The position numbers were made by a program, and so were the translations under genes. A stretch of 63,492 nt of DNA from an uncultured Oscillospiraceae bacterium (GTDB lineage: Bacteria > Bacillota > Clostridia > Oscillospirales > Oscillospiraceae), in assembly GCA_947627285.1 (NCBI GenBank), contig CANQVL010000010.1, positions 1 to 63,492 on the forward strand, read 5' to 3'. Each line of letters starts with the position of its first letter. The first letter of the stretch is position 1. The notes below the pieces were generated by a model that made no database searches, was not told where the DNA came from, and saw only the letters and a program-made list of their open reading frames with translations. This document shows, in pieces, positions 1 to 63,492 of the stretch.

Positions 1-2
1 TC

Positions 3-329
3 ATTTCCGGCGATCTCATCACCATTCTGAATGACATCCGGGAAGCACATAAGAAAGATACTACCACCGCCGATGAATATTCGGCAGCCGCAGAGGTAGC
101 CCGCAGTCTGAAAGAGGCAATGGACTTTGAGGGCAGTCCGCAGGAGAAACGTATCAGAGGGTATCTGACCACTTTGGGGATAGACTACGACACACTCACG
201 AAAGAGGAATTCGTCACGTTGATTGGAATATTGAAGAAATCCAAGAAACTGCAAGACAGACAAGGCAGCCAGCGCGGAAAGGCCAGCCCGCAGTTCTCAC
301 ATGGGAAAGGCAAGAGGAAGCGGAAATAA
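3..329 (+). CDS. C-terminal part of an unrecognised protein (cut by window edge)
   Basis: The reading frame is open from the first bases of the window, through an internal ATG at 120, to a TAA at 327-329, so this is the last ~108 codons of a longer gene. The visible part is mostly helical and charged and ends in a very basic tail (KGKRKRK), which suggests nucleic-acid contact. I do not recognise the family. The low GC and the DUF6061-like gene that follows suggest the edge of an integrated or conjugative element, which is inference. The ATG at 120 has no good ribosome binding site and should not be taken as the true start. Confidence 0.55.
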   Translation: MSGDLITILNDIREAHKKDTTTADEYSAAAEVARSLKEAMDFEGSPQEKRIRGYLTTLGIDYDTLTKEEFVTLIGILKKSKKLQDRQGSQRGKASPQFSHGKGKRKRK

Positions 330-365
330 CAAGTATGGCTATTTCAAGTTACAGGGATGATAATG

Positions 366-392
366 CAGGGAGCCGCATTTTGCGACTCCCTG
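366..392 (+). terminator. hairpin after the partial ORF
   Basis: A 7-bp stem (CAGGGAG/CTCCCTG) continues, after one mismatch, into CGCA/TGCG with a TTT loop. No clear T-run follows, so termination is uncertain. It lies 37 bases after the stop of the partial gene. Confidence 0.3.
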
Positions 393-510
393 AGTTGTGC
401 CTGCTAAAACAGGGGATAACGATTCGCTATGGACTTAACTGGTGGCGGTGAACGAATTATTCTCCGTCCAGCTATCGAAAAAGCGCATATACTCAAATAA
501 ACAGAAAAGC

Positions 511-546
511 CCACCTCAGCCAAACAATTCTGTCTGACCGAGGTGG
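511..546 (-). terminator. terminator of the DUF6061-like gene
   Basis: Read on the minus strand, CCACCTC and GAGGTGG form the stem base, and the hairpin is followed by GCTTTTCTGTTT. It starts 15 bases after the stop codon of the minus-strand gene. Confidence 0.6.
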
Positions 547-560
547 ATGCTTCTACATTT

Positions 561-818
561 TCAGGACTCCCAGCCGATGCCGCTGTATGGCCCGGATACC
601 CGTTTCAGGTATCCATCCAGCTCTCCGCTGAGAACAAGTTTAGCGTAATCCAGCGGGGCGTTGTAGACAAGCCAATCCAACTCTGATCGTCCATTCATGG
701 TCGTTTCGATGCCGTTCTCCACAGCAGCACAGTCGATGGCGAGCATTGACCCATCGGAAAAGCAAATCTCCACACAGCCGCTGTCGATATTGAACTCACA
801 AGATTTTAGTTCTTTCAT
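561..818 (-). CDS. DUF6061-like small protein
   Basis: An 85-residue acidic protein with the pattern KSCEFN..GCVEICFSDG..IDC and ELDWLVYN, which I recognise as resembling the DUF6061 family of small proteins common in Clostridia and often found in conjugative elements. The function is unknown. The start is supported by GGAGG 7-8 bases before the ATG. It is monocistronic, with its own hairpin downstream. The family assignment is from memory of the pattern and is moderately sure. Confidence 0.7.
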   Translation of the reverse strand: MKELKSCEFNIDSGCVEICFSDGSMLAIDCAAVENGIETTMNGRSELDWLVYNAPLDYAKLVLSGELDGYLKRVSGPYSGIGWES

Positions 819-1012
819 GGTGTTTCCTCCGTAAAACAGTTTGATTTTTAACCGATCCTGTACGACGGTTGCCGTTCATTTCATGGTTACTGTTTTACAA
901 ACACTGCCCAATTCGGAGGGAGCCGCTTTTTTTGTAAAAAAATTTATGATTTGATTTAGTATTCTCCGCAAAAACAGTAGTATATAGCTGAAGCCGGAAA
1001 GGAGGTGGCGCG

Positions 1013-1573
1013 ATGATGGATGATGAAAAAATAATCGAGCTGTTTTTTGAGCGTTCCGAGCAGGCCATACGGGAGCTGGACATGAAATACGGCAAAATCT
1101 GCCGCAATCTCTCGTATAACATCGTGAACAGCCCACAGGACGCGGAGGAATGTGTCAACGACGCTTACCTGGGCGCGTGGAACGCTATTCCCCCGGCACA
1201 CCCAGACCCACTGCTTACCTACCTTGTGAAGATCGTTCGGAACATTTCACTCAAATGCTATTGGAGAAAGGAGGCCGCCAAACGAAGGGGACCCTATACG
1301 GTGGCGTTAGAGGAGATCGAGGGCTGTATCGCGGATAGGAGAACCGAAGATAATGAGATCGAAGCCAGAGAGCTGGCCCGTATTATCGAGGCGTTTTTGG
1401 ATACGCTGACCGAAAAAGAGCGCGTTATCTTCATGCGCCGCTACGCGTTTGCGGACACTTACGCGGACATAGCAAAGCGCGTAGGTATTTCTGAAAAAAA
1501 TGTGTCCGTCCGGCTTACCCTGATCCGCCGGAAGATGAAGCAATATCTGATTGAAAGAGAGGTATTCGTATGA
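1013..1573 (+). CDS. ECF-type RNA polymerase sigma factor
   Basis: 186 residues. Sigma region 2 lies at about residues 10-80 (DAEECVNDAYLGAWNAIP, then RNISLKCYWRKEAAKRR). Region 4, a helix-turn-helix, lies at about 125-180 (LTEKERVIFMRRYAF..YADIAKRVGISEKNVSVRL). It would direct polymerase to alternative promoters. AAAGGAGGT sits just before the start, where two ATGs stand in tandem. Its last four bases overlap the next gene (ATGA), whose product has the layout of an anti-sigma partner, so the pair is probably co-translated. The signal it answers to cannot be read from sequence. Confidence 0.9.
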   Translation: MMDDEKIIELFFERSEQAIRELDMKYGKICRNLSYNIVNSPQDAEECVNDAYLGAWNAIPPAHPDPLLTYLVKIVRNISLKCYWRKEAAKRRGPYTVALEEIEGCIADRRTEDNEIEARELARIIEAFLDTLTEKERVIFMRRYAFADTYADIAKRVGISEKNVSVRLTLIRRKMKQYLIEREVFV

Positions 1574-2469
1574 ACGCGAAATTGTTTTCCGAGGCCATGA
1601 GCGAGGTCGACGATAAGTATTATGAGGAGGCCGCAAGCTATCGCTATAAAAAGCGTGGGTGGGTAAAATGGGGCGCTGTGGCGGCCTGCCTTGCCGCCCT
1701 GCTTTTTACCGCCCTTTCGGTTCTCCCTGATGATGCCCGACCGCAGGGTACTACATCGCCGGACGGTCCGAACGGAGTTATAGTTGACGGTCCAATTGAC
1801 ACTGACGATGACGATACGCCGCCCGCAACAGTTGATACGCCGCCCGAGACACCTGGAATAACTGTCAGCATGGACAATGTTTTCTTCAATGAAGTAGGGG
1901 GATTGACGGATGCCGCTCTATGGTTTCCCCAGGAGTTATGTGACGAAATTTGGTGGGACAAAGACGCTGTCATCGACTATTACGGAAAAGATCTGACACC
2001 GGCATATGTCCCGGACGGATTGACCGCCGCCGACGGAAACGGGACCGCGCGGGTCATTGCGGACAAAAGCGGCAATATTGTATATGACACGGTTAAGCTG
2101 GGCTTCTACCATGACTATGACGAGAACGGGGTCCCAAGGCTGACAGAACGCATATTATCTCGCAATGGGTTTTTGATTTCAGCTTCAAAAATTGGCCTTA
2201 TGAATGATTGCGTATACATTCTGCCGGAAAACGAAGTGAAAACCTCTGACATTGACGGAACATCGGTTACCTTTGGGTACCGTCCCATGCCCTATGGCCC
2301 TTTTGATCCCGACACCCACGAGCCGTCCGGCTATTATGATCTGTATGTGGCTCAATTTGAACGGGACGGCATCGAATATGAGATTCTCGCGGAGCAAATG
2401 GAAAGAGAAGAGGTCGTAAAGGTCGCAGCGTCCATCATCTATGGAGAAGAAGTGACCGTTGATAAATAA
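1570..2469 (+). CDS. single-pass membrane protein, probable anti-sigma factor
   Basis: 299 residues: a cytoplasmic head of about 30 residues, one membrane helix at about 34-52 (WGAVAACLAALLFTALSVL), a Pro/Thr/Asp-rich linker at about 55-95, and an extracytoplasmic domain of ~200 residues. This layout and the 4-base overlap with the sigma gene suggest it holds the sigma factor and senses outside the membrane. The short head shows no recognisable zinc anti-sigma motif, so the role comes from context. Confidence 0.75.
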   Translation: MNAKLFSEAMSEVDDKYYEEAASYRYKKRGWVKWGAVAACLAALLFTALSVLPDDARPQGTTSPDGPNGVIVDGPIDTDDDDTPPATVDTPPETPGITVSMDNVFFNEVGGLTDAALWFPQELCDEIWWDKDAVIDYYGKDLTPAYVPDGLTAADGNGTARVIADKSGNIVYDTVKLGFYHDYDENGVPRLTERILSRNGFLISASKIGLMNDCVYILPENEVKTSDIDGTSVTFGYRPMPYGPFDPDTHEPSGYYDLYVAQFERDGIEYEILAEQMEREEVVKVAASIIYGEEVTVDK

Positions 2470-2488
2470 ACCCATATGAGAATATGGT

Positions 2489-2527
2489 ATCACCCGCCAA
2501 CAATTATGCCGGCGGGTGATATTTTAT
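2489..2527 (+). terminator. rho-independent terminator of the sigma operon
   Basis: A perfect 10-bp stem ATCACCCGCC/GGCGGGTGAT with a 12-nt loop is followed by ATTTTATTT. It lies between convergent genes and its T-tract serves the plus strand. Confidence 0.8.
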
Positions 2528-3873
2528 TTGATTTTCAAATAGATACCCAGTATCATCTTTTCCAGCTCCGCCTCGGTCAGGTCGGCAAGGCTTTTGGTCT
2601 CGGCGGGGGGCGGGACGGTGCCGCCCCTTGTGACGGTGAAGGTCAGGGCGTCGCGGTCGCCGCGCTCGCCGGTGAACCATATGCCGTCGTAGGAGAGGGA
2701 GCTGTCGGAGACGTTCAACGTTCCCTCCAGGGCGAGGGTGGTTATATCCGTGCTGTAGGTGATATAGTCGAATTTACCGTCGTTCGCCCAGTCCAGGGTG
2801 GTGGTACTGCCGTAGCACCAGGAGGTGAACATATCGAAGTCCACGCCATCTCCAAGGTCAAGGGTGAAGCTGAGCACCGGGTCCAGGGAGACGGAGAGGA
2901 GGGAGCCTGAGTCGCCGTAGAGCTCCACCTCGAGGCTGTACGCGCCGTCGGCGGCGGAGGCGGAGATGTGCCGGAGCCTGCCGTCGGAGACGGTGAAGCT
3001 CACGGGTGTGTCGGAGGCGGAGGAGCGGAGCTTTTCAATAGTTTCCCTGAAGCCCAGGACGCTGTCGTCGCCGGATACCATTCCGTAGCCCATGATCCCC
3101 TCGGGCATAAGGTCAGCAAGCCTCCCCATGAGGTCCGCGGTCTCCGCCGGGGTGAGTACGGCGGTGAAGGTGCGGGGGTCCTCGGCGCTGTCGGCGGAAA
3201 GCTCCTTGCCGGCAAGAAACGACTTCAGAGCGGAGGCGGCGCCGTCAAGGAAGCTCGCGCCGTATACGCCCGCGTCCTCGGGGAGGGCGGAGAGGAAGCC
3301 GTCTATCCCTCCGAGCCCCGCCTCGTCAAGGGAGAATATGCCGGAGAAAGGGGTGCCGGAAAGCTGAGAGGACATGTCCTTTGGGTCAACGCCGTAGAAT
3401 ACGTCGCTGCCGAAAAGCTCGCGGGAAGCCACGCCGACGAAATCCGGTGAATAGGTGAGGCTGAGCCCGTAGCCCTCTGGCTCATATCGGTTTGTGACAA
3501 GCGCCGTGCCGGAGTCCCTGTCCTGAACGGCTGTGCCGGTGACGGTGGACTTGCTCTCCCCGTCGTCGGAGGTCTTCTCGGCTGAGTATTCGGCGGTGAA
3601 GGCGGGGGAGGAGAGAAGCTCCCACGCCTTTCCCGGGTCAGAGGCTCCAAAGCGCGCCTTCAGATCGTCCCGCGTCTTGTCAATGGCGTCCTCCAGGGCG
3701 TCGAGGGCGTCGGGGCCGCTTACGGAGGACTGGTTGTCAGCCGTGCCGCCCCCATGGTCGCCGTTGGGCGTGCCGGATGGCGTGCCGGAGGGAGTTTTTT
3801 CACAGCCTGAGACTAAAGACAGGACGAGCAGGACGGAGAGAAGAAGGGGTATAAGCTTGGGAAAGCGCTTCAT
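2524..3873 (-). CDS. secreted lipoprotein of unknown function
   Basis: 449 residues with a lipoprotein signal peptide (LSLVSGC, lipid-bearing Cys24), then a Gly/Thr/Pro-rich spacer and a beta-rich domain I cannot assign. It ends in a helical tail (LADLTEAELEKMILGIYLKIK). The ATG at 3873 is preferred over an upstream GTG because GAGGTGATC, a perfect anti-SD match, stands right before it. It is the last gene of the MBOAT/DHHW operon, 5 bases after the DHHW stop, so a role at the envelope in polymer modification is plausible but not shown. Confidence 0.75.
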   Translation of the reverse strand: MKRFPKLIPLLLSVLLVLSLVSGCEKTPSGTPSGTPNGDHGGGTADNQSSVSGPDALDALEDAIDKTRDDLKARFGASDPGKAWELLSSPAFTAEYSAEKTSDDGESKSTVTGTAVQDRDSGTALVTNRYEPEGYGLSLTYSPDFVGVASRELFGSDVFYGVDPKDMSSQLSGTPFSGIFSLDEAGLGGIDGFLSALPEDAGVYGASFLDGAASALKSFLAGKELSADSAEDPRTFTAVLTPAETADLMGRLADLMPEGIMGYGMVSGDDSVLGFRETIEKLRSSASDTPVSFTVSDGRLRHISASAADGAYSLEVELYGDSGSLLSVSLDPVLSFTLDLGDGVDFDMFTSWCYGSTTTLDWANDGKFDYITYSTDITTLALEGTLNVSDSSLSYDGIWFTGERGDRDALTFTVTRGGTVPPPAETKSLADLTEAELEKMILGIYLKIK

Positions 3874-3878
3874 AAAGA

Positions 3879-4976
3879 TCACCTCATGATCATCGCGGTG
3901 TTCAGCACCAGGGTGGAGTTCAAAAAGAGAACGTCGGAGCCGGGCGTGAACGTGACATAGTTGGAAAGGTAGGCGGAGGCGACGTACCGAAGGTCGATGA
4001 CCGTGATTTTTGAGTACGCGCCGGTGAAGAGCGGGACGATGGAGGAGCCGAAGGAATCACGGAAGATGTAAAGCTCCCTGTCGGTCCTGGCGTTGGGGCA
4101 CTCTATCTCAATTATTGGTTGTGTGCCGCCCAAAAATACATCGTATCCGTCCATTCCGTCAAAAAGCCCCGGGGTGTAGACGGTGTCGTACTTGTACATG
4201 GGCCCGGAGACTACCGCCGAGTCCGTCTGCTCGCTTGTGAGGTAGACAAGGTCATCGGAGCTCACGGGCAGCGCCGCCTGCTGGATATAGACGCCGTGGA
4301 AGGGGGTGAGGGTGTGGGCGGTGTAATCGCCCTCGGGCGTCAGGTATTCGCCGACGCCCATGGCGTCGCCCAGACGCTTTACGGTGTCAAAGATGTCCGG
4401 CTGCTTCCAGTGGGTGTCCGTGCGGTAATATTTGTCAACGGAGAGGGTGTCAAGGATGTCGATGTACTCCGCGCCGTCAACGCCCCGCTTCATTATATCA
4501 AAAAGCCTGTCATAGTCAATATGCGGATAGCCTGAGTCGCGGACGAAATATGACTTGTCGGGGACCACGGTGTAGTACACATTGCACCCGTCAAGGTACG
4601 TTTCTATCACGGAGTTGTAGAGCTTCGCGGCGTAGGCTATCTGGTTCTCGTTGGTGGCGGTTTCGTTCTTGTAGACAACGCCGTCACGTATCCATATGCC
4701 GTTGGTGTCCTTCTGGCGGAGGGCGTAGAGGCGGAAGGCGGAGTTTACAAGGCGGAAGTCCTCGCGCAGGGGGAACTGGTCGAGGAGATATTCCTCAAGG
4801 TCGTCGGAAAACTCCCGGTTAAAAAGTGCCTTCGCGGTGACGCTCGGAGCCTGGGCGAGCTCGCGCCGCTCGGTGAAGCTTTTGTCCTTGTCGGGGAGAA
4901 TGAGCTGGGCGGCGGCAAAGCCGAAGATGAGAAGGGCGAAGACAGCCAGCGTTACGATATATTTTGCCTTTTTCAT
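3879..4976 (-). CDS. DHHW-family (AlgJ/AlgX-like) extracytoplasmic protein
   Basis: 365 residues with an N-terminal membrane anchor (about 6-24). The motif RTDTHW near residue 186-190 and RDSFGSS near 305 match the SGNH-like fold of the DHHW/AlgJ family, which works with MBOAT acyltransferases in O-acetylation of extracellular polysaccharides. The MBOAT gene is immediately upstream (12 bases). ATG 4976 is chosen over GTG 4985 because AAGGGGTGA is correctly spaced from it. The target polymer is unknown. Confidence 0.85.
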   Translation of the reverse strand: MKKAKYIVTLAVFALLIFGFAAAQLILPDKDKSFTERRELAQAPSVTAKALFNREFSDDLEEYLLDQFPLREDFRLVNSAFRLYALRQKDTNGIWIRDGVVYKNETATNENQIAYAAKLYNSVIETYLDGCNVYYTVVPDKSYFVRDSGYPHIDYDRLFDIMKRGVDGAEYIDILDTLSVDKYYRTDTHWKQPDIFDTVKRLGDAMGVGEYLTPEGDYTAHTLTPFHGVYIQQAALPVSSDDLVYLTSEQTDSAVVSGPMYKYDTVYTPGLFDGMDGYDVFLGGTQPIIEIECPNARTDRELYIFRDSFGSSIVPLFTGAYSKITVIDLRYVASAYLSNYVTFTPGSDVLFLNSTLVLNTAMIMR

Positions 4977-4988
4977 GTCCGTCACCCC

Positions 4989-6380
4989 TTAAAATCTGAA
5001 ATACAGGAACGGGTTAAAGGAGCCGTTTATAATGAACGCCGTGGAGAGAATGAGCAGGGCGCCCACGGCGACGGGCTCCAGTACCACGCCGGGAGCGTCT
5101 GAGAGCTTGCCGTAAAGAAGCTTGGGGAGGGGAGTGGAGCCTATGGCGGCGAGGACGATGGGCACGGCGTAGCTCTTGAGGTAGTAGACGGCATCGGAGG
5201 AGACGAGCGGTATCCCGCCCGCGCCGAAGAGCCCGCCGATGTCGGACACCACGCCCTTGAGCCCGGCGGCGTTGAATATCACGAAGCTTATGACCACAAG
5301 GAACATCACGTATATGTGGGAGACGAAGGAGGGGAGCTTTTCCAGCGCCTTGCCAAGCCACAGCTTTTCGATTATCAGCAATACGCCGAACATCACGCCC
5401 CACAGGACGAAGTTCCACTCCGCGCCGTGCCACGCTCCGGTGAGTATCCATACGACGGCGATGTTACGCAGCCACTTGAGCTTTGTGGTCCTGTTGCCGC
5501 CCAGGGGGATGTAAACGTAGTCCCGGAACCAGCCGCCCAGGGTCATGTGCCAGCGGCGCCAGAATTCGGTTATGGATTTTGAGATGTATGGGTAGTTGAA
5601 GTTTTCCGGGAACTTGAAGCCGAACATGGAGCCGAGGCCTATGGCCATATCGGAGTAGCCGGAGAAGTCAAAGTATATTTGCAGTGTGTAGGCCACGGCG
5701 TAGAGCCAGTAGAACAGCACCGACTTGTCGCCGGAATCGCGGAATATCTGGGTGAGCTCGCCCATAACGTTGGCGATGAGGACCTTTTTGCCGAGACCGA
5801 AGGCGAAGCGCCGTATCCCCAGGGCGAGCCCCTCAAGTGTGTGGCGCCTGTCCTCAAGCTCCGCCGCCACGTCCACGTAGCGGACTATTGGCCCGGCTAT
5901 TAGCTGGGGAAAGAGGCACACGAAGGTCGCCATTGTTCCCAGATTCTTTTGGGCGTGGGCGCGCCCGCGGTAGACGTCGATGGTGTAGCTCATGGTCTGG
6001 AAGGTGAAGAAGCTTATGCCGATGGGCAGGGGCACGCCGGTCTTGGGGATCGCGGTGCCGAGTATGGCGTTGACGGTGCCGATGAGGAAATCGGTATATT
6101 TGAAAAAGCCCAGCATGGCAAGGTTTATGACGATGGAGGATATGAGCGCCGCCTTCGCCTTTTTCTCGCCGCGGTGCTTTTCAATGTAGATCGAGTGGAG
6201 CCAGTCGGAGATGGAGGAGAATATGAGCAGGAGCACATATACGGGCTCGCCGAAGAAGTAGAAGATGAGGCTCCCCAGGAGCAGTACGTAGTTTTTTGCC
6301 TTGACGCCGGGAGCAAGGTAATAGAGCAGAAGGATTATCGGCAAAAAGGCGTACAAAAACGTGACGGACGAAAAAAGCAT
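4989..6380 (-). CDS. MBOAT-family O-acyltransferase (AlgI/DltB type)
   Basis: 463 residues, polytopic, starting MLFSSVTFLYAFLPIILLLYY as is typical for the family. The hallmark FWRRWHMTLGGWFRDYVYIP..GGNR lies at about 275-300 and the catalytic His is in LTGAWHGAEWNFVLWG at about 320. It moves acyl groups across the membrane to a cell-surface polysaccharide, partnered by the DHHW protein downstream. Length is normal. A second, diverged MBOAT lies at 21745. Confidence 0.93.
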   Translation of the reverse strand: MLFSSVTFLYAFLPIILLLYYLAPGVKAKNYVLLLGSLIFYFFGEPVYVLLLIFSSISDWLHSIYIEKHRGEKKAKAALISSIVINLAMLGFFKYTDFLIGTVNAILGTAIPKTGVPLPIGISFFTFQTMSYTIDVYRGRAHAQKNLGTMATFVCLFPQLIAGPIVRYVDVAAELEDRRHTLEGLALGIRRFAFGLGKKVLIANVMGELTQIFRDSGDKSVLFYWLYAVAYTLQIYFDFSGYSDMAIGLGSMFGFKFPENFNYPYISKSITEFWRRWHMTLGGWFRDYVYIPLGGNRTTKLKWLRNIAVVWILTGAWHGAEWNFVLWGVMFGVLLIIEKLWLGKALEKLPSFVSHIYVMFLVVISFVIFNAAGLKGVVSDIGGLFGAGGIPLVSSDAVYYLKSYAVPIVLAAIGSTPLPKLLYGKLSDAPGVVLEPVAVGALLILSTAFIINGSFNPFLYFRF

Positions 6381-6405
6381 AGGCGTCTCTCCCTTTTACG
6401 AAGTT

Positions 6406-6428
6406 GGGAGGCTCGGAACGGGCCTCCC
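6406..6428 (-). terminator. intercistronic hairpin before the MBOAT gene
   Basis: A 7-bp GGGAGGC/GCCTCCC stem with a 9-nt loop lies between the DUF4358 gene and the MBOAT gene. There is no T-run on the minus strand, so it is more likely a processing or attenuation hairpin than a full terminator. Confidence 0.35.
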
Positions 6429-6456
6429 AAAAACAATAAGAACACTTCTTTTGAAT

Positions 6457-6960
6457 TTACGCGTTGAAGGCGTCAACAAAGGTGTCGGCGCTGAGACCGA
6501 GTTCGGAGGAGGTCATAACAAAGAGTATGAGCCCGTCCTTCTCGGCGGAGGCCACGGAGTCTGCCGCCATGCAGATCATCCAGGCGGGGTTGGCGTTGGC
6601 GTCCAGGTCGCTCTTGAGCTGGTCAACGTCTGCGCCCTCGCCGGGCTGAATGAGGAGGACCACATGTGCCTGACCCATGAGGGGCTGGTTCACGGCGATC
6701 TTGGCGCCCTCGGGGACAGCCATTCCGCCAAACCAGTTGGCAAAGAGCCCGTCGGTCTCAAAGCCCGCGTCCTTCAAGGCGGCAAAGGATGTGGTCTCCA
6801 CGGGAAGCTCGCCGGTCTTGCCGTCACATATGGCGGTGAGCTTTTCCACAAGCTCCTCGTCGGTGTAGCTTGCCGCGCCGCCCTCGGACTTATCTCCGCC
6901 GCAGGAGGCGAGAGCGAGGACGAGTACAAGTGCCAGGGATATTGCGATTACCTTTTTCAT
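6457..6960 (-). CDS. DUF4358-type lipoprotein
   Basis: 167 residues. The signal peptide ends in a lipobox (LALASCG, Cys20). The mature domain (about 35-165) fits the DUF4358 family, frequent next to MBOAT/DHHW genes in clostridia; its biochemical role is unknown. It is a paralogue of the next gene upstream: both contain a NANP-W-IC-A--SV-SA--DGL-LFVM pattern. AGGAGAAAC-type SD upstream. It is likely in one operon with the genes down to 2524. Confidence 0.8.
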   Translation of the reverse strand: MKKVIAISLALVLVLALASCGGDKSEGGAASYTDEELVEKLTAICDGKTGELPVETTSFAALKDAGFETDGLFANWFGGMAVPEGAKIAVNQPLMGQAHVVLLIQPGEGADVDQLKSDLDANANPAWMICMAADSVASAEKDGLILFVMTSSELGLSADTFVDAFNA

Positions 6961-6990
6961 TTTGCGTTTCTCCTTACAATTTTTTTATCA

Positions 6991-7860
6991 TCAGCCGTTG
7001 AACGCGGATATGAGGGCATCCGCGATCTCGGTAGAGGACATTACAAATAGGACAAGCCCGTCCCTCGCGGCGCTCTGGACGGATTCGGCGGAGGCGCAGA
7101 TGTTCCAGCGGGGGTTGGCGTTCTCCGCAAGCTCCTTTGCGTATTCGTCGGCGTCCTGCCCCTCCGGGACCTCAATGAGCAGGGCGATGTGGGCGGGGGG
7201 AACCATCATAGGCGTGTTCTCGGCAACGCGCATACCCTCGGTATAGGTGACGCCGCCGGAGAAGTAGTTGGCGAAGGAGCCGGAGGAATAGAGCGTCGCG
7301 GTCTTGTAGGTGTCGGGGGTGATGCCCTCGCACAGCTCCGCGAGCTTGTCCACCAGGTCGCCGGCGTCGGCAACCGGTATGTCCTCCGTCTCACCGCTGC
7401 CGGCGCCGGGGAAGCCGATGGAGGGGAAGCCGGGGGCTATGGAGGGGGTATCGCCGCCCTCACTGTCGCCGTCTTCGCTGTTTTCGCCGCTTCCGGGCAC
7501 AGGGAACGCGGGTATGCCGCCGGGACCCTCGGGAGTCTCAGAGTCCTCGCTGGTATTTTCGTCATCGCCGTTGTTCTCGGCGGAATCGTTGTCCTCGCCG
7601 TCCTCGGGGGCTTGATTGTCCTCGCCGCCCTCGGGCAGGCTGTCCTCAGGTGAGCCGCCTACATCGCCGTTTACGTCGCCGCCGTTGTCGTCGGTTATGC
7701 CGTCGTTTTCGCTGCCGGAGACGCCGCTCTCGGGCGTTTTGTTTTCGCCGTTTTCGGTGCTTTCGCGGTTTTCATTCCCGCCGTCATTCGCCTTTTGCGC
7801 GCAGGCGGCAAGCGCCAGGCACAGGGCAAGGGCGAGAAAAATGGCTATGTATTTTTTCAT
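6991..7860 (-). CDS. DUF4358-type lipoprotein with long acidic linker
   Basis: 289 residues. Lipobox (LCLAACA, Cys20) is followed by about 130 residues of Glu/Asp/Asn/Gly/Ser/Pro low complexity (about 25-155), then a DUF4358-like domain (about 165-287) homologous to the gene 30 bases downstream. The linker probably spaces the domain from the membrane through the wall. It is the first gene of the minus-strand envelope operon. The linker accounts for nearly all the length difference between the two paralogues. Confidence 0.78.
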   Translation of the reverse strand: MKKYIAIFLALALCLALAACAQKANDGGNENRESTENGENKTPESGVSGSENDGITDDNGGDVNGDVGGSPEDSLPEGGEDNQAPEDGEDNDSAENNGDDENTSEDSETPEGPGGIPAFPVPGSGENSEDGDSEGGDTPSIAPGFPSIGFPGAGSGETEDIPVADAGDLVDKLAELCEGITPDTYKTATLYSSGSFANYFSGGVTYTEGMRVAENTPMMVPPAHIALLIEVPEGQDADEYAKELAENANPRWNICASAESVQSAARDGLVLFVMSSTEIADALISAFNG

Positions 7861-8049
7861 CTTATCATTTCCCTTCCAGAAGCTTATGGCGCGGTCACAG
7901 GACCTCGCACCATTATGACGCCCGGTAAGTTTAAAATGTTCCTGAAAAGGGAAAATTATTTGCTCTCTTTCCGGCTATCTCAATTTCGTTTTGTGTTCAC
8001 GGAATATCTGGACCGCGACCGGTGCGAATATTCGCGGACAAACGGGGAT

Positions 8050-8460
8050 TCAGCATATTACCGGCTTCCAGGCAAATGGCAGCAAATCCTTTGCTTTAAC
8101 TTTAATCAGTTTTCCGTTTTCATCGTTCACGATCACCTTTATATCAGGACAATATTCATATAGCATCTGCCGACAATTTCCGCAAGGCGGTATGACATAA
8201 TTTAAGTGTTTATCGTGAACTGCAACAATAGTATCAAAATCTCTCTCACCCGCCGATATAGCAGTCCCTATTGTTATATATTCTGCGCAAGAGCCGTGAA
8301 TTCCGTCGCAGTTTACACCTTTATAGATGTTACCATTCTTGCACAGAACGGCACACCCAACCGTATGATTGTATATACCTTCGTCGAAATTCTCTTTTAA
8401 TTCTTTTAAAGCAATTTCTATCAGCCTCTTATCACGATCGCTCAGTTCATATCGTTCCAT
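8050..8460 (-). CDS. cdd: cytidine deaminase
   Basis: 136 residues, the normal size for a tetrameric zinc cytidine deaminase. The zinc and proton-shuttle motif HGSCAE lies at 55-60 (ligand Cys58, Glu60) and PCGNCRQ at 92-98 gives Cys93 and Cys96. It deaminates (deoxy)cytidine to uridine in pyrimidine salvage; the blasticidin-S deaminase branch of the family is an alternative. GGAGGGG precedes the ATG. The gene is clearly more AT-rich than its neighbours, which suggests recent acquisition. Confidence 0.88.
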   Translation of the reverse strand: MERYELSDRDKRLIEIALKELKENFDEGIYNHTVGCAVLCKNGNIYKGVNCDGIHGSCAEYITIGTAISAGERDFDTIVAVHDKHLNYVIPPCGNCRQMLYEYCPDIKVIVNDENGKLIKVKAKDLLPFAWKPVIC

Positions 8461-8539
8461 AATAACCCCTCCGCAAATTCCGACTTGTCCACATTTCCCC
8501 TTGTTGGAATCATACCAAATATAAATTAAAAATGATTCA

Positions 8540-9304
8540 TTATTTTGACTGGGAACACAAGGTTGGAGTGGAGCTTCCGTTTATGCCGGAAAGCTCCTTT
8601 ATGACCTCTCCGGCCATGATGAGGCCGACTACGGCGGGGACGAAGGCGCAGCTGCCGGGGACGTCGCGCCTGCCGGGGTTTTCGGCGGCGGCAAGGAGCC
8701 TGTCCTCCTCAGAGAGCACCACCGCGGGCTCCCGGGAGTAGACCACCTTCAAATGCTCGATGCCCCTCTTGCGAAGCTCCTTGCGCATAACGCGGGCAAG
8801 GGGGTCGAAGCTTGTTTCAGATATGTCGCTGACACGAAAGGCAGTGGGGTCCAGCTTGTTGCCCGCGCCCATGGAGCTTATCACCGGCGTACCGGAGGCG
8901 CAGGCGCGCTCGATGAGCGCCAGCTTGCCTGTTACTGTGTCGATGGCGTCCACCACGTAGTCATAGGCGGAGAAGTCGAACATTCCGGCGGTGTCGGGTC
9001 CGAAGAAGACCCTGAAGGCGCGCAGAGTTATGTCCGGGTCGATGTCCCGGACCCTCTCCGCCGCCGTTTCCGCCTTGGAATGTCCCACGGTGGAGCGAAG
9101 GGCGTGGAGCTGACGGTTTATGTTGGATTCGGAGAATACGTCGCTGTCCACCAGGTCCAACGCGCCGACGCCCGAGCGGGCGAGCGCCTCCACCGCGTAG
9201 CCGCCCACGCCGCCGAGCCCGAAAACCGCCACACGCGAGCGGCGGAGCCTTTCCACACCCTCCGCGCCAAGAAGCATCCTTGTGCGGGTGAGACTGTCGT
9301 TCAC
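8540..9304 (-). CDS. tcdA: tRNA threonylcarbamoyladenosine dehydratase
   Basis: 254 residues of the ThiF/HesA/E1-like fold. The ATP-binding glycine loop FGLGGVGGYAVE is near residue 30, followed by SESNINRQLHA, the adenylation-domain DAIDTVTGK and SSMGAGNKLDP. The enzyme cyclises t6A37 of ANN-decoding tRNAs. The GTG at 9304 is chosen because GAGGGGGTG precedes it and its GTGA overlaps the stop of the upstream gene. It is co-transcribed with that small gene. Confidence 0.9.
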   Translation of the reverse strand: MNDSLTRTRMLLGAEGVERLRRSRVAVFGLGGVGGYAVEALARSGVGALDLVDSDVFSESNINRQLHALRSTVGHSKAETAAERVRDIDPDITLRAFRVFFGPDTAGMFDFSAYDYVVDAIDTVTGKLALIERACASGTPVISSMGAGNKLDPTAFRVSDISETSFDPLARVMRKELRKRGIEHLKVVYSREPAVVLSEEDRLLAAAENPGRRDVPGSCAFVPAVVGLIMAGEVIKELSGINGSSTPTLCSQSK

Positions 9305-9627
9305 TCCGACACCCCCTCGACGCACAGGGCTTCAAGTGCGTCCTGACCGCGCTTTGTGAGGGCCATGCTCCCGCGCCTTTGGCAGGGATCGTACCCCGTA
9401 TAGTCAAAGCCCACAAGGGGCAGGTCATAGTCCACATCAGCAAGACCGCTGAGCACAAGCGCTGTGACGGCGCTTGAATATGTCTCGCCGCTCTCGGAGA
9501 TGTATAACGGCTTTCCGTCCCTCTCCCCAACGGGGAGAAAGGCGTCCCGCCCCAGCTCCTCCAAAAGTCCGATGGCCTTTTCCGTGAGAATGATCTCATT
9601 CCCGCCGCACCCGCCGCAGCCTGCCAT
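9301..9627 (-). CDS. small cysteine-motif protein of unknown function
   Basis: 108 residues starting MAGCGGCGGNE, followed by a domain that looks like a winged-helix fold (LTEKAIGLLEELGRDAFLP, then LTKRGQDALEALC). The N-terminal CGGCGG could bind metal. The ATG at 9627 has GAGGTGA with 5-base spacing. A strong promoter (9667-9695) lies directly upstream. It overlaps tcdA by four bases, so the two are translationally coupled. The function is unknown to me. Confidence 0.7.
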   Translation of the reverse strand: MAGCGGCGGNEIILTEKAIGLLEELGRDAFLPVGERDGKPLYISESGETYSSAVTALVLSGLADVDYDLPLVGFDYTGYDPCQRRGSMALTKRGQDALEALCVEGVSE

Positions 9628-9666
9628 ACGCTTCACCTCGGTTTTAAAATTTCCTGTTTTAAGAAG

Positions 9667-9695
9667 ATTATACCATTTATGTACGTATAAGTCAA
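9667..9695 (-). promoter_or_regulatory. sigma-A promoter for the small gene and tcdA
   Basis: On the minus strand, TTGACT, a 17-nt spacer, then TATAAT. It stands about 40 bases before the ATG at 9627. Confidence 0.8.
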
Positions 9696-9726
9696 TCACC
9701 GCCGCGACACTAGTATTCGCGGGGGA

Positions 9727-9755
9727 TTGTAATTTTACCGCAGGTATGATAATAT
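9727..9755 (+). promoter_or_regulatory. promoter for the msrC gene
   Basis: TTGTAA, a 17-nt spacer and TAATAT (alternatively GATAAT with a shorter spacer), ending 33 bases before the ATG at 9789. Confidence 0.5.
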
Positions 9756-9788
9756 AAGAAAAAATCATTTTTGCGAAGGTGAGAAGCG

Positions 9789-10271
9789 ATGTATGTTGAA
9801 ATTGAGTATCCCAAGGAAAAAGGGGAGTTTTACAGGGTATTGGAGGAGCAGCTGAGGCTCTATACCGGGGAGGAGACTGACAGGACGGCGGTGCTGGCGA
9901 ACTTCTCCGCCGTGCTGAAGCAGGCGTTTTCGGATATAAACTGGGCGGGCTTCTATCTCGTCTCCGGGGACGAGCTGGTACTGGGCCCCTTCCAGGGAAA
10001 GCCGGCGGTTAGCAGGATAGCCTACGGCGCCGGCGTGTGCGGCACCGCCTGGAGGGAGCGCAGGGCACAGGTGGTGGAGGACGTGGACTGTTTTTCGGGG
10101 CATATAGCCTGCGACTGCGGCACCCACTCGGAGATAGTGATACCGCTGAGGAACGCCGCGGGGGAGATATGGGGCGTCCTCGATATGGACAGCACCGTAA
10201 TGGGCAGGTTTACCGAGGAGGACAGACTGGGTCTTGAAGGGTGTGTCAACCGGCTTGACAAATTCGCGTGA
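9789..10271 (+). CDS. msrC: GAF-domain free methionine-(R)-sulfoxide reductase
   Basis: 160 residues, one GAF domain. The family signature is clear: INWAGFYLV, LVLGPFQGKPA, GVCGTAW (Cys84), QVVEDV and GHIACDC (Cys108, Cys110). The enzyme reduces free Met-R-sulfoxide with thioredoxin. The cysteine often seen after GKPA is replaced by Val, while Cys101 and Cys110 are extra, so the resolving disulfide may be rewired. AAGGTGAG precedes the start. The next gene begins 9 bases downstream, indicating an operon. Confidence 0.85.
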   Translation: MYVEIEYPKEKGEFYRVLEEQLRLYTGEETDRTAVLANFSAVLKQAFSDINWAGFYLVSGDELVLGPFQGKPAVSRIAYGAGVCGTAWRERRAQVVEDVDCFSGHIACDCGTHSEIVIPLRNAAGEIWGVLDMDSTVMGRFTEEDRLGLEGCVNRLDKFA

Positions 10272-10280
10272 GGTGACATC

Positions 10281-11180
10281 ATGATACATGAAAAAAGCTG
10301 TGGAGCGGTGATCTACACCGTGTCCAACGGAGAGAGGCTTTATCTCATCGAGCGTATGCAAAAGGGCCACACCTCCATCTGCAAGGGTCACATGGAGGGA
10401 GAGGAGACGGAGCACGAGACGGCGGCGCGGGAGATACGCGAGGAGACGGCGCTTCAGGTGCGGTTTATCGATGGATTCAGGCGCACCATCGAGTATTCGC
10501 CCTACGAGGGGTGCCTTAAGGAGGTGGTTTTCTTCCTGGCAAAGGCGTCGGACACCGCCGTAACGGCTCAGCCCGAGGAGGTCAGGAGCATCGAATGGCT
10601 GCCTATTGAGGACGCCCTAACGGAGCTTACGCACCTCTCCGACAGGCAGACGCTTTTGGCGGCGGAGAGGTTTTTGAATGAGCGGGCGGGGCTTACGGAG
10701 TTTCGCCCCATACGCAGGAAGGGCAGGGAGCTTTCGGGCACGGAGTGCGAGGAAATACTTGAGCGCGGCACCTCGGGTGTGCTGGCGCTGGAGGGGGACG
10801 AGGGCTTCCCCTACGCCGTGCCGCTGAGCTATGTTTATACCGGCGGTAAAATCTATTTCCACTGCGCCAAATCGGGGCATAAGCTGGACGCCGCGCGGCG
10901 CTCAAAGCGCGTCTCCTTCTGCGTGGTGGACAGGGACGATGTGGAGCCGGAGAGCTACACCACCCGCTACCGCAGCGTCATCGTGTTCGGAAGGCTCCGT
11001 GAGCTCACCGGTGTGGAGCTGCCGGAGGCGATCGAGCTGCTGGCGGGGAAATATTACCCGGAGGACACGCCGGAGCACCGCCGGAGGTATATCGACGCCG
11101 AGATCGACGGGATGGCAATGCTTGAGCTGACGGCTGAGCATATGACCGGCAAATCAAATATCCCGGCACGGAACGGGTGA
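10281..11180 (+). CDS. Nudix hydrolase fused to a pyridoxamine-phosphate-oxidase-like domain
   Basis: 299 residues, two domains. Residues 1-135 are a Nudix hydrolase: the box starts at G38 with GHMEGEE and continues REIREETA, keeping the metal-binding Glu residues (the usual last Gly is Ala). Residues about 150-290 match the flavin-binding split barrel (FPYAVPLSYVYTGGKIYFHCAKSGHKLDA, then YRSVIVFGRL), as in NimA-like proteins. Its substrate cannot be told: a cleaved nucleotide (possibly a flavin or NADH product) and a flavin-type cofactor would fit. It is read with msrC and the GH5 gene. Confidence 0.85.
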   Translation: MIHEKSCGAVIYTVSNGERLYLIERMQKGHTSICKGHMEGEETEHETAAREIREETALQVRFIDGFRRTIEYSPYEGCLKEVVFFLAKASDTAVTAQPEEVRSIEWLPIEDALTELTHLSDRQTLLAAERFLNERAGLTEFRPIRRKGRELSGTECEEILERGTSGVLALEGDEGFPYAVPLSYVYTGGKIYFHCAKSGHKLDAARRSKRVSFCVVDRDDVEPESYTTRYRSVIVFGRLRELTGVELPEAIELLAGKYYPEDTPEHRRRYIDAEIDGMAMLELTAEHMTGKSNIPARNG

Positions 11181-11184
11181 GAAA

Positions 11185-12840
11185 ATGAGAAAAATAAGAT
11201 TTGCCGCGCTTGTGTGCGCCGCCTCTCTGCTGCTCACCCTGAGCGCCTGCGGCGCGCCGGTTGAGCGGCTGCCTGACGCGCCGCAGACTGCCGGAAATGA
11301 GGCGGTACAGCCCGCGGAGCCGCCGGAGCAGACGGAGATGGTCACGGAAAATCCGTCAGATACCGGCGAAGGTCAGGACGCGCCACAGGTGCCGGAGACG
11401 CCCACAGACAGCGTGCCGCAGAAGGACCCTGCGCCGGAAAAACGGGATCCGACCGGGATCCCGGCAGAGTCGGGCGAACCGGAGACGCCGGAGACGCCGG
11501 CGGAGCCTGATGACGGTACACCGGCGGAGCTTTGCGGGGCGAGGCCGTCAACCGCCGGGGCGCTGTCCGTGGAGGGTACGTACCTTGTGGACGCGGCGGG
11601 GGAGAGGGTGCAGCTGCGTGGCATCAGCACCCACGGGCTTGCCTGGTTCCCGCAGTACGTGAACGCTGAGCTTTTCATGGAGCTTTCCGAGGACTGGGGC
11701 TGTAACGCCGTACGTTTGGCGATGTACACCGCCGAGTACGGCGGCTGGTGTACCGGCGGGGACAGGACCGCACTTAAAAAGCTGGTGACAGACGGGGTGA
11801 GATACGCCGCCGACGCCGATATGTACGTTATCGTGGACTGGCACATACTCTCCGACGGCGACCCAAATACATATAAATCTGAGGCCGAGGGGTTTTTCAG
11901 GGACATTACAGCGGAGCTTGCGGGCTATAACAACGTGCTCTATGAGATATGCAACGAGCCCAACGGCGGTACGGGCTGGGACAGGGTGAAGAGCTACGCG
12001 GAGGAGATCATACCCGTGATCCGCGAGAACGCGCCTGACGCCGTGATCTTAGTGGGTACGCCCAACTGGTCACAGCGGGTGGACGAGGCCGCCAGGGACC
12101 CCATAACGGGCTTTGACAACATAATGTACACCCTGCATTTTTACTCCGGCACCCACAAAAAAGACCTGAGGGACACCGTGACGGCGGCGCTGGACGCGGG
12201 ACTGCCGATATTCGTCTCGGAGTTCGGCGTCACCGACGCCAGCGGCAGCGGCGGCGTGGATACCGCCGAGGCGGACAGATGGGTGGAGACGCTGGACGGG
12301 CGCGGGGTGAGCTATATGATGTGGAGCCTCTCCAACAAGGACGAGAGCTCAGCCGTTATAAAAAGCTCCTGCTCAAAGACCTCCGGCTTTTCCGAGGCGG
12401 ATTTGAAGGAGTCGGGCCTGTGGCTGCTTGACACCCTGTCCGGCGGCGCCGCTGTCTCCGTGGAGGAGGCGCGGGAGCCGGAAAAGACAGGCGGCGAGAC
12501 GCCCCAGGGAGCGCCCCAGCCGCTCGAAGCTGTGATGCCCGTTGAGGAGACAGGCGGCGACGGTCAACTGACTTGGACGCTTACCGAGGTCAATTCCTGG
12601 GAGAGCAGCGGCGAAAGGTTTACGCAATACACTCTCACCGTGACAAACGCGGGTCCCGGTGACATGGATACATGGCGTGTGGACCTGGACCTGGGCTCAC
12701 CCTTCACGCTGGAGAGCTCATGGAACGGCGTATTTTCCGTAAGCGGCAGCACCCTCACGGTGACTCCCGTGGACTACAACGCCGCCATCCCAGCGGGGAG
12801 CGCGGCGGATATAGGGATGATTTTATCCCAAAAGGGCTGA
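11185..12840 (+). CDS. secreted GH5 endoglucanase lipoprotein with C-terminal carbohydrate-binding-like domain
   Basis: 551 residues. Lipobox Cys22 (TLSACG), then a Pro/Glu/Thr-rich linker to about 120. GH5 domain about 125-415: RGISTHGLAWFP, VIVDWHIL, acid/base Glu in YEICNEPNG, LHFYSGTHK and nucleophile Glu in FVSEFG. After a second linker, about 100 C-terminal residues (WTLTEVNSWESSGERFTQY..) resemble a CBM2-like beta sandwich. It should cleave beta-1,4-glucan or mannan at the cell surface. Its TGA forms the loop of hairpin 1 of the repeat element that follows. Confidence 0.88.
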   Translation: MRKIRFAALVCAASLLLTLSACGAPVERLPDAPQTAGNEAVQPAEPPEQTEMVTENPSDTGEGQDAPQVPETPTDSVPQKDPAPEKRDPTGIPAESGEPETPETPAEPDDGTPAELCGARPSTAGALSVEGTYLVDAAGERVQLRGISTHGLAWFPQYVNAELFMELSEDWGCNAVRLAMYTAEYGGWCTGGDRTALKKLVTDGVRYAADADMYVIVDWHILSDGDPNTYKSEAEGFFRDITAELAGYNNVLYEICNEPNGGTGWDRVKSYAEEIIPVIRENAPDAVILVGTPNWSQRVDEAARDPITGFDNIMYTLHFYSGTHKKDLRDTVTAALDAGLPIFVSEFGVTDASGSGGVDTAEADRWVETLDGRGVSYMMWSLSNKDESSAVIKSSCSKTSGFSEADLKESGLWLLDTLSGGAAVSVEEAREPEKTGGETPQGAPQPLEAVMPVEETGGDGQLTWTLTEVNSWESSGERFTQYTLTVTNAGPGDMDTWRVDLDLGSPFTLESSWNGVFSVSGSTLTVTPVDYNAAIPAGSAADIGMILSQKG

Positions 12841-13107
12841 GCCCTTTTGGGATAAAGGGGACGTGCGGAAAAGGATTCGGAAATGTCTGCGGACATTTCC
12901 GAATCCTTTTCCTGCTGTCGCGCTGCGCGCTCGTCGTCGCGGAAGTCGCTTAACCTCGCCCCGCCGCAAGCGGCAGGGCTCAGGCGCGGACTTCGCTCCT
13001 CCTCTCCCCACGCAATCATGATTGCGTGGGGACCCCATATGGGCGCACACTTGCGCGACAAAAGGTGATTTTTCCGACGTACATGCCGTCGGAAAAATGT
13101 TTGATTG
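12823..13107 (+). repeat. structured 3' repeat element, copy 1
   Basis: In order: hairpin 1, 15-bp perfect stem 12823-12837/12841-12855 with loop TGA (the stop codon of the GH5 gene); linker AGGGGACGTGC; hairpin 2, 21-bp perfect stem 12867-12887/12892-12912 with loop TGCG; stem 3, TGTCGCGC (12916-12923) with GCGCGACA (13053-13060); AAAGGTGA; hairpin 5, 11-bp stem 13069-13079/13087-13097 with loop TACATGC. Copies 2 and 3 are at 24512 and 61590. Copy 1 alone carries a ~110-nt insertion inside stem 3, including a perfect 26-nt palindrome at 13006-13031. No gene lies in this 318-base gap. Confidence 0.85.
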
Positions 13108-13116
13108 GGGATTAAA

Positions 13117-13159
13117 ATATGAACGCCGCCTGAGGATCAGACGGCGGAAATGTTCATAT
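13117..13159 (-). terminator. hairpin at the end of the ABC exporter gene
   Basis: ATATGAAC/GTTCATAT outer arms (13117-13124/13152-13159) enclose a GC-rich inner stem (CCGCC/GGCGG plus TGA/TCA). It overlaps the stop codon of the minus-strand gene, and AT-rich sequence follows on that strand. Confidence 0.5.
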
Positions 13160-14907
13160 TACATGTGAAGATTCTGGGTGTTGTAGAGGTTGGCGTAGTC
13201 GCCGTTCAGGGCAAGGAGATCGGAGTGGGAGCCCTCTTCGGTGATGGAGCCGTCGCGTATGACGAGGATCCTGTCGGCGGCGCGGACGGTGGAAAGGCGG
13301 TGGGCGATTATGAGTGTTGTGCGCCCTCGGGCAAGCTCGTCGAAGGCCCGCTGGATCTTTGCCTCCGTCACCGAATCAAGGGCGGAGGTCGCCTCGTCGA
13401 GAATGAGCACCGGCGGGTTTTTTAAAAAAATCCTGGCGATGGAGATCCTCTGCTTCTGCCCGCCGGAGAGGAGAACGCCGCGCTCGCCCACGTATGTATC
13501 AAAGCCCTGTGGCATTTCCATTATGTCGTCGTAAATCTCCGCCCGCTTTGCCGCCTCCGCCACCTCGTCGTCTGTGGCGTCGGGGCGGCCGTAGCGGATG
13601 TTGTTCATAATGGAGTCGGCAAAGAGGAACACGTCCTGCTGAACGACGCCTATATTGCGGCGCAGGGACTTCTGGGTCACGTCGCGCACGTCGATGCCGT
13701 CCACGGTTATGGAGCCGGAGGAGACGTCGTAAAACCGGGGAATGAGGGAGCAGAGCGTGGTCTTGCCCCCGCCGGAGGGTCCAACCACTGCCACGGTCTC
13801 GCCGGGGGCGACATGAATGGAGACGTGGTGGAGTACCTCGGTGTCGTCCCGCTCATAGGCGAAGCTCACGTCGTTTACGTCTATCCTGCCCTTGACGTTT
13901 TTAAGCTCCACGGCGTCCGGCTTGTCCTCCAGCTCCGGCTCAACGCGCATGAGCTCCACGAATCTGGAGAGCCCAGCGGTGCCGTTTACAAGCATTTCGG
14001 AGAGCGCCGCTATCTTTTTCATGGGGTTTATGAAGGTGGCGGTGTAGAGGGTGAAGGTGACAAGGTCCCGGTAATCCATCCTCCCGCGCATGATGAGAAA
14101 GCCGCCGCAGGCGATGACTATAACGGGCATAACTGAGGTGAAAAGCTCCAGAGAGCCCTGGAATATGCCCATAGCCTTGTACTGCGCCTTTTTGGAGCCG
14201 CGGAACCTGTCGTTTGCCCTGTCGAATTTCTCCTGCTCCGCCTCCTCGTTGGCGAATGCCTTGGCGGTGCGCATACCGGAGAGAGAGGACTCGATGTCGG
14301 CGTTTATTGACGCCGTTACGCGCTTCACGGCCCTGGAGGTGTCCCGCAGGCGGATCCTGTTGAAGCAGACGATCACGGCGAAGATGGGAATGAGTATAAG
14401 CATGACGAGCGCCAGCTGCCACTGGACGGTGAAAAGTATGGCGATGGCGCCGATGAGGGTGACGGAGGAGATGAACAAGTCCTCCGGACCGTGGTGGGCA
14501 AGCTCGGTTATGTCGAAAAGCTCGCTGGTGAGGCGGCTCATCAGGTGGCCCGTGCGGTTCTTGTCAAAAAAGCTCACGGGGAGGGTCTGGAGGTGGGAGA
14601 AGAGGTCGCACCTTATGTCCGCCTCCACCAGTACGCCGAAGCCGTGCCCCCAGTAGGTGACCACGAACTGGAGGAAGCCCCGGAGGATATAGGCGAGGAC
14701 CATCGCCGCCATCACAGCGAAAAACGCGCCGTATACGTTTCCGGGTATGAGCTCGTAGAGGCAGATACGGGAGACGTAGGGGAACGCCAGATCCACCAGT
14801 GCTATCAAAAGAGCACATGCCATATCCAGGAGGAAAAGCCCCATGTGGGGCTTGAAATAGCTGAAAAATATCCGAAAAAGCCCCCAGTTTTTAAAATCCC
14901 GCTTCAC
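13159..14907 (-). CDS. ABC exporter, fused permease and ATPase
   Basis: 582 residues, type IV half-transporter. The transmembrane domain spans about 15-310 with six helices. The ATPase spans about 335-575: Walker A GPSGGGKTT, Q-loop VVQQDVFLF, signature LLSGGQKQRISIARI, Walker B VLILDEATSALD and switch His in AHRLST. It probably works as a homodimer exporting lipids, drugs or peptides; the substrate is not evident. It is monocistronic, with a strong promoter at 14940-14968. Confidence 0.92.
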   Translation of the reverse strand: MKRDFKNWGLFRIFFSYFKPHMGLFLLDMACALLIALVDLAFPYVSRICLYELIPGNVYGAFFAVMAAMVLAYILRGFLQFVVTYWGHGFGVLVEADIRCDLFSHLQTLPVSFFDKNRTGHLMSRLTSELFDITELAHHGPEDLFISSVTLIGAIAILFTVQWQLALVMLILIPIFAVIVCFNRIRLRDTSRAVKRVTASINADIESSLSGMRTAKAFANEEAEQEKFDRANDRFRGSKKAQYKAMGIFQGSLELFTSVMPVIVIACGGFLIMRGRMDYRDLVTFTLYTATFINPMKKIAALSEMLVNGTAGLSRFVELMRVEPELEDKPDAVELKNVKGRIDVNDVSFAYERDDTEVLHHVSIHVAPGETVAVVGPSGGGKTTLCSLIPRFYDVSSGSITVDGIDVRDVTQKSLRRNIGVVQQDVFLFADSIMNNIRYGRPDATDDEVAEAAKRAEIYDDIMEMPQGFDTYVGERGVLLSGGQKQRISIARIFLKNPPVLILDEATSALDSVTEAKIQRAFDELARGRTTLIIAHRLSTVRAADRILVIRDGSITEEGSHSDLLALNGDYANLYNTQNLHM

Positions 14908-14939
14908 GTGAAAAACCCCTTTGAAAAAAGTTTCCTAAA

Positions 14940-14968
14940 AGTATATCACGCCTGTACCGGATTGGCAA
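14940..14968 (-). promoter_or_regulatory. promoter of the ABC exporter gene
   Basis: Minus strand TTGCCA, 17-nt spacer, TATACT, about 33 bases before the start codon. Confidence 0.75.
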
Positions 14969-14972
14969 GCGC

Positions 14973-15001
14973 TTTACAAATGAAAAAAGGAGTGGTACAA
15001 T
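14973..15001 (+). promoter_or_regulatory. promoter of the SLOG gene
   Basis: TTTACA, 17-nt spacer, TACAAT. Initiation would fall near 15007-15009, almost on the GTG at 15011, which argues for a near-leaderless mRNA or for the TTG at 15020 as start. Confidence 0.7.
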
Positions 15002-15010
15002 TCAGGTGAG

Positions 15011-15535
15011 GTGAGGACGTTGCTGGAAACGTGGGGATTTGAAAACATATCGGCCTGCTCCTTCACGGGGCACCGCCCGGAGAAGCTGCCCTGGGGCTCA
15101 AATGAGCGGGACCCCAGGTGCGTGGAGCTGAAGGGGCGCATTGAGGACGCCGTACGCCACGCCAGGAATCTGGGGGCGAGGCACTTCATATGCGGCATGG
15201 CAAAGGGGTGCGATATGTATTTTGCCGAGGCTGTCATCACGCTTCGCGACGAGTACGCCGGCATTACTCTTGAGGCGGCAGTCCCCCACGAGGGCCAGTC
15301 CGGCGGCTGGTCATACGCTGACAGGGAGCGGTACGACTACATCCTCCACCAGTGCGACAGCATTACGCTCGTCTCCCGCGCCTACACTCCCGGCTGTATG
15401 CAGCGCCGGAACGAGTACATGGTCCGCTCCTCGCAGATACTCATAGCCGTATTCAACGGCACACCCGGCGGGACCCTCCAAACCGTCTCCTACGCCAAAA
15501 AGCTGGGCCTGCGCATCATTGAGCTGTCCATATAA
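15011..15535 (+). CDS. SLOG-family (DUF1273/YpsA-like) protein
   Basis: 174 residues. The pattern CSFTGHRPEKLPWG at the start, HFICGMAKGCDMYFAEAVI in the middle and SSQILIAVFNGTPGGTLQTVSYAKKLGL near the end is that of the DUF1273/YpsA branch of the Rossmann-like SLOG fold, thought to bind nucleotide-derived ligands. The exact role is unknown. The start may be GTG 15011 or TTG 15020; GAGGTGAGG is better spaced for the latter. Confidence 0.85.
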   Translation: MRTLLETWGFENISACSFTGHRPEKLPWGSNERDPRCVELKGRIEDAVRHARNLGARHFICGMAKGCDMYFAEAVITLRDEYAGITLEAAVPHEGQSGGWSYADRERYDYILHQCDSITLVSRAYTPGCMQRRNEYMVRSSQILIAVFNGTPGGTLQTVSYAKKLGLRIIELSI

Positions 15536-15564
15536 CGAACCCCGGCAGGAAAGGAGATGATCGC

Positions 15565-15843
15565 GTGGCTGGCACTACAACGAACATCAGCATCCGCATG
15601 GACACTGAGCTGAAAGCCCAAGCCGACGCCCTTTTTACGGAGCTGGGCATGAACCTGTCCACCGCTTTCAACATTTTTGTCCGTCAGTCCCTTCGTAAGG
15701 GCCGGATTCCCTTTGATGTCTCCTTGAATAAGCCCAACAAGGAGACAGTCGCCGCGATGTTGGAGGCGGAACGGGTCGCCAGGGAACCGTCCGTGAAGGG
15801 CTGCACCGACCTTGATGAATTGTTTGCGGATCTGAAGAAATGA
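15565..15843 (+). CDS. RelB/DinJ-family antitoxin
   Basis: 92 residues. The ribbon-helix-helix N-terminus (TTTNISIRMDTELKAQADALF..LGMNLSTAFNIFVRQSLR) is diagnostic of DinJ/RelB antitoxins, which repress their own operon and neutralise a YafQ/RelE mRNA interferase. AAAGGAGATGA is the ribosome binding site; the start is probably GTG 15565. The toxin gene that should overlap its stop is only a stub (15840-15866), so this antitoxin is an orphan here. Confidence 0.85.
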   Translation: MAGTTTNISIRMDTELKAQADALFTELGMNLSTAFNIFVRQSLRKGRIPFDVSLNKPNKETVAAMLEAERVAREPSVKGCTDLDELFADLKK

Positions 15844-15866
15844 GAAAGACAAAATACGGGTCGTAG
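15840..15866 (+). pseudogene. 8-codon stub of a YafQ/RelE-type toxin
   Basis: The antitoxin stop overlaps an ATG (ATGA), the usual antitoxin-toxin junction. The frame reads MRKTKYGS then TAG, which resembles the first residues of YafQ-like toxins. The rest is missing: the next ~250 bases hold no toxin-like frame. I infer a deletion that removed the toxin body. Confidence 0.5.
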
Positions 15867-16008
15867 GGCAATTGATGCAGGTGACAGATATTTGGTGCGT
15901 CTTGAGACGCTTGCCAGTAAAACGCCGCGTTGCTTTTTCGACCGTGCCGGCACGGACGCGGCGAAACCAGCCACCCGGAGTACCTTCAGCATTTTTGTAT
16001 ATATTTCC

Positions 16009-16037
16009 TTGACTTTCGCCGAGCGATAATGTACATT
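16009..16037 (+). promoter_or_regulatory. candidate promoter of the second sigma operon
   Basis: TTGACT, 17-nt spacer, TACATT, about 85 bases before the ATG at 16123. The -35 is good and the -10 is moderate. Confidence 0.45.
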
Positions 16038-16122
16038 TGAAACGCATATATTCCATATTTTAAATGTGATATATTAGCTTTTGCTAAACACATATTTCGA
16101 CATTCTTTGCGGAGGCGGCGCG

Positions 16123-16599
16123 ATGACAGAGACAGAGAAAGAATTGTTGATTCTCCCGCTTTATACAAAATATTATGAATATTTGAAAAAGGCCGCCTAT
16201 ATTCACGGAGCAAATTCGATGGATGCGGAAGATTTTGTCCAGGATGTATTTTTACTCGCGGTGCAGAAAGCCGATATACTTATGAGGCGCAAAGAACCCC
16301 TGGTGTGGCTGGTCAAAGTGCTGGTGAACCGTATGAGAAATCACCGCCGGCGTCACGAGAACAGATTCAACAGTTCTTTGGAGGAATATGACGATTTTCC
16401 CGCCCCAAAGGAGGTTGAACCTCTTTGGCACATCTTGCCGTCCCAGTTTTCTGAAAGTGAGCGGCAACTTCTGATTTGGCGTTTTGAGGAGGGGATCAGC
16501 TACAGGGAAATGAGCAGGAGATTGGGTATATCGGAGGAATATTGCCGAGTAAAGCTATGCAGGCTCATCAAAAAATACCGGGAACTGATGGGAATATGA
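16123..16599 (+). CDS. ECF-like RNA polymerase sigma factor
   Basis: 158 residues from the ATG at 16123, supported by GGAGGCGG; a TTG upstream has no ribosome binding site. Region 2 lies at about 15-75 (SMDAEDFVQDVFLLAVQKAD, EPLVWLVKVLVNRMRNHRRR) and region 4 at about 100-155 (SESERQLLIWRFEEGISYREMSRRLGISEEYCRVKLCRL). It forms an operon with an anti-sigma-like gene and a small secreted protein. It is more AT-rich than most of the window. Confidence 0.87.
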   Translation: MTETEKELLILPLYTKYYEYLKKAAYIHGANSMDAEDFVQDVFLLAVQKADILMRRKEPLVWLVKVLVNRMRNHRRRHENRFNSSLEEYDDFPAPKEVEPLWHILPSQFSESERQLLIWRFEEGISYREMSRRLGISEEYCRVKLCRLIKKYRELMGI

Positions 16600-16674
16600 T
16601 AAAAATTAATATTAATGATAACATTACGCCATTTTCAATACAAATGTATATACAGAGGAGAAAGGAGTGAGCCC

Positions 16675-17520
16675 ATGGACGGTAAAGCAGGTCCCAGTGA
16701 GAACGTATCAAATTATCCTCACGATATGGACGAGCTGGCAAAAGAGCTGGATTCCATGTCCGTTGAGGACCTCAAGGAGGAGTTTAGAATACTTGTGTCC
16801 GAGATGGACGAGGACTCCTCCTGCGGCAATCTTCTGGAATTGTACCTGGATACCATTGCCCGCAAGGAGCCTCAACCTCAAAGCATGGATGCCCAGACGT
16901 CGTATGAGCACTTCCTGAAGCGGATAAAGGCCAAGGACAAGAAGCGCCGCGGTCTCCGCGTCCTCCTGAGGGCGGGCATAATCGCCGCGGTGATCGCCGC
17001 GCTTATGGCGGCATCTGTTGCCGTGGCATATGCCAAGGGGTTCGATTTGTTTGACCGCATCGCCCACTGGACGGCGGAGTTTTTCGGCTTGTCGTCAGGG
17101 AACGCTGCGTTCAAAGACGGTGCCGAGATTCCGACGCAGCTGCAGGGGATGAAGGAGGCAATGGAGCAGTATGGCATCAAATCCGATTATCTCCCCACCT
17201 ATTGGCCTGAGGGATGCGAGCAATTGCGGATAACCTCTTCGGATGATCCGAAATCAAACATTATTTCAGGTGCATTTGAAGAAAATGGGCACCGCATTGT
17301 TTTATCCTATATTCAACTGCTGCCGGGTACGTATGATGAATCATACAGTATCGACGACCAACCGTTTGAAACCTACGAACATAACGGAATCACGTTTCAC
17401 ATTATGACAAACGACGGGAAATATCTTGCGGTATGGATGTCAAAAAACGTTGAATGCCGCTTAACAGGCTTGGACTCATACGAAGATCTTATCAAAATAC
17501 TTGATTCGACTGGAGGTTGA
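16675..17520 (+). CDS. DUF4367-like membrane protein, probable anti-sigma factor
   Basis: 281 residues from the ATG at 16675 (AAAGGAGTG upstream). A cytoplasmic acidic helical region of about 95 residues, a membrane helix near 100-125 (AGIIAAVIAALMAASVAVAYA) and an extracytoplasmic C-terminal domain with the DUF4367 look (YLPTYWPEGCEQLRI..NGHRIVLSYIQ..YEHNGITFHI). With the sigma gene 75 bases upstream it is most likely the regulator that binds it. Confidence 0.8.
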   Translation: MDGKAGPSENVSNYPHDMDELAKELDSMSVEDLKEEFRILVSEMDEDSSCGNLLELYLDTIARKEPQPQSMDAQTSYEHFLKRIKAKDKKRRGLRVLLRAGIIAAVIAALMAASVAVAYAKGFDLFDRIAHWTAEFFGLSSGNAAFKDGAEIPTQLQGMKEAMEQYGIKSDYLPTYWPEGCEQLRITSSDDPKSNIISGAFEENGHRIVLSYIQLLPGTYDESYSIDDQPFETYEHNGITFHIMTNDGKYLAVWMSKNVECRLTGLDSYEDLIKILDSTGG

Positions 17521-17525
17521 AAGTT

Positions 17526-17960
17526 TTGAAAAAAAGTTTAAAGTTCCTAGTTATGGTCGTCATGGTTGTTTCTGTCCTCAGTTCCTCCGTCTTTGCGATG
17601 GAAAATACGAATAAGTATATTTCCTCGTGCGGCGCCTACATCAACACATGGGGCGATGGGGACATCTCCGTTGAATTCCACGTATTTGGGACGGACATCA
17701 TGGACACGATCGGGGCGCATAGAGTCACTGTCTACAGGATGAAAGGAGAGACTCTGGATTCTGGAAGTGACGATCTTGTCGCAACATACTGGCACGAATC
17801 ATACCCCGGCTTGATGATTACTGACGATTACTTTTATTCCAATTCCATACGGCTCCAGGTAGCCCACGGTTACCGTTATTATGCCGTGATTGTCTATTAC
17901 GCCACACTTGGAGACGGCGGAGATGACATGGCATACACCACAAAACCCGTCTGGGCATGA
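17526..17960 (+). CDS. small secreted protein (possibly DUF6147)
   Basis: 144 residues from a TTG at 17526, placed 9 bases after GGAGG that ends the previous gene; the TTG at 17517 abuts the SD and is less likely. A signal peptide (MKKSLKFLVMVVMVVSVLSSSVFA) precedes a ~120-residue beta-rich domain with many Tyr and a TTKPVWA end. It resembles the small secreted DUF6147 proteins, but I am not sure. It is likely a target or sensor part of the sigma operon. Confidence 0.65.
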   Translation: MKKSLKFLVMVVMVVSVLSSSVFAMENTNKYISSCGAYINTWGDGDISVEFHVFGTDIMDTIGAHRVTVYRMKGETLDSGSDDLVATYWHESYPGLMITDDYFYSNSIRLQVAHGYRYYAVIVYYATLGDGGDDMAYTTKPVWA

Positions 17961-17974
17961 CCCACTCATAATGA

Positions 17975-18009
17975 AAAAAGACCGAGAGGACGCGCCTCCC
18001 GGTCTTTTT
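17975..18009 (+). terminator. rho-independent terminator of the second sigma operon
   Basis: AAAAAGACCG/CGGTCTTTTT with an inner GAGG/CCTC stem, ending in a T-run 15-50 bases after the stop codon. Confidence 0.85.
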
Positions 18010-18055
18010 CCATGTTCGTCTTACTTAAATACTTTAAAGAAGGAGATTGTACACC

Positions 18056-18592
18056 ATGAAAATACAGAAAACCATCGTGTCCACAATGAAAAAACTCAAG
18101 GCTCCCTTTGAACGGACGGAGCTTGCCAAGCCGCTTCCCAATCATAAAGGAAAAGGGGAGCCCGACGCGGAAACCGTTGAGCTTTTGGTAAAGTGTATGC
18201 GGATAACTCCCGCACAGATGATCTCCGGAGATACCGCTCCTGTCGACGCCGCCTTTGCCCTCATCGAGGGCCTGGTGGACCGTCTGCATCCGGCGGCACA
18301 GCAACCCGGCCGGCAACTGCTGGAGGACCTGCGCGAGCTCTTTAGTGAATCTAAGGAGCTCTACTCCCAGCACGCTCGCTGGCAGTATGCCGTCATAGAG
18401 CCACGTCCATCCCAATACGCCCTCAAGGTGACGGAGAGGAGAGGGAAAGGTTGTCTGCTCACACCCGTGGTATCCCAGACATTTACCGACAACCGCAACG
18501 TCGCTGAAGCCGCCGCCGAGATCTTCACCCGCTGCGCCCTCTCCCCAATTCATCTGGACGAGGCCATCAAGGATTTCATGAGCACACCCTGA
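18056..18592 (+). CDS. hypothetical protein
   Basis: 178 residues from the ATG at 18056 (AAGGAG 10 bases upstream). It has no signal peptide or membrane helix and is mainly helical, with a basic N-terminus and one segment (YAVIEPRPSQYALKVTE, then LLTPVVSQTFTDNRNVAEAAAEI) that looks like a folded domain. I do not recognise the family. It stands between two terminators as a single-gene unit. Confidence 0.6.
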   Translation: MKIQKTIVSTMKKLKAPFERTELAKPLPNHKGKGEPDAETVELLVKCMRITPAQMISGDTAPVDAAFALIEGLVDRLHPAAQQPGRQLLEDLRELFSESKELYSQHARWQYAVIEPRPSQYALKVTERRGKGCLLTPVVSQTFTDNRNVAEAAAEIFTRCALSPIHLDEAIKDFMSTP

Positions 18593-18618
18593 TCAATCGC
18601 CACCGCCAGGTCCTCTCA

Positions 18619-18643
18619 GCCCCCAAGGGGCAATTTTTTTTTG
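18619..18643 (+). terminator. terminator of the hypothetical gene at 18056
   Basis: GCCCC/GGGGC stem (18619-18623/18627-18631) with a 3-nt loop, then AA and nine Ts. Confidence 0.85.
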
Positions 18644-18700
18644 AGGAAAACCGGACGATTCCGTCAGTTTACATCCCGCGGCTTTTTAAATAATTCCAAA

Positions 18701-18739
18701 AATTATTGGGGCTTACCTTTTTGGCAAGTCCCAATAATT
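18701..18739 (-). terminator. terminator-like long hairpin on the minus strand
   Basis: AATTATTGGG/CCCAATAATT continues inward as a 17-bp stem with one mismatch and a five-T loop. On the minus strand it is followed by TTTTTGG, so it can end transcripts of the glucokinase operon. Confidence 0.6.
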
Positions 18740-18769
18740 ATTCTGCTTTTGCAAGCGTTTCAGTGATAT

Positions 18770-18804
18770 GCCCCCGCCTCCTATGAATAGAGGCGGGGGC
18801 TTTT
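18770..18804 (+). terminator. GC-rich hairpin with T-tract
   Basis: Perfect 11-bp stem GCCCCCGCCTC/GAGGCGGGGGC followed by TTTT on the plus strand. It forms a convergent terminator block with the two hairpins upstream. Confidence 0.65.
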
Positions 18805-18836
18805 CGTTCGATGTGTTTATGTCAGAAAACCGCGTG

Positions 18837-19766
18837 TCAAAGCAAGTTTGCCATACTCCCGTACATACCCGCGTCGTTGCCCAGCTCCGCCAGGACGATG
18901 GGGGTATTTTTGCAGGCGTTGAAGGCGTATTTTTTGTATTTCTCCGTCACCATATCGATGAGGACCTGCCCCGCCCTTGAGACGCCGCCGCCCAGAACAA
19001 GGACCTCCGGGTCCACCGTGGAGGAGATCATGGCAAGTCCGCGCCCCAGGTAGTCGCAGAACCTGCCGGCGATTTCTATCGCCAGACGGTCGCCTGTTTT
19101 CACCGCGTCCCACAGCGCCTTTGCGTCCACCTTTCCGGCGGAGCGTAGGGTTGAGGGCTCGGGGCTTGACGCCAGCGCCTCCATGGCAAGCCTCGCCGCG
19201 CCCGTGGCTGAGGCGTACTGCTCCAGACAGCCCCGGTTGCCGCAGCCGCACTGACGCGTCTCAGCGGGGTTCACTGGCATATGCCCGATCTCGCCGCCTG
19301 CCATGTGAGCGCCCCGGAGACATTTGCCGTCGATGATTATTCCGCCGCCCACGCCCGTGCCCAGGGTCACCAGCACAAGGCTCCGATAGCCCTTGCCGCC
19401 GCCCATCCAGTATTCGCCCATGGCGGCGGTGTTGGCGTCGTTGTCGCCTGCAACGCGAAGGCCCGTGAGCTCCTGAAGCTCGGATACCAGCGGCTGGCGG
19501 TCCCAGCCCAGATTCACGGCGGTTGCCGTTCCGTCCTCCCAGAGCTGGCCCGGTATGCCGATACCAATGCCCAGATAGTCTGATTTTTGGAAGGTGTGCT
19601 TTTGCATATCCGCGAGAATTGACCGCCCGATGTCGCCGGGGATATTCCGACCGCTGCCGGAGATATCGGTGTCTATCTCCCACTTGTCGATCAGCCTGCC
19701 GTCCTCCGTGAAAAGTCCCAGCTTCACGGTGGTGCCGCCCAAATCCACGCCGTAGCCGTATTTCAT
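18837..19766 (-). CDS. glcK: ROK-family glucokinase
   Basis: 309 residues from the ATG at 19766 (GGAGTGA, 5-base spacing). N-terminal phosphate loop YGVDLGGTTVKLGLF; catalytic Asp in DNDANTAAMGEYW; LVLVTLGTGVGGGIIIDGK; ROK zinc signature GGEIGHMPVNP..RQCGCGNRGCLEQYAS; adenosine-binding LVLGGGVSRAG. It phosphorylates glucose (perhaps other hexoses) in the cytosol. It is the last gene of a three-gene operon whose other members are not sugar genes. Confidence 0.92.
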   Translation of the reverse strand: MKYGYGVDLGGTTVKLGLFTEDGRLIDKWEIDTDISGSGRNIPGDIGRSILADMQKHTFQKSDYLGIGIGIPGQLWEDGTATAVNLGWDRQPLVSELQELTGLRVAGDNDANTAAMGEYWMGGGKGYRSLVLVTLGTGVGGGIIIDGKCLRGAHMAGGEIGHMPVNPAETRQCGCGNRGCLEQYASATGAARLAMEALASSPEPSTLRSAGKVDAKALWDAVKTGDRLAIEIAGRFCDYLGRGLAMISSTVDPEVLVLGGGVSRAGQVLIDMVTEKYKKYAFNACKNTPIVLAELGNDAGMYGSMANLL

Positions 19767-19771
19767 GCCGT

Positions 19772-20419
19772 TCACTCCGTTTCTTCGATTATTGAGCCCA
19801 CATCGGTGAGTGGAAGACCGGGGAAATGCTTTACCCGCAGTCCCCGCTCGGCGATGAAGGCGGAAATTTGCCGGAAATCCGGGTGCTCGGAGAGGTCGCC
19901 GTTGAAAACGACCTCGTCGCCCACGCGCCCGGAGGCGCCGCCTATGAAGCCGGTTCCGTATCCGGGGAGGGATACAAAGCCGGGGCGGACCTTCAGCACA
20001 GAGAGCTCCGGAACGCCCGCGAGCGCCGCGTACACCCCGGGGTCGGAGGTTATGACGCTCCTGCCGTCCACCCGGACGCAGGAGCATTTTGTGTACCCCT
20101 GGTTCACGTGTATCTCACGAAAGCCGCGCTCACGGCAATATTGTAATATAACAGCGTCGGTGATGTCAAGCCTGTGGACGAGAAATCCGTCAAGCACCAG
20201 GGCGCACATCGAGGCGTTGTCGGGGTAAGCGGGGGAGGAGGGCGGAGCGCCGCGCCGCAGCACGGCACCGCCCGTTTCACACATCCTCAGATCAGGGTGC
20301 GCCGCCTCGCCGGAGCCGTAACGCGGGTCGGGGTCGATCTCACGGACCTGAAAGCCCAAGCCGCGCAGGTGCTCCTTCACCGCCTCAAACGTCAGCGCGG
20401 AGACATATACGCGCCTCAT
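19772..20419 (-). CDS. DUF6873-like GME-fold protein
   Basis: 215 residues from the ATG at 20419 (GGAGG, 7-base spacing). It contains HPDLRMCETGG, HVNQGYTKCSCVRVDGRSVITSDPGVY and GFIGGASGRVGDEVVFNGDL, which resemble guanidino-group-modifying-enzyme-fold proteins annotated as DUF6873. Function unknown. Its ATG overlaps the stop of the DUF3810 gene (ATGA), and the glucokinase gene starts 5 bases after its stop. Confidence 0.72.
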   Translation of the reverse strand: MRRVYVSALTFEAVKEHLRGLGFQVREIDPDPRYGSGEAAHPDLRMCETGGAVLRRGAPPSSPAYPDNASMCALVLDGFLVHRLDITDAVILQYCRERGFREIHVNQGYTKCSCVRVDGRSVITSDPGVYAALAGVPELSVLKVRPGFVSLPGYGTGFIGGASGRVGDEVVFNGDLSEHPDFRQISAFIAERGLRVKHFPGLPLTDVGSIIEETE

Positions 20420-21525
20420 TTTGACGCCTCCGGCAGGTAATACGCCACAAGCAGGTCCACGCACGCCCCATAGGAGCGTATGCCCAGCTCCTGCCCCTGA
20501 GCCTTCAGGTAGCCGTCGTAGACCTTGGAGCTGACCTCCTCCACCTTCCCCTCAAAGGCGCGCCAGTAGGCGTTGTTGTCGTTCCAGTCTACGCGCATCT
20601 CCTCGCTCATCAGCGGCGTGAGGCTGTACCAGAGCTCCGGGTCGGCGGAGTACAGGGCGTTGGACAGGTATATCGCGCCGTCCAGATATCCTGAGTACAT
20701 ATACACCGGGTCGCCGGAGGAGACAGACGCCGCTATGCCCACAAAATTTGCCTCCTGCTCAGCGTATACGCCCTTCTGGTGGGCGAGCTCGTGGGCTATC
20801 GTGGAGGGGATAAGGCACCCGGGGGCGTCGATGTTGATGTTGGACTCGCCCGAAAAGGGGAAGTACACCCCGGTAAAGCCCATGCGGGAGGATATGACCG
20901 AGGTGAGGTACATCTTCTTTGGGATACGTGAATTGGCGGAGAGGAAGGGAAATTCCTCATGTATGTTCGCGTAGAGCCCGCGTGAAGCCCTTATGTAGCC
21001 GTCCATGTCCTCCGCCCAATGCCCCTCCCCGTCGCGTTGGACGCCGCCGGAAAGCTCCGACGCGCGGGTGACGAAGTATTCCGTCACGGTATAAAGGTCC
21101 TCGCGGCTCACCTTGCCCGCCTCTATGCCGCTCCTCTCGCTAAATGACAGGGAGCGGTAATCCACCGCGAAGCACCAGAGGAAAAATACCAGAAGATACG
21201 CCGCCGCCAAAAGCAGCGCCCACAGGCGCTTTAAAAAAGCCGCGAGCCTTTTCTCAGCCCTCGCCGTGATAATGACCGTCCTCACGACCCATACCGCCGC
21301 CAGCACCGCCGCGGCTATGTACTCAGCCTCCATGACTGAGAAGGGGAGAAGCCCGAATACCGTCCCCAGCGCCGCCTTCACCGGGCGGGAAAAATATTTC
21401 GTCACAGCCTCCGCAAGGCCGCCGATGGGAGTGAGAAGGGGGAACAATACCGCAAGGAGCACCGGTACGGCTGTCGCGAGTAAAGCCCCGAGCCTCGACC
21501 TTTTCACCGCGCCGTCCCGATCCAT
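20416..21525 (-). CDS. DUF3810 membrane protein with zinc-peptidase-like motif
   Basis: 369 residues. Three predicted membrane helices in the first ~120 residues (VPVLLAVLFPLLTPIG, YIAAAVLAAVWVVRTVII, LWALLLAAAYLLVFFLWCF), then an outside domain with STIAHELAHQKGVYAEQEANFVG, an HExxH site with a downstream Glu as in zincin metallopeptidases. This matches DUF3810. The substrate is unknown. A promoter with an extended -10 (21561-21569) lies upstream. Confidence 0.85.
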   Translation of the reverse strand: MDRDGAVKRSRLGALLATAVPVLLAVLFPLLTPIGGLAEAVTKYFSRPVKAALGTVFGLLPFSVMEAEYIAAAVLAAVWVVRTVIITARAEKRLAAFLKRLWALLLAAAYLLVFFLWCFAVDYRSLSFSERSGIEAGKVSREDLYTVTEYFVTRASELSGGVQRDGEGHWAEDMDGYIRASRGLYANIHEEFPFLSANSRIPKKMYLTSVISSRMGFTGVYFPFSGESNINIDAPGCLIPSTIAHELAHQKGVYAEQEANFVGIAASVSSGDPVYMYSGYLDGAIYLSNALYSADPELWYSLTPLMSEEMRVDWNDNNAYWRAFEGKVEEVSSKVYDGYLKAQGQELGIRSYGACVDLLVAYYLPEASK

Positions 21526-21560
21526 AAGCTTTTGCCCCCTCTTTATTTTAAATATAAGCC

Positions 21561-21569
21561 ATTATATCA
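21561..21569 (-). promoter_or_regulatory. extended -10 promoter element for the DUF3810 operon
   Basis: Minus strand TGATATAAT, an extended -10 box, about 36 bases before the start codon. No clear -35 is visible. Confidence 0.5.
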
Positions 21570-21647
21570 CGGTATAAGAAAAAATGCACTGTAAATAAAT
21601 GGAATACAAAAATAATTCAAATATTTCTTTATTTTTCGACACCCTTA

Positions 21648-21656
21648 TGCTATAAT
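21648..21656 (+). promoter_or_regulatory. extended -10 promoter element for the second MBOAT operon
   Basis: TGCTATAAT, an extended -10 with a perfect TATAAT, about 90 bases before the MBOAT start. The -35 is weak. Confidence 0.55.
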
Positions 21657-21744
21657 TTTTCTTACGAATATTATCGCGTTTTTTGACATAAGTTGACAAC
21701 GGAAAGTGAGAGCGGGGAGGGAGCCCCCGCGCTGTGGCGGAGAG

Positions 21745-23073
21745 ATGCAGTTTAACTCCATACCCTTTATTTTTTACTTCCTGCCGCTTTTCCTGGCGGT
21801 TTACTATATAGTCCCGTCCAAGGCGCGGGCGGCTGTGCTGTCCGCGGGAAGCGTTGTGTTTTACGGGCTCGTCACCGGCTGGGACGTGTTGTCCCTGGCG
21901 GCGCTGGCGGCTGCCGTGGCGCTGGCGTATGTGGGCGGCCTCGCCGTGGAGAGGTGGAACAGCGGGCTCATACTGGGCGTTACGGTGCTGTACCTTGCCG
22001 GAGCGCTTGTATTTTTCAAGCTGTGGCTGGGCGGGGTATTGCTGCCCGTGGGAATGAGCTTTTACGTCTTCCAGCTCATATCCTATGTCGCCGACGTGCG
22101 CATGAAAAGGCTTAAAGCGGAGCGGAATTTCATAAGCTTCTGCGCCTGGACGGTGATGTTCCCGAAGCTCCTTTCCGGCCCCGTCACGCCCAATTCGGAG
22201 CTCAGGAAAAGCACCCTCCGCCCCAGGAGAAGGCCGGTCACCATCCACATGGGGCTCCAGGAGTTTATTCTGGGGCTCTCCCTCAAGGTGTTGCTGGCAA
22301 ACCGCCTGGGCGGCGTGTGGGGACAGGGGGAGATTTTGGGCTTTGAGACAGTCTCCACGCCCTACGCCTGGCTTGCCCTGATAACCTTCTGCATGAGGCT
22401 GTATTTTGACTTCTACGGCTACTCCCTCATGGCTGTGGGCCTCGGTCACATGCTGGGCTACAACCTGCCAATGAACTTTCTGGAGCCCTACAGCTCCCGC
22501 ACAGTCTCCGACTTCTTCCGCCGCTGGCACGCCACCCTTGGCAGGTGGTTCCGCGACTATGTCTACATACCCCTGGGCGGGAACCGCCGGGGACTTGCCC
22601 GCACGCTGTTGAATCTTGCCGTGGTTTGGGCGCTTACGGGCTTCTGGCACGGCGTCGATGGGGGCTATATGCTCTGGGCGGGAATACTTTTCCTGCTCAT
22701 TGCCAACGAGAAGCTCTGGATGGGCAGACGCCTCGATAAGTCAAAGGTCCTCAGTCATATTTACGTTGTCGTCGCCATAATCCTGTCCTGGGTGCCATTC
22801 GCGGCCGAAAGTATCCCCGCCGCAATAACTGTCTACGCCAGGCTTTTCGCCGTGGGCGGGGCGGGGGACCTGTCGGACTTCATCTCCTGGGCGCCGAGAT
22901 ACGCGGGACTTCTTGCCGCCGGCATTATCTTTGCGACGCCCGTACCGAAAAAGCTCTGGAGCCGGATATACCGCAAATGGTATGCAGACGCCCTGGTCTT
23001 TGTCCTTTTCTGGGTCTGTGTGTTTTTCATCGCCACCTCTGCCCAGGACACGTTCATTTATTTCAGCTACTGA
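21745..23073 (+). CDS. MBOAT-family O-acyltransferase, second copy
   Basis: 442 residues from the ATG at 21745 (MQFNSIPFIFYFLPLFLAVYY is the usual family start; GGAG lies close, so initiation may be weak). Hallmark FFRRWHATLGRWFRDYVYIPLGGNR and catalytic His in LTGFWHGVDGGYMLWAG. It is clearly diverged from the copy at 4989. The SGNH hydrolase 27 bases downstream replaces the DHHW partner, suggesting a second surface-polymer O-acylation system. Confidence 0.92.
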   Translation: MQFNSIPFIFYFLPLFLAVYYIVPSKARAAVLSAGSVVFYGLVTGWDVLSLAALAAAVALAYVGGLAVERWNSGLILGVTVLYLAGALVFFKLWLGGVLLPVGMSFYVFQLISYVADVRMKRLKAERNFISFCAWTVMFPKLLSGPVTPNSELRKSTLRPRRRPVTIHMGLQEFILGLSLKVLLANRLGGVWGQGEILGFETVSTPYAWLALITFCMRLYFDFYGYSLMAVGLGHMLGYNLPMNFLEPYSSRTVSDFFRRWHATLGRWFRDYVYIPLGGNRRGLARTLLNLAVVWALTGFWHGVDGGYMLWAGILFLLIANEKLWMGRRLDKSKVLSHIYVVVAIILSWVPFAAESIPAAITVYARLFAVGGAGDLSDFISWAPRYAGLLAAGIIFATPVPKKLWSRIYRKWYADALVFVLFWVCVFFIATSAQDTFIYFSY

Positions 23074-23100
23074 TACGCTTTAACGGAGGCAAAATAAGAA

Positions 23101-24450
23101 ATGAAGCGTCGTTATATGACCCTCGCCGTACTTCTTGTGGTGAGCATGGCCGCGGTAGTCGCGGTGGGCTCGGTCCAAAAAAACAAGATCCTCAAGCCGC
23201 TGGAGCTTGACGGCGGGCTGGACCCCGCCCAGGTGCCGTTCTTACTGGCGACGGACGACGACCTGCACGCCCAGATAGACATAGCCAGGGAGCTCATAGC
23301 CGAGGAGGGGAACTCCGCGCCCGACGGTGACGCTCCCACACCGCCGGAGGACCCGGAAAACGGCGGAGAGCAAATCCCGCCGCCGGACGACGGACCCGGA
23401 GAAGACGAAAGCTCCCAGGACAGCAAAGACCCCGTCACCCCGCCCGACGTGGGGAGCGCCGGCAGCGAATCCCCGGAAACCGGCGGGGACAACCACGGCG
23501 GCGAGACGACGGGCGATACCGACACTCAGGACCCCAACGCCGGCACACAGACGGACGTGGGGACCGGCGAAGACGGTCAGGAGGCTCCTCCGGAGGACGA
23601 GCCCCCTGAGGAGCAGCCCCCCGAGGACGAGCCTCCCGAGGAACCCCTCGCCGTCACCGTCGGCACCTCCGGCGAGTTCACGCCGGAGAGCACCGTGGAC
23701 GACAGCTGGTTCGACGACGTGCTTTTCATAGGCGACTCCCGCACCGAGGGGCTCCGCCTCTACTCCCGCATTGGCGGCGCGGACTACTTTGCCGCCACCG
23801 GAATGTCGGTCTACACGGCTTTAACGAAAAAGGCCTCCGACAAGGGCTTTTCCGAGCAGACGCTGCCCCAGCTTCTGAAAAACAAGACCTACGGCAAAAT
23901 ATTTATCGGTCTGGGGATAAACGAGTGCGGCAGCAGCTTCAAGTCCCTCACCAAGGCGTATACCAAGCTTGTAAACACCGTCCGCGAGGCCCAGCCCGAC
24001 GCCGTGGTGATACTCCAGGCGATAATGACCACCGGTCACAAAAAAGAGGCGCAGAACATCTGCTTCGGTCCCAAAAACCTCTTTAAGATCAACGAGATGA
24101 TCCGCTCCCTTGCCGACGGCGAGCATATCTTCTATATCAACGTCAACGAGGTCTTTGCCGATGAGGAGGGCTATCTGCCCGACTCCTTCTCCGGCGACGG
24201 CTGCCACCTGTACGCCAAATATTACCCCCTGTGGGTGAGCTGGATAAAGTCCGCCGTCGTCGATATACCCCTCCCCACCGCGCCGGACAGCAATCTGCCC
24301 GAGGACGCGACCGACGAGCCCGTGACCGACGAGCCCACAACCGGCGAGCCCGCAACCGACGAGCCCGCAACCGACGAGCCCGCAACCGGCGAGCCCGAAA
24401 CCCTATCCGCCCCCGCGCCGGACGGCGACCCGGAGGCTGTTACACCGTAA
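23101..24450 (+). CDS. membrane-anchored SGNH/GDSL hydrolase with low-complexity linkers
   Basis: 449 residues. N-terminal membrane anchor (about 6-24), then ~130 residues rich in Pro, Glu, Asp and Gly (about 70-195). SGNH domain about 200-385: block I VLFIGDSRTEG (Ser), GLGINECG (Asn) and DSFSGDGCHL (Asp-x-x-His). The C-terminal tail holds repeats of DEPATDEPAT. It probably acts outside the membrane as the acetyl-transfer or deacetylation partner of the MBOAT just upstream. Signal and anchor keep it at the cell surface. Confidence 0.87.
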   Translation: MKRRYMTLAVLLVVSMAAVVAVGSVQKNKILKPLELDGGLDPAQVPFLLATDDDLHAQIDIARELIAEEGNSAPDGDAPTPPEDPENGGEQIPPPDDGPGEDESSQDSKDPVTPPDVGSAGSESPETGGDNHGGETTGDTDTQDPNAGTQTDVGTGEDGQEAPPEDEPPEEQPPEDEPPEEPLAVTVGTSGEFTPESTVDDSWFDDVLFIGDSRTEGLRLYSRIGGADYFAATGMSVYTALTKKASDKGFSEQTLPQLLKNKTYGKIFIGLGINECGSSFKSLTKAYTKLVNTVREAQPDAVVILQAIMTTGHKKEAQNICFGPKNLFKINEMIRSLADGEHIFYINVNEVFADEEGYLPDSFSGDGCHLYAKYYPLWVSWIKSAVVDIPLPTAPDSNLPEDATDEPVTDEPTTGEPATDEPATDEPATGEPETLSAPAPDGDPEAVTP

Positions 24451-24478
24451 AACATTTGTTTCCATATTTCCCGCCAAA

Positions 24479-24506
24479 AAAGCGGCTTGCGTTTGCAAGC
24501 CGCTTT
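24479..24506 (+). terminator. hairpin, first of a duplicated pair
   Basis: Perfect 12-bp stem AAAGCGGCTTGC/GCAAGCCGCTTT with loop GTTT, 28 bases after the SGNH stop. The same hairpin occurs again at 24709-24738, so the pair brackets repeat element copy 2. Confidence 0.7.
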
Positions 24507-24511
24507 AGCCT

Positions 24512-24690
24512 GTCGGCAAAGGCCTTTGGCCTTTGCCGACAAGGGGAACGTGCGGGTAAATTTCTCTGAATTTTGCGAAATTCAGAGAAATTTACCCTGC
24601 TGTCGCCCTGCGCGCGCCCCGCAGGGGCACACTTGGGCGACAAAAGGTGATTTTTCCGACGTACATGCCGCCGGAAAAATATTTGATCTT
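24512..24690 (+). repeat. structured 3' repeat element, copy 2
   Basis: Hairpin 1, 13-bp stem 24512-24524/24528-24540 with loop TTT; linker AAGGGGAACGTGC; hairpin 2, 20-bp perfect stem 24554-24573/24578-24597 with loop TGCG; stem 3 TGTCGCCC (24601-24608) with GGGCGACA (24635-24642) enclosing hairpin 4 GCCCC/GGGGC; AAAGGTGA; hairpin 5, 24651-24661/24669-24679 with loop TACATGC. The stem-3 change from CGCGC to CGCCC is compensated on the other arm. No gene lies in this 319-base gap. Confidence 0.87.
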
Positions 24691-24708
24691 GAGTTTTTTG
24701 ACAGTCTG

Positions 24709-24738
24709 AAAAGCGGCTTGCGTTTGCAAGCCGCTTTT
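24709..24738 (+). terminator. hairpin, second of the duplicated pair; bidirectional terminator
   Basis: AAAAGCGGCTTGC/GCAAGCCGCTTTT with loop GTTT, T-tracts in both directions, between the plus-strand SGNH unit and the end of the minus-strand isomerase operon. Confidence 0.7.
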
Positions 24739-24769
24739 TGCGGTGTATTTTAAGCTCGATAAGGCTTTA

Positions 24770-25456
24770 TTATGGCGCCTTGGGGTATTCGTTGCATAGA
24801 AGGCGGTAGGGCGGCTCGTCCTCCTCGATTTCCGGGAAGCGTCCCATGGGCGGGTTGAAGCGGTTGTCCGTGTTGTCGTCGTTGCACTGGCTGACCTCGC
24901 CGAGCAGTACGTCTCCCGTTCCGGGCTCCACGGAGAAGTCGTGGTACATCCCCTGGGTGACCCAAAGGCTCTCGCCGGGCTTCAGACAAACCTGAGTGCC
25001 GGCGGGGACCGTCATTTTCAGGCCGTCCCTGTGTATTTCAACGTCGGATGTGTAGTCGATGGACTCGTCTGGCAGGGAATTGTACACGCGTATAAGGCAG
25101 TTCCCGCCGCCGCGGTTGATTATGTCCTCGGTTTTGAACCAGTGGAAATGGTTTGCCGCGCGCTGGCCCTCCTTCAAAAAGAGAAGCTTTTCGGCGTATA
25201 CCTTGGTGTATTTTTCGGGATTCGTCCGACAGCCGTTGCGTATGGTGATGAGGGAGAAGCCAAACCTGTCAAAGTCCCCCATGCCGAAATCCGTGATGTC
25301 CCAGCCCAGCATACAGTCGCGGATCTCGTCATATTCGTGGCCCAGGCTCTGCCACTTCTCGGGCGTGAAGTGGCAGAAGGGAGGCAGATAACAGCGGTAT
25401 TTCTCGCACATCGCCTCCAGATCCCTGAGTGCCCGGTTGATTTGAGAGCGTTTCAT
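24770..25456 (-). CDS. D-lyxose/D-mannose isomerase family protein
   Basis: 228 residues, cupin fold of the D-lyxose ketol-isomerase family. Metal ligands are visible in ANHFHWFKTEDIINRGGG (two His and a Glu) and in GMYHDFSVEPG. The family interconverts D-lyxose/D-xylulose and D-mannose/D-fructose. Its ATG overlaps the aldolase stop (ATGA). With the PfkB kinase and class II aldolase of the same operon it makes a route from mannose through fructose to triose phosphates. The exact sugar is inferred. Confidence 0.87.
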   Translation of the reverse strand: MKRSQINRALRDLEAMCEKYRCYLPPFCHFTPEKWQSLGHEYDEIRDCMLGWDITDFGMGDFDRFGFSLITIRNGCRTNPEKYTKVYAEKLLFLKEGQRAANHFHWFKTEDIINRGGGNCLIRVYNSLPDESIDYTSDVEIHRDGLKMTVPAGTQVCLKPGESLWVTQGMYHDFSVEPGTGDVLLGEVSQCNDDNTDNRFNPPMGRFPEIEEDEPPYRLLCNEYPKAP

Positions 25457-26292
25457 ACATTTCCTCCTTTTCCGGCAGAGCCGAACAGATGTATTTTTTT
25501 CATGACCGCCTTTTTGATCTCCTCCACGCGCGTTTTGCGGATCTCCAGGTAATCAAGCCCGCTTTCCGACCCCCGCTTCATCGCGCGGGCTCCGGCGAGG
25601 CACAGATCGGTGAAGATGTTGACCTTGGCAATACCGTCCCGCACCACGTTGCGGAAGTCGCTGTCGGACAGCCCGGAGCCGCCGTGGAGCACAAGCGGCG
25701 TGTCAAGAGCGGCGCGAATGGATCTGAGCCTTTCAAGGTCCAGGCGCGGAGCGGATCTGTAGACCCCGTGTGCCGTTCCAATCGCGACAGCCAGGGCGTC
25801 AACTCCCGTGGCGCGGGCAAATCCCACCGCCTCCTCCGGGGTGGTATACCGGTCCGCCGCGTCAACCGAGGCGGCCTCGCCCACGTGGCCTATCTCCCCC
25901 TCCACCGTGGCGCCCATGGCGTGGGCTATCCTTACTATCTCGGCTGTTTGCGAAAGATTATTCTCCGCCGCGCCCGCCGAGGCGTCAAACATGACGCTGG
26001 TGAAGCCCAGACTCAGCGCCTCCATGCACCGCTCAAAGGTGAGGCCGTGGTCAAAGTGGACCACCACCGGAACAGATGCCCGCCTCGCCGCGGCGATCAA
26101 CGCCGGAGCGATCAGCTTCAGCTCCCCGTAGGGAAGCAGGACCTCGGCGGTGCCGATTATAACGGGTGAGCGCAGCTCCTCGGCGGCGGATATGACGCCC
26201 TCCAGCATATCGGTGTCAATGGTGTTGAACAGTCCCACCGCGTAGTGACCTCTCTGCGCTCCGGGGAGAACGTCATTTAATGTTGCCAGCAT
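25453..26292 (-). CDS. class II (ketose-bisphosphate) aldolase
   Basis: 279 residues of the FbaA/KbaY/GatY type. Zinc ligand and active-site region VVVHFDHGLTFERCMEAL, SVMFDASAGAAENN, VEGEIGHVGE, AIGTAHGVY and LHGGSGLSD, then KVNIFTD for phosphate binding. It cleaves a ketose (bis)phosphate into dihydroxyacetone phosphate and an aldehyde. AAGGAGG precedes the start, and the gene is 18 bases after the kinase fusion. It is probably the last step of the sugar route in this operon. Confidence 0.88.
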   Translation of the reverse strand: MLATLNDVLPGAQRGHYAVGLFNTIDTDMLEGVISAAEELRSPVIIGTAEVLLPYGELKLIAPALIAAARRASVPVVVHFDHGLTFERCMEALSLGFTSVMFDASAGAAENNLSQTAEIVRIAHAMGATVEGEIGHVGEAASVDAADRYTTPEEAVGFARATGVDALAVAIGTAHGVYRSAPRLDLERLRSIRAALDTPLVLHGGSGLSDSDFRNVVRDGIAKVNIFTDLCLAGARAMKRGSESGLDYLEIRKTRVEEIKKAVMKKIHLFGSAGKGGNV

Positions 26293-26310
26293 AAGCTTTT
26301 TCCTCCTTTT

Positions 26311-27528
26311 TTATTTTGGGACCGCCATACGGCGGCAGTTTTGCGCCATGGCAAAAATATCGTCCTTTCCGCGCATCCCGTCCACGGCGTTTTCGGAGAA
26401 AAGACTGCACGCCGCCGAGGCGGAGGCAAACTCAAGTATCTGCCGGTCGGACATCTTGTTATAAATGCCGAACAGACAGCCCGCGCAAAACGCGTCCCCG
26501 GCGCCCACGCTGCCCTTTATACGGCTGCTGGGGATGCGAAGGGAGGGGACGACCGTAAATCCCGAGTCCCGGCTCAGGCACATTCCCGCCTCCTTGCTGT
26601 GGACGATGACCTTTTCCTCCACGCCCGCCTCCAGCATACGCTCCATGGAAAGACGAATGGCGGAAAGATCCAGCGAGCCGTCGGGTCTGCGGGGCTGAAG
26701 CTTCCATGTCCCACAGCACTCGATCTCGTTGACTATCACATAGTTGCAGTATTTCAGCGCCGGTATCACCTTGTCGGAGTAGTCCGCGGTGCTGTCGCTG
26801 ACCATGTCTATCGAGGTCTTTATCCCCTGACTCTGTACGTCGTGGAGGAACCGGGCCATAACGGTCCCGTATTCCGGGTCCGGCGCGTCAAAGTGATCCA
26901 GCAGAAGTATATAGCCGGTGTGGAGAATGGCGCAGCCAAGGCCCGGAATGTCCACCTGGGAGGGGGAAAACTCCGCGTTTGCGCCTCGCGCGTGGAAAAA
27001 TGTCCTTTCGCCGGTGGGCATGCTCATCACGTCGCTGAAGCTTGTGGGCGCGGAAGCCGAGACAACTATGCGCCCGGTGTCGATGTTGCGGCGGCGGAGC
27101 TGGGAGATGACATATCTGCCGTATTCGTCGTCGCCCACACAGCCCACGGCGGAGATGGGGATTGTCCTGTCGATCTTCGCCAGATCAATGGCGGTGTTGG
27201 GGACGCACCCTCCTACGGAGCGGGAGACGGTGCTGATCTTCGCCAGCATCCCCACCTTCGGGTAGCTGTCAATGGTCTTTACGATGTCGGTGAGGATGTT
27301 ACCCGCGATGGTTATGCCCCTTCTCTCGCCGGTGAAGAGATAGTCCACGGAGACTCCGAAGCACTCGGCGATTTTCGGCAAAAGTGTGATCTCCGGATAG
27401 CCAAGACCCGTCTCCCACTTGCTTATGGCCTTGTCGCTGACGTTGAGGACCCTGGCGAGCTGCGTCTGGGTCATGCCGCTTTTCTTGCGAAGACCGGATA
27501 TGACGGCTCCGAACGCTTTTTGGTTCAT
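26311..27528 (-). CDS. XRE-type DNA-binding domain fused to a PfkB-family sugar kinase
   Basis: 405 residues. Residues about 7-70 are an XRE helix-turn-helix (TQTQLARVLNVSDKAISKWETGLGYPEITLLPKIAECFGVSVDYL). Residues about 74-400 are a ribokinase/PfkB kinase: VGGCVPNTAIDLAKI, GCVGDDEYGRY, VNEIE and the catalytic anion hole GSVGAGDAFCAGCL. Catalytic residues are intact, so it may phosphorylate a ketose and also bind DNA, making it a possible metabolite-sensing autoregulator. It is first in the operon, behind a near-consensus promoter. Confidence 0.88.
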   Translation of the reverse strand: MNQKAFGAVISGLRKKSGMTQTQLARVLNVSDKAISKWETGLGYPEITLLPKIAECFGVSVDYLFTGERRGITIAGNILTDIVKTIDSYPKVGMLAKISTVSRSVGGCVPNTAIDLAKIDRTIPISAVGCVGDDEYGRYVISQLRRRNIDTGRIVVSASAPTSFSDVMSMPTGERTFFHARGANAEFSPSQVDIPGLGCAILHTGYILLLDHFDAPDPEYGTVMARFLHDVQSQGIKTSIDMVSDSTADYSDKVIPALKYCNYVIVNEIECCGTWKLQPRRPDGSLDLSAIRLSMERMLEAGVEEKVIVHSKEAGMCLSRDSGFTVVPSLRIPSSRIKGSVGAGDAFCAGCLFGIYNKMSDRQILEFASASAACSLFSENAVDGMRGKDDIFAMAQNCRRMAVPK

Positions 27529-27552
27529 ATGTTTCGCCTCCGTTTTTTTCCT

Positions 27553-27581
27553 ATTATAACGGGAGAAAAACCTGTTGTAAA
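27553..27581 (-). promoter_or_regulatory. strong promoter of the kinase/aldolase/isomerase operon
   Basis: Minus strand TTTACA, 17-nt spacer, TATAAT, about 25 bases before the start codon. A short dyad for the XRE domain could lie in the spacer, but I see none that is convincing. Confidence 0.8.
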
Positions 27582-27657
27582 CCTACGGGTCAGATATTCT
27601 AAAAGGACAGATAAAGTAAAAAACTACACGAATAGTAGAGAGAAATCCACAAAAGGC

Positions 27658-28467
27658 TCACTTTGACGCCGCTTTTTTGCTTCGGTATTCCGAGGGCGTC
27701 ATGCCGGTCACCCGCTTGAACATTTTTATAAACTGCGACGGCGTGTTGTAGCCGCACTCGTAGCAAATCTCCAGAACCGACGCCGTCTGCTCCTCCAGCA
27801 TACGCGAGGCGCGACCCACGCGGGCCTGGGTGAGCCAGGCGGTATATGTCTTGCCCGTCTCCTTGTGGAATAGGTCGGACAGATACGGAGCCGTCACGCC
27901 GCACTGGTCGGCAAGGCGTGTCAGGGTGATCCCGGACGGTATCTGGCTTATGGCTATTGTCATCGCCTTGCTAATAAGGGAGCTTACGCGCGTATCACTG
28001 CCCGCCATACTGCCGTATTCCAGGACGTCGGCGAGCAGGGTGTTGAAAAGGTGATATACGCGAAAGCTTTTGAGCTTATCGTTCCCGATGTAGCAGTCCC
28101 ACAGGTCCTCAATGGTGCGTATGGTCTTTTCCGAGGGGTCGTAGAGTATCCTCGCCGAAAATCCCAGCATCTTTAAAAGCTCGTCGTCAGCGAGACTGCC
28201 GGCAAAGGAGATGATGGTGGAGCGCGAGCCGTCGTGGTTGTGGGTGTCGATCCGGTGAAAGTCCTGCGGAGTCAAAAGAAAGAGACAGCTGTCGATTATC
28301 CTGTACTCGCTCCCGTTTAAAAGGCACACGCCGTCGCAGTCCTTGTAGTAAATTATCTCATAGTAATCGTGGCTGTGGATGAAATAGCTGGTGTCGCCGC
28401 TCTTCCGCTCCATGCGCAGCTTTTCACCCTGCAAAAAATCCTTCTCAAATTTATACAATCCCGCCAT
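27658..28467 (-). CDS. AraC-family transcriptional regulator
   Basis: 269 residues from the ATG at 28467 (AAAAGGAG upstream). N-terminal cupin-type sensor (FIHSHDYYEIIYYKDCDGVCLLNGSEYRIIDSC). C-terminal double HTH at about 165-265 (GITLTRLADQCGVTAPYLSDLFHKETGKTYTAWLTQAR, then VLEICYECGYNTPSQFIKMFKRVTGMTPSEYR). It is divergent from the GH42 operon, and is the natural candidate to control both the plus-strand glycan operon and the minus-strand one. Confidence 0.92.
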   Translation of the reverse strand: MAGLYKFEKDFLQGEKLRMERKSGDTSYFIHSHDYYEIIYYKDCDGVCLLNGSEYRIIDSCLFLLTPQDFHRIDTHNHDGSRSTIISFAGSLADDELLKMLGFSARILYDPSEKTIRTIEDLWDCYIGNDKLKSFRVYHLFNTLLADVLEYGSMAGSDTRVSSLISKAMTIAISQIPSGITLTRLADQCGVTAPYLSDLFHKETGKTYTAWLTQARVGRASRMLEEQTASVLEICYECGYNTPSQFIKMFKRVTGMTPSEYRSKKAASK

Positions 28468-28497
28468 ATTGTTACTCCTTTTCGGTAATTTGCTAAC

Positions 28498-28526
28498 AGT
28501 ATATCTCAAAATATTAAAAAAGGCAA
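28498..28526 (-). promoter_or_regulatory. promoter of the AraC-type regulator
   Basis: Minus strand TTGCCT, 17-nt spacer, TATACT, about 31 bases before the ATG. Confidence 0.75.
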
Positions 28527-28678
28527 TATACATACAAAAAAGTAAACGAAAAAACTTCCAAAACGGTGTATATTTTTGTTAAAACCAATAAAAGCATAAT
28601 TGCGCCCTTTGGCGCGTCTGCTGAGGAAGGGCGGGCTGCGATATTAATTCGACATTTCATTATGGCACCGTACTCAAG

Positions 28679-30715
28679 GTGACGAGAGAGGATACCTTGG
28701 CTGAGCTTGACCGCCAGCTTGAACAAATCGCCCGGTGCGGAATGAACACGGTGGTCATCTGGCCCGCCGCGTTCTGGTGGGAGGAGCCGTCAGATGAGTA
28801 CCCCTTCCGCACGGGGAAGGAGATACTGCGCATGGCGCGGGAGCACGGACTGAAAATAATCATGGAGCTGGCTGGGCAGTCGACGTGCTTTGAATACGCT
28901 CCGGATTTTCGCATGAAGCCGGAATACTACGCGGTGGACGCCCACGGTCACAGGGAATTCGGACAGCCGAGCTTTGGCTTCCTCAATTATTTCCACCCCG
29001 AGGTCAAGAGCATGGTCTGCGACCATTTTACCAGGGTCGCCCTTGCGTATAAGGACTTCCCCGCGCTGCTGGGGTACGATATTTTCAACGAGACGATGTA
29101 CCGCTCCTTCGACCCGTATACGCTGTCGGAGTTCCGCCTCTGGCTGAGGGAGAAGTACGGCACCCTCCGGCGGCTCAACGAGGTCTGGGAGCGCACATAC
29201 GGCGACTGGGAGCAGGTGGGGCCCGAGATCTGGAACTGGATGAGCATCATGCCCGCGGCGGATTTCAACGCCTTCCGAAGGGACAGCATCGCCAGGTTCC
29301 TTGTGACATGGCGGGACGCCGTTCGGAGCGTGGACCCGGACCACCTGATTCTTGCCGACAATATCCATTCAATGGCGTCCCCGGTCTGCCAATACGACCG
29401 CCCGCAGGACGATTACGGGCTGAAGAGCGTGTGCGACGAGATCGGAATGTCATTCTATCCCAAGCAGAACAACGGCTCAATGGAGCAGGCTCTGCGCTGG
29501 GAGGTATTCGACGCGTTTTATGCCGCGTCCGGCAGGGAGGGCTTTTGGATCTCGGAGATGCAGACGCATATCCAGGCTCTTTTCAACGCCGCCACGTCCG
29601 TCCGTCCCGACGAGCTGCGGACCTGGTGCCTTGAGGGGTACGCGGCGGGGGCGAAATCCCTGATATATTGGATGTGGCGCCCGTTTACAAGCGGCGCGCA
29701 GGTGCTGGGGCGCGGCATTGTTGATGTGCGCGGCGAGCCCACGGAGCGTTATTATCTGGCGTCGGAGCTTTCGGAGCTGTTCCTGCCGCTGGGACCGCTC
29801 AAGCCCGTCCGCTCCCGCGTTGGGATACTCTTTGACCCCATTTGCGACGATTTTCAGCGCCTGTTCTCCAGAAATTACGGCCTTGACGACGCCATATATC
29901 TTCAATCCCTGTTCGGCGCGTACAAGGCGATGCTCCAGGGCGGAGTGCGCTGTGATATTATCCGCACAGAGGAGCTTTCTCATTACCGCGCGGTGATACT
30001 TTCCAACCACCTTGTGGTGGACCGCAAAACGGCCCGCGCCCTTCGCAGGTTCGCCGAGGGCGGCGGTGTGATAATCGCGGACGGGCGTTTCGGTATGCTG
30101 GACGAGTTCGCCACCGCCAACAAAGCCCTTCCGGGCGGTGAGTTCAACGAATGTGTCGGCGCGGAATTTACGGACTTTGACAACGAGCGGACGGATTTTA
30201 CATATCACGGCGTCTCCCTCAGCGGGTGCTTCGGACGCCAGCTCGTCCGTCCCACGGCTGGGCGCGTTGCGGCGTCGTTTTCCGACGGGCGCCCCGCCGT
30301 TATTGAGAACAAGGTGGGGAGCGGGCTCGTCATCACCGTCCAAACGGCGGTCTTTTACGGATGCGCCACTGGCGACTCCTCCTCCGCCGCCGCCCTTTCC
30401 GCCAGCCTTGCGGACGCCTTCGGACTGCGCCGGGTGGAAAGCCGCCTGCCGCTCAGGTTCCGTATCAGCGAAAGCGATGACCGGTACGTGCTTTTCGCCT
30501 TCAACGATTCTGACGGGGAACAGCGGGGAGAGGTCACCGTTTTGCTGGACGAGGGCAGGAAGAGCCTCCGTGTCTGCGTACCTCCTCATGACGCCGCGGC
30601 TATTCAAATCGAAAAGCAGGTGTTTGTAAATGACAGGACCGATATTGCAATTGCCCTCATTCGTGAAAAGGACATACAGGGGCGGCGCTTTGCTTCGCAG
30701 GTTTCTGGGGATTGA
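28679..30715 (+). CDS. GH42 beta-galactosidase-like glycosidase (start uncertain)
   Basis: 678 residues from GTG 28679. Domain A is a TIM barrel (CGMNTVVIWPAAFWWEE, DIFNETMYRSFD with the acid/base Glu, GFWISEMQTH with the nucleophile Glu), then a trimerisation domain (YRAVILSNHLVVDRKTARALRRFAEGGGVIIADG) and a C-terminal beta domain, as in GH42. The GTG has no ribosome binding site. The frame stays open upstream to 28625 and reads NSTFHYGTVLK, which looks like genuine protein. An ATT at 28643, 12 bases after AGGAAGG, is the likely true start. It has no signal peptide. Its end overlaps the next gene by 86 bases. Confidence 0.85.
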   Translation: MTREDTLAELDRQLEQIARCGMNTVVIWPAAFWWEEPSDEYPFRTGKEILRMAREHGLKIIMELAGQSTCFEYAPDFRMKPEYYAVDAHGHREFGQPSFGFLNYFHPEVKSMVCDHFTRVALAYKDFPALLGYDIFNETMYRSFDPYTLSEFRLWLREKYGTLRRLNEVWERTYGDWEQVGPEIWNWMSIMPAADFNAFRRDSIARFLVTWRDAVRSVDPDHLILADNIHSMASPVCQYDRPQDDYGLKSVCDEIGMSFYPKQNNGSMEQALRWEVFDAFYAASGREGFWISEMQTHIQALFNAATSVRPDELRTWCLEGYAAGAKSLIYWMWRPFTSGAQVLGRGIVDVRGEPTERYYLASELSELFLPLGPLKPVRSRVGILFDPICDDFQRLFSRNYGLDDAIYLQSLFGAYKAMLQGGVRCDIIRTEELSHYRAVILSNHLVVDRKTARALRRFAEGGGVIIADGRFGMLDEFATANKALPGGEFNECVGAEFTDFDNERTDFTYHGVSLSGCFGRQLVRPTAGRVAASFSDGRPAVIENKVGSGLVITVQTAVFYGCATGDSSSAAALSASLADAFGLRRVESRLPLRFRISESDDRYVLFAFNDSDGEQRGEVTVLLDEGRKSLRVCVPPHDAAAIQIEKQVFVNDRTDIAIALIREKDIQGRRFASQVSGD

Positions 30716-31658
30716 GGGCGAGGGCGACAGCTTCTACCCGGAGGATTGGATAAGCTCCTTCATTGAGGCAAAAAACAGGGAATACGTCCCCGGAGAGGGC
30801 ATCACCCGCGTCATGACCGAGGCGGGGAGCGTGCCGATAACCGACGCGGTAACGCCCTCCATGCTTGGTGCGGGACGTGACCGGAGCGGGGTGCTGATAA
30901 AGCTTTTGGACGCGGGGGAGCGCCTGGGGATACAGGTCCACCCCGACAGGGCCTTTGCCGGGCGGGTTTTTGGCGCGCCCTACGGGAAAACCGAGTGCTG
31001 GCATATCCTGGGCGTCCGTCCTGGGACTGAGGCGGCGGTGTATATTGGCTTTCGGGAATATGTCACCCCGGAGCTCTGGCGAGACCTCTTTGAACGCCAG
31101 GATATTGACGGTATGCTCTCCGCCCTGCACAGATTTGAGGTCCGTCCCGGCGACACCGTACTTGTGACGGGCGGTACGCCCCACGCCATCGGGGAGGGGT
31201 GCTTCCTCATGGAGATACAGGAGCCCACCGATTACACCATGCGGGTGGAGCGGGTAAGCCCGGCGGGGGAGACGATGACTCCAATGCAGCTCCACTACGG
31301 CGCGGGAGAAAAGGCGCTTTTGGAGTGCTTTTCATATATCCCACGCAGCCGTGAGGAGACGAAAAGCCGCGTGTTCCTTACCCCCAAACGCGACGCGAGG
31401 GAAAAGGACCTTATCCATCTTGTGACCTACGGCGATACGCCCTGCTTCCGGCTCGATAAGCTGGAGAACGCGTCCCTCACCCTGGACTCGGAAACGTTCG
31501 TGACCGCGGTGGTGACGGAGGAGGGCGGCGCCATGGAGTGCGGCGGGAGCACCGTGCCGCTCCACCGGGGAGACGCCTATTTCATACCCGCCGGAACAAG
31601 GACCGCTTTTCACCGGGCGACGGCGCTGCTGTGCTATCCGCCCGAGCGCCCCATTTAA
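30630..31658 (+). CDS. manA: class I mannose-6-phosphate isomerase
   Basis: 342 residues, cupin-type zinc isomerase. Zinc ligands are in IQVHPD (Gln, His), GKTECWH (Glu) and GGTPHAIGEG (His). It interconverts mannose-6-P and fructose-6-P, feeding mannose released by the locus into glycolysis. The start lies inside the GH42 frame, but its N-terminus (LQLPSFVKRTYRGGALLRRF) fits the family, so the overlap is genuine. DUF2264 follows after 13 bases with AAGGAGG. Confidence 0.88.
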   Translation: MTGPILQLPSFVKRTYRGGALLRRFLGIEGEGDSFYPEDWISSFIEAKNREYVPGEGITRVMTEAGSVPITDAVTPSMLGAGRDRSGVLIKLLDAGERLGIQVHPDRAFAGRVFGAPYGKTECWHILGVRPGTEAAVYIGFREYVTPELWRDLFERQDIDGMLSALHRFEVRPGDTVLVTGGTPHAIGEGCFLMEIQEPTDYTMRVERVSPAGETMTPMQLHYGAGEKALLECFSYIPRSREETKSRVFLTPKRDAREKDLIHLVTYGDTPCFRLDKLENASLTLDSETFVTAVVTEEGGAMECGGSTVPLHRGDAYFIPAGTRTAFHRATALLCYPPERPI

Positions 31659-31671
31659 GGAGGAACGAGGC

Positions 31672-33555
31672 ATGCTTCAAACAAGAGGCGAGCTTTACGG
31701 GAAGGCAAGAGAGATGTACAGGACCCTGCTCACGCGCACTGCCCGCAGGTATGATTACGAGATACCCTATGTGGTGAGCGACAGCGTAGGCTATTCCTGC
31801 ACCAGGATCGAGGAGCTTTTCCGGCCCATGTGGGGGATAGCGCCGTTTTTGCGGACGGGCGATCTTCAAATATCCGATAAAAACGGACCCTGCGGCGCGG
31901 ACGCGTTTCTGCGGCGCATAATGCTTGAGGGGACCGCCCCCGACTCCCCGCGCAGATTTGACAGGGACGTAACCGATTTTAACCGCGTTGAATTCGCGAA
32001 TCAGTCGATCACGGAGATCGCGGCGTGGCTTGTGGCGGCGTATTTTGCCCCCAACGCGCTGTGGGAGCCGCTCTCCGACGCCGAGCGCCGCCGGATCGCC
32101 GACTGGGTGCTCAAATGGGCGGGTACGGCCCTGCGAAACTCCTGGCCCAACAACCACTACTGGTATCCCATATACTGCCTTTAGGTCCTCCGCCGCTTCG
32201 GGTATTCGGACGACAGCCTGAATGAGGAGCGCAAGCGCGGGCTTGAATTCCTGGAGACCTTTTATATCGACAACGGCTGGTACAGCGACGGCCCCTTTGG
32301 GCGCTTCGATTACTATGAGGCGTGGGCGCATCACACCTACCCGCTTTTGTGGATACTGCTGGCTGACCCCGAGGACCCGGAATATGAGGACCGGCGCGCC
32401 GGATACAGGGAGAGAAGCGCGGCATTTCTTAAATTTTTCCTTCATTACTTTGACAGCGACGGCGGAATGGCGGCATACGGACGGTCCATCGGCTACCGCT
32501 TCGCGGCGGTCGCTCCCTTTGGGCTGGCGGCGCTGACGGGCTGCGATATCTCCCTCGGCGCTGCAAAGAATGTGATACTGAAAAACATCAGCTACTTTTT
32601 TGAGCGGAGCATCCCCACTGACGACGGCGTTTTTCCCGTGGGCTACCTGTACTTATCGCCGGGATTCGGAGAGAGCTACGCCTCCGATGGCGCGGTGAGC
32701 TGCTATACCGAGGGCTTCATGTGCCTGCTGGCGGGGGAGGAGCACCCACTGTGGCAGGCGGAGCCCGAGCCGCTTCCCGTGGAAAAAGAGAGCTATCTGC
32801 TGGAAAGCCCCCTGCCGGGTATGGAGATACTTCTGGAGGGCGACGGGAATGTTAACGGCGTGACGCTTTATAACAACTCCATCCACTACTACCAGGACGA
32901 CTTTTTCGGCTACCGCTTTAACGATATGGCTGGGGCGTATTCCAAGTTCGCCTATAATTCCCGCTCCGGCTTTGGACTTTCCACCGCCGACAACGTATCA
33001 AGCGACAGCATGATCTCGCTGATTACGCCCGACGGCGCCATGATCTCCCACAGGCGACGCATTTTAAATAGCCGCACCTACAGCGGCGTGCTCGCCTCCG
33101 CGCATATCCCGTTTTCCAATGACCCCGAAAGCCTCATTGAAAGCTGGACAGTCCCCGTCGGCGGAGGATTCCACCTCCGGGTCCACCGGGTCACCCTCTC
33201 CCAGCCGTATATCGTCAGGGAGGGCGGCTTCTCCGTCGGGGTAAGGGACGATTTCTACACGGCGGAGAACGGCACAGTCTCCTGGCGTGGCACACGAAGC
33301 TCCGTCCGCCTTTCCGGGGATGTCAAGGCAAGGCTCACGGTGGAGCGCATCCAGCCGGGGATGCACCTTCTCCAGCCCCAGGCGATGTATCCCGCCTGGC
33401 AGACGGACGTGCTTGCCCCGGGCGTATATACCTTTTTGACGACTGTCTATTTTTCCACCGACGGCAAGCTCCCGCCGCCGCCCGAAGTAAACCTGAAGAA
33501 CGGAGCTTTGAGGATATTCTACCGTGGGAATTTGAGAGAGATCCAACTATTTTAA
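31672..33555 (+). pseudogene. DUF2264 family protein interrupted by an in-frame amber codon
   Basis: One continuous frame of 627 codons broken only by TAG at 32182-32184 (codon 171). Before it: ALRNSWPNNHYWYPIYCL; after it: VLRRFGYSDDSLNEERKRG and then GWYSDGPFGRFDYYEAWAHHTYPLLWI. Both halves belong to the same DUF2264 domain (alpha-helical barrel, glycan-associated, perhaps lyase-like), followed by a beta-rich C-terminal part. TAG would arise from CAG by one transition. TAG ends other genes here (48894, 56972), so recoding is unlikely. Recent nonsense mutation, strain variant or sequencing error. Confidence 0.85.
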
Positions 33556-33567
33556 GGAGGAATGATC

Positions 33568-34443
33568 ATGCGTGAAGTGAAGTTAGGGCTCATACAGCTT
33601 CGCCTTTCGGAGGCGGACACGTATCTTGACAAGCTCGACCACATGTACAGCGCCGCCGAGGCGTGCTTTGCGGAGGGGGCGCAGCTCGTATTCCTGCCGG
33701 AATCGTATCAGTACCAGACCGACGAGCGGGACATCATCTCAAAGCCCGAGAGGCTTGTGCGGCTCTCCGGCGAGTGGAAGGAGCGCTGCGCCGCCCTCGC
33801 CAGAAAATACAACGCCTATCTTGCGCCGTGGGATTATGAGTATTCCACCGGACGCGTCTATAACACCAGCTTCATTCTTGACCCCTCCGGAAGGGAGATA
33901 GGGCGCTACCGCAAGGTACATCTGACCTACACGGAAAAACAGCGCGGCATCTCAAACGGCGACAGCTTCCCCGTGTTTGACACGGAGCTCGGAAGGATCG
34001 GGATAATGATCTGCTTTGACAATTATTATCCCGAATCCGCCAGAAGCCTGGGAAACGCGGGCGCAGAGCTTACGCTTTATCCCCTGTACGGTGACACCCT
34101 GACCGCCTGGGAGCCCAAGACCAGGGCCCGCGCCGCCGACAGCGGAATGTATATCGCCTCCAGCCAAATAGACATCGTACACCGTCAGTCGTTTACCGGC
34201 GTCTTTGGACCTGACGGAGAGGTGCTGTATAAGCTCACGGAGTTTCCGTCTCACCGCGTCGTGACGGTCGATCTGGGCGCGCCGGTGGTCACCCACACCA
34301 TGGGTAGGGCGGACGTCAGCGAGGACCTGAGGAAATATCTTGCCAACCTGCGCAGGCCCCGGTCATACGGCGGAATATCGGTCCCGCCGTCACAGACCCC
34401 CTGGGAGGAGGTATTCCTCGGCGAACCCCCCGCCTCGCTTTAA
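33568..34443 (+). CDS. carbon-nitrogen hydrolase (nitrilase superfamily)
   Basis: 291 residues from the ATG at 33568, which has AAGGAGG at 7 bases; the ATG at 33562 is too close. Catalytic triad Glu in VFLPESYQ, Lys in YRKVHLTYTEKQRG and Cys in GIMICFDNYYPES. The superfamily hydrolyses amides or nitriles. In this operon the target could be the amide of an N-acetyl or glycosyl-asparagine part of a glycopeptide, but that is only inference from position. No signal peptide: cytosolic. Confidence 0.87.
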   Translation: MREVKLGLIQLRLSEADTYLDKLDHMYSAAEACFAEGAQLVFLPESYQYQTDERDIISKPERLVRLSGEWKERCAALARKYNAYLAPWDYEYSTGRVYNTSFILDPSGREIGRYRKVHLTYTEKQRGISNGDSFPVFDTELGRIGIMICFDNYYPESARSLGNAGAELTLYPLYGDTLTAWEPKTRARAADSGMYIASSQIDIVHRQSFTGVFGPDGEVLYKLTEFPSHRVVTVDLGAPVVTHTMGRADVSEDLRKYLANLRRPRSYGGISVPPSQTPWEEVFLGEPPASL

Positions 34444-34453
34444 GGAGGCTGAA

Positions 34454-35008
34454 ATGCGTAAATTTTTGAAGCTTTCGTGCGCCGCGCTGCTTATTGCCGC
34501 GCTGGTCGCCGCCTGCGGCAGGGAGCTTTCCGACGGACACATAAGGATAAGCTCCTATAAAAACCTCTCCATAGACGGCGCAGGCTCCGCCGGGGAGGTC
34601 GAGGAAAACGTCTGGGACGCCCTTATATCCAACTGCACCGTTATCTCCATGCCCGAGGAGGCGCTTTCCGCGGAGACCGAAAAGCTGGAAACACAGTACG
34701 GCTACGTCACCTATATGAGCGACAGGACAGCAGGCGAGCTCATTGAGGAGCTTTACGGTATGTCGCCTCGGGAGCTGGCGGAGAAGCGCCTCATAAAGGC
34801 CTACGCCGTGGCGCTGATAGCCGAGAAGGAGGGCCTTACCCTCTCCGAGGAGGAGTACAGGGAACTCCTTGACACGCGCGCGGCGGAAAAGGGCGTGGAA
34901 AGCGGCGAGGCGTATGAGAAAATGTTTGGCGCCGAGGAGCTTCGGGAGACGTTTTTGCGCGAGCGGGTCTTGGAATTTCTCCTTGACCACGCAAAAAACA
35001 GTAAGTAA
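34454..35008 (+). CDS. lipoprotein resembling the C-terminal chaperone domain of trigger factor
   Basis: 184 residues from the ATG at 34454 (AAGGAGG). Lipobox near residue 20 (LVAACG). Then YKNLSIDG, VEENVWDALISNCTV, MPEEALSAETEKLETQYGY and YGMSPRELAEKRLIKAYAVALIAEKEGLTLSEEEYRELL, the helical pattern of the trigger factor C-terminal domain without ribosome-binding or PPIase parts. It may act as a membrane-tethered foldase for the very large lipoproteins encoded next. Function inferred. Confidence 0.75.
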   Translation: MRKFLKLSCAALLIAALVAACGRELSDGHIRISSYKNLSIDGAGSAGEVEENVWDALISNCTVISMPEEALSAETEKLETQYGYVTYMSDRTAGELIEELYGMSPRELAEKRLIKAYAVALIAEKEGLTLSEEEYRELLDTRAAEKGVESGEAYEKMFGAEELRETFLRERVLEFLLDHAKNSK

Positions 35009-35049
35009 TTTTGTCAGACAGAACAAAAAGAAAGATAAGGAGGAGTAAA

Positions 35050-37275
35050 ATGAAAAAAGCGACGGCCTTCGCGCTGGCTGCCCTGCTCATACTGGGGCTT
35101 GCCTCCTGCGTAAGGGAAACACCGCCCGACGGACCGCAGTCCGGGCAGACAGCGGGCCCCGGGGAGACGGAGGGTCCGGGGACTGATGTACCGGAAATCC
35201 CGTTCACCCCACCGGCAGACCCCAGGGGCAAGACCCTTCAGGACACCTCTGACGGCGTTCCCGCGCCCCAAAGGGTGGACACGCTGTATGAGACAGATGA
35301 CGTGGTGATCGCCGATTTTATCCCGACGGAAATGGGATACGCGGTGGACCCCACCGGGCTCACCGACAGCACCGCCGGGCTCCAAAAGGCGCTCTATGAC
35401 TGCTACAACGCCGGCGGCGGCACGGTGTGGCTCCCGGCGGGACATTACGCCGTCAGCGGCACGGTCTACATCCCGCCCTTCTGCACGCTTCAGGGCGACT
35501 GGCAGGACCCGGACACGGGCAATGAATACGGCACGGTGATCGCCGTATGGATGGACCCCGAGGAGAGCGAGACCTCCGGCACATTCCTGCTGGGAGGCTC
35601 CGCCGGCGCGGTGGGGCTCACGGTCTATTATCCCGAGCAGTCGCTGGACAGGATCGCCCCTTATCCCTATACCTTCTATGTGGACGGCGAGGGACAGAAC
35701 CTAATGCTTTCCACGGTGAAGAACGTCACTATCCTAAACGGGTACAGGGGGATCGGCACCTCCTCGGTCAAGCAGCACGAAATGCTCCAGCTTATCAATG
35801 TGAAGGGCACGTTCCTTCAATGCGGCGTGGGGATCTCCAACTCCGCCGATGTGGGCACCGTCACCAACCTTGCGATCTCAAACGACTATTGGAAGAACGC
35901 CTCAACAGATTATGTGGCTCCCGTAGACGGTGACAAGCTGGACTATTACACCGCCAAAAACACCACCGGACTTCAGATAGGCGACCTGGAGTGGACCACC
36001 TTCCGCAATATCTCCATCAGGGACTGCGCCATCGGGATACATACGGTCCCCGGCGTCCGCATCGAGTACGCCGGCGCCATGTACCGCCTGGACATCCGCG
36101 ACTGCGTCCGGGGCTTTGTTGCTGACGGGCTTGACACCCGCTGGGGCGGGGTCATCGCCGACGGCTACATTGAGGGCGGCATCGCCAACAACACCGAGGG
36201 CAGGCTCAAGCTGTGCGGCGTGGAGGTCGTCGGCGGGATAACGGAGAAGGTCGAGGGCCATGTTATCATCGACGACACCGATCTTTCAGCCTATGACGCG
36301 CCGGAGGAGTCTTTTGTAAAGCCGGTTGACAAAGTGGTCATAGCGGAGCTTTCAAAGAGCATATTCGCTGACGCCTCGGAGGAGCTTCAGCCCATTCTTG
36401 ACAAGGTGGGCAGCGAGGGCGGCGGAGTGGTATATGTCCCCGGCGGGAATTACCGCTTCCGCGGCAGGCTCACCGTACCCGCCGGGGTGGAGCTCAGGGG
36501 CAGCTCCGGCGTACAGCAGAGAGACAACGGGACGGTGAACAACGGCACCGTGTTCCTTTGCTACTACGGGGACGACCCCGAGAACGGCCCCGAGGACCCG
36601 GCGTTTATCACCCTCGCCGGCGAAAATGCCGGAATAAGCGGTATTCGCGTCATCTACCCCGAAAATTCCCCGAATGAGGAGAACCTCAATACCACCTACG
36701 CCATACGCGGCGAGGCGGCGGGCGTATATGTCCGCAACTGCGCCGTTTCCGCGGCACAGTACGGCATAGATATGCGCGGGTGCGACCGCCATCTTGTCAG
36801 CGGAGTCGTGACCTGTTGCTACGAGAACTCCTTCCGTCTTGGCGGAGAGGGAGGACTTTTGACGCGCTGTCTCCAAAACGGCACCGTGATCGAGCGCACC
36901 AAGGTCCCGGGACTTCAAAACTGGCTGAGATCCGAGGACCTCTTCTCGGTCCTCATGGACCCGATACTCCGGGATACCTGCGAGTATATAATCGTCGACG
37001 GCGCCTCAAATCAGGTCATTCGTGACGTATTCGCCTACGCCGCGCAGATTTTCGTCACGAACCTTGACAGCACCGGGACGGTCCTTGTGAATATAGGCGC
37101 CGACAACATCGGGACCGTCGCGCCTATGGTGAACATGGACGGCGGCAGTCTGACAGGCGTCAACCTCATGCGCTACAACGGCTATTCCTACGAGCTCATA
37201 AACGGCGAGCTGAAGCTTTATAACCGCATAGCGATCAACGAAGTGGGCGAGAAATCAGTGGAAAAGAGCAGTTAA
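35050..37275 (+). CDS. double right-handed beta-helix lipoprotein (pectate-lyase superfamily / GH55-like)
   Basis: 741 residues from the ATG at 35050 (AAGGAGG). Lipobox Cys20 (LGLASCV), a Gly/Pro/Thr linker, then two pectate-lyase-superfamily halves. Half 1 begins YAVDPTGLTDSTAGLQKAL..GGGTVWLPAGHYAVSG; half 2 begins near residue 440 with ELQPILDKVGSEGGGVVYVPGGNYRFRG. Such paired helices occur in GH55 and related surface glycan-active proteins. It is the only likely extracellular enzyme in the plus-strand operon. Substrate unknown. Confidence 0.83.
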   Translation: MKKATAFALAALLILGLASCVRETPPDGPQSGQTAGPGETEGPGTDVPEIPFTPPADPRGKTLQDTSDGVPAPQRVDTLYETDDVVIADFIPTEMGYAVDPTGLTDSTAGLQKALYDCYNAGGGTVWLPAGHYAVSGTVYIPPFCTLQGDWQDPDTGNEYGTVIAVWMDPEESETSGTFLLGGSAGAVGLTVYYPEQSLDRIAPYPYTFYVDGEGQNLMLSTVKNVTILNGYRGIGTSSVKQHEMLQLINVKGTFLQCGVGISNSADVGTVTNLAISNDYWKNASTDYVAPVDGDKLDYYTAKNTTGLQIGDLEWTTFRNISIRDCAIGIHTVPGVRIEYAGAMYRLDIRDCVRGFVADGLDTRWGGVIADGYIEGGIANNTEGRLKLCGVEVVGGITEKVEGHVIIDDTDLSAYDAPEESFVKPVDKVVIAELSKSIFADASEELQPILDKVGSEGGGVVYVPGGNYRFRGRLTVPAGVELRGSSGVQQRDNGTVNNGTVFLCYYGDDPENGPEDPAFITLAGENAGISGIRVIYPENSPNEENLNTTYAIRGEAAGVYVRNCAVSAAQYGIDMRGCDRHLVSGVVTCCYENSFRLGGEGGLLTRCLQNGTVIERTKVPGLQNWLRSEDLFSVLMDPILRDTCEYIIVDGASNQVIRDVFAYAAQIFVTNLDSTGTVLVNIGADNIGTVAPMVNMDGGSLTGVNLMRYNGYSYELINGELKLYNRIAINEVGEKSVEKSS

Positions 37276-37292
37276 AGGAAAGGGAAAGGAGA

Positions 37293-40200
37293 ATGTTTGA
37301 CGTGAAACATTGGCAATGGACGAAAAGGATACTCTGCCTCTTATGCGTCTGCGCGCTTATTGCCGGCGTTGCCGCGGCGTGCGTCAAAACAGAGGATCCG
37401 CCGCCCGACAGCGGCGAGGACGAATCGGAACAGGGACCCGCTCAGCTCGATTATACCTTCGACCACGTGAAGCCCGAAGCGGAATTTCTGGGAGGCGGCA
37501 GTGACGTGGGGAAGATGATCCTGCACTGCGACGACAGCTCGGAATTCAAATCCCTCACCAACGCCACCGTAACCAACCGAAAGGGGCAGTATGTTGAGGG
37601 GACAGGCGCCGCGAAAATCGGCAGTCTTCTCAATACCGCCACCACCTACGGCTATTTTGAGGCCGTGGACATCTCCGATTACGCCGAAGGAAGCGTTCAC
37701 TTCTCGCTTTACGTAAGCGATCCGGCGTTTATGAAATCGGACCTTTACATCGAGCTCACCAGCTCCGGGCGCTTTGACGCCGAGGAGCTGGGCTGGCAGG
37801 TCTCCCCGGCGCTTTTAAAGGCGGGCTGGAACGACCTGTACCTGGGTATCGCCGACGCCACTCTCGTCGGCACGCCCAACCTTTCCGCGATAAACTTCTA
37901 CCGTATGTACACAAACAGCGCCTCAATGGGGCTGGAGGTGAGCTTTGACAACGTCTACGCCACCGTGACGCCGGGCATGGACCTGACCGGAGGCACCATC
38001 TCCAACACCGCCTCCGCCAAGCCCGGATATATCATGGACTGCGATTCCCTCTCCGGCGTGACCTCAGGCTCCACACTCACCACCTATCCCGGCGAGTTTA
38101 TGGAGGGCGACGGCGCGCTGGCGGCGGAAAACGTGTCCTCGGTGTGGCTCAGCGCCCACATCAAGCCCATAGATTTGAAGGACAGCAAAAATGACCTGCT
38201 GACCTTCTGGCTCTATGTAAACGACGCCGAGTATTTAAAGGACGGCGAGCTCTACGTTGAGCTTTCCAGCTCCCACACCTATGACCGCAACGAGGTCACC
38301 CTCCGTCCCCAGCCGTCCTCATTGAGGACCGGGTGGAACGAGGTGGTGTTGAACCTGGGCTCCGCGTTCAACAGCTCCGAGGAGCCCATCGACTGGTCAA
38401 ACGTAAACTTCGTCCGCTTCTACAGCCTGAAATGCGACCCGCGCCTCACGGTCATTCTTGACGGTGTGCGCATCGTATCTCCAAACCGCGTCGTTTCAAA
38501 GGACGGTATGCTCCTGAGCTGCGATTCCACGGAAAATCTGCGGATAACCTCCAAAAATGAGATAAGCGTCACCAAGGCGGCGAATGAACACAAGCAGGGC
38601 TCAGGCGCGCTCAAGAGCGCGGGCACGGCGTCGGAGTGGTACATGATCACGATGAATGACCTTGTGGACATCTCAAGCTACGCCAACGGCGGGCTCCACC
38701 TCTGGCTCTATGTGAGCGACCGGGCAAAGCTTGAAGGCGCCGTGAACATCGAGCTCTCCAGCGGCGGCAAATATGACGCCGACGAGCTTCAGTGGGCAGT
38801 AAGCGGCCTGCAAAACGGCTGGAACGAGCTTATGCTTGACTTTGACAGCGCCGAGGTCATCGGGAACCCCAACCTGAGCGGAGTGAACTTCTTCCGCATT
38901 TATACTCAGGTCACAGGCCACGTCACCGTGATCCTTGACGATGTGCGCGCCATGAACTACCCGAACAAGACCCAGGTCCCCGGCGTGCTCCTTGACTGCG
39001 ACGACACCATCCGCATGAGCGTCTCCAGCGGCGCGGTGTTCAGCATCACCGACAAGCACGGAGAGTTTGTGGAGGGGACGGGCGCCTTCAAGAGCGCCGG
39101 AAACGGCCAGATGCGCCTCCAGGTGAAGCGCAACCGCTCCGTGGACCTCTCCGCGTACAAGCAAGGCGGCTTAACAATGAGCCTTTATATCGGCGACCGA
39201 TCCGCCTTTGCCTCGAGCTGGCTCCAGGTCGAGATAACCAGCTCCAAGACCTGCGATAAAAACGAGCTTTACTGGCAGATCCGGCTCTCCGGCCTCAAGG
39301 AGAACGCGTGGAACACCGTGGAGCTGCCCTTCGCCTCGGCGGGGCGCGAGGGCGGGGAGATCGACCTTGCCAATGTAAACTATTTCCGTATCTGGTGCGA
39401 GAAGAGCGAGCCCAACAAAAACGCCCTTATCATCGTGGACGACGTGCGCGCGTATATGCCGGACCCCGAGGATACGATCCCGCCTGAGCCCGGTTTATTC
39501 ACCGACTGTGACAGCAAGCGCGGCCTTGAGGGCTTCGGGAGCGGCGGGAGCCTGGTCGTCACCTCCGAGCCCGGAGAGCTCTACTCCGGCGCGGGCGCTT
39601 TTAAGAACGCCGGCGCGGGACAGCTGCGTTTCCGCCTTACGAGGAAGGTGCCCGTGGACTGGACGGCGTACAAGAACGGCACGCTGGAATTCTGGCTTTA
39701 CGTCAACGACACCTCAAAGGTCGTCTCCAAATGGATGAATATTGAGATTAACAGCTCGGGCGAAAACGACCGGAACGAGCTCTATTGGCAGTACCAGTTT
39801 GCCAACCTCAAGCCGGGGGAGTGGAACCATATCGTGCTCAAATTCCCCGAGGGCGCAAAGGAAAACGGCGACATCGACTTTGCCAACGTCCGGTATTTCC
39901 GCATCTGGACCGAAAAGGAGGAGACTGACGAGGGCCTCACCTTCATCATAGACGACATTCGCGCGGTGGAGCCTGTGCCCGAGGAGATACCCCCGGTGCT
40001 GGGACCCGGCGTGCTCACCGCCTGCGACACCACCGCCGGCCTTACTGTCGGCAGCGAGTGCGCCTTCTCCGTCACACAGGAGCCCGGAGAGTTTACCGAG
40101 GGCACCGGCGCCTTCAAGACCGTTGGCGGCGGAGTTATGCGCTACCTCATCAAGACCAAGACGCCCGTTGACTGGACGGAGTATAAAAACGGCGCCCTGG

Positions 40201-43200
40201 ACTTCTGGCTCTACATCAACGACACCTCCAAGGTGACCTCCAAGTGGATGAATATCGAGATAAACAGCACGGGGGTCAACGACCAGAACGAGCTCTATTG
40301 GCAGTACCGCTTTACCGACCTCAAGGCGGGGGAGTGGAACCACATCGTCCTCAACTTCTCAGGCGCGGCAAAGGAGAACGGCGACATAGACTTTGCCAAT
40401 GTCCGTTACTTCCGCATCTGGTTTGAAAAATCCGAGACGGACGAGAACCTCACGGTCATTCTTGACAATATCCGCGCCGTTTCCACTCCCGGCAAGACGA
40501 ATAATCCCTCTGCTCCCGCCCCGTCCGGCCCCTCGCTCCCGCCCGACGTGCCTTCGGAGGTAAGAGCTGAATTTGCCGGCTGTGACTCGATGGACGGCAT
40601 CACCGTCTCCAGCGAGAGCACCGTCACAGTCACCACACAAGACGGCGAGGTCAAGGAGGGGAACGGCGCGCTCAAGAGCGTTGGCGGCGGCGTCCTCCGC
40701 TACCTCATCAAGACGGATACCGCCTCCAACTGGTCTGCGTATCAGGAAAAGGGCACCCTGGAATTCTGGCTTTACGTCGATGACATAACCAAATTCCCCA
40801 CCGGTTCCTCATATATGAACGTGGAGATAAACAGCTCCGGGGTAAACGACATAAACGAGCTGTGCTGGCAGTACCCTGTCAGCAGCTTCAAGGACGGCTG
40901 GAACAAAATAATCCTGAAGCTCTCCGAAGGCAAGCCCACCGGAACGATCGACCTTTCCAAGGTCCGCTATTTCCGAATCTATTTTGAAAAAGCCATAACG
41001 GACCCGGAGCTTACCCTGATCCTTGACGACATCCGCGCGGTGAATCCCCCAGAGCTTGAGCCCGGCGTATTTACCGCCTGCGACACCACCGACGGGCTCA
41101 ATGTCACCGACAGCATCGCCGTAACCGAGGTGCCTGCCGAAGTCCGCGCGGGAACCGGCGCGTTCAAAACCGACAAAGGCGTCTTCATTATCAGGAGCAA
41201 TAACCCCGTTGACCTGAGCGCCTATGAGAGCGGCTCCCTGGAATTCTGGCTGAACATCAATGACAAAAGCACGATCAAGGCAAGCGAGATGGTCGTCGAG
41301 ATCAACAGCAGCGGCGTTAATGATGACAATGAGCTGCAGTGGATCTACCAGGTCAACAACCTCCAAAACGGCTGGAACAGGATCGTACTGAATTTCTCCG
41401 GGGGAACGCCAAATCCGGAGAGAGGTACGATCGACTTCGCCAACATCCGCTATTTCCGTATCTATTTCAATAACGCGAAAGATACGACCAACGACGGCCT
41501 CACCATGATCCTTGACGACGTCCGCGCGGCGCTTCCCGCGACGCCCGGAGCCCTTCTCGGCGACAGCCTTGAGGCCATCACCGTACTGGGCGATACCGAG
41601 CAAGGAGCCAACGAGGTCACAGTGGTTGCCGAAGGGGAGGACGCCGGCGCGATCAAGAGCGCCGGAACAAGCACGGAGCTTTATAACCTCCTCCTCAACC
41701 GCCCAGTTGACCTGTCCGAGTGCCTGACCGATGGACCCGCGGCTGTCATGGCGCGCGCCGTCGCGCTCACCGGCAAAAGCGGCGCTCTCCGGCTCTCGCT
41801 GAATATCGACGATACTTCTAAGCTGGGAGACACGCTCTACATCGAAATTAGCAGCGACGGGCACCGCGGCTTTAAGGGCGAAACCCACACCTACAAATGG
41901 GCGATCCCCGTTGACAGCCTTTTGTCAAGCCAATGGACAAACCTCGAGCTGCCCTTCAGCAGGGCGGATTACACTAAGGACGGCGGCGCCGACCTCCGCC
42001 TCGTCAACTGGTTCCACATCTACGTGGAAGAATGTAATGGCGAAGTCACCGCCATGCTTGACGAGGTGGGCGGCGCGGAATACACACCTGTTCCCGCCGT
42101 TCCCGGCATCGTCATCTCCAACTGCGAGGACGCGGCTGCCGTTGGCTCAAGCGTACAGGTCACAACCGCCGAGGGCGAGTACACCGAGGGCACGGGCGCC
42201 TATAAGAGCACCGGTGACTTCGGAATCAGCCTCAAAAATCCCGTGGACATCTCCGCCAACCGGATCGGGGCTTTGCAGATGCAGCTGAAGATCAGCGCGA
42301 CGGATCTGCCAAGTCAGCTTCACATAGAGCTGACCAGCAGCGGAAAACCCGATGAGCAGGAGCTTTGCTGGAATATTAGCAAGGAACAGCTCCAGCAGCA
42401 CGTAGACGGCCTGACCCAGCTGCTCCTGCCCTTCAATCAAGCAGCTCCTACCGGCACGTTTGACTACACCCGCGCAAACTATATGCGGTTCTGGTTCGAT
42501 GGCGGAGCCGGCGTAACCCTCATCGTCGATGACATACGCGCCGTTGCGGTGCCGGAGACGGGCGAAGATGGGATCCTGATCTCCAATCTGGAAAGCGGCG
42601 TCACCATGGGGACCTCCTCTCAGTTTACCGACAGGGAGGGCGAGTTTGTTGAGGGCAACGGCGCGCAAAGAAGCGCCGAATCCCTTGGCACACGCTTCCA
42701 CATGACGTTGGAAAAGCCGGTGGACATTTCCGCCGCTGAGGGTGGAAAGCTGCAATTTTACCTTTACGTCGGAGATAATACCCTCACGGACGAGCAGGAC
42801 AACCTGATCATCGAGATGACCAGCAGCGGTCAAGCCGACCGTAACGAGCTTTACTGGGAGCTTCAACTGAATGAGCTTGAGAAAAACGCCTGGAACAAGG
42901 TGGAGCTTGACCTTACAAAAGCCAACGTCGGCAGTGACGAGCCTCTGGACTATACCGGCGTGAACTTCTTCCGCTTCTACTTCACCTCCGCCCAGGACGT
43001 CACCCTGATCCTCGACGACCTGCGCGCGGTGCCTCCCGTGGAGGAGCCGCCGGTGGTCGAGCCGGTCGAGCCTGTCGAGAGCGACGTATTTGCCACTTGT
43101 GACACCACCGACGGGCTGACCGTCTCCGACAGTATTACCGTCACCGATGTGTCCACCGAAGTCCGCGCGGGAACCGGCGCGTTCAAGTCGGAGGGGAACG

Positions 43201-46200
43201 CGACAATGCGTTTCCTCCTCAAGAGCGAGACGCCGCTCAACTGGACAAAATATAAGGATACCGGCACACTGGAATTCTGGCTGTACGTCAACGACACAGG
43301 CCTTATCCATTCCACACAAAATGTGAACGTCGAGATAAACAGCTCCGGCGAAAACGACACGAACGAGCTGTTCTGGCAGTATTCGGTCGCAAATCTCGCC
43401 AACGGCTGGAACAGGATCGTTCTGGAGCTCTCCAAGGGCGCTGCCGAGGGCGGCGACATAGACTTTAGCAGGGTCTGCCGCTTCCGTATCTGGCTTGAGA
43501 ACGCCACCCCTGATGCCGGACTTGTGATGATTCTCGACGACGTCCGCGCGGCGCTCCCGATGGAGCCCGGCGTGCTTCTCAGCGGCGACAGCCTTGACGC
43601 CGTAACCGTTCTGGGAACCAACGAGGTTGCAACCGACACCGACGAAAGCAAAGGCGGCGTGATAAAGAGCTTTGGAAGCTCCATTGAGCTCTACAAGCTC
43701 CTCCTTGACCGTCCCGCCGACCTGAGCGAATATGCCAAAGGCGCGCTTCACCTCTGGCTCAATGTCAGCGACAAATCCGGCCTCGGAGAAAACCTGTTCG
43801 TCCAGATAAGCAGCGACGGAAACCGCGGCTTTGCGGGCGAAACCCACACCTACAAGTGGAAGGTTCCCGTCAACGGCCTTGTAAATGGCTGGAACGAGCT
43901 CACGCTGCCCTTCGCCACGGCGGAGACAAGCGGTGACGGCGCTCCCAACCTCCACTTTGTCAACTGGCTTTACATTTACGTGACCGACAGCCCGTCCGAG
44001 GTCACCGCGCTTCTGTGCGACGTTCGCGGCACGGAGTACACTCCCCCCGAACCCGAACCCCCTGCCGACCCCGTTCCCGGGATCGTCTTCTCCGGCTGCG
44101 AGGACGCGGCCCACTTAACCGGAACAGGCGCGGCGGTCACAAATGCTGTGAATGAGTTTGTTGAGGGCAAGGGCGCATACAAGAGCACCGGTGAAAAGAT
44201 GAATGGGTTCGGAATCAAACTGACTGAACCGGTCAACATCTCCGCCAACCGTCTCGGCGGCTTGCAGCTTAAGCTCCATACCAGCGCGGCGCTGACTAAA
44301 AATCTTCACGTGGAGCTGAACAGCAGCGGAACCGTCAATGACAACCAGGAGTTGGAATGGGAGATCAATCCGTCACAGGTCAAGCCGGGCGAATGGACCA
44401 CGGTGTTCATGCCCTTCGACGCGGCAAGAGCCACCGGCGAAATCGAATACACTGCTGTAAACTATATGCGGTTCTACTTTGTCAACGGTGATAACGTCAC
44501 CCTCATCGTCGATGACATACGCGCCGTTGTGGTGCCGGAGACGAGGGAAGATGACATCGTGATCTCCAATCTGGAAAGCGGCGTCACCGTGGGGACCTCC
44601 TCCCAGTTTACTGACAGCGAGGGCGAGTTTGTGGAGGGCAAGGGCGCTTATAAGAGCGCCGGATCCCTTGGCACCCGCTTCAGCTTGAAGCTTGATGAGA
44701 CGGTGGACCTTACCGCCGCAAAGGGAGGAAAGCTGCAGTTTTACCTGTACGTCGGCGGCGAAACTCTCACAAACGACAACCTGGTCATTGAGATGACCAG
44801 CAGCGGTCAAGCCGACCAGAACGAGATCTTCTGGAATCTTCATCTGGATACGCTCGTGAAAAACGCCTGGAACAAGGTGACGCTTGACCTTACAAAAGCC
44901 AACCCCGGCAGTGCCGAGCCCCTGGAATACGCCAAAGTTAACTACTTCCGCTTCTACTTCACCGCCGCTCAGGACGTCACCCTGATCCTCGACGACCTCC
45001 GCGCGATTATCCCCGACACCCCGCCTGTTGAGGAGGAGGACGACGGCACCGTGAAGATCATCGGCTTTGACAGCGAGGAAAACTTCAAAAACGGCACCGG
45101 AAATTCCGCCATCACTTACGATACAGGAGCGGTCAAAACCGGCACGGGAGCCCTGAAGAGCATTACGAATATGAATACCCCCTTCCTGTTCACCCTGGAG
45201 ACCCCCGTTGACATTTCGAAAAACAGCACCGGCGCACTGCAATTCTGGCTGCGGATCGACGATCAATTCGTCTATGACTTGCTTCATGTGGAAATGTCAA
45301 GCAGCGGAAAATACGACGTTGAGGAGCTGGAATGGAAGCTTGACCTTAGGGATACAAGCGCCTTTAGAAAGTATGACGATGGAGGCGACTGGTACCTGAT
45401 CACACTTCCGTTCTCATATGCGCAAGGGGCAGGAGGAAGTATCAGATTCGAAAATATCAACTATTTCCGGTTCTGGTTTGATAAACAGGACGGCACTCAG
45501 CAATGCAGCCTCACAATCGACGACCTGCGCGCCGTGCCGTGGCAGGATTACGACGCGCCGGAAAACAGCCTCCAGATCTTCAATGGAGAGAGCAGCATTA
45601 ACAATCTGCAACCCGGTCATTCCTATGTCACATACGCTTCGGACAGGTACAAGGAGGGCTTCGGCGCGCTGAAAAGCAGAAATGAAAATCAGGCGGCCAC
45701 CCAGGTGCCTCTCCAGTTCACGTTTACGCCGGTGAACATTCTTGATTACTGCCACGGAGAGCTTCAATTCTGGCTCAGATTTGACGACGGCTCCGCACCC
45801 TCCGGCAACCTGCACGTGGAACTCTCCAGCAGCGGGAAATGCGATGAAAAGGAGCTTGAATGGACAGTAGACGCGTCCTATGCGGTCGCTGACGGCGATA
45901 CGGGCTGGTACAAGGTAAGCCTGCCGTTCTGGAAAGCGGGCAGGAGCGGACAAATCGATTTCACCAGTGTCAACCATATTCGTATGTACTATCCGTCGGG
46001 AACTTATTTGAACCTGACCGTTGACGACCTTCGCGTGCTGGACAACACCAGTATCCAAATATCCAAATGCGAGGAGGGAAGCATAGAGATCAAGAGCACT
46101 CAAAGCGCACACTTCACGACAGAAGCAGGTACGTATTACGAAGGCAACGGCGCTGTGAAATGTGACCCGCACAATGTTACCCCCATTGTATTAGGCTTGA

Positions 46201-46529
46201 GTCCGTCGGTGGATATTTCGGCAAATCAAGACGGCGCTTTGCAATTCTGGCTTCGGATAGATGACAGTGTCATTTATGACACGATCCACGTGGAAATGTC
46301 GAGCAGCGGAACATGTGATCAGCAAGAGCGTGAGTGGGAAATAAATCTTACGAATCATGCCAGCTATACGACCGGGACCTGGTATCTGATAACATTGCCG
46401 TTCTCCAGCGCAAATAAATCAGGAGAAACAAAATTTGAGGCCATCAACTATTTCCGGTTCTGGTATACTGACCAGAATGGCAATCCCCCAAGCTCCCTCG
46501 CCATCGACGACATTCGGGCGGTCCGGTAA
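37293..46529 (+). CDS. giant lipoprotein of 18 tandem carbohydrate-binding-like modules
   Basis: 3078 residues. Signal with Cys near 30 (AGVAAAC), a short linker, then 18 modules of ~165 residues with no other domain. Each module carries (F/Y)xEGxGAxKS, a -xWLYxxD- strand, (I/M)(N/T)SSGxxDxNELxW, GWN and ends in LILDDIRAV. Module ends fall near 37965, 38475, 38950, 39455, 39965, 40480, 41040, 41527, 42078, 42542, 43008, 43551, 44031, 44525, 45005, 45533, 46038 and 46520. The pattern is a beta-sandwich like galactose-binding/CBM folds. It probably binds glycan at the surface for the importer encoded next. No cell-wall sorting motif. Confidence 0.85.
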   Translation: MFDVKHWQWTKRILCLLCVCALIAGVAAACVKTEDPPPDSGEDESEQGPAQLDYTFDHVKPEAEFLGGGSDVGKMILHCDDSSEFKSLTNATVTNRKGQYVEGTGAAKIGSLLNTATTYGYFEAVDISDYAEGSVHFSLYVSDPAFMKSDLYIELTSSGRFDAEELGWQVSPALLKAGWNDLYLGIADATLVGTPNLSAINFYRMYTNSASMGLEVSFDNVYATVTPGMDLTGGTISNTASAKPGYIMDCDSLSGVTSGSTLTTYPGEFMEGDGALAAENVSSVWLSAHIKPIDLKDSKNDLLTFWLYVNDAEYLKDGELYVELSSSHTYDRNEVTLRPQPSSLRTGWNEVVLNLGSAFNSSEEPIDWSNVNFVRFYSLKCDPRLTVILDGVRIVSPNRVVSKDGMLLSCDSTENLRITSKNEISVTKAANEHKQGSGALKSAGTASEWYMITMNDLVDISSYANGGLHLWLYVSDRAKLEGAVNIELSSGGKYDADELQWAVSGLQNGWNELMLDFDSAEVIGNPNLSGVNFFRIYTQVTGHVTVILDDVRAMNYPNKTQVPGVLLDCDDTIRMSVSSGAVFSITDKHGEFVEGTGAFKSAGNGQMRLQVKRNRSVDLSAYKQGGLTMSLYIGDRSAFASSWLQVEITSSKTCDKNELYWQIRLSGLKENAWNTVELPFASAGREGGEIDLANVNYFRIWCEKSEPNKNALIIVDDVRAYMPDPEDTIPPEPGLFTDCDSKRGLEGFGSGGSLVVTSEPGELYSGAGAFKNAGAGQLRFRLTRKVPVDWTAYKNGTLEFWLYVNDTSKVVSKWMNIEINSSGENDRNELYWQYQFANLKPGEWNHIVLKFPEGAKENGDIDFANVRYFRIWTEKEETDEGLTFIIDDIRAVEPVPEEIPPVLGPGVLTACDTTAGLTVGSECAFSVTQEPGEFTEGTGAFKTVGGGVMRYLIKTKTPVDWTEYKNGALDFWLYINDTSKVTSKWMNIEINSTGVNDQNELYWQYRFTDLKAGEWNHIVLNFSGAAKENGDIDFANVRYFRIWFEKSETDENLTVILDNIRAVSTPGKTNNPSAPAPSGPSLPPDVPSEVRAEFAGCDSMDGITVSSESTVTVTTQDGEVKEGNGALKSVGGGVLRYLIKTDTASNWSAYQEKGTLEFWLYVDDITKFPTGSSYMNVEINSSGVNDINELCWQYPVSSFKDGWNKIILKLSEGKPTGTIDLSKVRYFRIYFEKAITDPELTLILDDIRAVNPPELEPGVFTACDTTDGLNVTDSIAVTEVPAEVRAGTGAFKTDKGVFIIRSNNPVDLSAYESGSLEFWLNINDKSTIKASEMVVEINSSGVNDDNELQWIYQVNNLQNGWNRIVLNFSGGTPNPERGTIDFANIRYFRIYFNNAKDTTNDGLTMILDDVRAALPATPGALLGDSLEAITVLGDTEQGANEVTVVAEGEDAGAIKSAGTSTELYNLLLNRPVDLSECLTDGPAAVMARAVALTGKSGALRLSLNIDDTSKLGDTLYIEISSDGHRGFKGETHTYKWAIPVDSLLSSQWTNLELPFSRADYTKDGGADLRLVNWFHIYVEECNGEVTAMLDEVGGAEYTPVPAVPGIVISNCEDAAAVGSSVQVTTAEGEYTEGTGAYKSTGDFGISLKNPVDISANRIGALQMQLKISATDLPSQLHIELTSSGKPDEQELCWNISKEQLQQHVDGLTQLLLPFNQAAPTGTFDYTRANYMRFWFDGGAGVTLIVDDIRAVAVPETGEDGILISNLESGVTMGTSSQFTDREGEFVEGNGAQRSAESLGTRFHMTLEKPVDISAAEGGKLQFYLYVGDNTLTDEQDNLIIEMTSSGQADRNELYWELQLNELEKNAWNKVELDLTKANVGSDEPLDYTGVNFFRFYFTSAQDVTLILDDLRAVPPVEEPPVVEPVEPVESDVFATCDTTDGLTVSDSITVTDVSTEVRAGTGAFKSEGNATMRFLLKSETPLNWTKYKDTGTLEFWLYVNDTGLIHSTQNVNVEINSSGENDTNELFWQYSVANLANGWNRIVLELSKGAAEGGDIDFSRVCRFRIWLENATPDAGLVMILDDVRAALPMEPGVLLSGDSLDAVTVLGTNEVATDTDESKGGVIKSFGSSIELYKLLLDRPADLSEYAKGALHLWLNVSDKSGLGENLFVQISSDGNRGFAGETHTYKWKVPVNGLVNGWNELTLPFATAETSGDGAPNLHFVNWLYIYVTDSPSEVTALLCDVRGTEYTPPEPEPPADPVPGIVFSGCEDAAHLTGTGAAVTNAVNEFVEGKGAYKSTGEKMNGFGIKLTEPVNISANRLGGLQLKLHTSAALTKNLHVELNSSGTVNDNQELEWEINPSQVKPGEWTTVFMPFDAARATGEIEYTAVNYMRFYFVNGDNVTLIVDDIRAVVVPETREDDIVISNLESGVTVGTSSQFTDSEGEFVEGKGAYKSAGSLGTRFSLKLDETVDLTAAKGGKLQFYLYVGGETLTNDNLVIEMTSSGQADQNEIFWNLHLDTLVKNAWNKVTLDLTKANPGSAEPLEYAKVNYFRFYFTAAQDVTLILDDLRAIIPDTPPVEEEDDGTVKIIGFDSEENFKNGTGNSAITYDTGAVKTGTGALKSITNMNTPFLFTLETPVDISKNSTGALQFWLRIDDQFVYDLLHVEMSSSGKYDVEELEWKLDLRDTSAFRKYDDGGDWYLITLPFSYAQGAGGSIRFENINYFRFWFDKQDGTQQCSLTIDDLRAVPWQDYDAPENSLQIFNGESSINNLQPGHSYVTYASDRYKEGFGALKSRNENQAATQVPLQFTFTPVNILDYCHGELQFWLRFDDGSAPSGNLHVELSSSGKCDEKELEWTVDASYAVADGDTGWYKVSLPFWKAGRSGQIDFTSVNHIRMYYPSGTYLNLTVDDLRVLDNTSIQISKCEEGSIEIKSTQSAHFTTEAGTYYEGNGAVKCDPHNVTPIVLGLSPSVDISANQDGALQFWLRIDDSVIYDTIHVEMSSSGTCDQQEREWEINLTNHASYTTGTWYLITLPFSSANKSGETKFEAINYFRFWYTDQNGNPPSSLAIDDIRAVR
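41060..43010 (+). repeat. four-module block, modules 8-11 (first copy)
   Basis: Modules 8-11 of the giant gene. The next four modules (43078-45005) repeat them in the same order: 8 and 12 share CDTTDGL and VRAGTGAFK, 9 and 13 share RGFxGETHTYKW, 10 and 14 share PVxISANRxG, 11 and 15 share GTSSQFTD and TSSGQAD. Confidence 0.8.
43078..45005 (+). repeat. four-module block, modules 12-15 (second copy)
   Basis: Second copy of the block at 41060-43010, in direct orientation and in frame. Long stretches are nearly identical in DNA (compare 42570-42650 with 44550-44640), so the duplication is recent compared with the other modules. Confidence 0.8.
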
Positions 46530-46539
46530 CGGACCGCCC
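46516..46539 (+). other. hairpin with the stop codon in its loop
   Basis: Perfect 10-bp stem GGGCGGTCCG/CGGACCGCCC with loop GTAA. The TAA is the stop codon of the giant gene. There is no T-run; it is likely an mRNA-stability or attenuation element that sets apart the surface-protein and transporter parts of the operon. Confidence 0.6.
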
Positions 46540-46574
46540 CACAGGCCACGGACAGAATAAAAGGAGGTTATAAA

Positions 46575-47957
46575 ATGAAACGGCTAATTGCAATCATGCT
46601 GGCCCTCGCCCTTGCGCTCGCCATGGCGGGCTGCGCCAGGGACCAGGCGGACAACAGCGGGGAGGGCGGAAACGTAAGCGGCGGAAACGAAAACAGCTCC
46701 AACGGAGCAAACGGGAACTCGGACAACAGCGATAAAAATGAAAGCTCCCTTGACTGGAGCGCCGGCGCGGACGCCTCCGGCGGGGAGGTGACACTGAGAG
46801 TCGCCACCTGGCGTATAAGCGACAAGCCCTATTACGAGGAGATAATCCGCCGTTTCCGGGAGAAATACAACTGGATCGACGTAAAGCTGGAGATAAACGG
46901 CGAATCCAGCTCCTACTACTCCAACCTCCAGGCCGACATCATCAACGGGACCGCGCCCGACGTCTTTGACGTCCACCCCAAGGACCGCCTGGCGACCTGG
47001 GCGAAGGAGGGACTGCTGGCGCCTCAGACCGACTTCGATTACATGGACAGCTACGACGACGCCGCGAAGCAGGTCACCACCCTCTACGGCGAAAACTACG
47101 CCTTCACCATGGCCTACAACTATTTCGGCTTCCTTTACAACAAGGACACCTTCCGTGAGGCCAACGTAGAGGTCCCCACCACCCCCGAGGAGCTGAAGGC
47201 CGTTGTGGAGGCCCTCAAGGGCATAGGGCAGGGCGGCATAATCTTCGCGGCAAAGACCTGGGGCGCCTCCGGCGGCATCGGGCGCGCCGTGCCCCTCATC
47301 TGCCTTGGCACCCAGGGCTTCGCGGATATGCAAAACGGCATTGACAACGGCAGTATTTTGGACATCTCCCAGGTCCCCGGAATGTCCGAGGCGCTGGACA
47401 CCCTGCAATTTTACACCGACAACGACCTCTACTACAACGCCTGGCAGGGGATAACCACCGAGACCGGTATGTCCCTGTTCGCCCAGGAGAAGTCCGCCAT
47501 CGTCTACGGCGGCACCTACTTCCTCGGCGAGAATGAGACGTACTTCCCCGGCCTTGACGTGGGCTTCTTCCCCATCCCCACCTTCTCCAACAACGGCATG
47601 ACCTACGCCGAGGGCGCCCAATCCAGCTGCATAAACGCCTCCGGCAAGAATCTGGGCGCCGCGAAGCTGTGGGTGGAGTTTTTGGCGACGCCCGAAATAT
47701 CCTCCTATTTCTGCTCCCACGCCAAAATGCTCAGCACCGTCGCCGGAGTCACCCCGGATTTCCCCGAGGCGGAAATGCTCCTCTCCTCCTGCGACGGCTA
47801 CGCCTTCATGGACCTGACGGAGCCTGAGAACTCCGAATACTGGTCCACCGGCTACGACACCGTCATAACCGGCGTCATGACAAACGGGGGAGACTGGGAG
47901 GACTCTGTAAAGCTTTTCTCCAAGAAGCTGGAGGAGTACGACCTCGCCAACGTTTAA
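46575..47957 (+). CDS. sugar ABC transporter substrate-binding lipoprotein
   Basis: 460 residues. Lipobox Cys20 (LAMAGCA), an Asn/Ser/Gly-rich linker to about 60, then a family-1 solute-binding fold: VTLRVATWRISDKPYYEEIIRRFREKY, NGTAPDVFDVHPKDRLATWAKEG and ALDTLQFYTDN. It delivers an oligosaccharide to the two permeases directly downstream (13 and 10 base gaps). AAAAGGAGG lies before the ATG. Confidence 0.93.
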   Translation: MKRLIAIMLALALALAMAGCARDQADNSGEGGNVSGGNENSSNGANGNSDNSDKNESSLDWSAGADASGGEVTLRVATWRISDKPYYEEIIRRFREKYNWIDVKLEINGESSSYYSNLQADIINGTAPDVFDVHPKDRLATWAKEGLLAPQTDFDYMDSYDDAAKQVTTLYGENYAFTMAYNYFGFLYNKDTFREANVEVPTTPEELKAVVEALKGIGQGGIIFAAKTWGASGGIGRAVPLICLGTQGFADMQNGIDNGSILDISQVPGMSEALDTLQFYTDNDLYYNAWQGITTETGMSLFAQEKSAIVYGGTYFLGENETYFPGLDVGFFPIPTFSNNGMTYAEGAQSSCINASGKNLGAAKLWVEFLATPEISSYFCSHAKMLSTVAGVTPDFPEAEMLLSSCDGYAFMDLTEPENSEYWSTGYDTVITGVMTNGGDWEDSVKLFSKKLEEYDLANV

Positions 47958-47969
47958 AGGGTGGGGTCC

Positions 47970-48896
47970 ATGAAACCAAGATCCACCGCGTCCCGCCTCA
48001 GGCAGGGCTGGAACAGGACGGGTAAATATGTCGCCATAGTCACCCCGATACTGATGGTTTTCGTCCTGTTCGCCATCTACCCCAACATTTCGGTGCTGTT
48101 CATGTCCCTCTATAAGTGGAGCCCCATAAGCAGCGCGCGGGAATATGTGGGTACGCACAATTTCAAGATCCTCTTCACCGTCCAGGCAGAGCAGACCTGG
48201 TCAAAGATATTCAACACAGTGACATATATCCTGGGCCTCTTTGTGATACAGACGCTCCTGTCGCTGGGACTTGCCCTGGCGCTTCAGAAAAACACAATAA
48301 AAAACAAGTTTTTCCGGGCGTTCTTCTTCCTTCCCATGGTCTTCTCCTCCACAATGATAAGCATGACCTGGGCCTATATGTACGACCCGAACCTGGGGAT
48401 AATCAACAACCTCCTCGGGCTTTTTGACCCGTCGCGCTATCCCGGAGTGGACTTCTTCACCACCAATTTCCGGGCGATAATCCTCATCGTCGTCGTCCAC
48501 ATATGGGCAAATATCGGCTACCCCATAACCATACTGATCTCCGGCATAAATTCCATCTCCGGCGAAATAAAGGAGGCGGCGATAATCGACGGCGCCAACG
48601 GGTGGCAGGCTTTCTTCCACGTGACGCTGCCGCTCCTGCTCCCCACGCTCCTGCGGCTGTCGCTCCTCACCATCACAACGGGCGCCATGACAGCCGATTA
48701 CGTGGTCATGGTCGGAAGCCCCGGCAGCTCCGTGCCCTACGAGACCATGTCCTCGTGGATGTACAAGGCCACGCGCTCCGGTCTTGAGTACGGCATGGTG
48801 TCCGCCACAGCCACGGTGATGTTCGTGGTGCTGGCTTTGACAAGTCTTGTGCAGTTCCTTGCCATGCGCAAGGTGGAAAAATCCATTTTGGGTTAG
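47970..48896 (+). CDS. sugar ABC transporter permease (MalF type)
   Basis: 308 residues from the ATG at 47970; the upstream GTG at 47961 is less likely. Six membrane helices. The ATPase-coupling EAA loop reads EIKEAAIIDGANGWQAFFHVTLPLLLP. It pairs with the next gene. It ends in TAG, which shows that amber is a normal stop codon in this genome. Confidence 0.92.
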   Translation: MKPRSTASRLRQGWNRTGKYVAIVTPILMVFVLFAIYPNISVLFMSLYKWSPISSAREYVGTHNFKILFTVQAEQTWSKIFNTVTYILGLFVIQTLLSLGLALALQKNTIKNKFFRAFFFLPMVFSSTMISMTWAYMYDPNLGIINNLLGLFDPSRYPGVDFFTTNFRAIILIVVVHIWANIGYPITILISGINSISGEIKEAAIIDGANGWQAFFHVTLPLLLPTLLRLSLLTITTGAMTADYVVMVGSPGSSVPYETMSSWMYKATRSGLEYGMVSATATVMFVVLALTSLVQFLAMRKVEKSILG

Positions 48897-48905
48897 GAGG
48901 CGCCT

Positions 48906-49733
48906 ATGAAAAAGAAGCTTACCGTCGGCGGCGTTATCGGGAACCTGCTTGTGGGAGCGTACACTCTGGTGCTTTTGCTGCCCTTCTATTTTGTGATAAT
49001 CACCGCCTTCAAGAGCGAGCCTGAGCGCGTGGTGAACCCCGTGGGGATGCCGGCGTCCTTCAACATGGACAACTTCGTCACCGCCTGGAACGACGGGCAC
49101 CTTTTGAACGCCCTGAAAAACAGCCTCATTATCTCAGTCTGCTCCACGGCGCTTTTACTGCTCCTGGTCATCGTCGTATCCTATTGCCTCAACCGCATCC
49201 GCAACACCCGGATCGGCGTCCTGCTCTATATGCTGGTGCTCAGCGCCATGTTTATCCCCGGCGTCGGCACCGTGGTGACCCTCACCCTCCGCCGGAGCCT
49301 GGGGCTTTACAACAGCCTGTTGGGTGAGATACTGTGCGGGTCGCTGGGCATAACCATGGGCGTTTTCCTGGTGAGCGGCTTCCTGCGCACCATACCCCGC
49401 GAGCTGGAGGAGGCGGCGATGCTTGACGGGGCCAACGACTGGCAGATATGCTTCCGTGTCATCGTCCCGGTGATCCGCCCGTCCCTCGTCACCGTGGGGA
49501 TCCTCGCCTTCACAGGCAGCTGGAACAACGCCCTCGGACCCATGCTCACCTTGAGGGACCAGGACCTTTACACCGTCCCCATGACGCTTCTGCTCAATTT
49601 CTCCAACGAGACATCCGTCAAATATACGGTCCTCTTTGCCGGCGTCCTCATGACCGCCGTGCCCGTTATCATCGTCTACTGCGTATGTCAAAAATACTTC
49701 GTGTCGGCGCTTGCCGGCAGTGTAAAGGGTTAA
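48906..49733 (+). CDS. sugar ABC transporter permease (MalG type)
   Basis: 275 residues, six membrane helices, with the EAA loop ELEEAAMLDGANDWQICFRVIVPVIRP. The start has TAGGAGG, which overlaps the stop of the previous permease. No ATPase gene follows: the next gene is GH38. The importer therefore depends on an ATPase encoded elsewhere, as with shared MsmK/MsmX ATPases in other Bacillota. Confidence 0.92.
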   Translation: MKKKLTVGGVIGNLLVGAYTLVLLLPFYFVIITAFKSEPERVVNPVGMPASFNMDNFVTAWNDGHLLNALKNSLIISVCSTALLLLLVIVVSYCLNRIRNTRIGVLLYMLVLSAMFIPGVGTVVTLTLRRSLGLYNSLLGEILCGSLGITMGVFLVSGFLRTIPRELEEAAMLDGANDWQICFRVIVPVIRPSLVTVGILAFTGSWNNALGPMLTLRDQDLYTVPMTLLLNFSNETSVKYTVLFAGVLMTAVPVIIVYCVCQKYFVSALAGSVKG

Positions 49734-49746
49734 AGGAGACAGTCTT

Positions 49747-52605
49747 ATGACATTAGAACAACGCTTCCTCCGGCTGCGCCGGAAAATGGCAGGCATTCAG
49801 GAACGCACCAAATACGAGACTGACCTTGGCGTAACCAAGGCGGAGCACTACGGCGAGGGTCCGGCAAGCCCCTGGCACATACGTATTTTGTCGGAGCTGG
49901 ATTTCTGCCTCCAGATGAAGGCCCACGCCGGAACGGACGTGACGGGACCTGTGGAGGCGGCGCTCGACCTCCTCGAGCGGGAGCAGGCCAGGGAGACTGC
50001 CCTGACAGACAGCGTCTGCCGCGAGGCTGAGCGGCTCCTCATGCCCCTGGCGGAGGAGGCGCGGACATATACGCTCCTGCTGGCGGGTCACGCCCACCTT
50101 GACATGAACTGGATGTGGGGTTGGGACGAGACTGTCGCCACCACCGTCGCCACCTTCCGCACAATGCTCAACCTTATGGAGGAGTACCCGGACTTTTGCT
50201 TCTCCCAATCCCAGGCGTCGGTGTATAAGATCGTCGAGGATTACGCGCCGGAGCTCAAAGCCCACATCCAGCGGCGCATACGCGAGGGACGCTGGGAGGT
50301 CACGGCCTCGGCGTGGGTCGAGACAGACAAGAATATGCCCTGCGCCGAATCCCTCATGAACCACATCGTATATACAAAAAATTACCTGCGGGAAAGCTGG
50401 GGGATCGACCCGGCAACGCTGGATCTGGACTTCTCCCCGGACACCTTCGGACACAGCGCCTTTCTCCCGGAGCTTGACTCCCTGGGGAGGATCAAATACT
50501 ACTACCACTGCCGCGGAAACGCCGACACGGACAAGGTGCTCTACCGCTGGCGCGCGCCCTCGGGAAGGGAGCTCCTTGTTTACCGGGAGCCCTACTGGTA
50601 CAACTCCGCCGTCAGCCCCGCCTCGGCGATAGGACTTCCGAGGATAGCCGCCCTGAGCGGCGGTATGCGCACCGGAATGGCGGTCTACGGCGTGGGCGAC
50701 CACGGCGGCGGACCCACAAGGCGCGACCTCAACCGGGTAAAGGAGATGCAGTCCTGGCCCGTGTTCCCCGCGCTCAAGTTTTCCCCGATACACGGCTACT
50801 TCGCCGCGGCGGAGGAATACCGCGACCGGGTCCCCGTGCTGGAGGGGGAGCTGAACTCCATCTTCACCGGCTGCTACACCACCCAGAGCCGGGTAAAAAA
50901 GGGGAACCACCGGGCGGAGAACGCCCTGCTGACCTCGGAGCTCCTGTCCTCCCTCGTATCTGACGCGCTGGGCACGCCCTATGAGGGCAGGATTTTCGAG
51001 ACGGCGTGGCGCAAGACCCTTTTCACCCACTTCCACGACATTTTGCCCGGCTCCTGCACCCAGGACAGCCGGGAATACGCCATGGGCCTCTATCAGGAGG
51101 CGCTGTCGGCGGCAAACTGCCGGTCCGTCAACGCGTTGGAGTCGCTGACAGCCGCCATAGATACCTCCTCCCTGGCGGAGCCCTTTGACAGCGGCGCGTC
51201 CATCTCCGAGGGCGCCGGCGTGGGCTTCGGGCTGGCTGACGGCAACATACCGACCCAGGAGAGCGGCGTGGGTTTGACAAGGATACTCCACGTCGTCAAC
51301 CCCACCGGAAAGGCGCGCCATGAAAACGCCCACCTGACGGTGTGGGACTGGCCCGGCAACATAGAGTATATGGAGTTTTACGACCCCTCAGGAAACGTCC
51401 TCCCCTCGGAGCGGACCACCGATTGGCTCTACTTCTGGGGCGGTCACCGCTACTTCAGCGTAAACGTGGAGGTGGAGGTGCCGGCATACGGCTACGCCAC
51501 GGTACTTCTCCGTGAGAGGACGCCCGACGAGGTCACGGACAGCTTCATGCGCAAGGTGGCGAAGGACCTTTACCACCCGCCCATCGGCGAGGCGGTGCTT
51601 GAAAACGACTACCTCCGCGCCGGCTTTGACCGCCGCACGGGACGCCTCGTCTCCCTTATCGACAAAAGGACCGGCAGTGAACGCCTGAGGGCAGGGGAGG
51701 GGGGCGGCGTCCGCCTTGTGAGGACGCAGAAAAATGCCGAGAGCGCCTGGGTCATCGACCGTTACCTTGAGGTGATCCCCCTCAATGACCTTGTGCGTAT
51801 GACGGTCACTCCGGGCCTGCTGACCTCCGCCGTCGAGACGGAGCACAGGGTCCTGGATTCAAGAGTGACCACCAGGGTGACGCTGGGCAGGCGCGATAAG
51901 TTCCTCAGGGTAAGTCTGCATATCGACTGGCGCGAGCAGGCGCTGGATAAGGAGGAGCAGCCGCTTCTCACCTATTGCCTGCCGCTGGCGGACGCCACAG
52001 GGCGCGCCCTCTGCGACGTTCCCGGCGGTGCCGTCTGGCGCCAGGCGCGGGAGCAGGATATGCCGTGCCTCAGATATGCCGCGGCGGAGATGTCCGACGG
52101 GAGGGTCCTTGCCCTCGCCTCCGATTCCAAGTATGGCTTCAGGCTGATGGACGGCGACCTGTCGGTCACACTGATAAACACGGCATACCACCCCGATCCC
52201 TACCCTGAGCGGGGGATCCAGGACTGCAACCTGTTCGTCCTACCCTTTGAAGGCGACCCCGCGGCGCTGGCAGGGGAGACGGAGCTGTGCCTGAGACCCT
52301 TACAGTACGTGACAAACACCGCCCATCCGGGCGCACTGCCGCTTTCAAAATCCATCATGGAGACAGAAAGCTCGGCGGTAGTGGTGACCGGCGCCGCCCA
52401 AAGGGACGGCGTGCTGACGCTGAGGATGTACAACACCGCAAAGGAGCCGTGCCCCATCACGGTAAGGCTCCCGCGCCCCATAGGCGGCGCCGAGTGTACC
52501 GACCTCTTCGGCGCGCCCCTGCCGTACAAAACCGAGACAAGCCGCGATACCGTGACCCTCACCCTCCCACCCTTCGCCCAGGCGGAGCTGCGGATAGACC
52601 GCTGA
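49747..52605 (+). CDS. GH38 alpha-mannosidase
   Basis: 952 residues. Zinc and active-site motifs: AGHAHLDMNWMWGWDET near 115-130, WEVTASAWVETDKNMP, the nucleophile region LDFSPDTFGHSAFLPEL near 230, and FTHFHDILPGS near 425. C-terminal beta domains follow, as usual. It removes terminal alpha-mannose. No signal peptide, so it works on imported oligosaccharide. Together with ManA and the mannose isomerase it points to mannose-containing glycans (host N-glycan or yeast mannan). Confidence 0.94.
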   Translation: MTLEQRFLRLRRKMAGIQERTKYETDLGVTKAEHYGEGPASPWHIRILSELDFCLQMKAHAGTDVTGPVEAALDLLEREQARETALTDSVCREAERLLMPLAEEARTYTLLLAGHAHLDMNWMWGWDETVATTVATFRTMLNLMEEYPDFCFSQSQASVYKIVEDYAPELKAHIQRRIREGRWEVTASAWVETDKNMPCAESLMNHIVYTKNYLRESWGIDPATLDLDFSPDTFGHSAFLPELDSLGRIKYYYHCRGNADTDKVLYRWRAPSGRELLVYREPYWYNSAVSPASAIGLPRIAALSGGMRTGMAVYGVGDHGGGPTRRDLNRVKEMQSWPVFPALKFSPIHGYFAAAEEYRDRVPVLEGELNSIFTGCYTTQSRVKKGNHRAENALLTSELLSSLVSDALGTPYEGRIFETAWRKTLFTHFHDILPGSCTQDSREYAMGLYQEALSAANCRSVNALESLTAAIDTSSLAEPFDSGASISEGAGVGFGLADGNIPTQESGVGLTRILHVVNPTGKARHENAHLTVWDWPGNIEYMEFYDPSGNVLPSERTTDWLYFWGGHRYFSVNVEVEVPAYGYATVLLRERTPDEVTDSFMRKVAKDLYHPPIGEAVLENDYLRAGFDRRTGRLVSLIDKRTGSERLRAGEGGGVRLVRTQKNAESAWVIDRYLEVIPLNDLVRMTVTPGLLTSAVETEHRVLDSRVTTRVTLGRRDKFLRVSLHIDWREQALDKEEQPLLTYCLPLADATGRALCDVPGGAVWRQAREQDMPCLRYAAAEMSDGRVLALASDSKYGFRLMDGDLSVTLINTAYHPDPYPERGIQDCNLFVLPFEGDPAALAGETELCLRPLQYVTNTAHPGALPLSKSIMETESSAVVVTGAAQRDGVLTLRMYNTAKEPCPITVRLPRPIGGAECTDLFGAPLPYKTETSRDTVTLTLPPFAQAELRIDR

Positions 52606-52627
52606 CCGACTGCCTCAAATCTAATAG

Positions 52628-52698
52628 ATTAACGCGGCAACTTGTTTGCCGCGTTAATTGAGAATTTTGTCAAAAAAGGCAAAGCCTTTTTTGACAAA
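52628..52698 (+). other. two consecutive perfect hairpins between GH38 and GH3 genes
   Basis: First: 13-bp stem 52628-52640/52646-52658 (ATTAACGCGGCAA). Second: 15-bp stem 52666-52680/52684-52698 (TTTGTCAAAAAAGGC) with loop AAA. The second resembles hairpin 1 of the repeat elements in form (perfect stem, three-base loop), but none of their conserved linkers is present. They probably attenuate transcription or protect mRNA ends inside the operon. Confidence 0.65.
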
Positions 52699-52717
52699 GC
52701 TAAATGGAAGTGAACTT

Positions 52718-54928
52718 ATGACTGACAAAGAACTAATGCGGCTGTTTGACTCCATGGACATTCAGGAGCGCGTGGATCAGATGGTGCAAATCAACGTGCA
52801 GTTTTACGAAAGCGGCGAGTTCAGTACCGGACCCGCCGCGGGCTTCGGCATAGAGCCGGAGGACGCGCGCCAGGCGGGAACTATTTTGAATGTCATCGGC
52901 GCGGAGCGGACGCGTCACGTACAGGACCTCCATATGGCGGGGCAAAAGCACCGCGTCCCGCTCATGTTCATGGCGGACATAATCCACGGCTATAGGACCG
53001 TTTTCCCGATACCACTGGGTCAGGGCGCGGCGTTTGACCCGGAGGCGGCGGAGGAGGCGGCGTCGATCGCCGCGTCGGAGGCTTACGCGTCCGGCCTCAC
53101 CGTCACCTTCGCGCCCATGGCGGATCTGGCGCGCGACGCCCGTTGGGGACGGTGCCTGGAGTCCTGCGGCGAGGACCCGTATCTCAACAGCCTCATGGCG
53201 GCGGCGATGGTTCGCGGCTTCCAGGGCGCAAACGCCGGCGCGCCGGGCAAAATAGCCGCCTGCGTTAAGCACTTTGCCGGCTATGGCGCGGCTGAGGGCG
53301 GCAGGGATTACGCGGCTGTGGAGCTGTCGCCGCGCACGCTGGAGGAGGACTACCTGCCAGCGTACAGGGCGGCGGTGGACGCCGGCAGTGAGCTGGTCAT
53401 GTGCGGATTCCCCACAGTTGACCGCGTCCCCTGTACGGGCAGCCGCTATCTGCTCACGGAGACCCTCAGAAACCGCTGGGGCTTCAAGGGCCTCGTGATC
53501 TCCGACTGGGCGTCCATCGACGAAATGATAGCCCACGGCTTCGCGGAGGACCACCGCGACGCGGCTCACAAGGCCGCCCTCGCCGGGGTGGACATAGACA
53601 TGGGCACCGGCTCCTATTCCAACAACCTGGCGTCTCTGGCGCGCGAGGACCCGGCGGTGGCGCGCTGGATAGACGAGGCGTGCCTTCGCGTCCTTCGCCT
53701 GAAAAACAAGATGGACCTTTTTGAAAACCCCTATCGCGGAGCCGACCCGGAGGCGGAAAAGCGCCTCCACCTGTGCCCCGCGCACAGGGCAAAGGCGAGA
53801 GAGCTCGCCCGCAAAAGCTTTGTCCTGCTGGAAAACCGTGACGGCATCCTGCCCCTGCGCAAGTCGTCGAGGGTGGCGCACATCGGCCCCTACGTTGATG
53901 AAAAAACCGTCTGCGGCGGATGGGCAGTGTTCAACGACGACAGCGACAACGTGACCGTCCGCCAGGCGCTGGAGGCGCGAAGCGGCGTCACGTCCACGGT
54001 CTGTCTCAGGGGCTCATATATAACCGACGGCTATGACCTCACCCTCGGACAAATAGCAAAGCCCAATATCACCTTCTCATTCGACGGCGCCCGGGCGCAA
54101 AAGCTCCTCGATGAGGCGGAGGCGGCGGCGCGGGAGGCCGAGACGGTGGTGCTCTATCTCGGCGAACACCCGGTCTTCAGCGGCGAGGGCGGCTCGTCCT
54201 CCCAGATCATGCTGCCCGAGTGCCAGCTGGAGCTCCTTCGCCGGGTACGCGCCGTCAACGAAAATATCGTCACCGTCCTGTTTACCGGACGCCCCATGGA
54301 CCTTCGGAGGGTCCGGGAGCTTTCCAAGGCGGTCCTGTGCGTCTGGTATCCCGGCACCGAGAGCGGAAACGCCGTCCTGGACGTGCTCTACGGCGACGCG
54401 GAGCCGGGCGGAAGGCTGTCCATGAGCTTCCCCTATACAGCGGGGCAGTCGCCCCTGTCCTACCGCGAGCTTCGGACCGGACGGGCACCCAAAGAGCTGC
54501 CCGACCGCTTCACCAGCAGGTATCTGGACGTACCCATCGGGCCCATGTATCCCTTCGGTTACGGCCTGACCTACACGAGCTTCAAATATTCCGCTCCGAC
54601 GCTCAGCGCCCCGACGCTGACGGAGCAAACGCCCATCACTGTCTCGGTGACCGTGGAAAACACGGGCACCCGCCCCGGTACGGAGCTCGTCCAGCTCTAT
54701 ATCGGCGACAATTTCGCGTCCGTGGCGCGCCCGGGGCGGGAGCTCAAGGGCTTTACCCACGTATTCCTTCAGCCAAAGGAAAAAAAGACCGTGCGCTTTA
54801 CAATCCGCGAGGATATGCTGCGGTTTTTTGACATTGATATGCGCTTCAAATCCGAGCCCGGCGCCTTCACAGCCTATGTGGGCGCCAACAGCGCCACCCG
54901 GAACGCGGTAAAATTCGATCTCGCCTGA
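52718..54928 (+). CDS. GH3 beta-glucosidase-like enzyme
   Basis: 736 residues from the ATG at 52718; a longer frame from 52658 would read through a hairpin and has no ribosome binding site. (alpha/beta)8 domain with CVKHFAGYGAAEGGRDY and the nucleophile Asp in LVISDWASIDEM; alpha/beta sandwich domain with HPVFSGEGGSSSQIMLP; C-terminal fibronectin-III-like domain (TVENTGTRPGTELVQLYIGD). No signal peptide: cytosolic hydrolysis of imported beta-glycosides. Specificity is not visible. Confidence 0.92.
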   Translation: MTDKELMRLFDSMDIQERVDQMVQINVQFYESGEFSTGPAAGFGIEPEDARQAGTILNVIGAERTRHVQDLHMAGQKHRVPLMFMADIIHGYRTVFPIPLGQGAAFDPEAAEEAASIAASEAYASGLTVTFAPMADLARDARWGRCLESCGEDPYLNSLMAAAMVRGFQGANAGAPGKIAACVKHFAGYGAAEGGRDYAAVELSPRTLEEDYLPAYRAAVDAGSELVMCGFPTVDRVPCTGSRYLLTETLRNRWGFKGLVISDWASIDEMIAHGFAEDHRDAAHKAALAGVDIDMGTGSYSNNLASLAREDPAVARWIDEACLRVLRLKNKMDLFENPYRGADPEAEKRLHLCPAHRAKARELARKSFVLLENRDGILPLRKSSRVAHIGPYVDEKTVCGGWAVFNDDSDNVTVRQALEARSGVTSTVCLRGSYITDGYDLTLGQIAKPNITFSFDGARAQKLLDEAEAAAREAETVVLYLGEHPVFSGEGGSSSQIMLPECQLELLRRVRAVNENIVTVLFTGRPMDLRRVRELSKAVLCVWYPGTESGNAVLDVLYGDAEPGGRLSMSFPYTAGQSPLSYRELRTGRAPKELPDRFTSRYLDVPIGPMYPFGYGLTYTSFKYSAPTLSAPTLTEQTPITVSVTVENTGTRPGTELVQLYIGDNFASVARPGRELKGFTHVFLQPKEKKTVRFTIREDMLRFFDIDMRFKSEPGAFTAYVGANSATRNAVKFDLA

Positions 54929-54952
54929 GCCTTGAGGGGAGGTAAACAGAAC

Positions 54953-56062
54953 ATGAGCTTTGGACCCGTCACCGAATTTCTCGACGGCCTTGAAAAAACC
55001 CTTGGCATCCCCGCCTGCGAGTGCGTCGTCTACCGCAGCCACAGGGAGGTCTACCGCCACTGCGCCGGACACATGGACCAAACCGGCGGCGAGCCCCTTC
55101 GCGGCGGCGAGTGGTACTGGCTCTACTCCTGCACCAAGCTCGCCACCGTGACCGCCGCCATGCAGCTTTGGGAGCGGGGACTTCTCGGCATAGACGACCC
55201 CGTCTCAAAATATTTCCCCGAGTACGCCGACATGAATGTCATTGAAAACGGCTCCGTACGCCCCGCCGTTACCGCCATGACCGTCCGCCATCTCATGACC
55301 ATGACCGGCGGCCTCAGCTATGACCAGACCCTGCCCTCCGTCCTTGAGGCGAAAAGGAAAAACGCCTCCACCCGCGAGCTCATACGTATGCTTGCCTCCG
55401 AGCCCCTCCGGTTCGACCCCGGCACGCGCTTCCTATACGGCATGTGCCACGACGTCCTTGCCGCCGTCGTCGAGACGGCCTCCGGCGAGCGCTTCTCCGA
55501 CTACCTGGAGGCCCACATCTTCGCCCCCCTGGGCGTCACGGGCGTCACCTTCCGCCCCGGCAGGGAGGAGCTGGAGCGTATGCCATCACAGCTCACCTGG
55601 GACGAAGGCGGGCGCTGCCTGCGTGACGCGGGGCGCGGCAACTCCCACCGCCTGACCCCGGACTATGACTCCGGCGGCGCGGGTATCTGCTGCCGCGCGG
55701 AGGACTATATCCTGTTCCTCGACTCCCTCGCCTGCTCCGGCGAGGGAGCCAACGGAGCGAGGATCCTACGCCCCGAAACGGTTTCGGCTATGACCGAAAA
55801 CCGGCTTTCGGGCCAACCCATGCGTGATTTTTGCGCCGCCATGAAGCCCTCCGGGTCCGAGGGCTACGCCCTGGGTATGCGCGTCCACCTGATCGACGAC
55901 GAATTCCCAAAGGGCGAATTCGGCTGGGACGGCGCCGCCGGCGCCCTGGCGGTAATGGACCCCGGACGCCGCGTGAGCATCCTCTACCTCCAGCACGTCT
56001 TAAAGCTCCGCCCCGACTACGCCGAACTTACGCGCCTCATATACCGCGCCCTTGACGCCTGA
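54953..56062 (+). CDS. serine hydrolase of the class C beta-lactamase fold
   Basis: 369 residues from the ATG at 54953 (GGGGAGGT). The nucleophile motif SxxK is SCTK (about residue 58), within WYWLYSCTKLATVTAAMQLWERGLLGIDDPVSKYFPEY, typical of EstB-like esterases and DD-peptidase relatives. The usual YxN appears as YGM, so the base may differ. No signal peptide, so it is more likely a cytosolic esterase or deacylase for imported sugars than a penicillin-binding enzyme. Last gene of the operon; a terminator follows. Confidence 0.85.
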   Translation: MSFGPVTEFLDGLEKTLGIPACECVVYRSHREVYRHCAGHMDQTGGEPLRGGEWYWLYSCTKLATVTAAMQLWERGLLGIDDPVSKYFPEYADMNVIENGSVRPAVTAMTVRHLMTMTGGLSYDQTLPSVLEAKRKNASTRELIRMLASEPLRFDPGTRFLYGMCHDVLAAVVETASGERFSDYLEAHIFAPLGVTGVTFRPGREELERMPSQLTWDEGGRCLRDAGRGNSHRLTPDYDSGGAGICCRAEDYILFLDSLACSGEGANGARILRPETVSAMTENRLSGQPMRDFCAAMKPSGSEGYALGMRVHLIDDEFPKGEFGWDGAAGALAVMDPGRRVSILYLQHVLKLRPDYAELTRLIYRALDA

Positions 56063-56083
56063 AAACGCCCTCCCTCAAATAAA

Positions 56084-56120
56084 AACGGGTCTTACCGAAA
56101 CCGGTAAGGCCCGTTGCTTT
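56084..56120 (+). terminator. terminator of the glycan operon
   Basis: AACGGG-T-CTTACCG pairs with CGGTAAG-G-CCCGTT (one G-T pair), then GCTTTT. It lies 21 bases after the serine hydrolase stop. Confidence 0.8.
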
Positions 56121-56158
56121 TGGGATATAATAAATCAAAAACAAAGGAGCGGAGCGGC

Positions 56159-56974
56159 ATGGAAAAGGAGCTGACCGGATTTGAAACAGCGCTGCGTGAA
56201 AAGGAGCGCTCACGCGGCACGCGCGAGCAGTACCTTCGCGCGGTAAAAAGATTTTTAAGCGATACAGGCGGCGCGGAGCCGACCCGCGAGGCGGCGGCGG
56301 AGTGGCGCGACGGCCTCCTCCGGCAGGGCTACGCCGCCCCGACGGTGAACGCCATGGTCGCGGCTGTAAACGCCTATTTCGACTACCTCGGACGTCCCGA
56401 GCTGCGCGTGAAGGCCCTGCGCGTCCAGCGCAGCGTTTTCAGAAAGCAGTCCAGGGAGCTCACAGGCGAGGAGTACGGGCGCCTCCTCGCCGCCGCGCCT
56501 GAGCGCCTGAGGCTCATCATGGAAACCGTCTGCTCCACCGGCATACGCGTCAGCGAGCTTCGTTATATCACCGTGGAGGCGGCGAGAGCGGGGGAGGCGC
56601 GCATAAGCCTTAAGGGAAAGCTCAGGACCGTGCTCATGCCGTCCAAGCTCTGCCGCAAGCTTCTGAAATACGCCAAAAAGCAGAAAACCGCCTCCGGCGA
56701 GATCTTTCTCACCGGGCGCGGCAAGCCCCTGACCCGGGGCCAGATTTGGGCTGAGATGAAGGCGTTAGCCAAAAAAACAGGCGTGGAGGCGACGAAGATC
56801 TTCCCCCACAACCTGCGCCATCTTTTTGCCCGGACATTTTACCGCGTCACCCGCGACATCGCCAAGCTCGCCGACGTCCTGGGCCACAGCTCCATCGAGA
56901 CGACGCGGATCTACCTGATAACCACCGGCGAAGAACACCGCCGCGCCCTTGATAAGCTGGGGCTTGTGAGTTAG
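56159..56974 (+). CDS. tyrosine recombinase, probable DNA invertase
   Basis: 271 residues from the ATG at 56159. N-terminal SAM-like DNA-binding domain about 5-85; catalytic domain about 100-270 with all residues: Arg in TGIRVSEL (~129), Lys in SLKGKLR (~151), HNLRH (~216-220), His in LGHSS (~243) and nucleophile Tyr in TRIYL (~252). The size is that of stand-alone XerC/D-like invertases, not of phage integrases with an arm-binding domain. Its stop codon TAG lies inside the left inverted repeat of the segment that follows, so its substrate is probably that segment. Confidence 0.92.
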   Translation: MEKELTGFETALREKERSRGTREQYLRAVKRFLSDTGGAEPTREAAAEWRDGLLRQGYAAPTVNAMVAAVNAYFDYLGRPELRVKALRVQRSVFRKQSRELTGEEYGRLLAAAPERLRLIMETVCSTGIRVSELRYITVEAARAGEARISLKGKLRTVLMPSKLCRKLLKYAKKQKTASGEIFLTGRGKPLTRGQIWAEMKALAKKTGVEATKIFPHNLRHLFARTFYRVTRDIAKLADVLGHSSIETTRIYLITTGEEHRRALDKLGLVS

Positions 56975-56995
56975 GACAAAATTAATCTTTTGTAC
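56971..56995 (+). repeat. left inverted repeat / recombinase crossover site
   Basis: The first 19 bases, TTAGGACAAAATTAATCTT, match the right repeat exactly, followed by one mismatch and TGTAC. Inside it GGACAAAA and TTTTGTAC form near-palindromic half-sites (7 of 8) around a 6-nt spacer TTAATC, the design of a tyrosine-recombinase core. It includes the recombinase stop codon. Confidence 0.85.
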
Positions 56996-57040
56996 CGTGC
57001 ATATGACCCAAACGTGGGAGCCATCACCCCATACAAACGC

Positions 57041-57069
57041 ATTTTATCACCGCAAATCGCAAATGTAAA
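57041..57069 (-). promoter_or_regulatory. promoter inside the invertible segment
   Basis: Minus strand TTTACA (57069-57064), 17-nt spacer, TAAAAT (57046-57041). The predicted start near 57034 reads through the left repeat into the antisense strand of the recombinase gene. It is the only good sigma-A promoter in the segment on either strand. Confidence 0.75.
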
Positions 57070-57100
57070 GCCCATTTTACAAAAAAATTGCACAACGACC

Positions 57101-57140
57101 AGGACCGCGAACGAAAAATTTTCGCCGGTCCTTGTTCTCT
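57101..57140 (+). terminator. terminator-like hairpin inside the invertible segment
   Basis: AGGACC/GGTCCT and GCGAA/TTCGC with one bulged C (57101-57111/57121-57132), then TGTTCTCTTG. In the present state it would stop recombinase transcripts before the SLH gene; after inversion it would lie upstream of the promoter. Confidence 0.55.
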
Positions 57141-57205
57141 TGCCCAAAAGCCTCCATTTTCGCGCCTGAACCCCCGTTCAAAGCCGCGAAAGCTCATGGC
57201 AAGCC

Positions 57206-57230
57206 GTACATAAGATTAATTTTGTCCTAA
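57206..57230 (-). repeat. right inverted repeat / recombinase crossover site
   Basis: Reverse complement of 56971-56995 with one mismatch (24 of 25). Together the two sites are inverted, and the 6-nt core TTAATC is asymmetric, so recombination between them gives inversion rather than deletion. Confidence 0.85.
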
Positions 57231-57316
57231 ACGACCTTAAGGAAGGAGGGGTGCTGACCGCAAGCAAACATGGGACCCACATTCTGATTTGAAAAATACA
57301 TTTTTAAGGAAGGTGT

Positions 57317-60300
57317 ATGAAAATGCGCAATAAAGCTTTAGCCCTTATGCTGGCGCTTGTAATGGTCCTTGCCCTTTTGCCAACGGCAGCATTTGCTGAG
57401 GACAGCGTAGACTTTTCAGGGGAGTTTACCTTGACCGTCGGAAACTACACACTTGAAGAAGGAAGTACGTTTAAGCGTGTTACGGCGCCTGGCGACGGCA
57501 CGAAAACCGGCTTATATTATCTTTTGCCGACAACTGGCAGTGGTGCAAAGGAGTATATTGATATCTCCGGAATCGCCGGAGAAAACCATCCGGTAGTTAT
57601 CAAACACCCAAAAAATGTTCAAGACCATGCAAATTCGGTTGTCTATAAATGCGTCGGTGTCGTTATAAAGGATCAACCGGCGGAATCCAATATTAAGAAT
57701 TTCAATCAAAGCGATAGCCTCACCTTAAATCTGACCGATGAAAACATTCGTATCAGTGGAAATAAGCAATACGTGTCTATTTCTTTTATTTGGCAAAAAG
57801 CTGATACCTATACCGTGACATATGACTTTTCCGGTCCTGAGGGAACAAGTACATATCCGGTCATTGCAAAATATGAGGTAAACGATAGAAGGGGTCCCTG
57901 GGAGCCTCCCTACTCCCTGGGTTATTTCACCGTACCTCAGTCGGAGGATAGGCTGAACCTCATTTATAACGAATCCGACGAACCCTTGAACTGTCTGTAT
58001 AGCCTGTTTCTTGGCAAATTTTCCTTGGACAAGAACGTTGAAGCAAAAAAATTGACTTTATCGGAAGGCAGCAAGTTGGCTGTAATGGTGGCGCAGGGCG
58101 ACAGCGCTTCGGTGCCTCGGCTTGCACAGCACCGGAATCTATCCATGGAAAACAATCTGGCCTCAATGCCAGAGGTATTCTACCCCATTGTAAGCTGGGT
58201 AGCGGTAGGTTCTGGCGGCACTCGTTACGAGCTTTCCGGTTGGAAGGTCAACGGCGAAGGGGAAGCTGTGGCAGCCGGTCTCTATGGTGATGAGTACATA
58301 CCCAGCGGCAACACCACCCTCAAGGCGGATTGGAAGGAGATCACCCTGACCGAAACCGACCCGTCCGACATACCCGAAGTGTCTATTTTAGGCGTTTACG
58401 ACGATGTGGACGCACCCGTGAAGCTCTCACAAAAGACCACCGGGTACTTTGTGGTCGCCCCTGTCGCCACTGACACGACTGGCGCCATTTCCTATCGTGC
58501 CGAGATGAAGCTCTCCGACCTGTTCAGCGGTCTCGACATGCCCTGGCGCACCGGCTCAAGGTATTATAAGTCAGTGGACAACGGGGAGTTCGCTAGTGTC
58601 CAGGTGACGGTAAAGCTGGACGAGCACCTTGTCCCGGCGGATGAAGAAGGCGTCACCTCGATTAAAATTGAAAACGCGTTCCTTGAGTTTGACGAAGCCA
58701 AGGGCGTTGAGGTGGACGGTGAAAAAGTCTCCGTGGAGACGGAAAACAATGTTATCAAGGCGACCCTGAACGGCGCCAAGGTGTTTACCATCAACTTCAA
58801 GTGGCTCAAACCCAGCATTTCGTCCAGCGGTTTAAACATTGAAATTCCCGCCAAGGTGGAGGATGGCTTTGCCGGTGAGATCACAGGCACCACCGTAACC
58901 GTCACCGGCAGCATGGATTTCACAAAGGCCCACAAGGAGGAAAATGCCAATACAGGTACGGCTGAATTCTCCGCCGAAGAGTTCGTCCGCTATTTGCTCG
59001 CCACTGACGAGACGTGGTTTAACAAATACGGCGGCGAGGACATGACCCTGACAGATATGCTCCAAGCGGCTAAGGACGCGCAGACCAAGCTCAGCAAGCT
59101 TGACGCCATGACCTCAAACGCTCTGATTGCCACTGCATCCGAAAAAATCGACAGCCTGACGCTGGACAAGACTGATGATGTCACACTCAACGTCAATGAG
59201 ACTGCCACGCTCACGCCTTCCTTCACACCGAACTCCGTGACCAACAAGGCGGTCACCTGGTCAGTGGACGAAGCCGGTAAAGACGTCGTAAAGGTGGAGA
59301 ACGGCGTGATCACCGGTCTCAAGCCGGGTGAGGCTACCGTCACCTGCACCTCTGTTTATGACACGACAAAGACGGCACAGGTCAAGGTCACCGTCAACGG
59401 TATCGTATATGTGGAATCAGCTGTGGGCGGCACTGTAACGATCACCGGTGATAACGTGGCTCCAATCCCAGGTACTGACAACGCATATTCCGTTAAAAAG
59501 AGCGCCGAAGTTAGCGTCACCGTCACGCCTGACGACGGCAACACGATGGCGGGTGAGCCCTCCGCCTACTATATCAAAACCACCGTTAAATCACCCCAGG
59601 GTGCCGGTCCTGGTAAGGTCGAGATAACGAATGAGGACCTTAAATTGCAAGGCTCTAAAGGCACGTATACCTTTACCCTGCCTGAGGACGCCTCAACTGT
59701 CTATATCAGCGCCGCGTTTGTGATTGAAAGCACCGACGGCAAAACCGTCATCGACGATCCAAAGACCGTCACGGATGGGAATAATAAAGGGTATACTTTT
59801 GCCGATAAAGTAAACGTTAAAGTGGACTCCGAAGCAGTTTCCGAAGTGCTTGATTTGGTAACTGAGGACAGCTCCGAGCAATTCAGCGAGACTGCGCTGA
59901 AAAAGGCCCTTACTGAGGAAAGTGTTAGCGAGCAAGACACTGTCTATCGCCACATTCAGACCCAGGCAAAGATCAGCGTTGACAGTGTAAGTCAGGGCTC
60001 AGCTGTGGGCACTAGAAATATTCAGCTCAACATCGACTTCCAGTACCGCGTAGTGGCCTCCACCGAGGCAGACCCGGAAAAGCTTAATTTTGACAGTGAC
60101 AAAAACGCCGCCGTCATAAAGCCTACTGGCAGCGATGAAAACGGCTGGGTCACCCTTGACAGCAAAGCGCCCGCCTATATTGTGGTGCCGATGCCCACGT
60201 GGATGGGCAAACCGGGCGAATGGGTCAGGGTCACTCATACCCACAACGACGTACCGCTCGAGCCGCAGTATCTTCAAATCCAGGGAGACAGCACCGTTAC

Positions 60301-61465
60301 CTACGTCAATAACGAGGGTTTCTCACCCTTCCTCTTTGAGCAGCTGGCAGGCGTGATGAACATTCGGCTCGAACACAACGGAGAACTCGTTGGCGTTGAA
60401 AACTTCACACCCGCCACAACGACATACAACATCAGTGTTGGTAGCGATGTGGAACGTCTGACATTCGTTCCGGAGGGAAATGTGTCTGGGTTTGTTGTGA
60501 CCTTGAACGGTGAGGAAGTACCGAATACCGGAATTATTGGTAAGAATTCCTACGAACTTAACCTTGCCAGCAACAGCGTCAATAAGGTCGAAATCTCCTA
60601 TAACCACGGTCAGCCATACATAATCAACATCACCCGTGGCACACCGTACAACCCTGCCCCGACCCCCTCCACCTACACCGTAAAGACCAATGAGGTCGAG
60701 AACGCCACGGTTGAAACCTCAGCCACCACCGCCACAGCGGGCACGGACATCACCGTCACCGTCACCCCCGCCGAGAACTACCACGTCTCCGCCCTCACCG
60801 TCACCGCCTCCAACGGCGCGGCAGTCGCTGTCACTGACAACAAGGACGGAACCTACACCTTCAAAATGCCCGCCTCCAACGTCACCGTCGCGGCAGAGGT
60901 CTACGAGTGCCCGTCTATGGCGTTCCCCGACATCGACCTCACCCAGTGGTATCACGAGTATACCGACTACGCCATAGCCCACGGCCTCATGGAGGGCACC
61001 GGTGCCGACTTCGAGCCCGAAACGCTCGTCACCCGCGCTCAAATGGCGGTCATCCTCTGGAACCTCAGCAATAACCCCAAGGTCGAAGCCGAGATCCCCT
61101 TCACCGACGTCCCCGCAAACGAGTGGTACACCGAGGCCATCCGCTGGGCGGCGAGCGTGGAGGTCGTCAGCGGCTGCGGCGACGGCACCTTTAAGCCGGA
61201 CGAGAATATTAACCGCGAGCAGATGGCGGCAATGCTCTACAACTACGAGCAGAAGCTCGGCACCGGCGGCTTCGCGGAGGACGAGACGTTTGACCTGACC
61301 TTCGACGACGCCGCGGAGATCTCCACCTGGGCGCAGGAGGCAGTAGCCTGGTGTACGATGAAGGGCGTCATAAAAGGCAGCGACAACAAATTCACCCCCG
61401 CCAACACAGCCAAACGCTCCGACCTCGCCACCATCCTCTCCCTCTACGACCAGTTGGCGAAGTAA
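57317..61465 (+). CDS. secreted SLH-domain surface protein with Ig-like domains
   Basis: 1382 residues. Signal peptide 1-27 (LALLPTAAFA). Unassigned beta-rich N-terminal region; BIG2-type Ig domain about 612-693 (LTLDKTDDVTLNVNETATLTPSFTPN, GVITGLKPGEATVTCTS); an InlB-B-like repeat about 1119-1195; three SLH repeats about 1200-1380 (FPDIDLTQWYHEYTDYAIAHGLMEG, FTDVPANEWYTEAIRWAASVEVVSG, FDDAAEISTWAQEAVAWCTMKGVIKG) that bind secondary wall polymer. AAGGAAGG precedes the ATG. No promoter is seen between the right repeat and the gene, so expression would depend on the invertible segment. Confidence 0.9.
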   Translation: MKMRNKALALMLALVMVLALLPTAAFAEDSVDFSGEFTLTVGNYTLEEGSTFKRVTAPGDGTKTGLYYLLPTTGSGAKEYIDISGIAGENHPVVIKHPKNVQDHANSVVYKCVGVVIKDQPAESNIKNFNQSDSLTLNLTDENIRISGNKQYVSISFIWQKADTYTVTYDFSGPEGTSTYPVIAKYEVNDRRGPWEPPYSLGYFTVPQSEDRLNLIYNESDEPLNCLYSLFLGKFSLDKNVEAKKLTLSEGSKLAVMVAQGDSASVPRLAQHRNLSMENNLASMPEVFYPIVSWVAVGSGGTRYELSGWKVNGEGEAVAAGLYGDEYIPSGNTTLKADWKEITLTETDPSDIPEVSILGVYDDVDAPVKLSQKTTGYFVVAPVATDTTGAISYRAEMKLSDLFSGLDMPWRTGSRYYKSVDNGEFASVQVTVKLDEHLVPADEEGVTSIKIENAFLEFDEAKGVEVDGEKVSVETENNVIKATLNGAKVFTINFKWLKPSISSSGLNIEIPAKVEDGFAGEITGTTVTVTGSMDFTKAHKEENANTGTAEFSAEEFVRYLLATDETWFNKYGGEDMTLTDMLQAAKDAQTKLSKLDAMTSNALIATASEKIDSLTLDKTDDVTLNVNETATLTPSFTPNSVTNKAVTWSVDEAGKDVVKVENGVITGLKPGEATVTCTSVYDTTKTAQVKVTVNGIVYVESAVGGTVTITGDNVAPIPGTDNAYSVKKSAEVSVTVTPDDGNTMAGEPSAYYIKTTVKSPQGAGPGKVEITNEDLKLQGSKGTYTFTLPEDASTVYISAAFVIESTDGKTVIDDPKTVTDGNNKGYTFADKVNVKVDSEAVSEVLDLVTEDSSEQFSETALKKALTEESVSEQDTVYRHIQTQAKISVDSVSQGSAVGTRNIQLNIDFQYRVVASTEADPEKLNFDSDKNAAVIKPTGSDENGWVTLDSKAPAYIVVPMPTWMGKPGEWVRVTHTHNDVPLEPQYLQIQGDSTVTYVNNEGFSPFLFEQLAGVMNIRLEHNGELVGVENFTPATTTYNISVGSDVERLTFVPEGNVSGFVVTLNGEEVPNTGIIGKNSYELNLASNSVNKVEISYNHGQPYIINITRGTPYNPAPTPSTYTVKTNEVENATVETSATTATAGTDITVTVTPAENYHVSALTVTASNGAAVAVTDNKDGTYTFKMPASNVTVAAEVYECPSMAFPDIDLTQWYHEYTDYAIAHGLMEGTGADFEPETLVTRAQMAVILWNLSNNPKVEAEIPFTDVPANEWYTEAIRWAASVEVVSGCGDGTFKPDENINREQMAAMLYNYEQKLGTGGFAEDETFDLTFDDAAEISTWAQEAVAWCTMKGVIKGSDNKFTPANTAKRSDLATILSLYDQLAK

Positions 61466-61495
61466 GTTAGCTTCTTCCTATCACCTCAATTCCCA

Positions 61496-61524
61496 CCCCC
61501 GGGTCGAAAATTTCGACCCGGGGG
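61496..61524 (+). terminator. GC-rich palindrome after the SLH gene
   Basis: Perfect 14-bp stem CCCCCGGGTCGAAA/TTTCGACCCGGGGG around a single A. It has no T-run, so termination would rest on the hairpin alone; 31 bases after the stop. Confidence 0.5.
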
Positions 61525-61589
61525 CACGGGGAAAACCCAAGCACCCCACCCCATACCGACCCCAAACGTTGCACCCCAACCCCCCAATA

Positions 61590-61765
61590 AAATATTTTTC
61601 CGACGGCATGTACGTCGGAAAAATCACCATTTGTTTTGCAAGTGTGCCGCCTACGGCGGCGCGCGCAGCAAAACAGCAGGGAAGCCCCCGCGAAAGGTCC
61701 GCAGACCTTTCACGGGGGCTTCCCGCACGTTTCCCTCTAAAAAAAGGGGCACAGCCCCTTTTTTT
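61590..61765 (-). repeat. structured 3' repeat element, copy 3
   Basis: Read on the minus strand: hairpin 1, AAAAAAAGGGGC stem (61754-61765/61739-61750) with loop TGT, overlapping the stop of the GGGtGRT gene; linker AGAGGGAAACGTGC; hairpin 2, 21-bp stem (61704-61724/61679-61699, one G-U) with loop TGCG; stem 3 TGTTTTGC (61675-61668) with GCAAAACA (61639-61632) enclosing hairpin 4 GCCGCC/GGCGGC; then ATGGTGA and hairpin 5 (61613-61623/61595-61605), identical to copy 1. It fills the gap between convergent genes. Confidence 0.87.
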
Positions 61766-62762
61766 AATTAATTGCCTGGTCCACAGCCACCGCCACGGCG
61801 ACAGTCGCGCCGACCATGGGGTTGTTGCCCATGCCCAAAAAGCCCATCATCTCCACGTGCGCGGGCACGGAGGAGGAGCCGGCAAACTGAGCGTCACTGT
61901 GCATACGTCCCATGGTGTCGGTCATGCCGTAGCTAGCGGGGCCGGCTGCCATGTTGTCCGGGTGCAGCGTGCGGCCCGTGCCGCCGCCGGAGGCCACGGA
62001 GAAGTATTTCTTGCCCTGCTCCACGCACTCCTTCTTGTAGGTGCCCGCCACGGGGTGCTGGAAGCGTGTGGGGTTGGTGGAGTTGCCGGTGATGGAAACG
62101 TCCACGCCCTCATGGTGCATGATGGCGACGCCCTCGCGAACATCGTCCGCGCCGTAGCAGCGAACAGCCGCGCGCTCGCCTTTGGAGTAGGGGATCTCCC
62201 GGACGATCTTCAGCTCGCCTGTGTAATAGTCAAACTGCGTCTGGACATAGGTGAAGCCGTTGATACGGGATATGATCTGCGCGGCGTCCTTGCCAAGACC
62301 GTTGAGTATGACACGCAGGGGAGTTTTGCGCGCCTTGTTGGCGTTGCGGGCGATACCGATAGCGCCCTCTGCGGCGGCAAAGGACTCGTGGCCCGCCAAA
62401 AACGCGAAGCACTTCGTGTCGTCCCGAAGGAGCATAGCGCCCAGGTTGCCGTGCCCCAGACCGACCTTCCGGTCGTCCGCCACGGAGCCCTTGATGCAGA
62501 AGCTCTGGAGCCCGATCCCGATGACCTCGGCGGCTTCGGCGGCTGACTTGACGCCCCGCTTTATGGCGATAGCCGCGCCCACGGTGTAGGCCCAGCAGGC
62601 GTTCTCAAAGCAGATGGGCTGGATCCCGCGGACAATGCCGTAAGCGTCAACTCCGGCGTCGTCGCAGATCTTCTTCGCCTCCTCGAGGGACGCGATACCG
62701 TTCTCGTTGAGGACGGCATTGACGTTGTCTATTCTTCTTTCATAGCTTTCAAAAAGAGCCAT
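61764..62762 (-). CDS. GGGtGRT family protein
   Basis: 332 residues containing the name motif GGGTGRT, within the segment ASGGGTGRTLHPDNMAAGP, and a glycine/alanine-rich C-terminus (GFLGMGNNPMVGATVAVAVAVDQ). The family is conserved in anaerobic bacteria, function unknown. It sits 18 bases after the Fe-S scaffold-like gene, a pairing that suggests a shared role in metal-cluster metabolism (inference). AAGGAGGA precedes the start. Confidence 0.9.
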   Translation of the reverse strand: MALFESYERRIDNVNAVLNENGIASLEEAKKICDDAGVDAYGIVRGIQPICFENACWAYTVGAAIAIKRGVKSAAEAAEVIGIGLQSFCIKGSVADDRKVGLGHGNLGAMLLRDDTKCFAFLAGHESFAAAEGAIGIARNANKARKTPLRVILNGLGKDAAQIISRINGFTYVQTQFDYYTGELKIVREIPYSKGERAAVRCYGADDVREGVAIMHHEGVDVSITGNSTNPTRFQHPVAGTYKKECVEQGKKYFSVASGGGTGRTLHPDNMAAGPASYGMTDTMGRMHSDAQFAGSSSVPAHVEMMGFLGMGNNPMVGATVAVAVAVDQAIN

Positions 62763-62780
62763 TGTTTCGTCCTCCTTCTC

Positions 62781-63473
62781 TTATTCGTGGCGCGGGTCGA
62801 TGTACTTGGCGGCGTCGGCGAAGCGCCCGTAGGTGCCGGTGGCGGCCTTCATGGCCTCGTTGGCGTCGGTGCCCTTCTTGATTGCCTCCATCATCTTGCC
62901 GATATGTACAAACTCGTAGCCGATGATCTGGTTCTCCTCGTCCAGGGCAAGCCGCGTGATGTAGCCCTCGGTGAGCTCCAGATAGCGGGGCCCCTTGGCT
63001 TTGGTGGCGAATATGGTGCCCACCTGTCCGCGCAGACCCTTGCCCAGGTCCTCCAGAGAAGCGCCGATGACAAGCCCGCCCTCGGAGAAAGCGGACTGGC
63101 TGCGCCCGTAGACGATCTGGAGGAACAGCTCCCGCATGGCGGTGTTGATTGCGTCGCACACAAGGTCCGTGTTCAGCGCCTCAAGGATGGTCTTGCCGAT
63201 GAGGATCTCGCCGGCCATAGCGGCGGAGTGGGTCATGCCGGTGCAGCCGATGGTCTCCACCAGCGCCTCCTCGATGACGCCCTCCTTGATGTTAAGGGTG
63301 AGCTTGCAGGCGCCCTGCTGAGGCGCGCACCAGCCAATGCCGTGGGTAAAGCCGGAGATGTCCTTTATCTCCTTGGCCTGGACCCATTTACCCTCCTCGG
63401 GAATGGGCGCCGGGCCGTGATACGCGCCCTTGGCAACGGGACACATTTTTTCAACTTCTGCGGAATAGATCAT
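62781..63473 (-). CDS. NifU/IscU-like iron-sulfur cluster assembly scaffold
   Basis: 230 residues. The IscU-like part has GWCAPQQGACKLTLNIKEGVIEEALVETIGCTGMTHSAAMAGEILIGKTILEAL, with Cys in IGCTGM placed like a cluster ligand, then a C-terminal extension (GYEFVHIGKMMEAIKKG). It would assemble or hand over Fe-S clusters in the cytosol. GGGAG precedes the ATG. It is the first visible gene of an operon with GGGtGRT; its promoter lies beyond the window. Confidence 0.85.
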   Translation of the reverse strand: MIYSAEVEKMCPVAKGAYHGPAPIPEEGKWVQAKEIKDISGFTHGIGWCAPQQGACKLTLNIKEGVIEEALVETIGCTGMTHSAAMAGEILIGKTILEALNTDLVCDAINTAMRELFLQIVYGRSQSAFSEGGLVIGASLEDLGKGLRGQVGTIFATKAKGPRYLELTEGYITRLALDEENQIIGYEFVHIGKMMEAIKKGTDANEAMKAATGTYGRFADAAKYIDPRHE

Positions 63474-63492
63474 GTTGAACTCCCTTCTTTAT

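Follow-up and report, generated by a model that had tools for sequence, protein, structure and literature searches.

A stretch of 63,492 nucleotides (hereafter the window), which is contig 10 of a 2.81-Mb genome in 95 contigs (98.7% complete) from a member of a gut-associated bacterial family, carries what we conclude with high confidence to be a fim-like invertible promoter that drives an SLH protein gene, is flipped by a Xer-type tyrosine recombinase and is one of 16 such modules in the genome. A preliminary description of this DNA had seen one stand-alone module, a reading that was dropped when genome-wide site and recombinase searches revealed the array. Judged from its sequence, the locus is very probably a real, working invertible promoter for the SLH protein, and its parts can be read directly, as follows.

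56159-56974, plus strand: gene for a Xer-type tyrosine recombinase of 271 aa (Pfam)
56971-56995: left 25-nt inverted repeat (repeat search and arm/core analysis)
56975-56994: left core site, comprising a 7-bp arm, the 6-bp crossover TTAATC (56982-56987) and a 7-bp arm (arm/core analysis)
57041-57069, minus strand: sigma-A-type promoter TTTACA-17-TAAAAT, with TG ahead of the -10 (promoter scan and scoring)
57101-57132: stable hairpin beyond the promoter, a candidate read-through block (folding)
57167, plus strand: predicted ON-state transcription start (in-silico inversion)
57206-57230: right 25-nt inverted repeat (repeat search and arm/core analysis)
57207-57226: right core site, its matching crossover reading GATTAA on the plus strand at 57214-57219 (arm/core analysis)
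57317-61465, plus strand: SLH surface protein of 1382 aa (Pfam; signal peptide by crude pattern)

In the mechanism that we propose, the arms GACAAAA...TTTTGTC of two opposed sites would be bound by a Xer-type tyrosine recombinase, most probably that of the locus itself, and strand exchange within their identical 6-bp core (TTAATC at the window) would invert about 250 bp. The captured orientation, in which the only strong promoter faces the recombinase, would leave the SLH gene OFF; inversion would then set transcription to start about 150 nt before that gene (ON), and the hairpin beyond the promoter may stop read-through from the recombinase gene.

The recombinase gene, which had been called complete, indeed encodes both a C-terminal catalytic domain (PF00589, E 2.1e-26) and an N-terminal SAM-like domain (PF02899, E 5.9e-6). 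The catalytic domain contains the R-K-H-R-H-Y set of Xer-like tyrosine recombinases, at R130, K152 or K154, H217, R220, H243 and Y252. These putative catalytic positions are invariant across an alignment of 11 paralogues and fall in stretches matched with structures 4a8e and 1a0p (XerA-like and XerD chains). As an orthologue of XerC, XerD or XerA the protein stayed under the NCBIfam equivalog cut-off (best 142.4 bits vs 220), with 104.3 bits against the XerD model (cut-off 329.6), and by these comparisons it is a Xer-like enzyme other than the housekeeping Xer.

The two repeats, 25 nt each and 24/25 (96%) complementary, bound a segment that measures 260 bp with the repeats included, exactly as first reported, and the first bases of the left one overlap the TAG stop of the recombinase ORF. 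Inverted recombination sites thus flank a promoter. Within the segment we identified a single strong promoter, on the minus strand (57069-57041) and pointing away from the SLH gene; scan and scoring both reproduced this earlier observation. When the segment was mononucleotide-shuffled 1000 times, 4 shuffles reached its score of 13.9, and the scan of 56050-57400 returned one other promoter-like site, which was weaker, on the minus strand and inside the recombinase gene. Most of 11 aligned segments are similar over the promoter region, in which GTAAAG (part of the -35 plus flanking bases) is invariant. From the right repeat to the SLH start, the best plus-strand site scored 4.6 (vs 13.9 in the segment), in keeping with the claim that the SLH gene lacks a strong promoter of its own. 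As the sole strong promoter points back at the recombinase, the SLH gene would be OFF; of the OFF state originally proposed, the promoter's direction away from the gene stood, while OFF itself is a reading of the promoter consensus. Only this orientation was seen at the window locus. A computed flip placed the start near 57167, 150 nt ahead of the SLH start codon at 57317, and so returned the distance of about 150 bases that had been predicted.

The hairpin at 57101-57132 may act as a block against read-through from the recombinase gene. Folding of 57090-57150 gave -19.7 kcal/mol (z -3.75), and most of the eleven aligned segments have a similar stem; in multi-segment folding a different part of the same segment folded best (z -1.1), and the signal over 73 segments was modest (median z -1.7; 27 with z < -2). 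Such a stable hairpin within the segment would also suit a cwpV-like terminator switch, in which transcription from upstream is ended by the segment in one orientation, but that model sits poorly with the strong, largely conserved promoter inside the segment and with the terminator scan of the window segment, which found no terminator-like site. Nor do the final 200 nt of the recombinase gene offer a strong plus-strand promoter to be terminated (best score 1.3), though a plus-strand site scoring 8.7 lies upstream of that gene. We regard this alternative as very improbable. Rfam models gave no match at gathering thresholds in 56900-57400.

The parallel first drawn with cwpV/RecV of Clostridioides difficile did not hold. 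Both systems combine a XerC/XerD-family recombinase with a large cell-wall protein, but in the parts of PMC2784873 that bear on the point the 195-bp cwpV segment has no promoter and terminator action is proposed for it, whereas the window segment contains a promoter-like site; the promoterless segment of cwpV is what makes it a poor parallel. According to the same source, cwpV also resembles the present switches in its imperfect 21-bp inverted repeats and in being mostly OFF, with about 5% of cells expressing (PMC2784873); PMC5903667 states that, in C. difficile, Cdi7 of strain R20291 alone has a nearby recombinase.

The array to which the window locus belongs was delimited by the recombinases and by the sequence past their stop codons (420 nt, or up to the contig end, for each of 16). 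The genome has 18 recombinase matches, eleven at 71-100% identity (the window's included), five at 44-50% and two at 27-31%. Site pairs were found at 15 of the 16 by repeat search and, when sites were chosen by arms alone, at 16 of 16 with identical cores; eleven have ACAAAA/TTTTGT arms and five ACATTA/TAATGT arms. Four modules (C56, C27b, C40 and C33) are ON by promoter direction, eleven are OFF and C70 is unclassed; the eleven ACAAAA-type modules comprise eight OFF, two ON and one unclassed; all modules with a window-like promoter are OFF. Contig breaks near modules were inspected visually for hints of mixed orientation but left out of account, since the repeats would explain such breaks equally well.

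The genes that these promoters would serve, their clients, differ with arm type. The window SLH protein has three C-terminal SLH stretches (PF00395, E 5.5e-30), together with Cadherin-like and Flg_new_2 (InlB B-repeat-like) domains, and its start is signal-peptide-like by a crude pattern only; with that candidate signal peptide and three SLH domains, it would be expected to be displayed at the surface. It is 43% identical to the protein of module C1a over nearly the full length and 31-43% identical to six others over their C-terminal parts. SLH-domain matches number 92 in the genome, and there is one match to polysaccharide pyruvyl transferase, which is expected for SLH anchoring, a mode of anchoring that differs from that of the cwpV protein. 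Seven of the eleven ACAAAA/TTTTGT modules lead into a single ORF with three SLH domains, another (C29) into a 531-aa ORF with a signal-like start followed by a 987-aa SLH protein, and three (C70, C56 and C27b) are cut by contig ends. For the ACATTA/TAATGT modules, of which two of five were scanned (C40 and C37 lay outside the scan, the latter because of its length), the next protein of C11 and of C33 carries the Pfam N-terminal methylation motif and is prepilin-like; the C2 client shares its start with the C11 client.

Strand exchange by tyrosine recombinases requires conserved binding arms and an identical overlap, and conserved arms with locus-matched cores, the pattern so demanded, are what the sites display. 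For this analysis, both sites of a locus were picked by arm sequence alone, not by mutual match; the input was 82 loci (at least 55% identity), of which 66 had good arms on both sides and were kept, and 16 were dropped for weak arms. The 6-bp cores were the same at both sites in 65 of 66 loci, the single exception (L167) being a misplaced right site. Between loci, cores agreed at a mean of 2.66 of 6 positions, with 75 of 4290 comparisons identical and 39 distinct cores in all. Arms were mostly alike between loci and had within-locus identities of 0.53 to 0.98 at several positions, compared with 0.98 to 1.0 at core positions. A mobile-element or att-site reading was rejected: phage and plasmid matches were all below 60% identity, the highest listed being 46.5% and 54.6%, and the inverted orientation of the paired cores implies inversion, not excision.

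Across its own genome, the window site pattern (up to 3 mismatches) recovered its own pair plus three paralogous sites, with none in the reversed control. A broader pattern found 21 forward places and 2 in the reversed control, and five of the 21 lie outside the 16 loci (at C3, C5, C9, C33:28362 and the start of C56). One orphan site with a different core, at the start of contig 56 of G000 (L059:5-24), is followed by SLH domains that lie within an open frame of 2400 aa; it may mark where another module, missing through an assembly gap, had its right end. An initial reading in which every switch had its own core was abandoned after a recount gave 11 cores for the 16 pairs, with TTACAA in three loci, TAATCA in two and TTGATA in three; the window core, TTAATC, is unique within the genome.

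We tentatively propose, at somewhat less than even confidence, that the genome carries a barcoded switch array: 16 surface-gene switches, with their own recombinases and matched cores, would control SLH proteins through one recombinase subfamily and prepilin-like proteins through another. With 11 cores for 16 pairs, and the window's unique, most genes would flip independently and rearrangement between loci would be limited, and a core change would hit both copies of a locus together. If so, the surface states open to a single cell line could number up to tens of thousands. A different arrangement, which we consider conceivable but rather doubtful, is that any of the 11 closely related recombinases flips any of the 11 sites in trans, with the core limiting only inter-locus exchange. 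Common arms would mean that the local enzyme is not dedicated, and it is mainly the core that differs across loci; the other ten recombinases share 71-89% identity with that of the window, their greatest similarity being in the C-terminal half, and one core is common to C27a, C26 and C1b and another to C56 and C27b. Even so, every site pair adjoins its own recombinase, and five of the 21 site-pattern places are elsewhere.

The recombinase genes of this genome are also mosaic, in that identity along their length differs sharply between pairs. For example, the first 100 alignment columns of C27a match C8 at 99% and C1b at 51%, after which C1b matches at 86-98%, which suggests gene conversion among modules.

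Beyond the source genome, recombinase matches at E <= 1e-40 occurred in 26 of the 60 genomes searched (its own counted), and from the named-species genome scan the best 80 of 269 confirmed stretches were used. Merging places that had the same recombinase DNA reduced their number from 138 to 126, a step that could hide a copy in the other orientation. The repeat test covered 99 own and related places that had 450 nt or more downstream, and excluded any for which the window enzyme, at <40%, was the best match; repeats exceeded the 99th percentile of 1980 shuffles at 87 of the 99 and the shuffle maximum at 75, and 12 had no repeat above the threshold. Of 79 segments, 73 have one clearly stronger promoter and 6 no clear stronger strand. 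Scored by these promoters, which are consensus matches, 57 segments are OFF, 16 ON and 6 unclear. Orientation is scattered close to randomly on a FastTree tree of 86 recombinases (12 changes against a shuffled mean of 13.8; 46 of 500 shuffles as low), whereas arm type falls into clusters (2 changes against a shuffled mean of about 12; 0 of 500 shuffles as low; 65 of the 86 rows typed and 21 untyped).

The excess of OFF over ON would fit a role in which the minus-strand promoter, directed into the recombinase gene but on the other strand, makes antisense RNA against the 3' end of that gene and holds the switch OFF, control of the SLH gene being secondary. That excess could be selection or assembly bias, however, and all 8 own-genome modules of the window arm type that are uncut by a contig end lead into a gene for an SLH or secreted protein; we think an antisense role improbable.

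Support for an invertible promoter operated by the recombinase, as the preliminary description had it, comes from reversed homologous segments, matched cores, the usual presence of one stronger promoter and the near-random orientation on the tree. Among 100 homologous segment pairs, 17 matched best in reverse, six of them over only 29 nt. Eight pairs, most chosen for looking reversed, were aligned with their flanks; four have a reversed segment between two collinear flanks (C37/C33, both in the source genome, 93%; L221/L222, both in G005, a genome of the same genus, 97%; C56/L221, 97%; and L129/L132, 88%), three have a reversal with one flank aligned, and C70/L222 showed no reversal in its flank alignment. 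Such pairs compare paralogues, or loci from different genomes, rather than one locus in two cells, and both orientations at homologous loci with collinear flanks were found in homologues other than the window locus, for which inversion would be expected by analogy.

A decayed relative, in which repeats and recombinase persist, the segment is fixed and the SLH gene is permanently silent, would account for the window being seen OFF only, as are seven other own-genome modules with a similar promoter. Yet the cores are identical, the repeats have 1 mismatch in 25, the putative catalytic residues are intact, and among close relatives C56 and L102 are ON and L077 is OFF, and we judge a locked state quite unlikely.

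One relative has 15 family-2 modules, 12 with repeats (2 ON, 10 OFF, one of the ON also among the 79) and 3 cut. In G024, five family-2 modules (L208, L209, L213, L215 and L216) have identical 24-nt repeats, with which inter-locus recombination would be possible, and three more (L210-L212) are cut by contig ends just past the recombinase. Intestinibacillus massiliensis Marseille-P3216 carries a module (L161) whose client has three SLH domains. On the megaplasmid of Pusillibacter faecalis MM59, the gene next to the module is annotated as an S-layer homology protein, and the two strands have close promoter scores (12.3 vs 10.8); at L227:5845-6152, on the P. faecalis megaplasmid, the site occurs in three copies, two left and one right, so that the invertible segment could take two sizes. 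At 87 places, the chosen downstream ORF was an SLH protein in 15, had a signal-like start in 33 more and neither in 35, with no ORF in 4, in a census where 30 ORFs were cut.

In more distant relatives, many downstream genes encode something other than surface proteins. In eight (L137, L149, L150, L155, L157, L159, L160 and L163), the client begins like SLxDYCxxxGxxxLLxxW, which is not a surface protein and which we presume to resemble a zinc-ribbon protein. Fourteen loci (L141, L144, L147, L153, L162, L168, L169, L171, L173, L174, L179, L180, L181 and L184) have a second, distant (<40% identity) tyrosine recombinase beyond the first, with stop codons 1.1-2.5 kb apart; in several, this second gene appears to be the target of the invertible promoter, which suggests recombinase cascades.

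Two recombinases serve one switch with a fimbrial client in the fimS system of Escherichia coli, unlike the present array, where one recombinase lies beside each of many switches. The likeness to fimS and FimB-FimE, as outlined in part of PMC2784873, is in a short, one-promoter segment, tyrosine recombinases and inverted repeats. Jin et al. 2025 (PMC11892184) describe a probable published kin, inverton group 139, with which the window locus agrees in segment size and in having an adjacent recombinase. In the sections and figure legend of PMC11892184 that describe it, this group has 33 invertons, 32 from Clostridia, with a tyrosine recombinase nearby in nearly all (invertase group 35), and its examples from Intestinimonas butyriciproducens and Clostridium sp. 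D5 (255 and 257 nt) both change orientation in culture, by reads. Both Intestinimonas-genus genomes that we searched have homologues of the window recombinase, on contigs and at positions other than the coordinates of Jin et al., and the main text of PMC11892184 uses neither the word S-layer nor SLH, a difference from the window locus. Compared with cwpV, fimS-like promoter inversion and inverton group 139 (PMC11892184) are the closer parallels. The Mpi promoters of Bacteroides fragilis likewise comprise many invertible regions per genome, polysaccharide loci included, but, according to PMC5903667, a single serine recombinase serves thirteen or more regions, in contrast to the tyrosine recombinases, one per locus, and varied cores found here.

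The kind of switch is known, and what is new is its scale, its SLH and pilin-like clients and the matched-core rule. To our knowledge, surface variation in the Oscillospiraceae has been little studied. Among the matches listed in the open-access literature, titles and abstract starts described no SLH proteins under invertible promoters, and no open-access paper was found that paired 'SLH domain' with 'invertons', which agrees with the earlier remark that no SLH-protein switch with these sites was known. If our reading is right, a single genome encodes many SLH and pilin-like proteins that flip for the most part independently of one another, which may matter for phage escape, host recognition and adhesion. 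The matched-core rule would also offer a direct, sequence-only route to finding such switches and predicting which loci can or cannot recombine, and the many small recombinase/site pairs, with common arms and different cores, would be useful for studies of crossover specificity.

Finally, the surroundings of the SLH gene contain some further elements. Directly past the right repeat, at 57239-57253, we noticed by eye AAGGAAGGAGGGGTG, which resembles a strong Shine-Dalgarno sequence and whose GTG opens a frame of 13 codons, and several paralogues have a similar GGAAGGAGG stretch past the repeat. Between the SLH gene and the convergent gene lies an inverted repeat of 21 nt (61679-61724; 95% complementary, 4-nt spacer).
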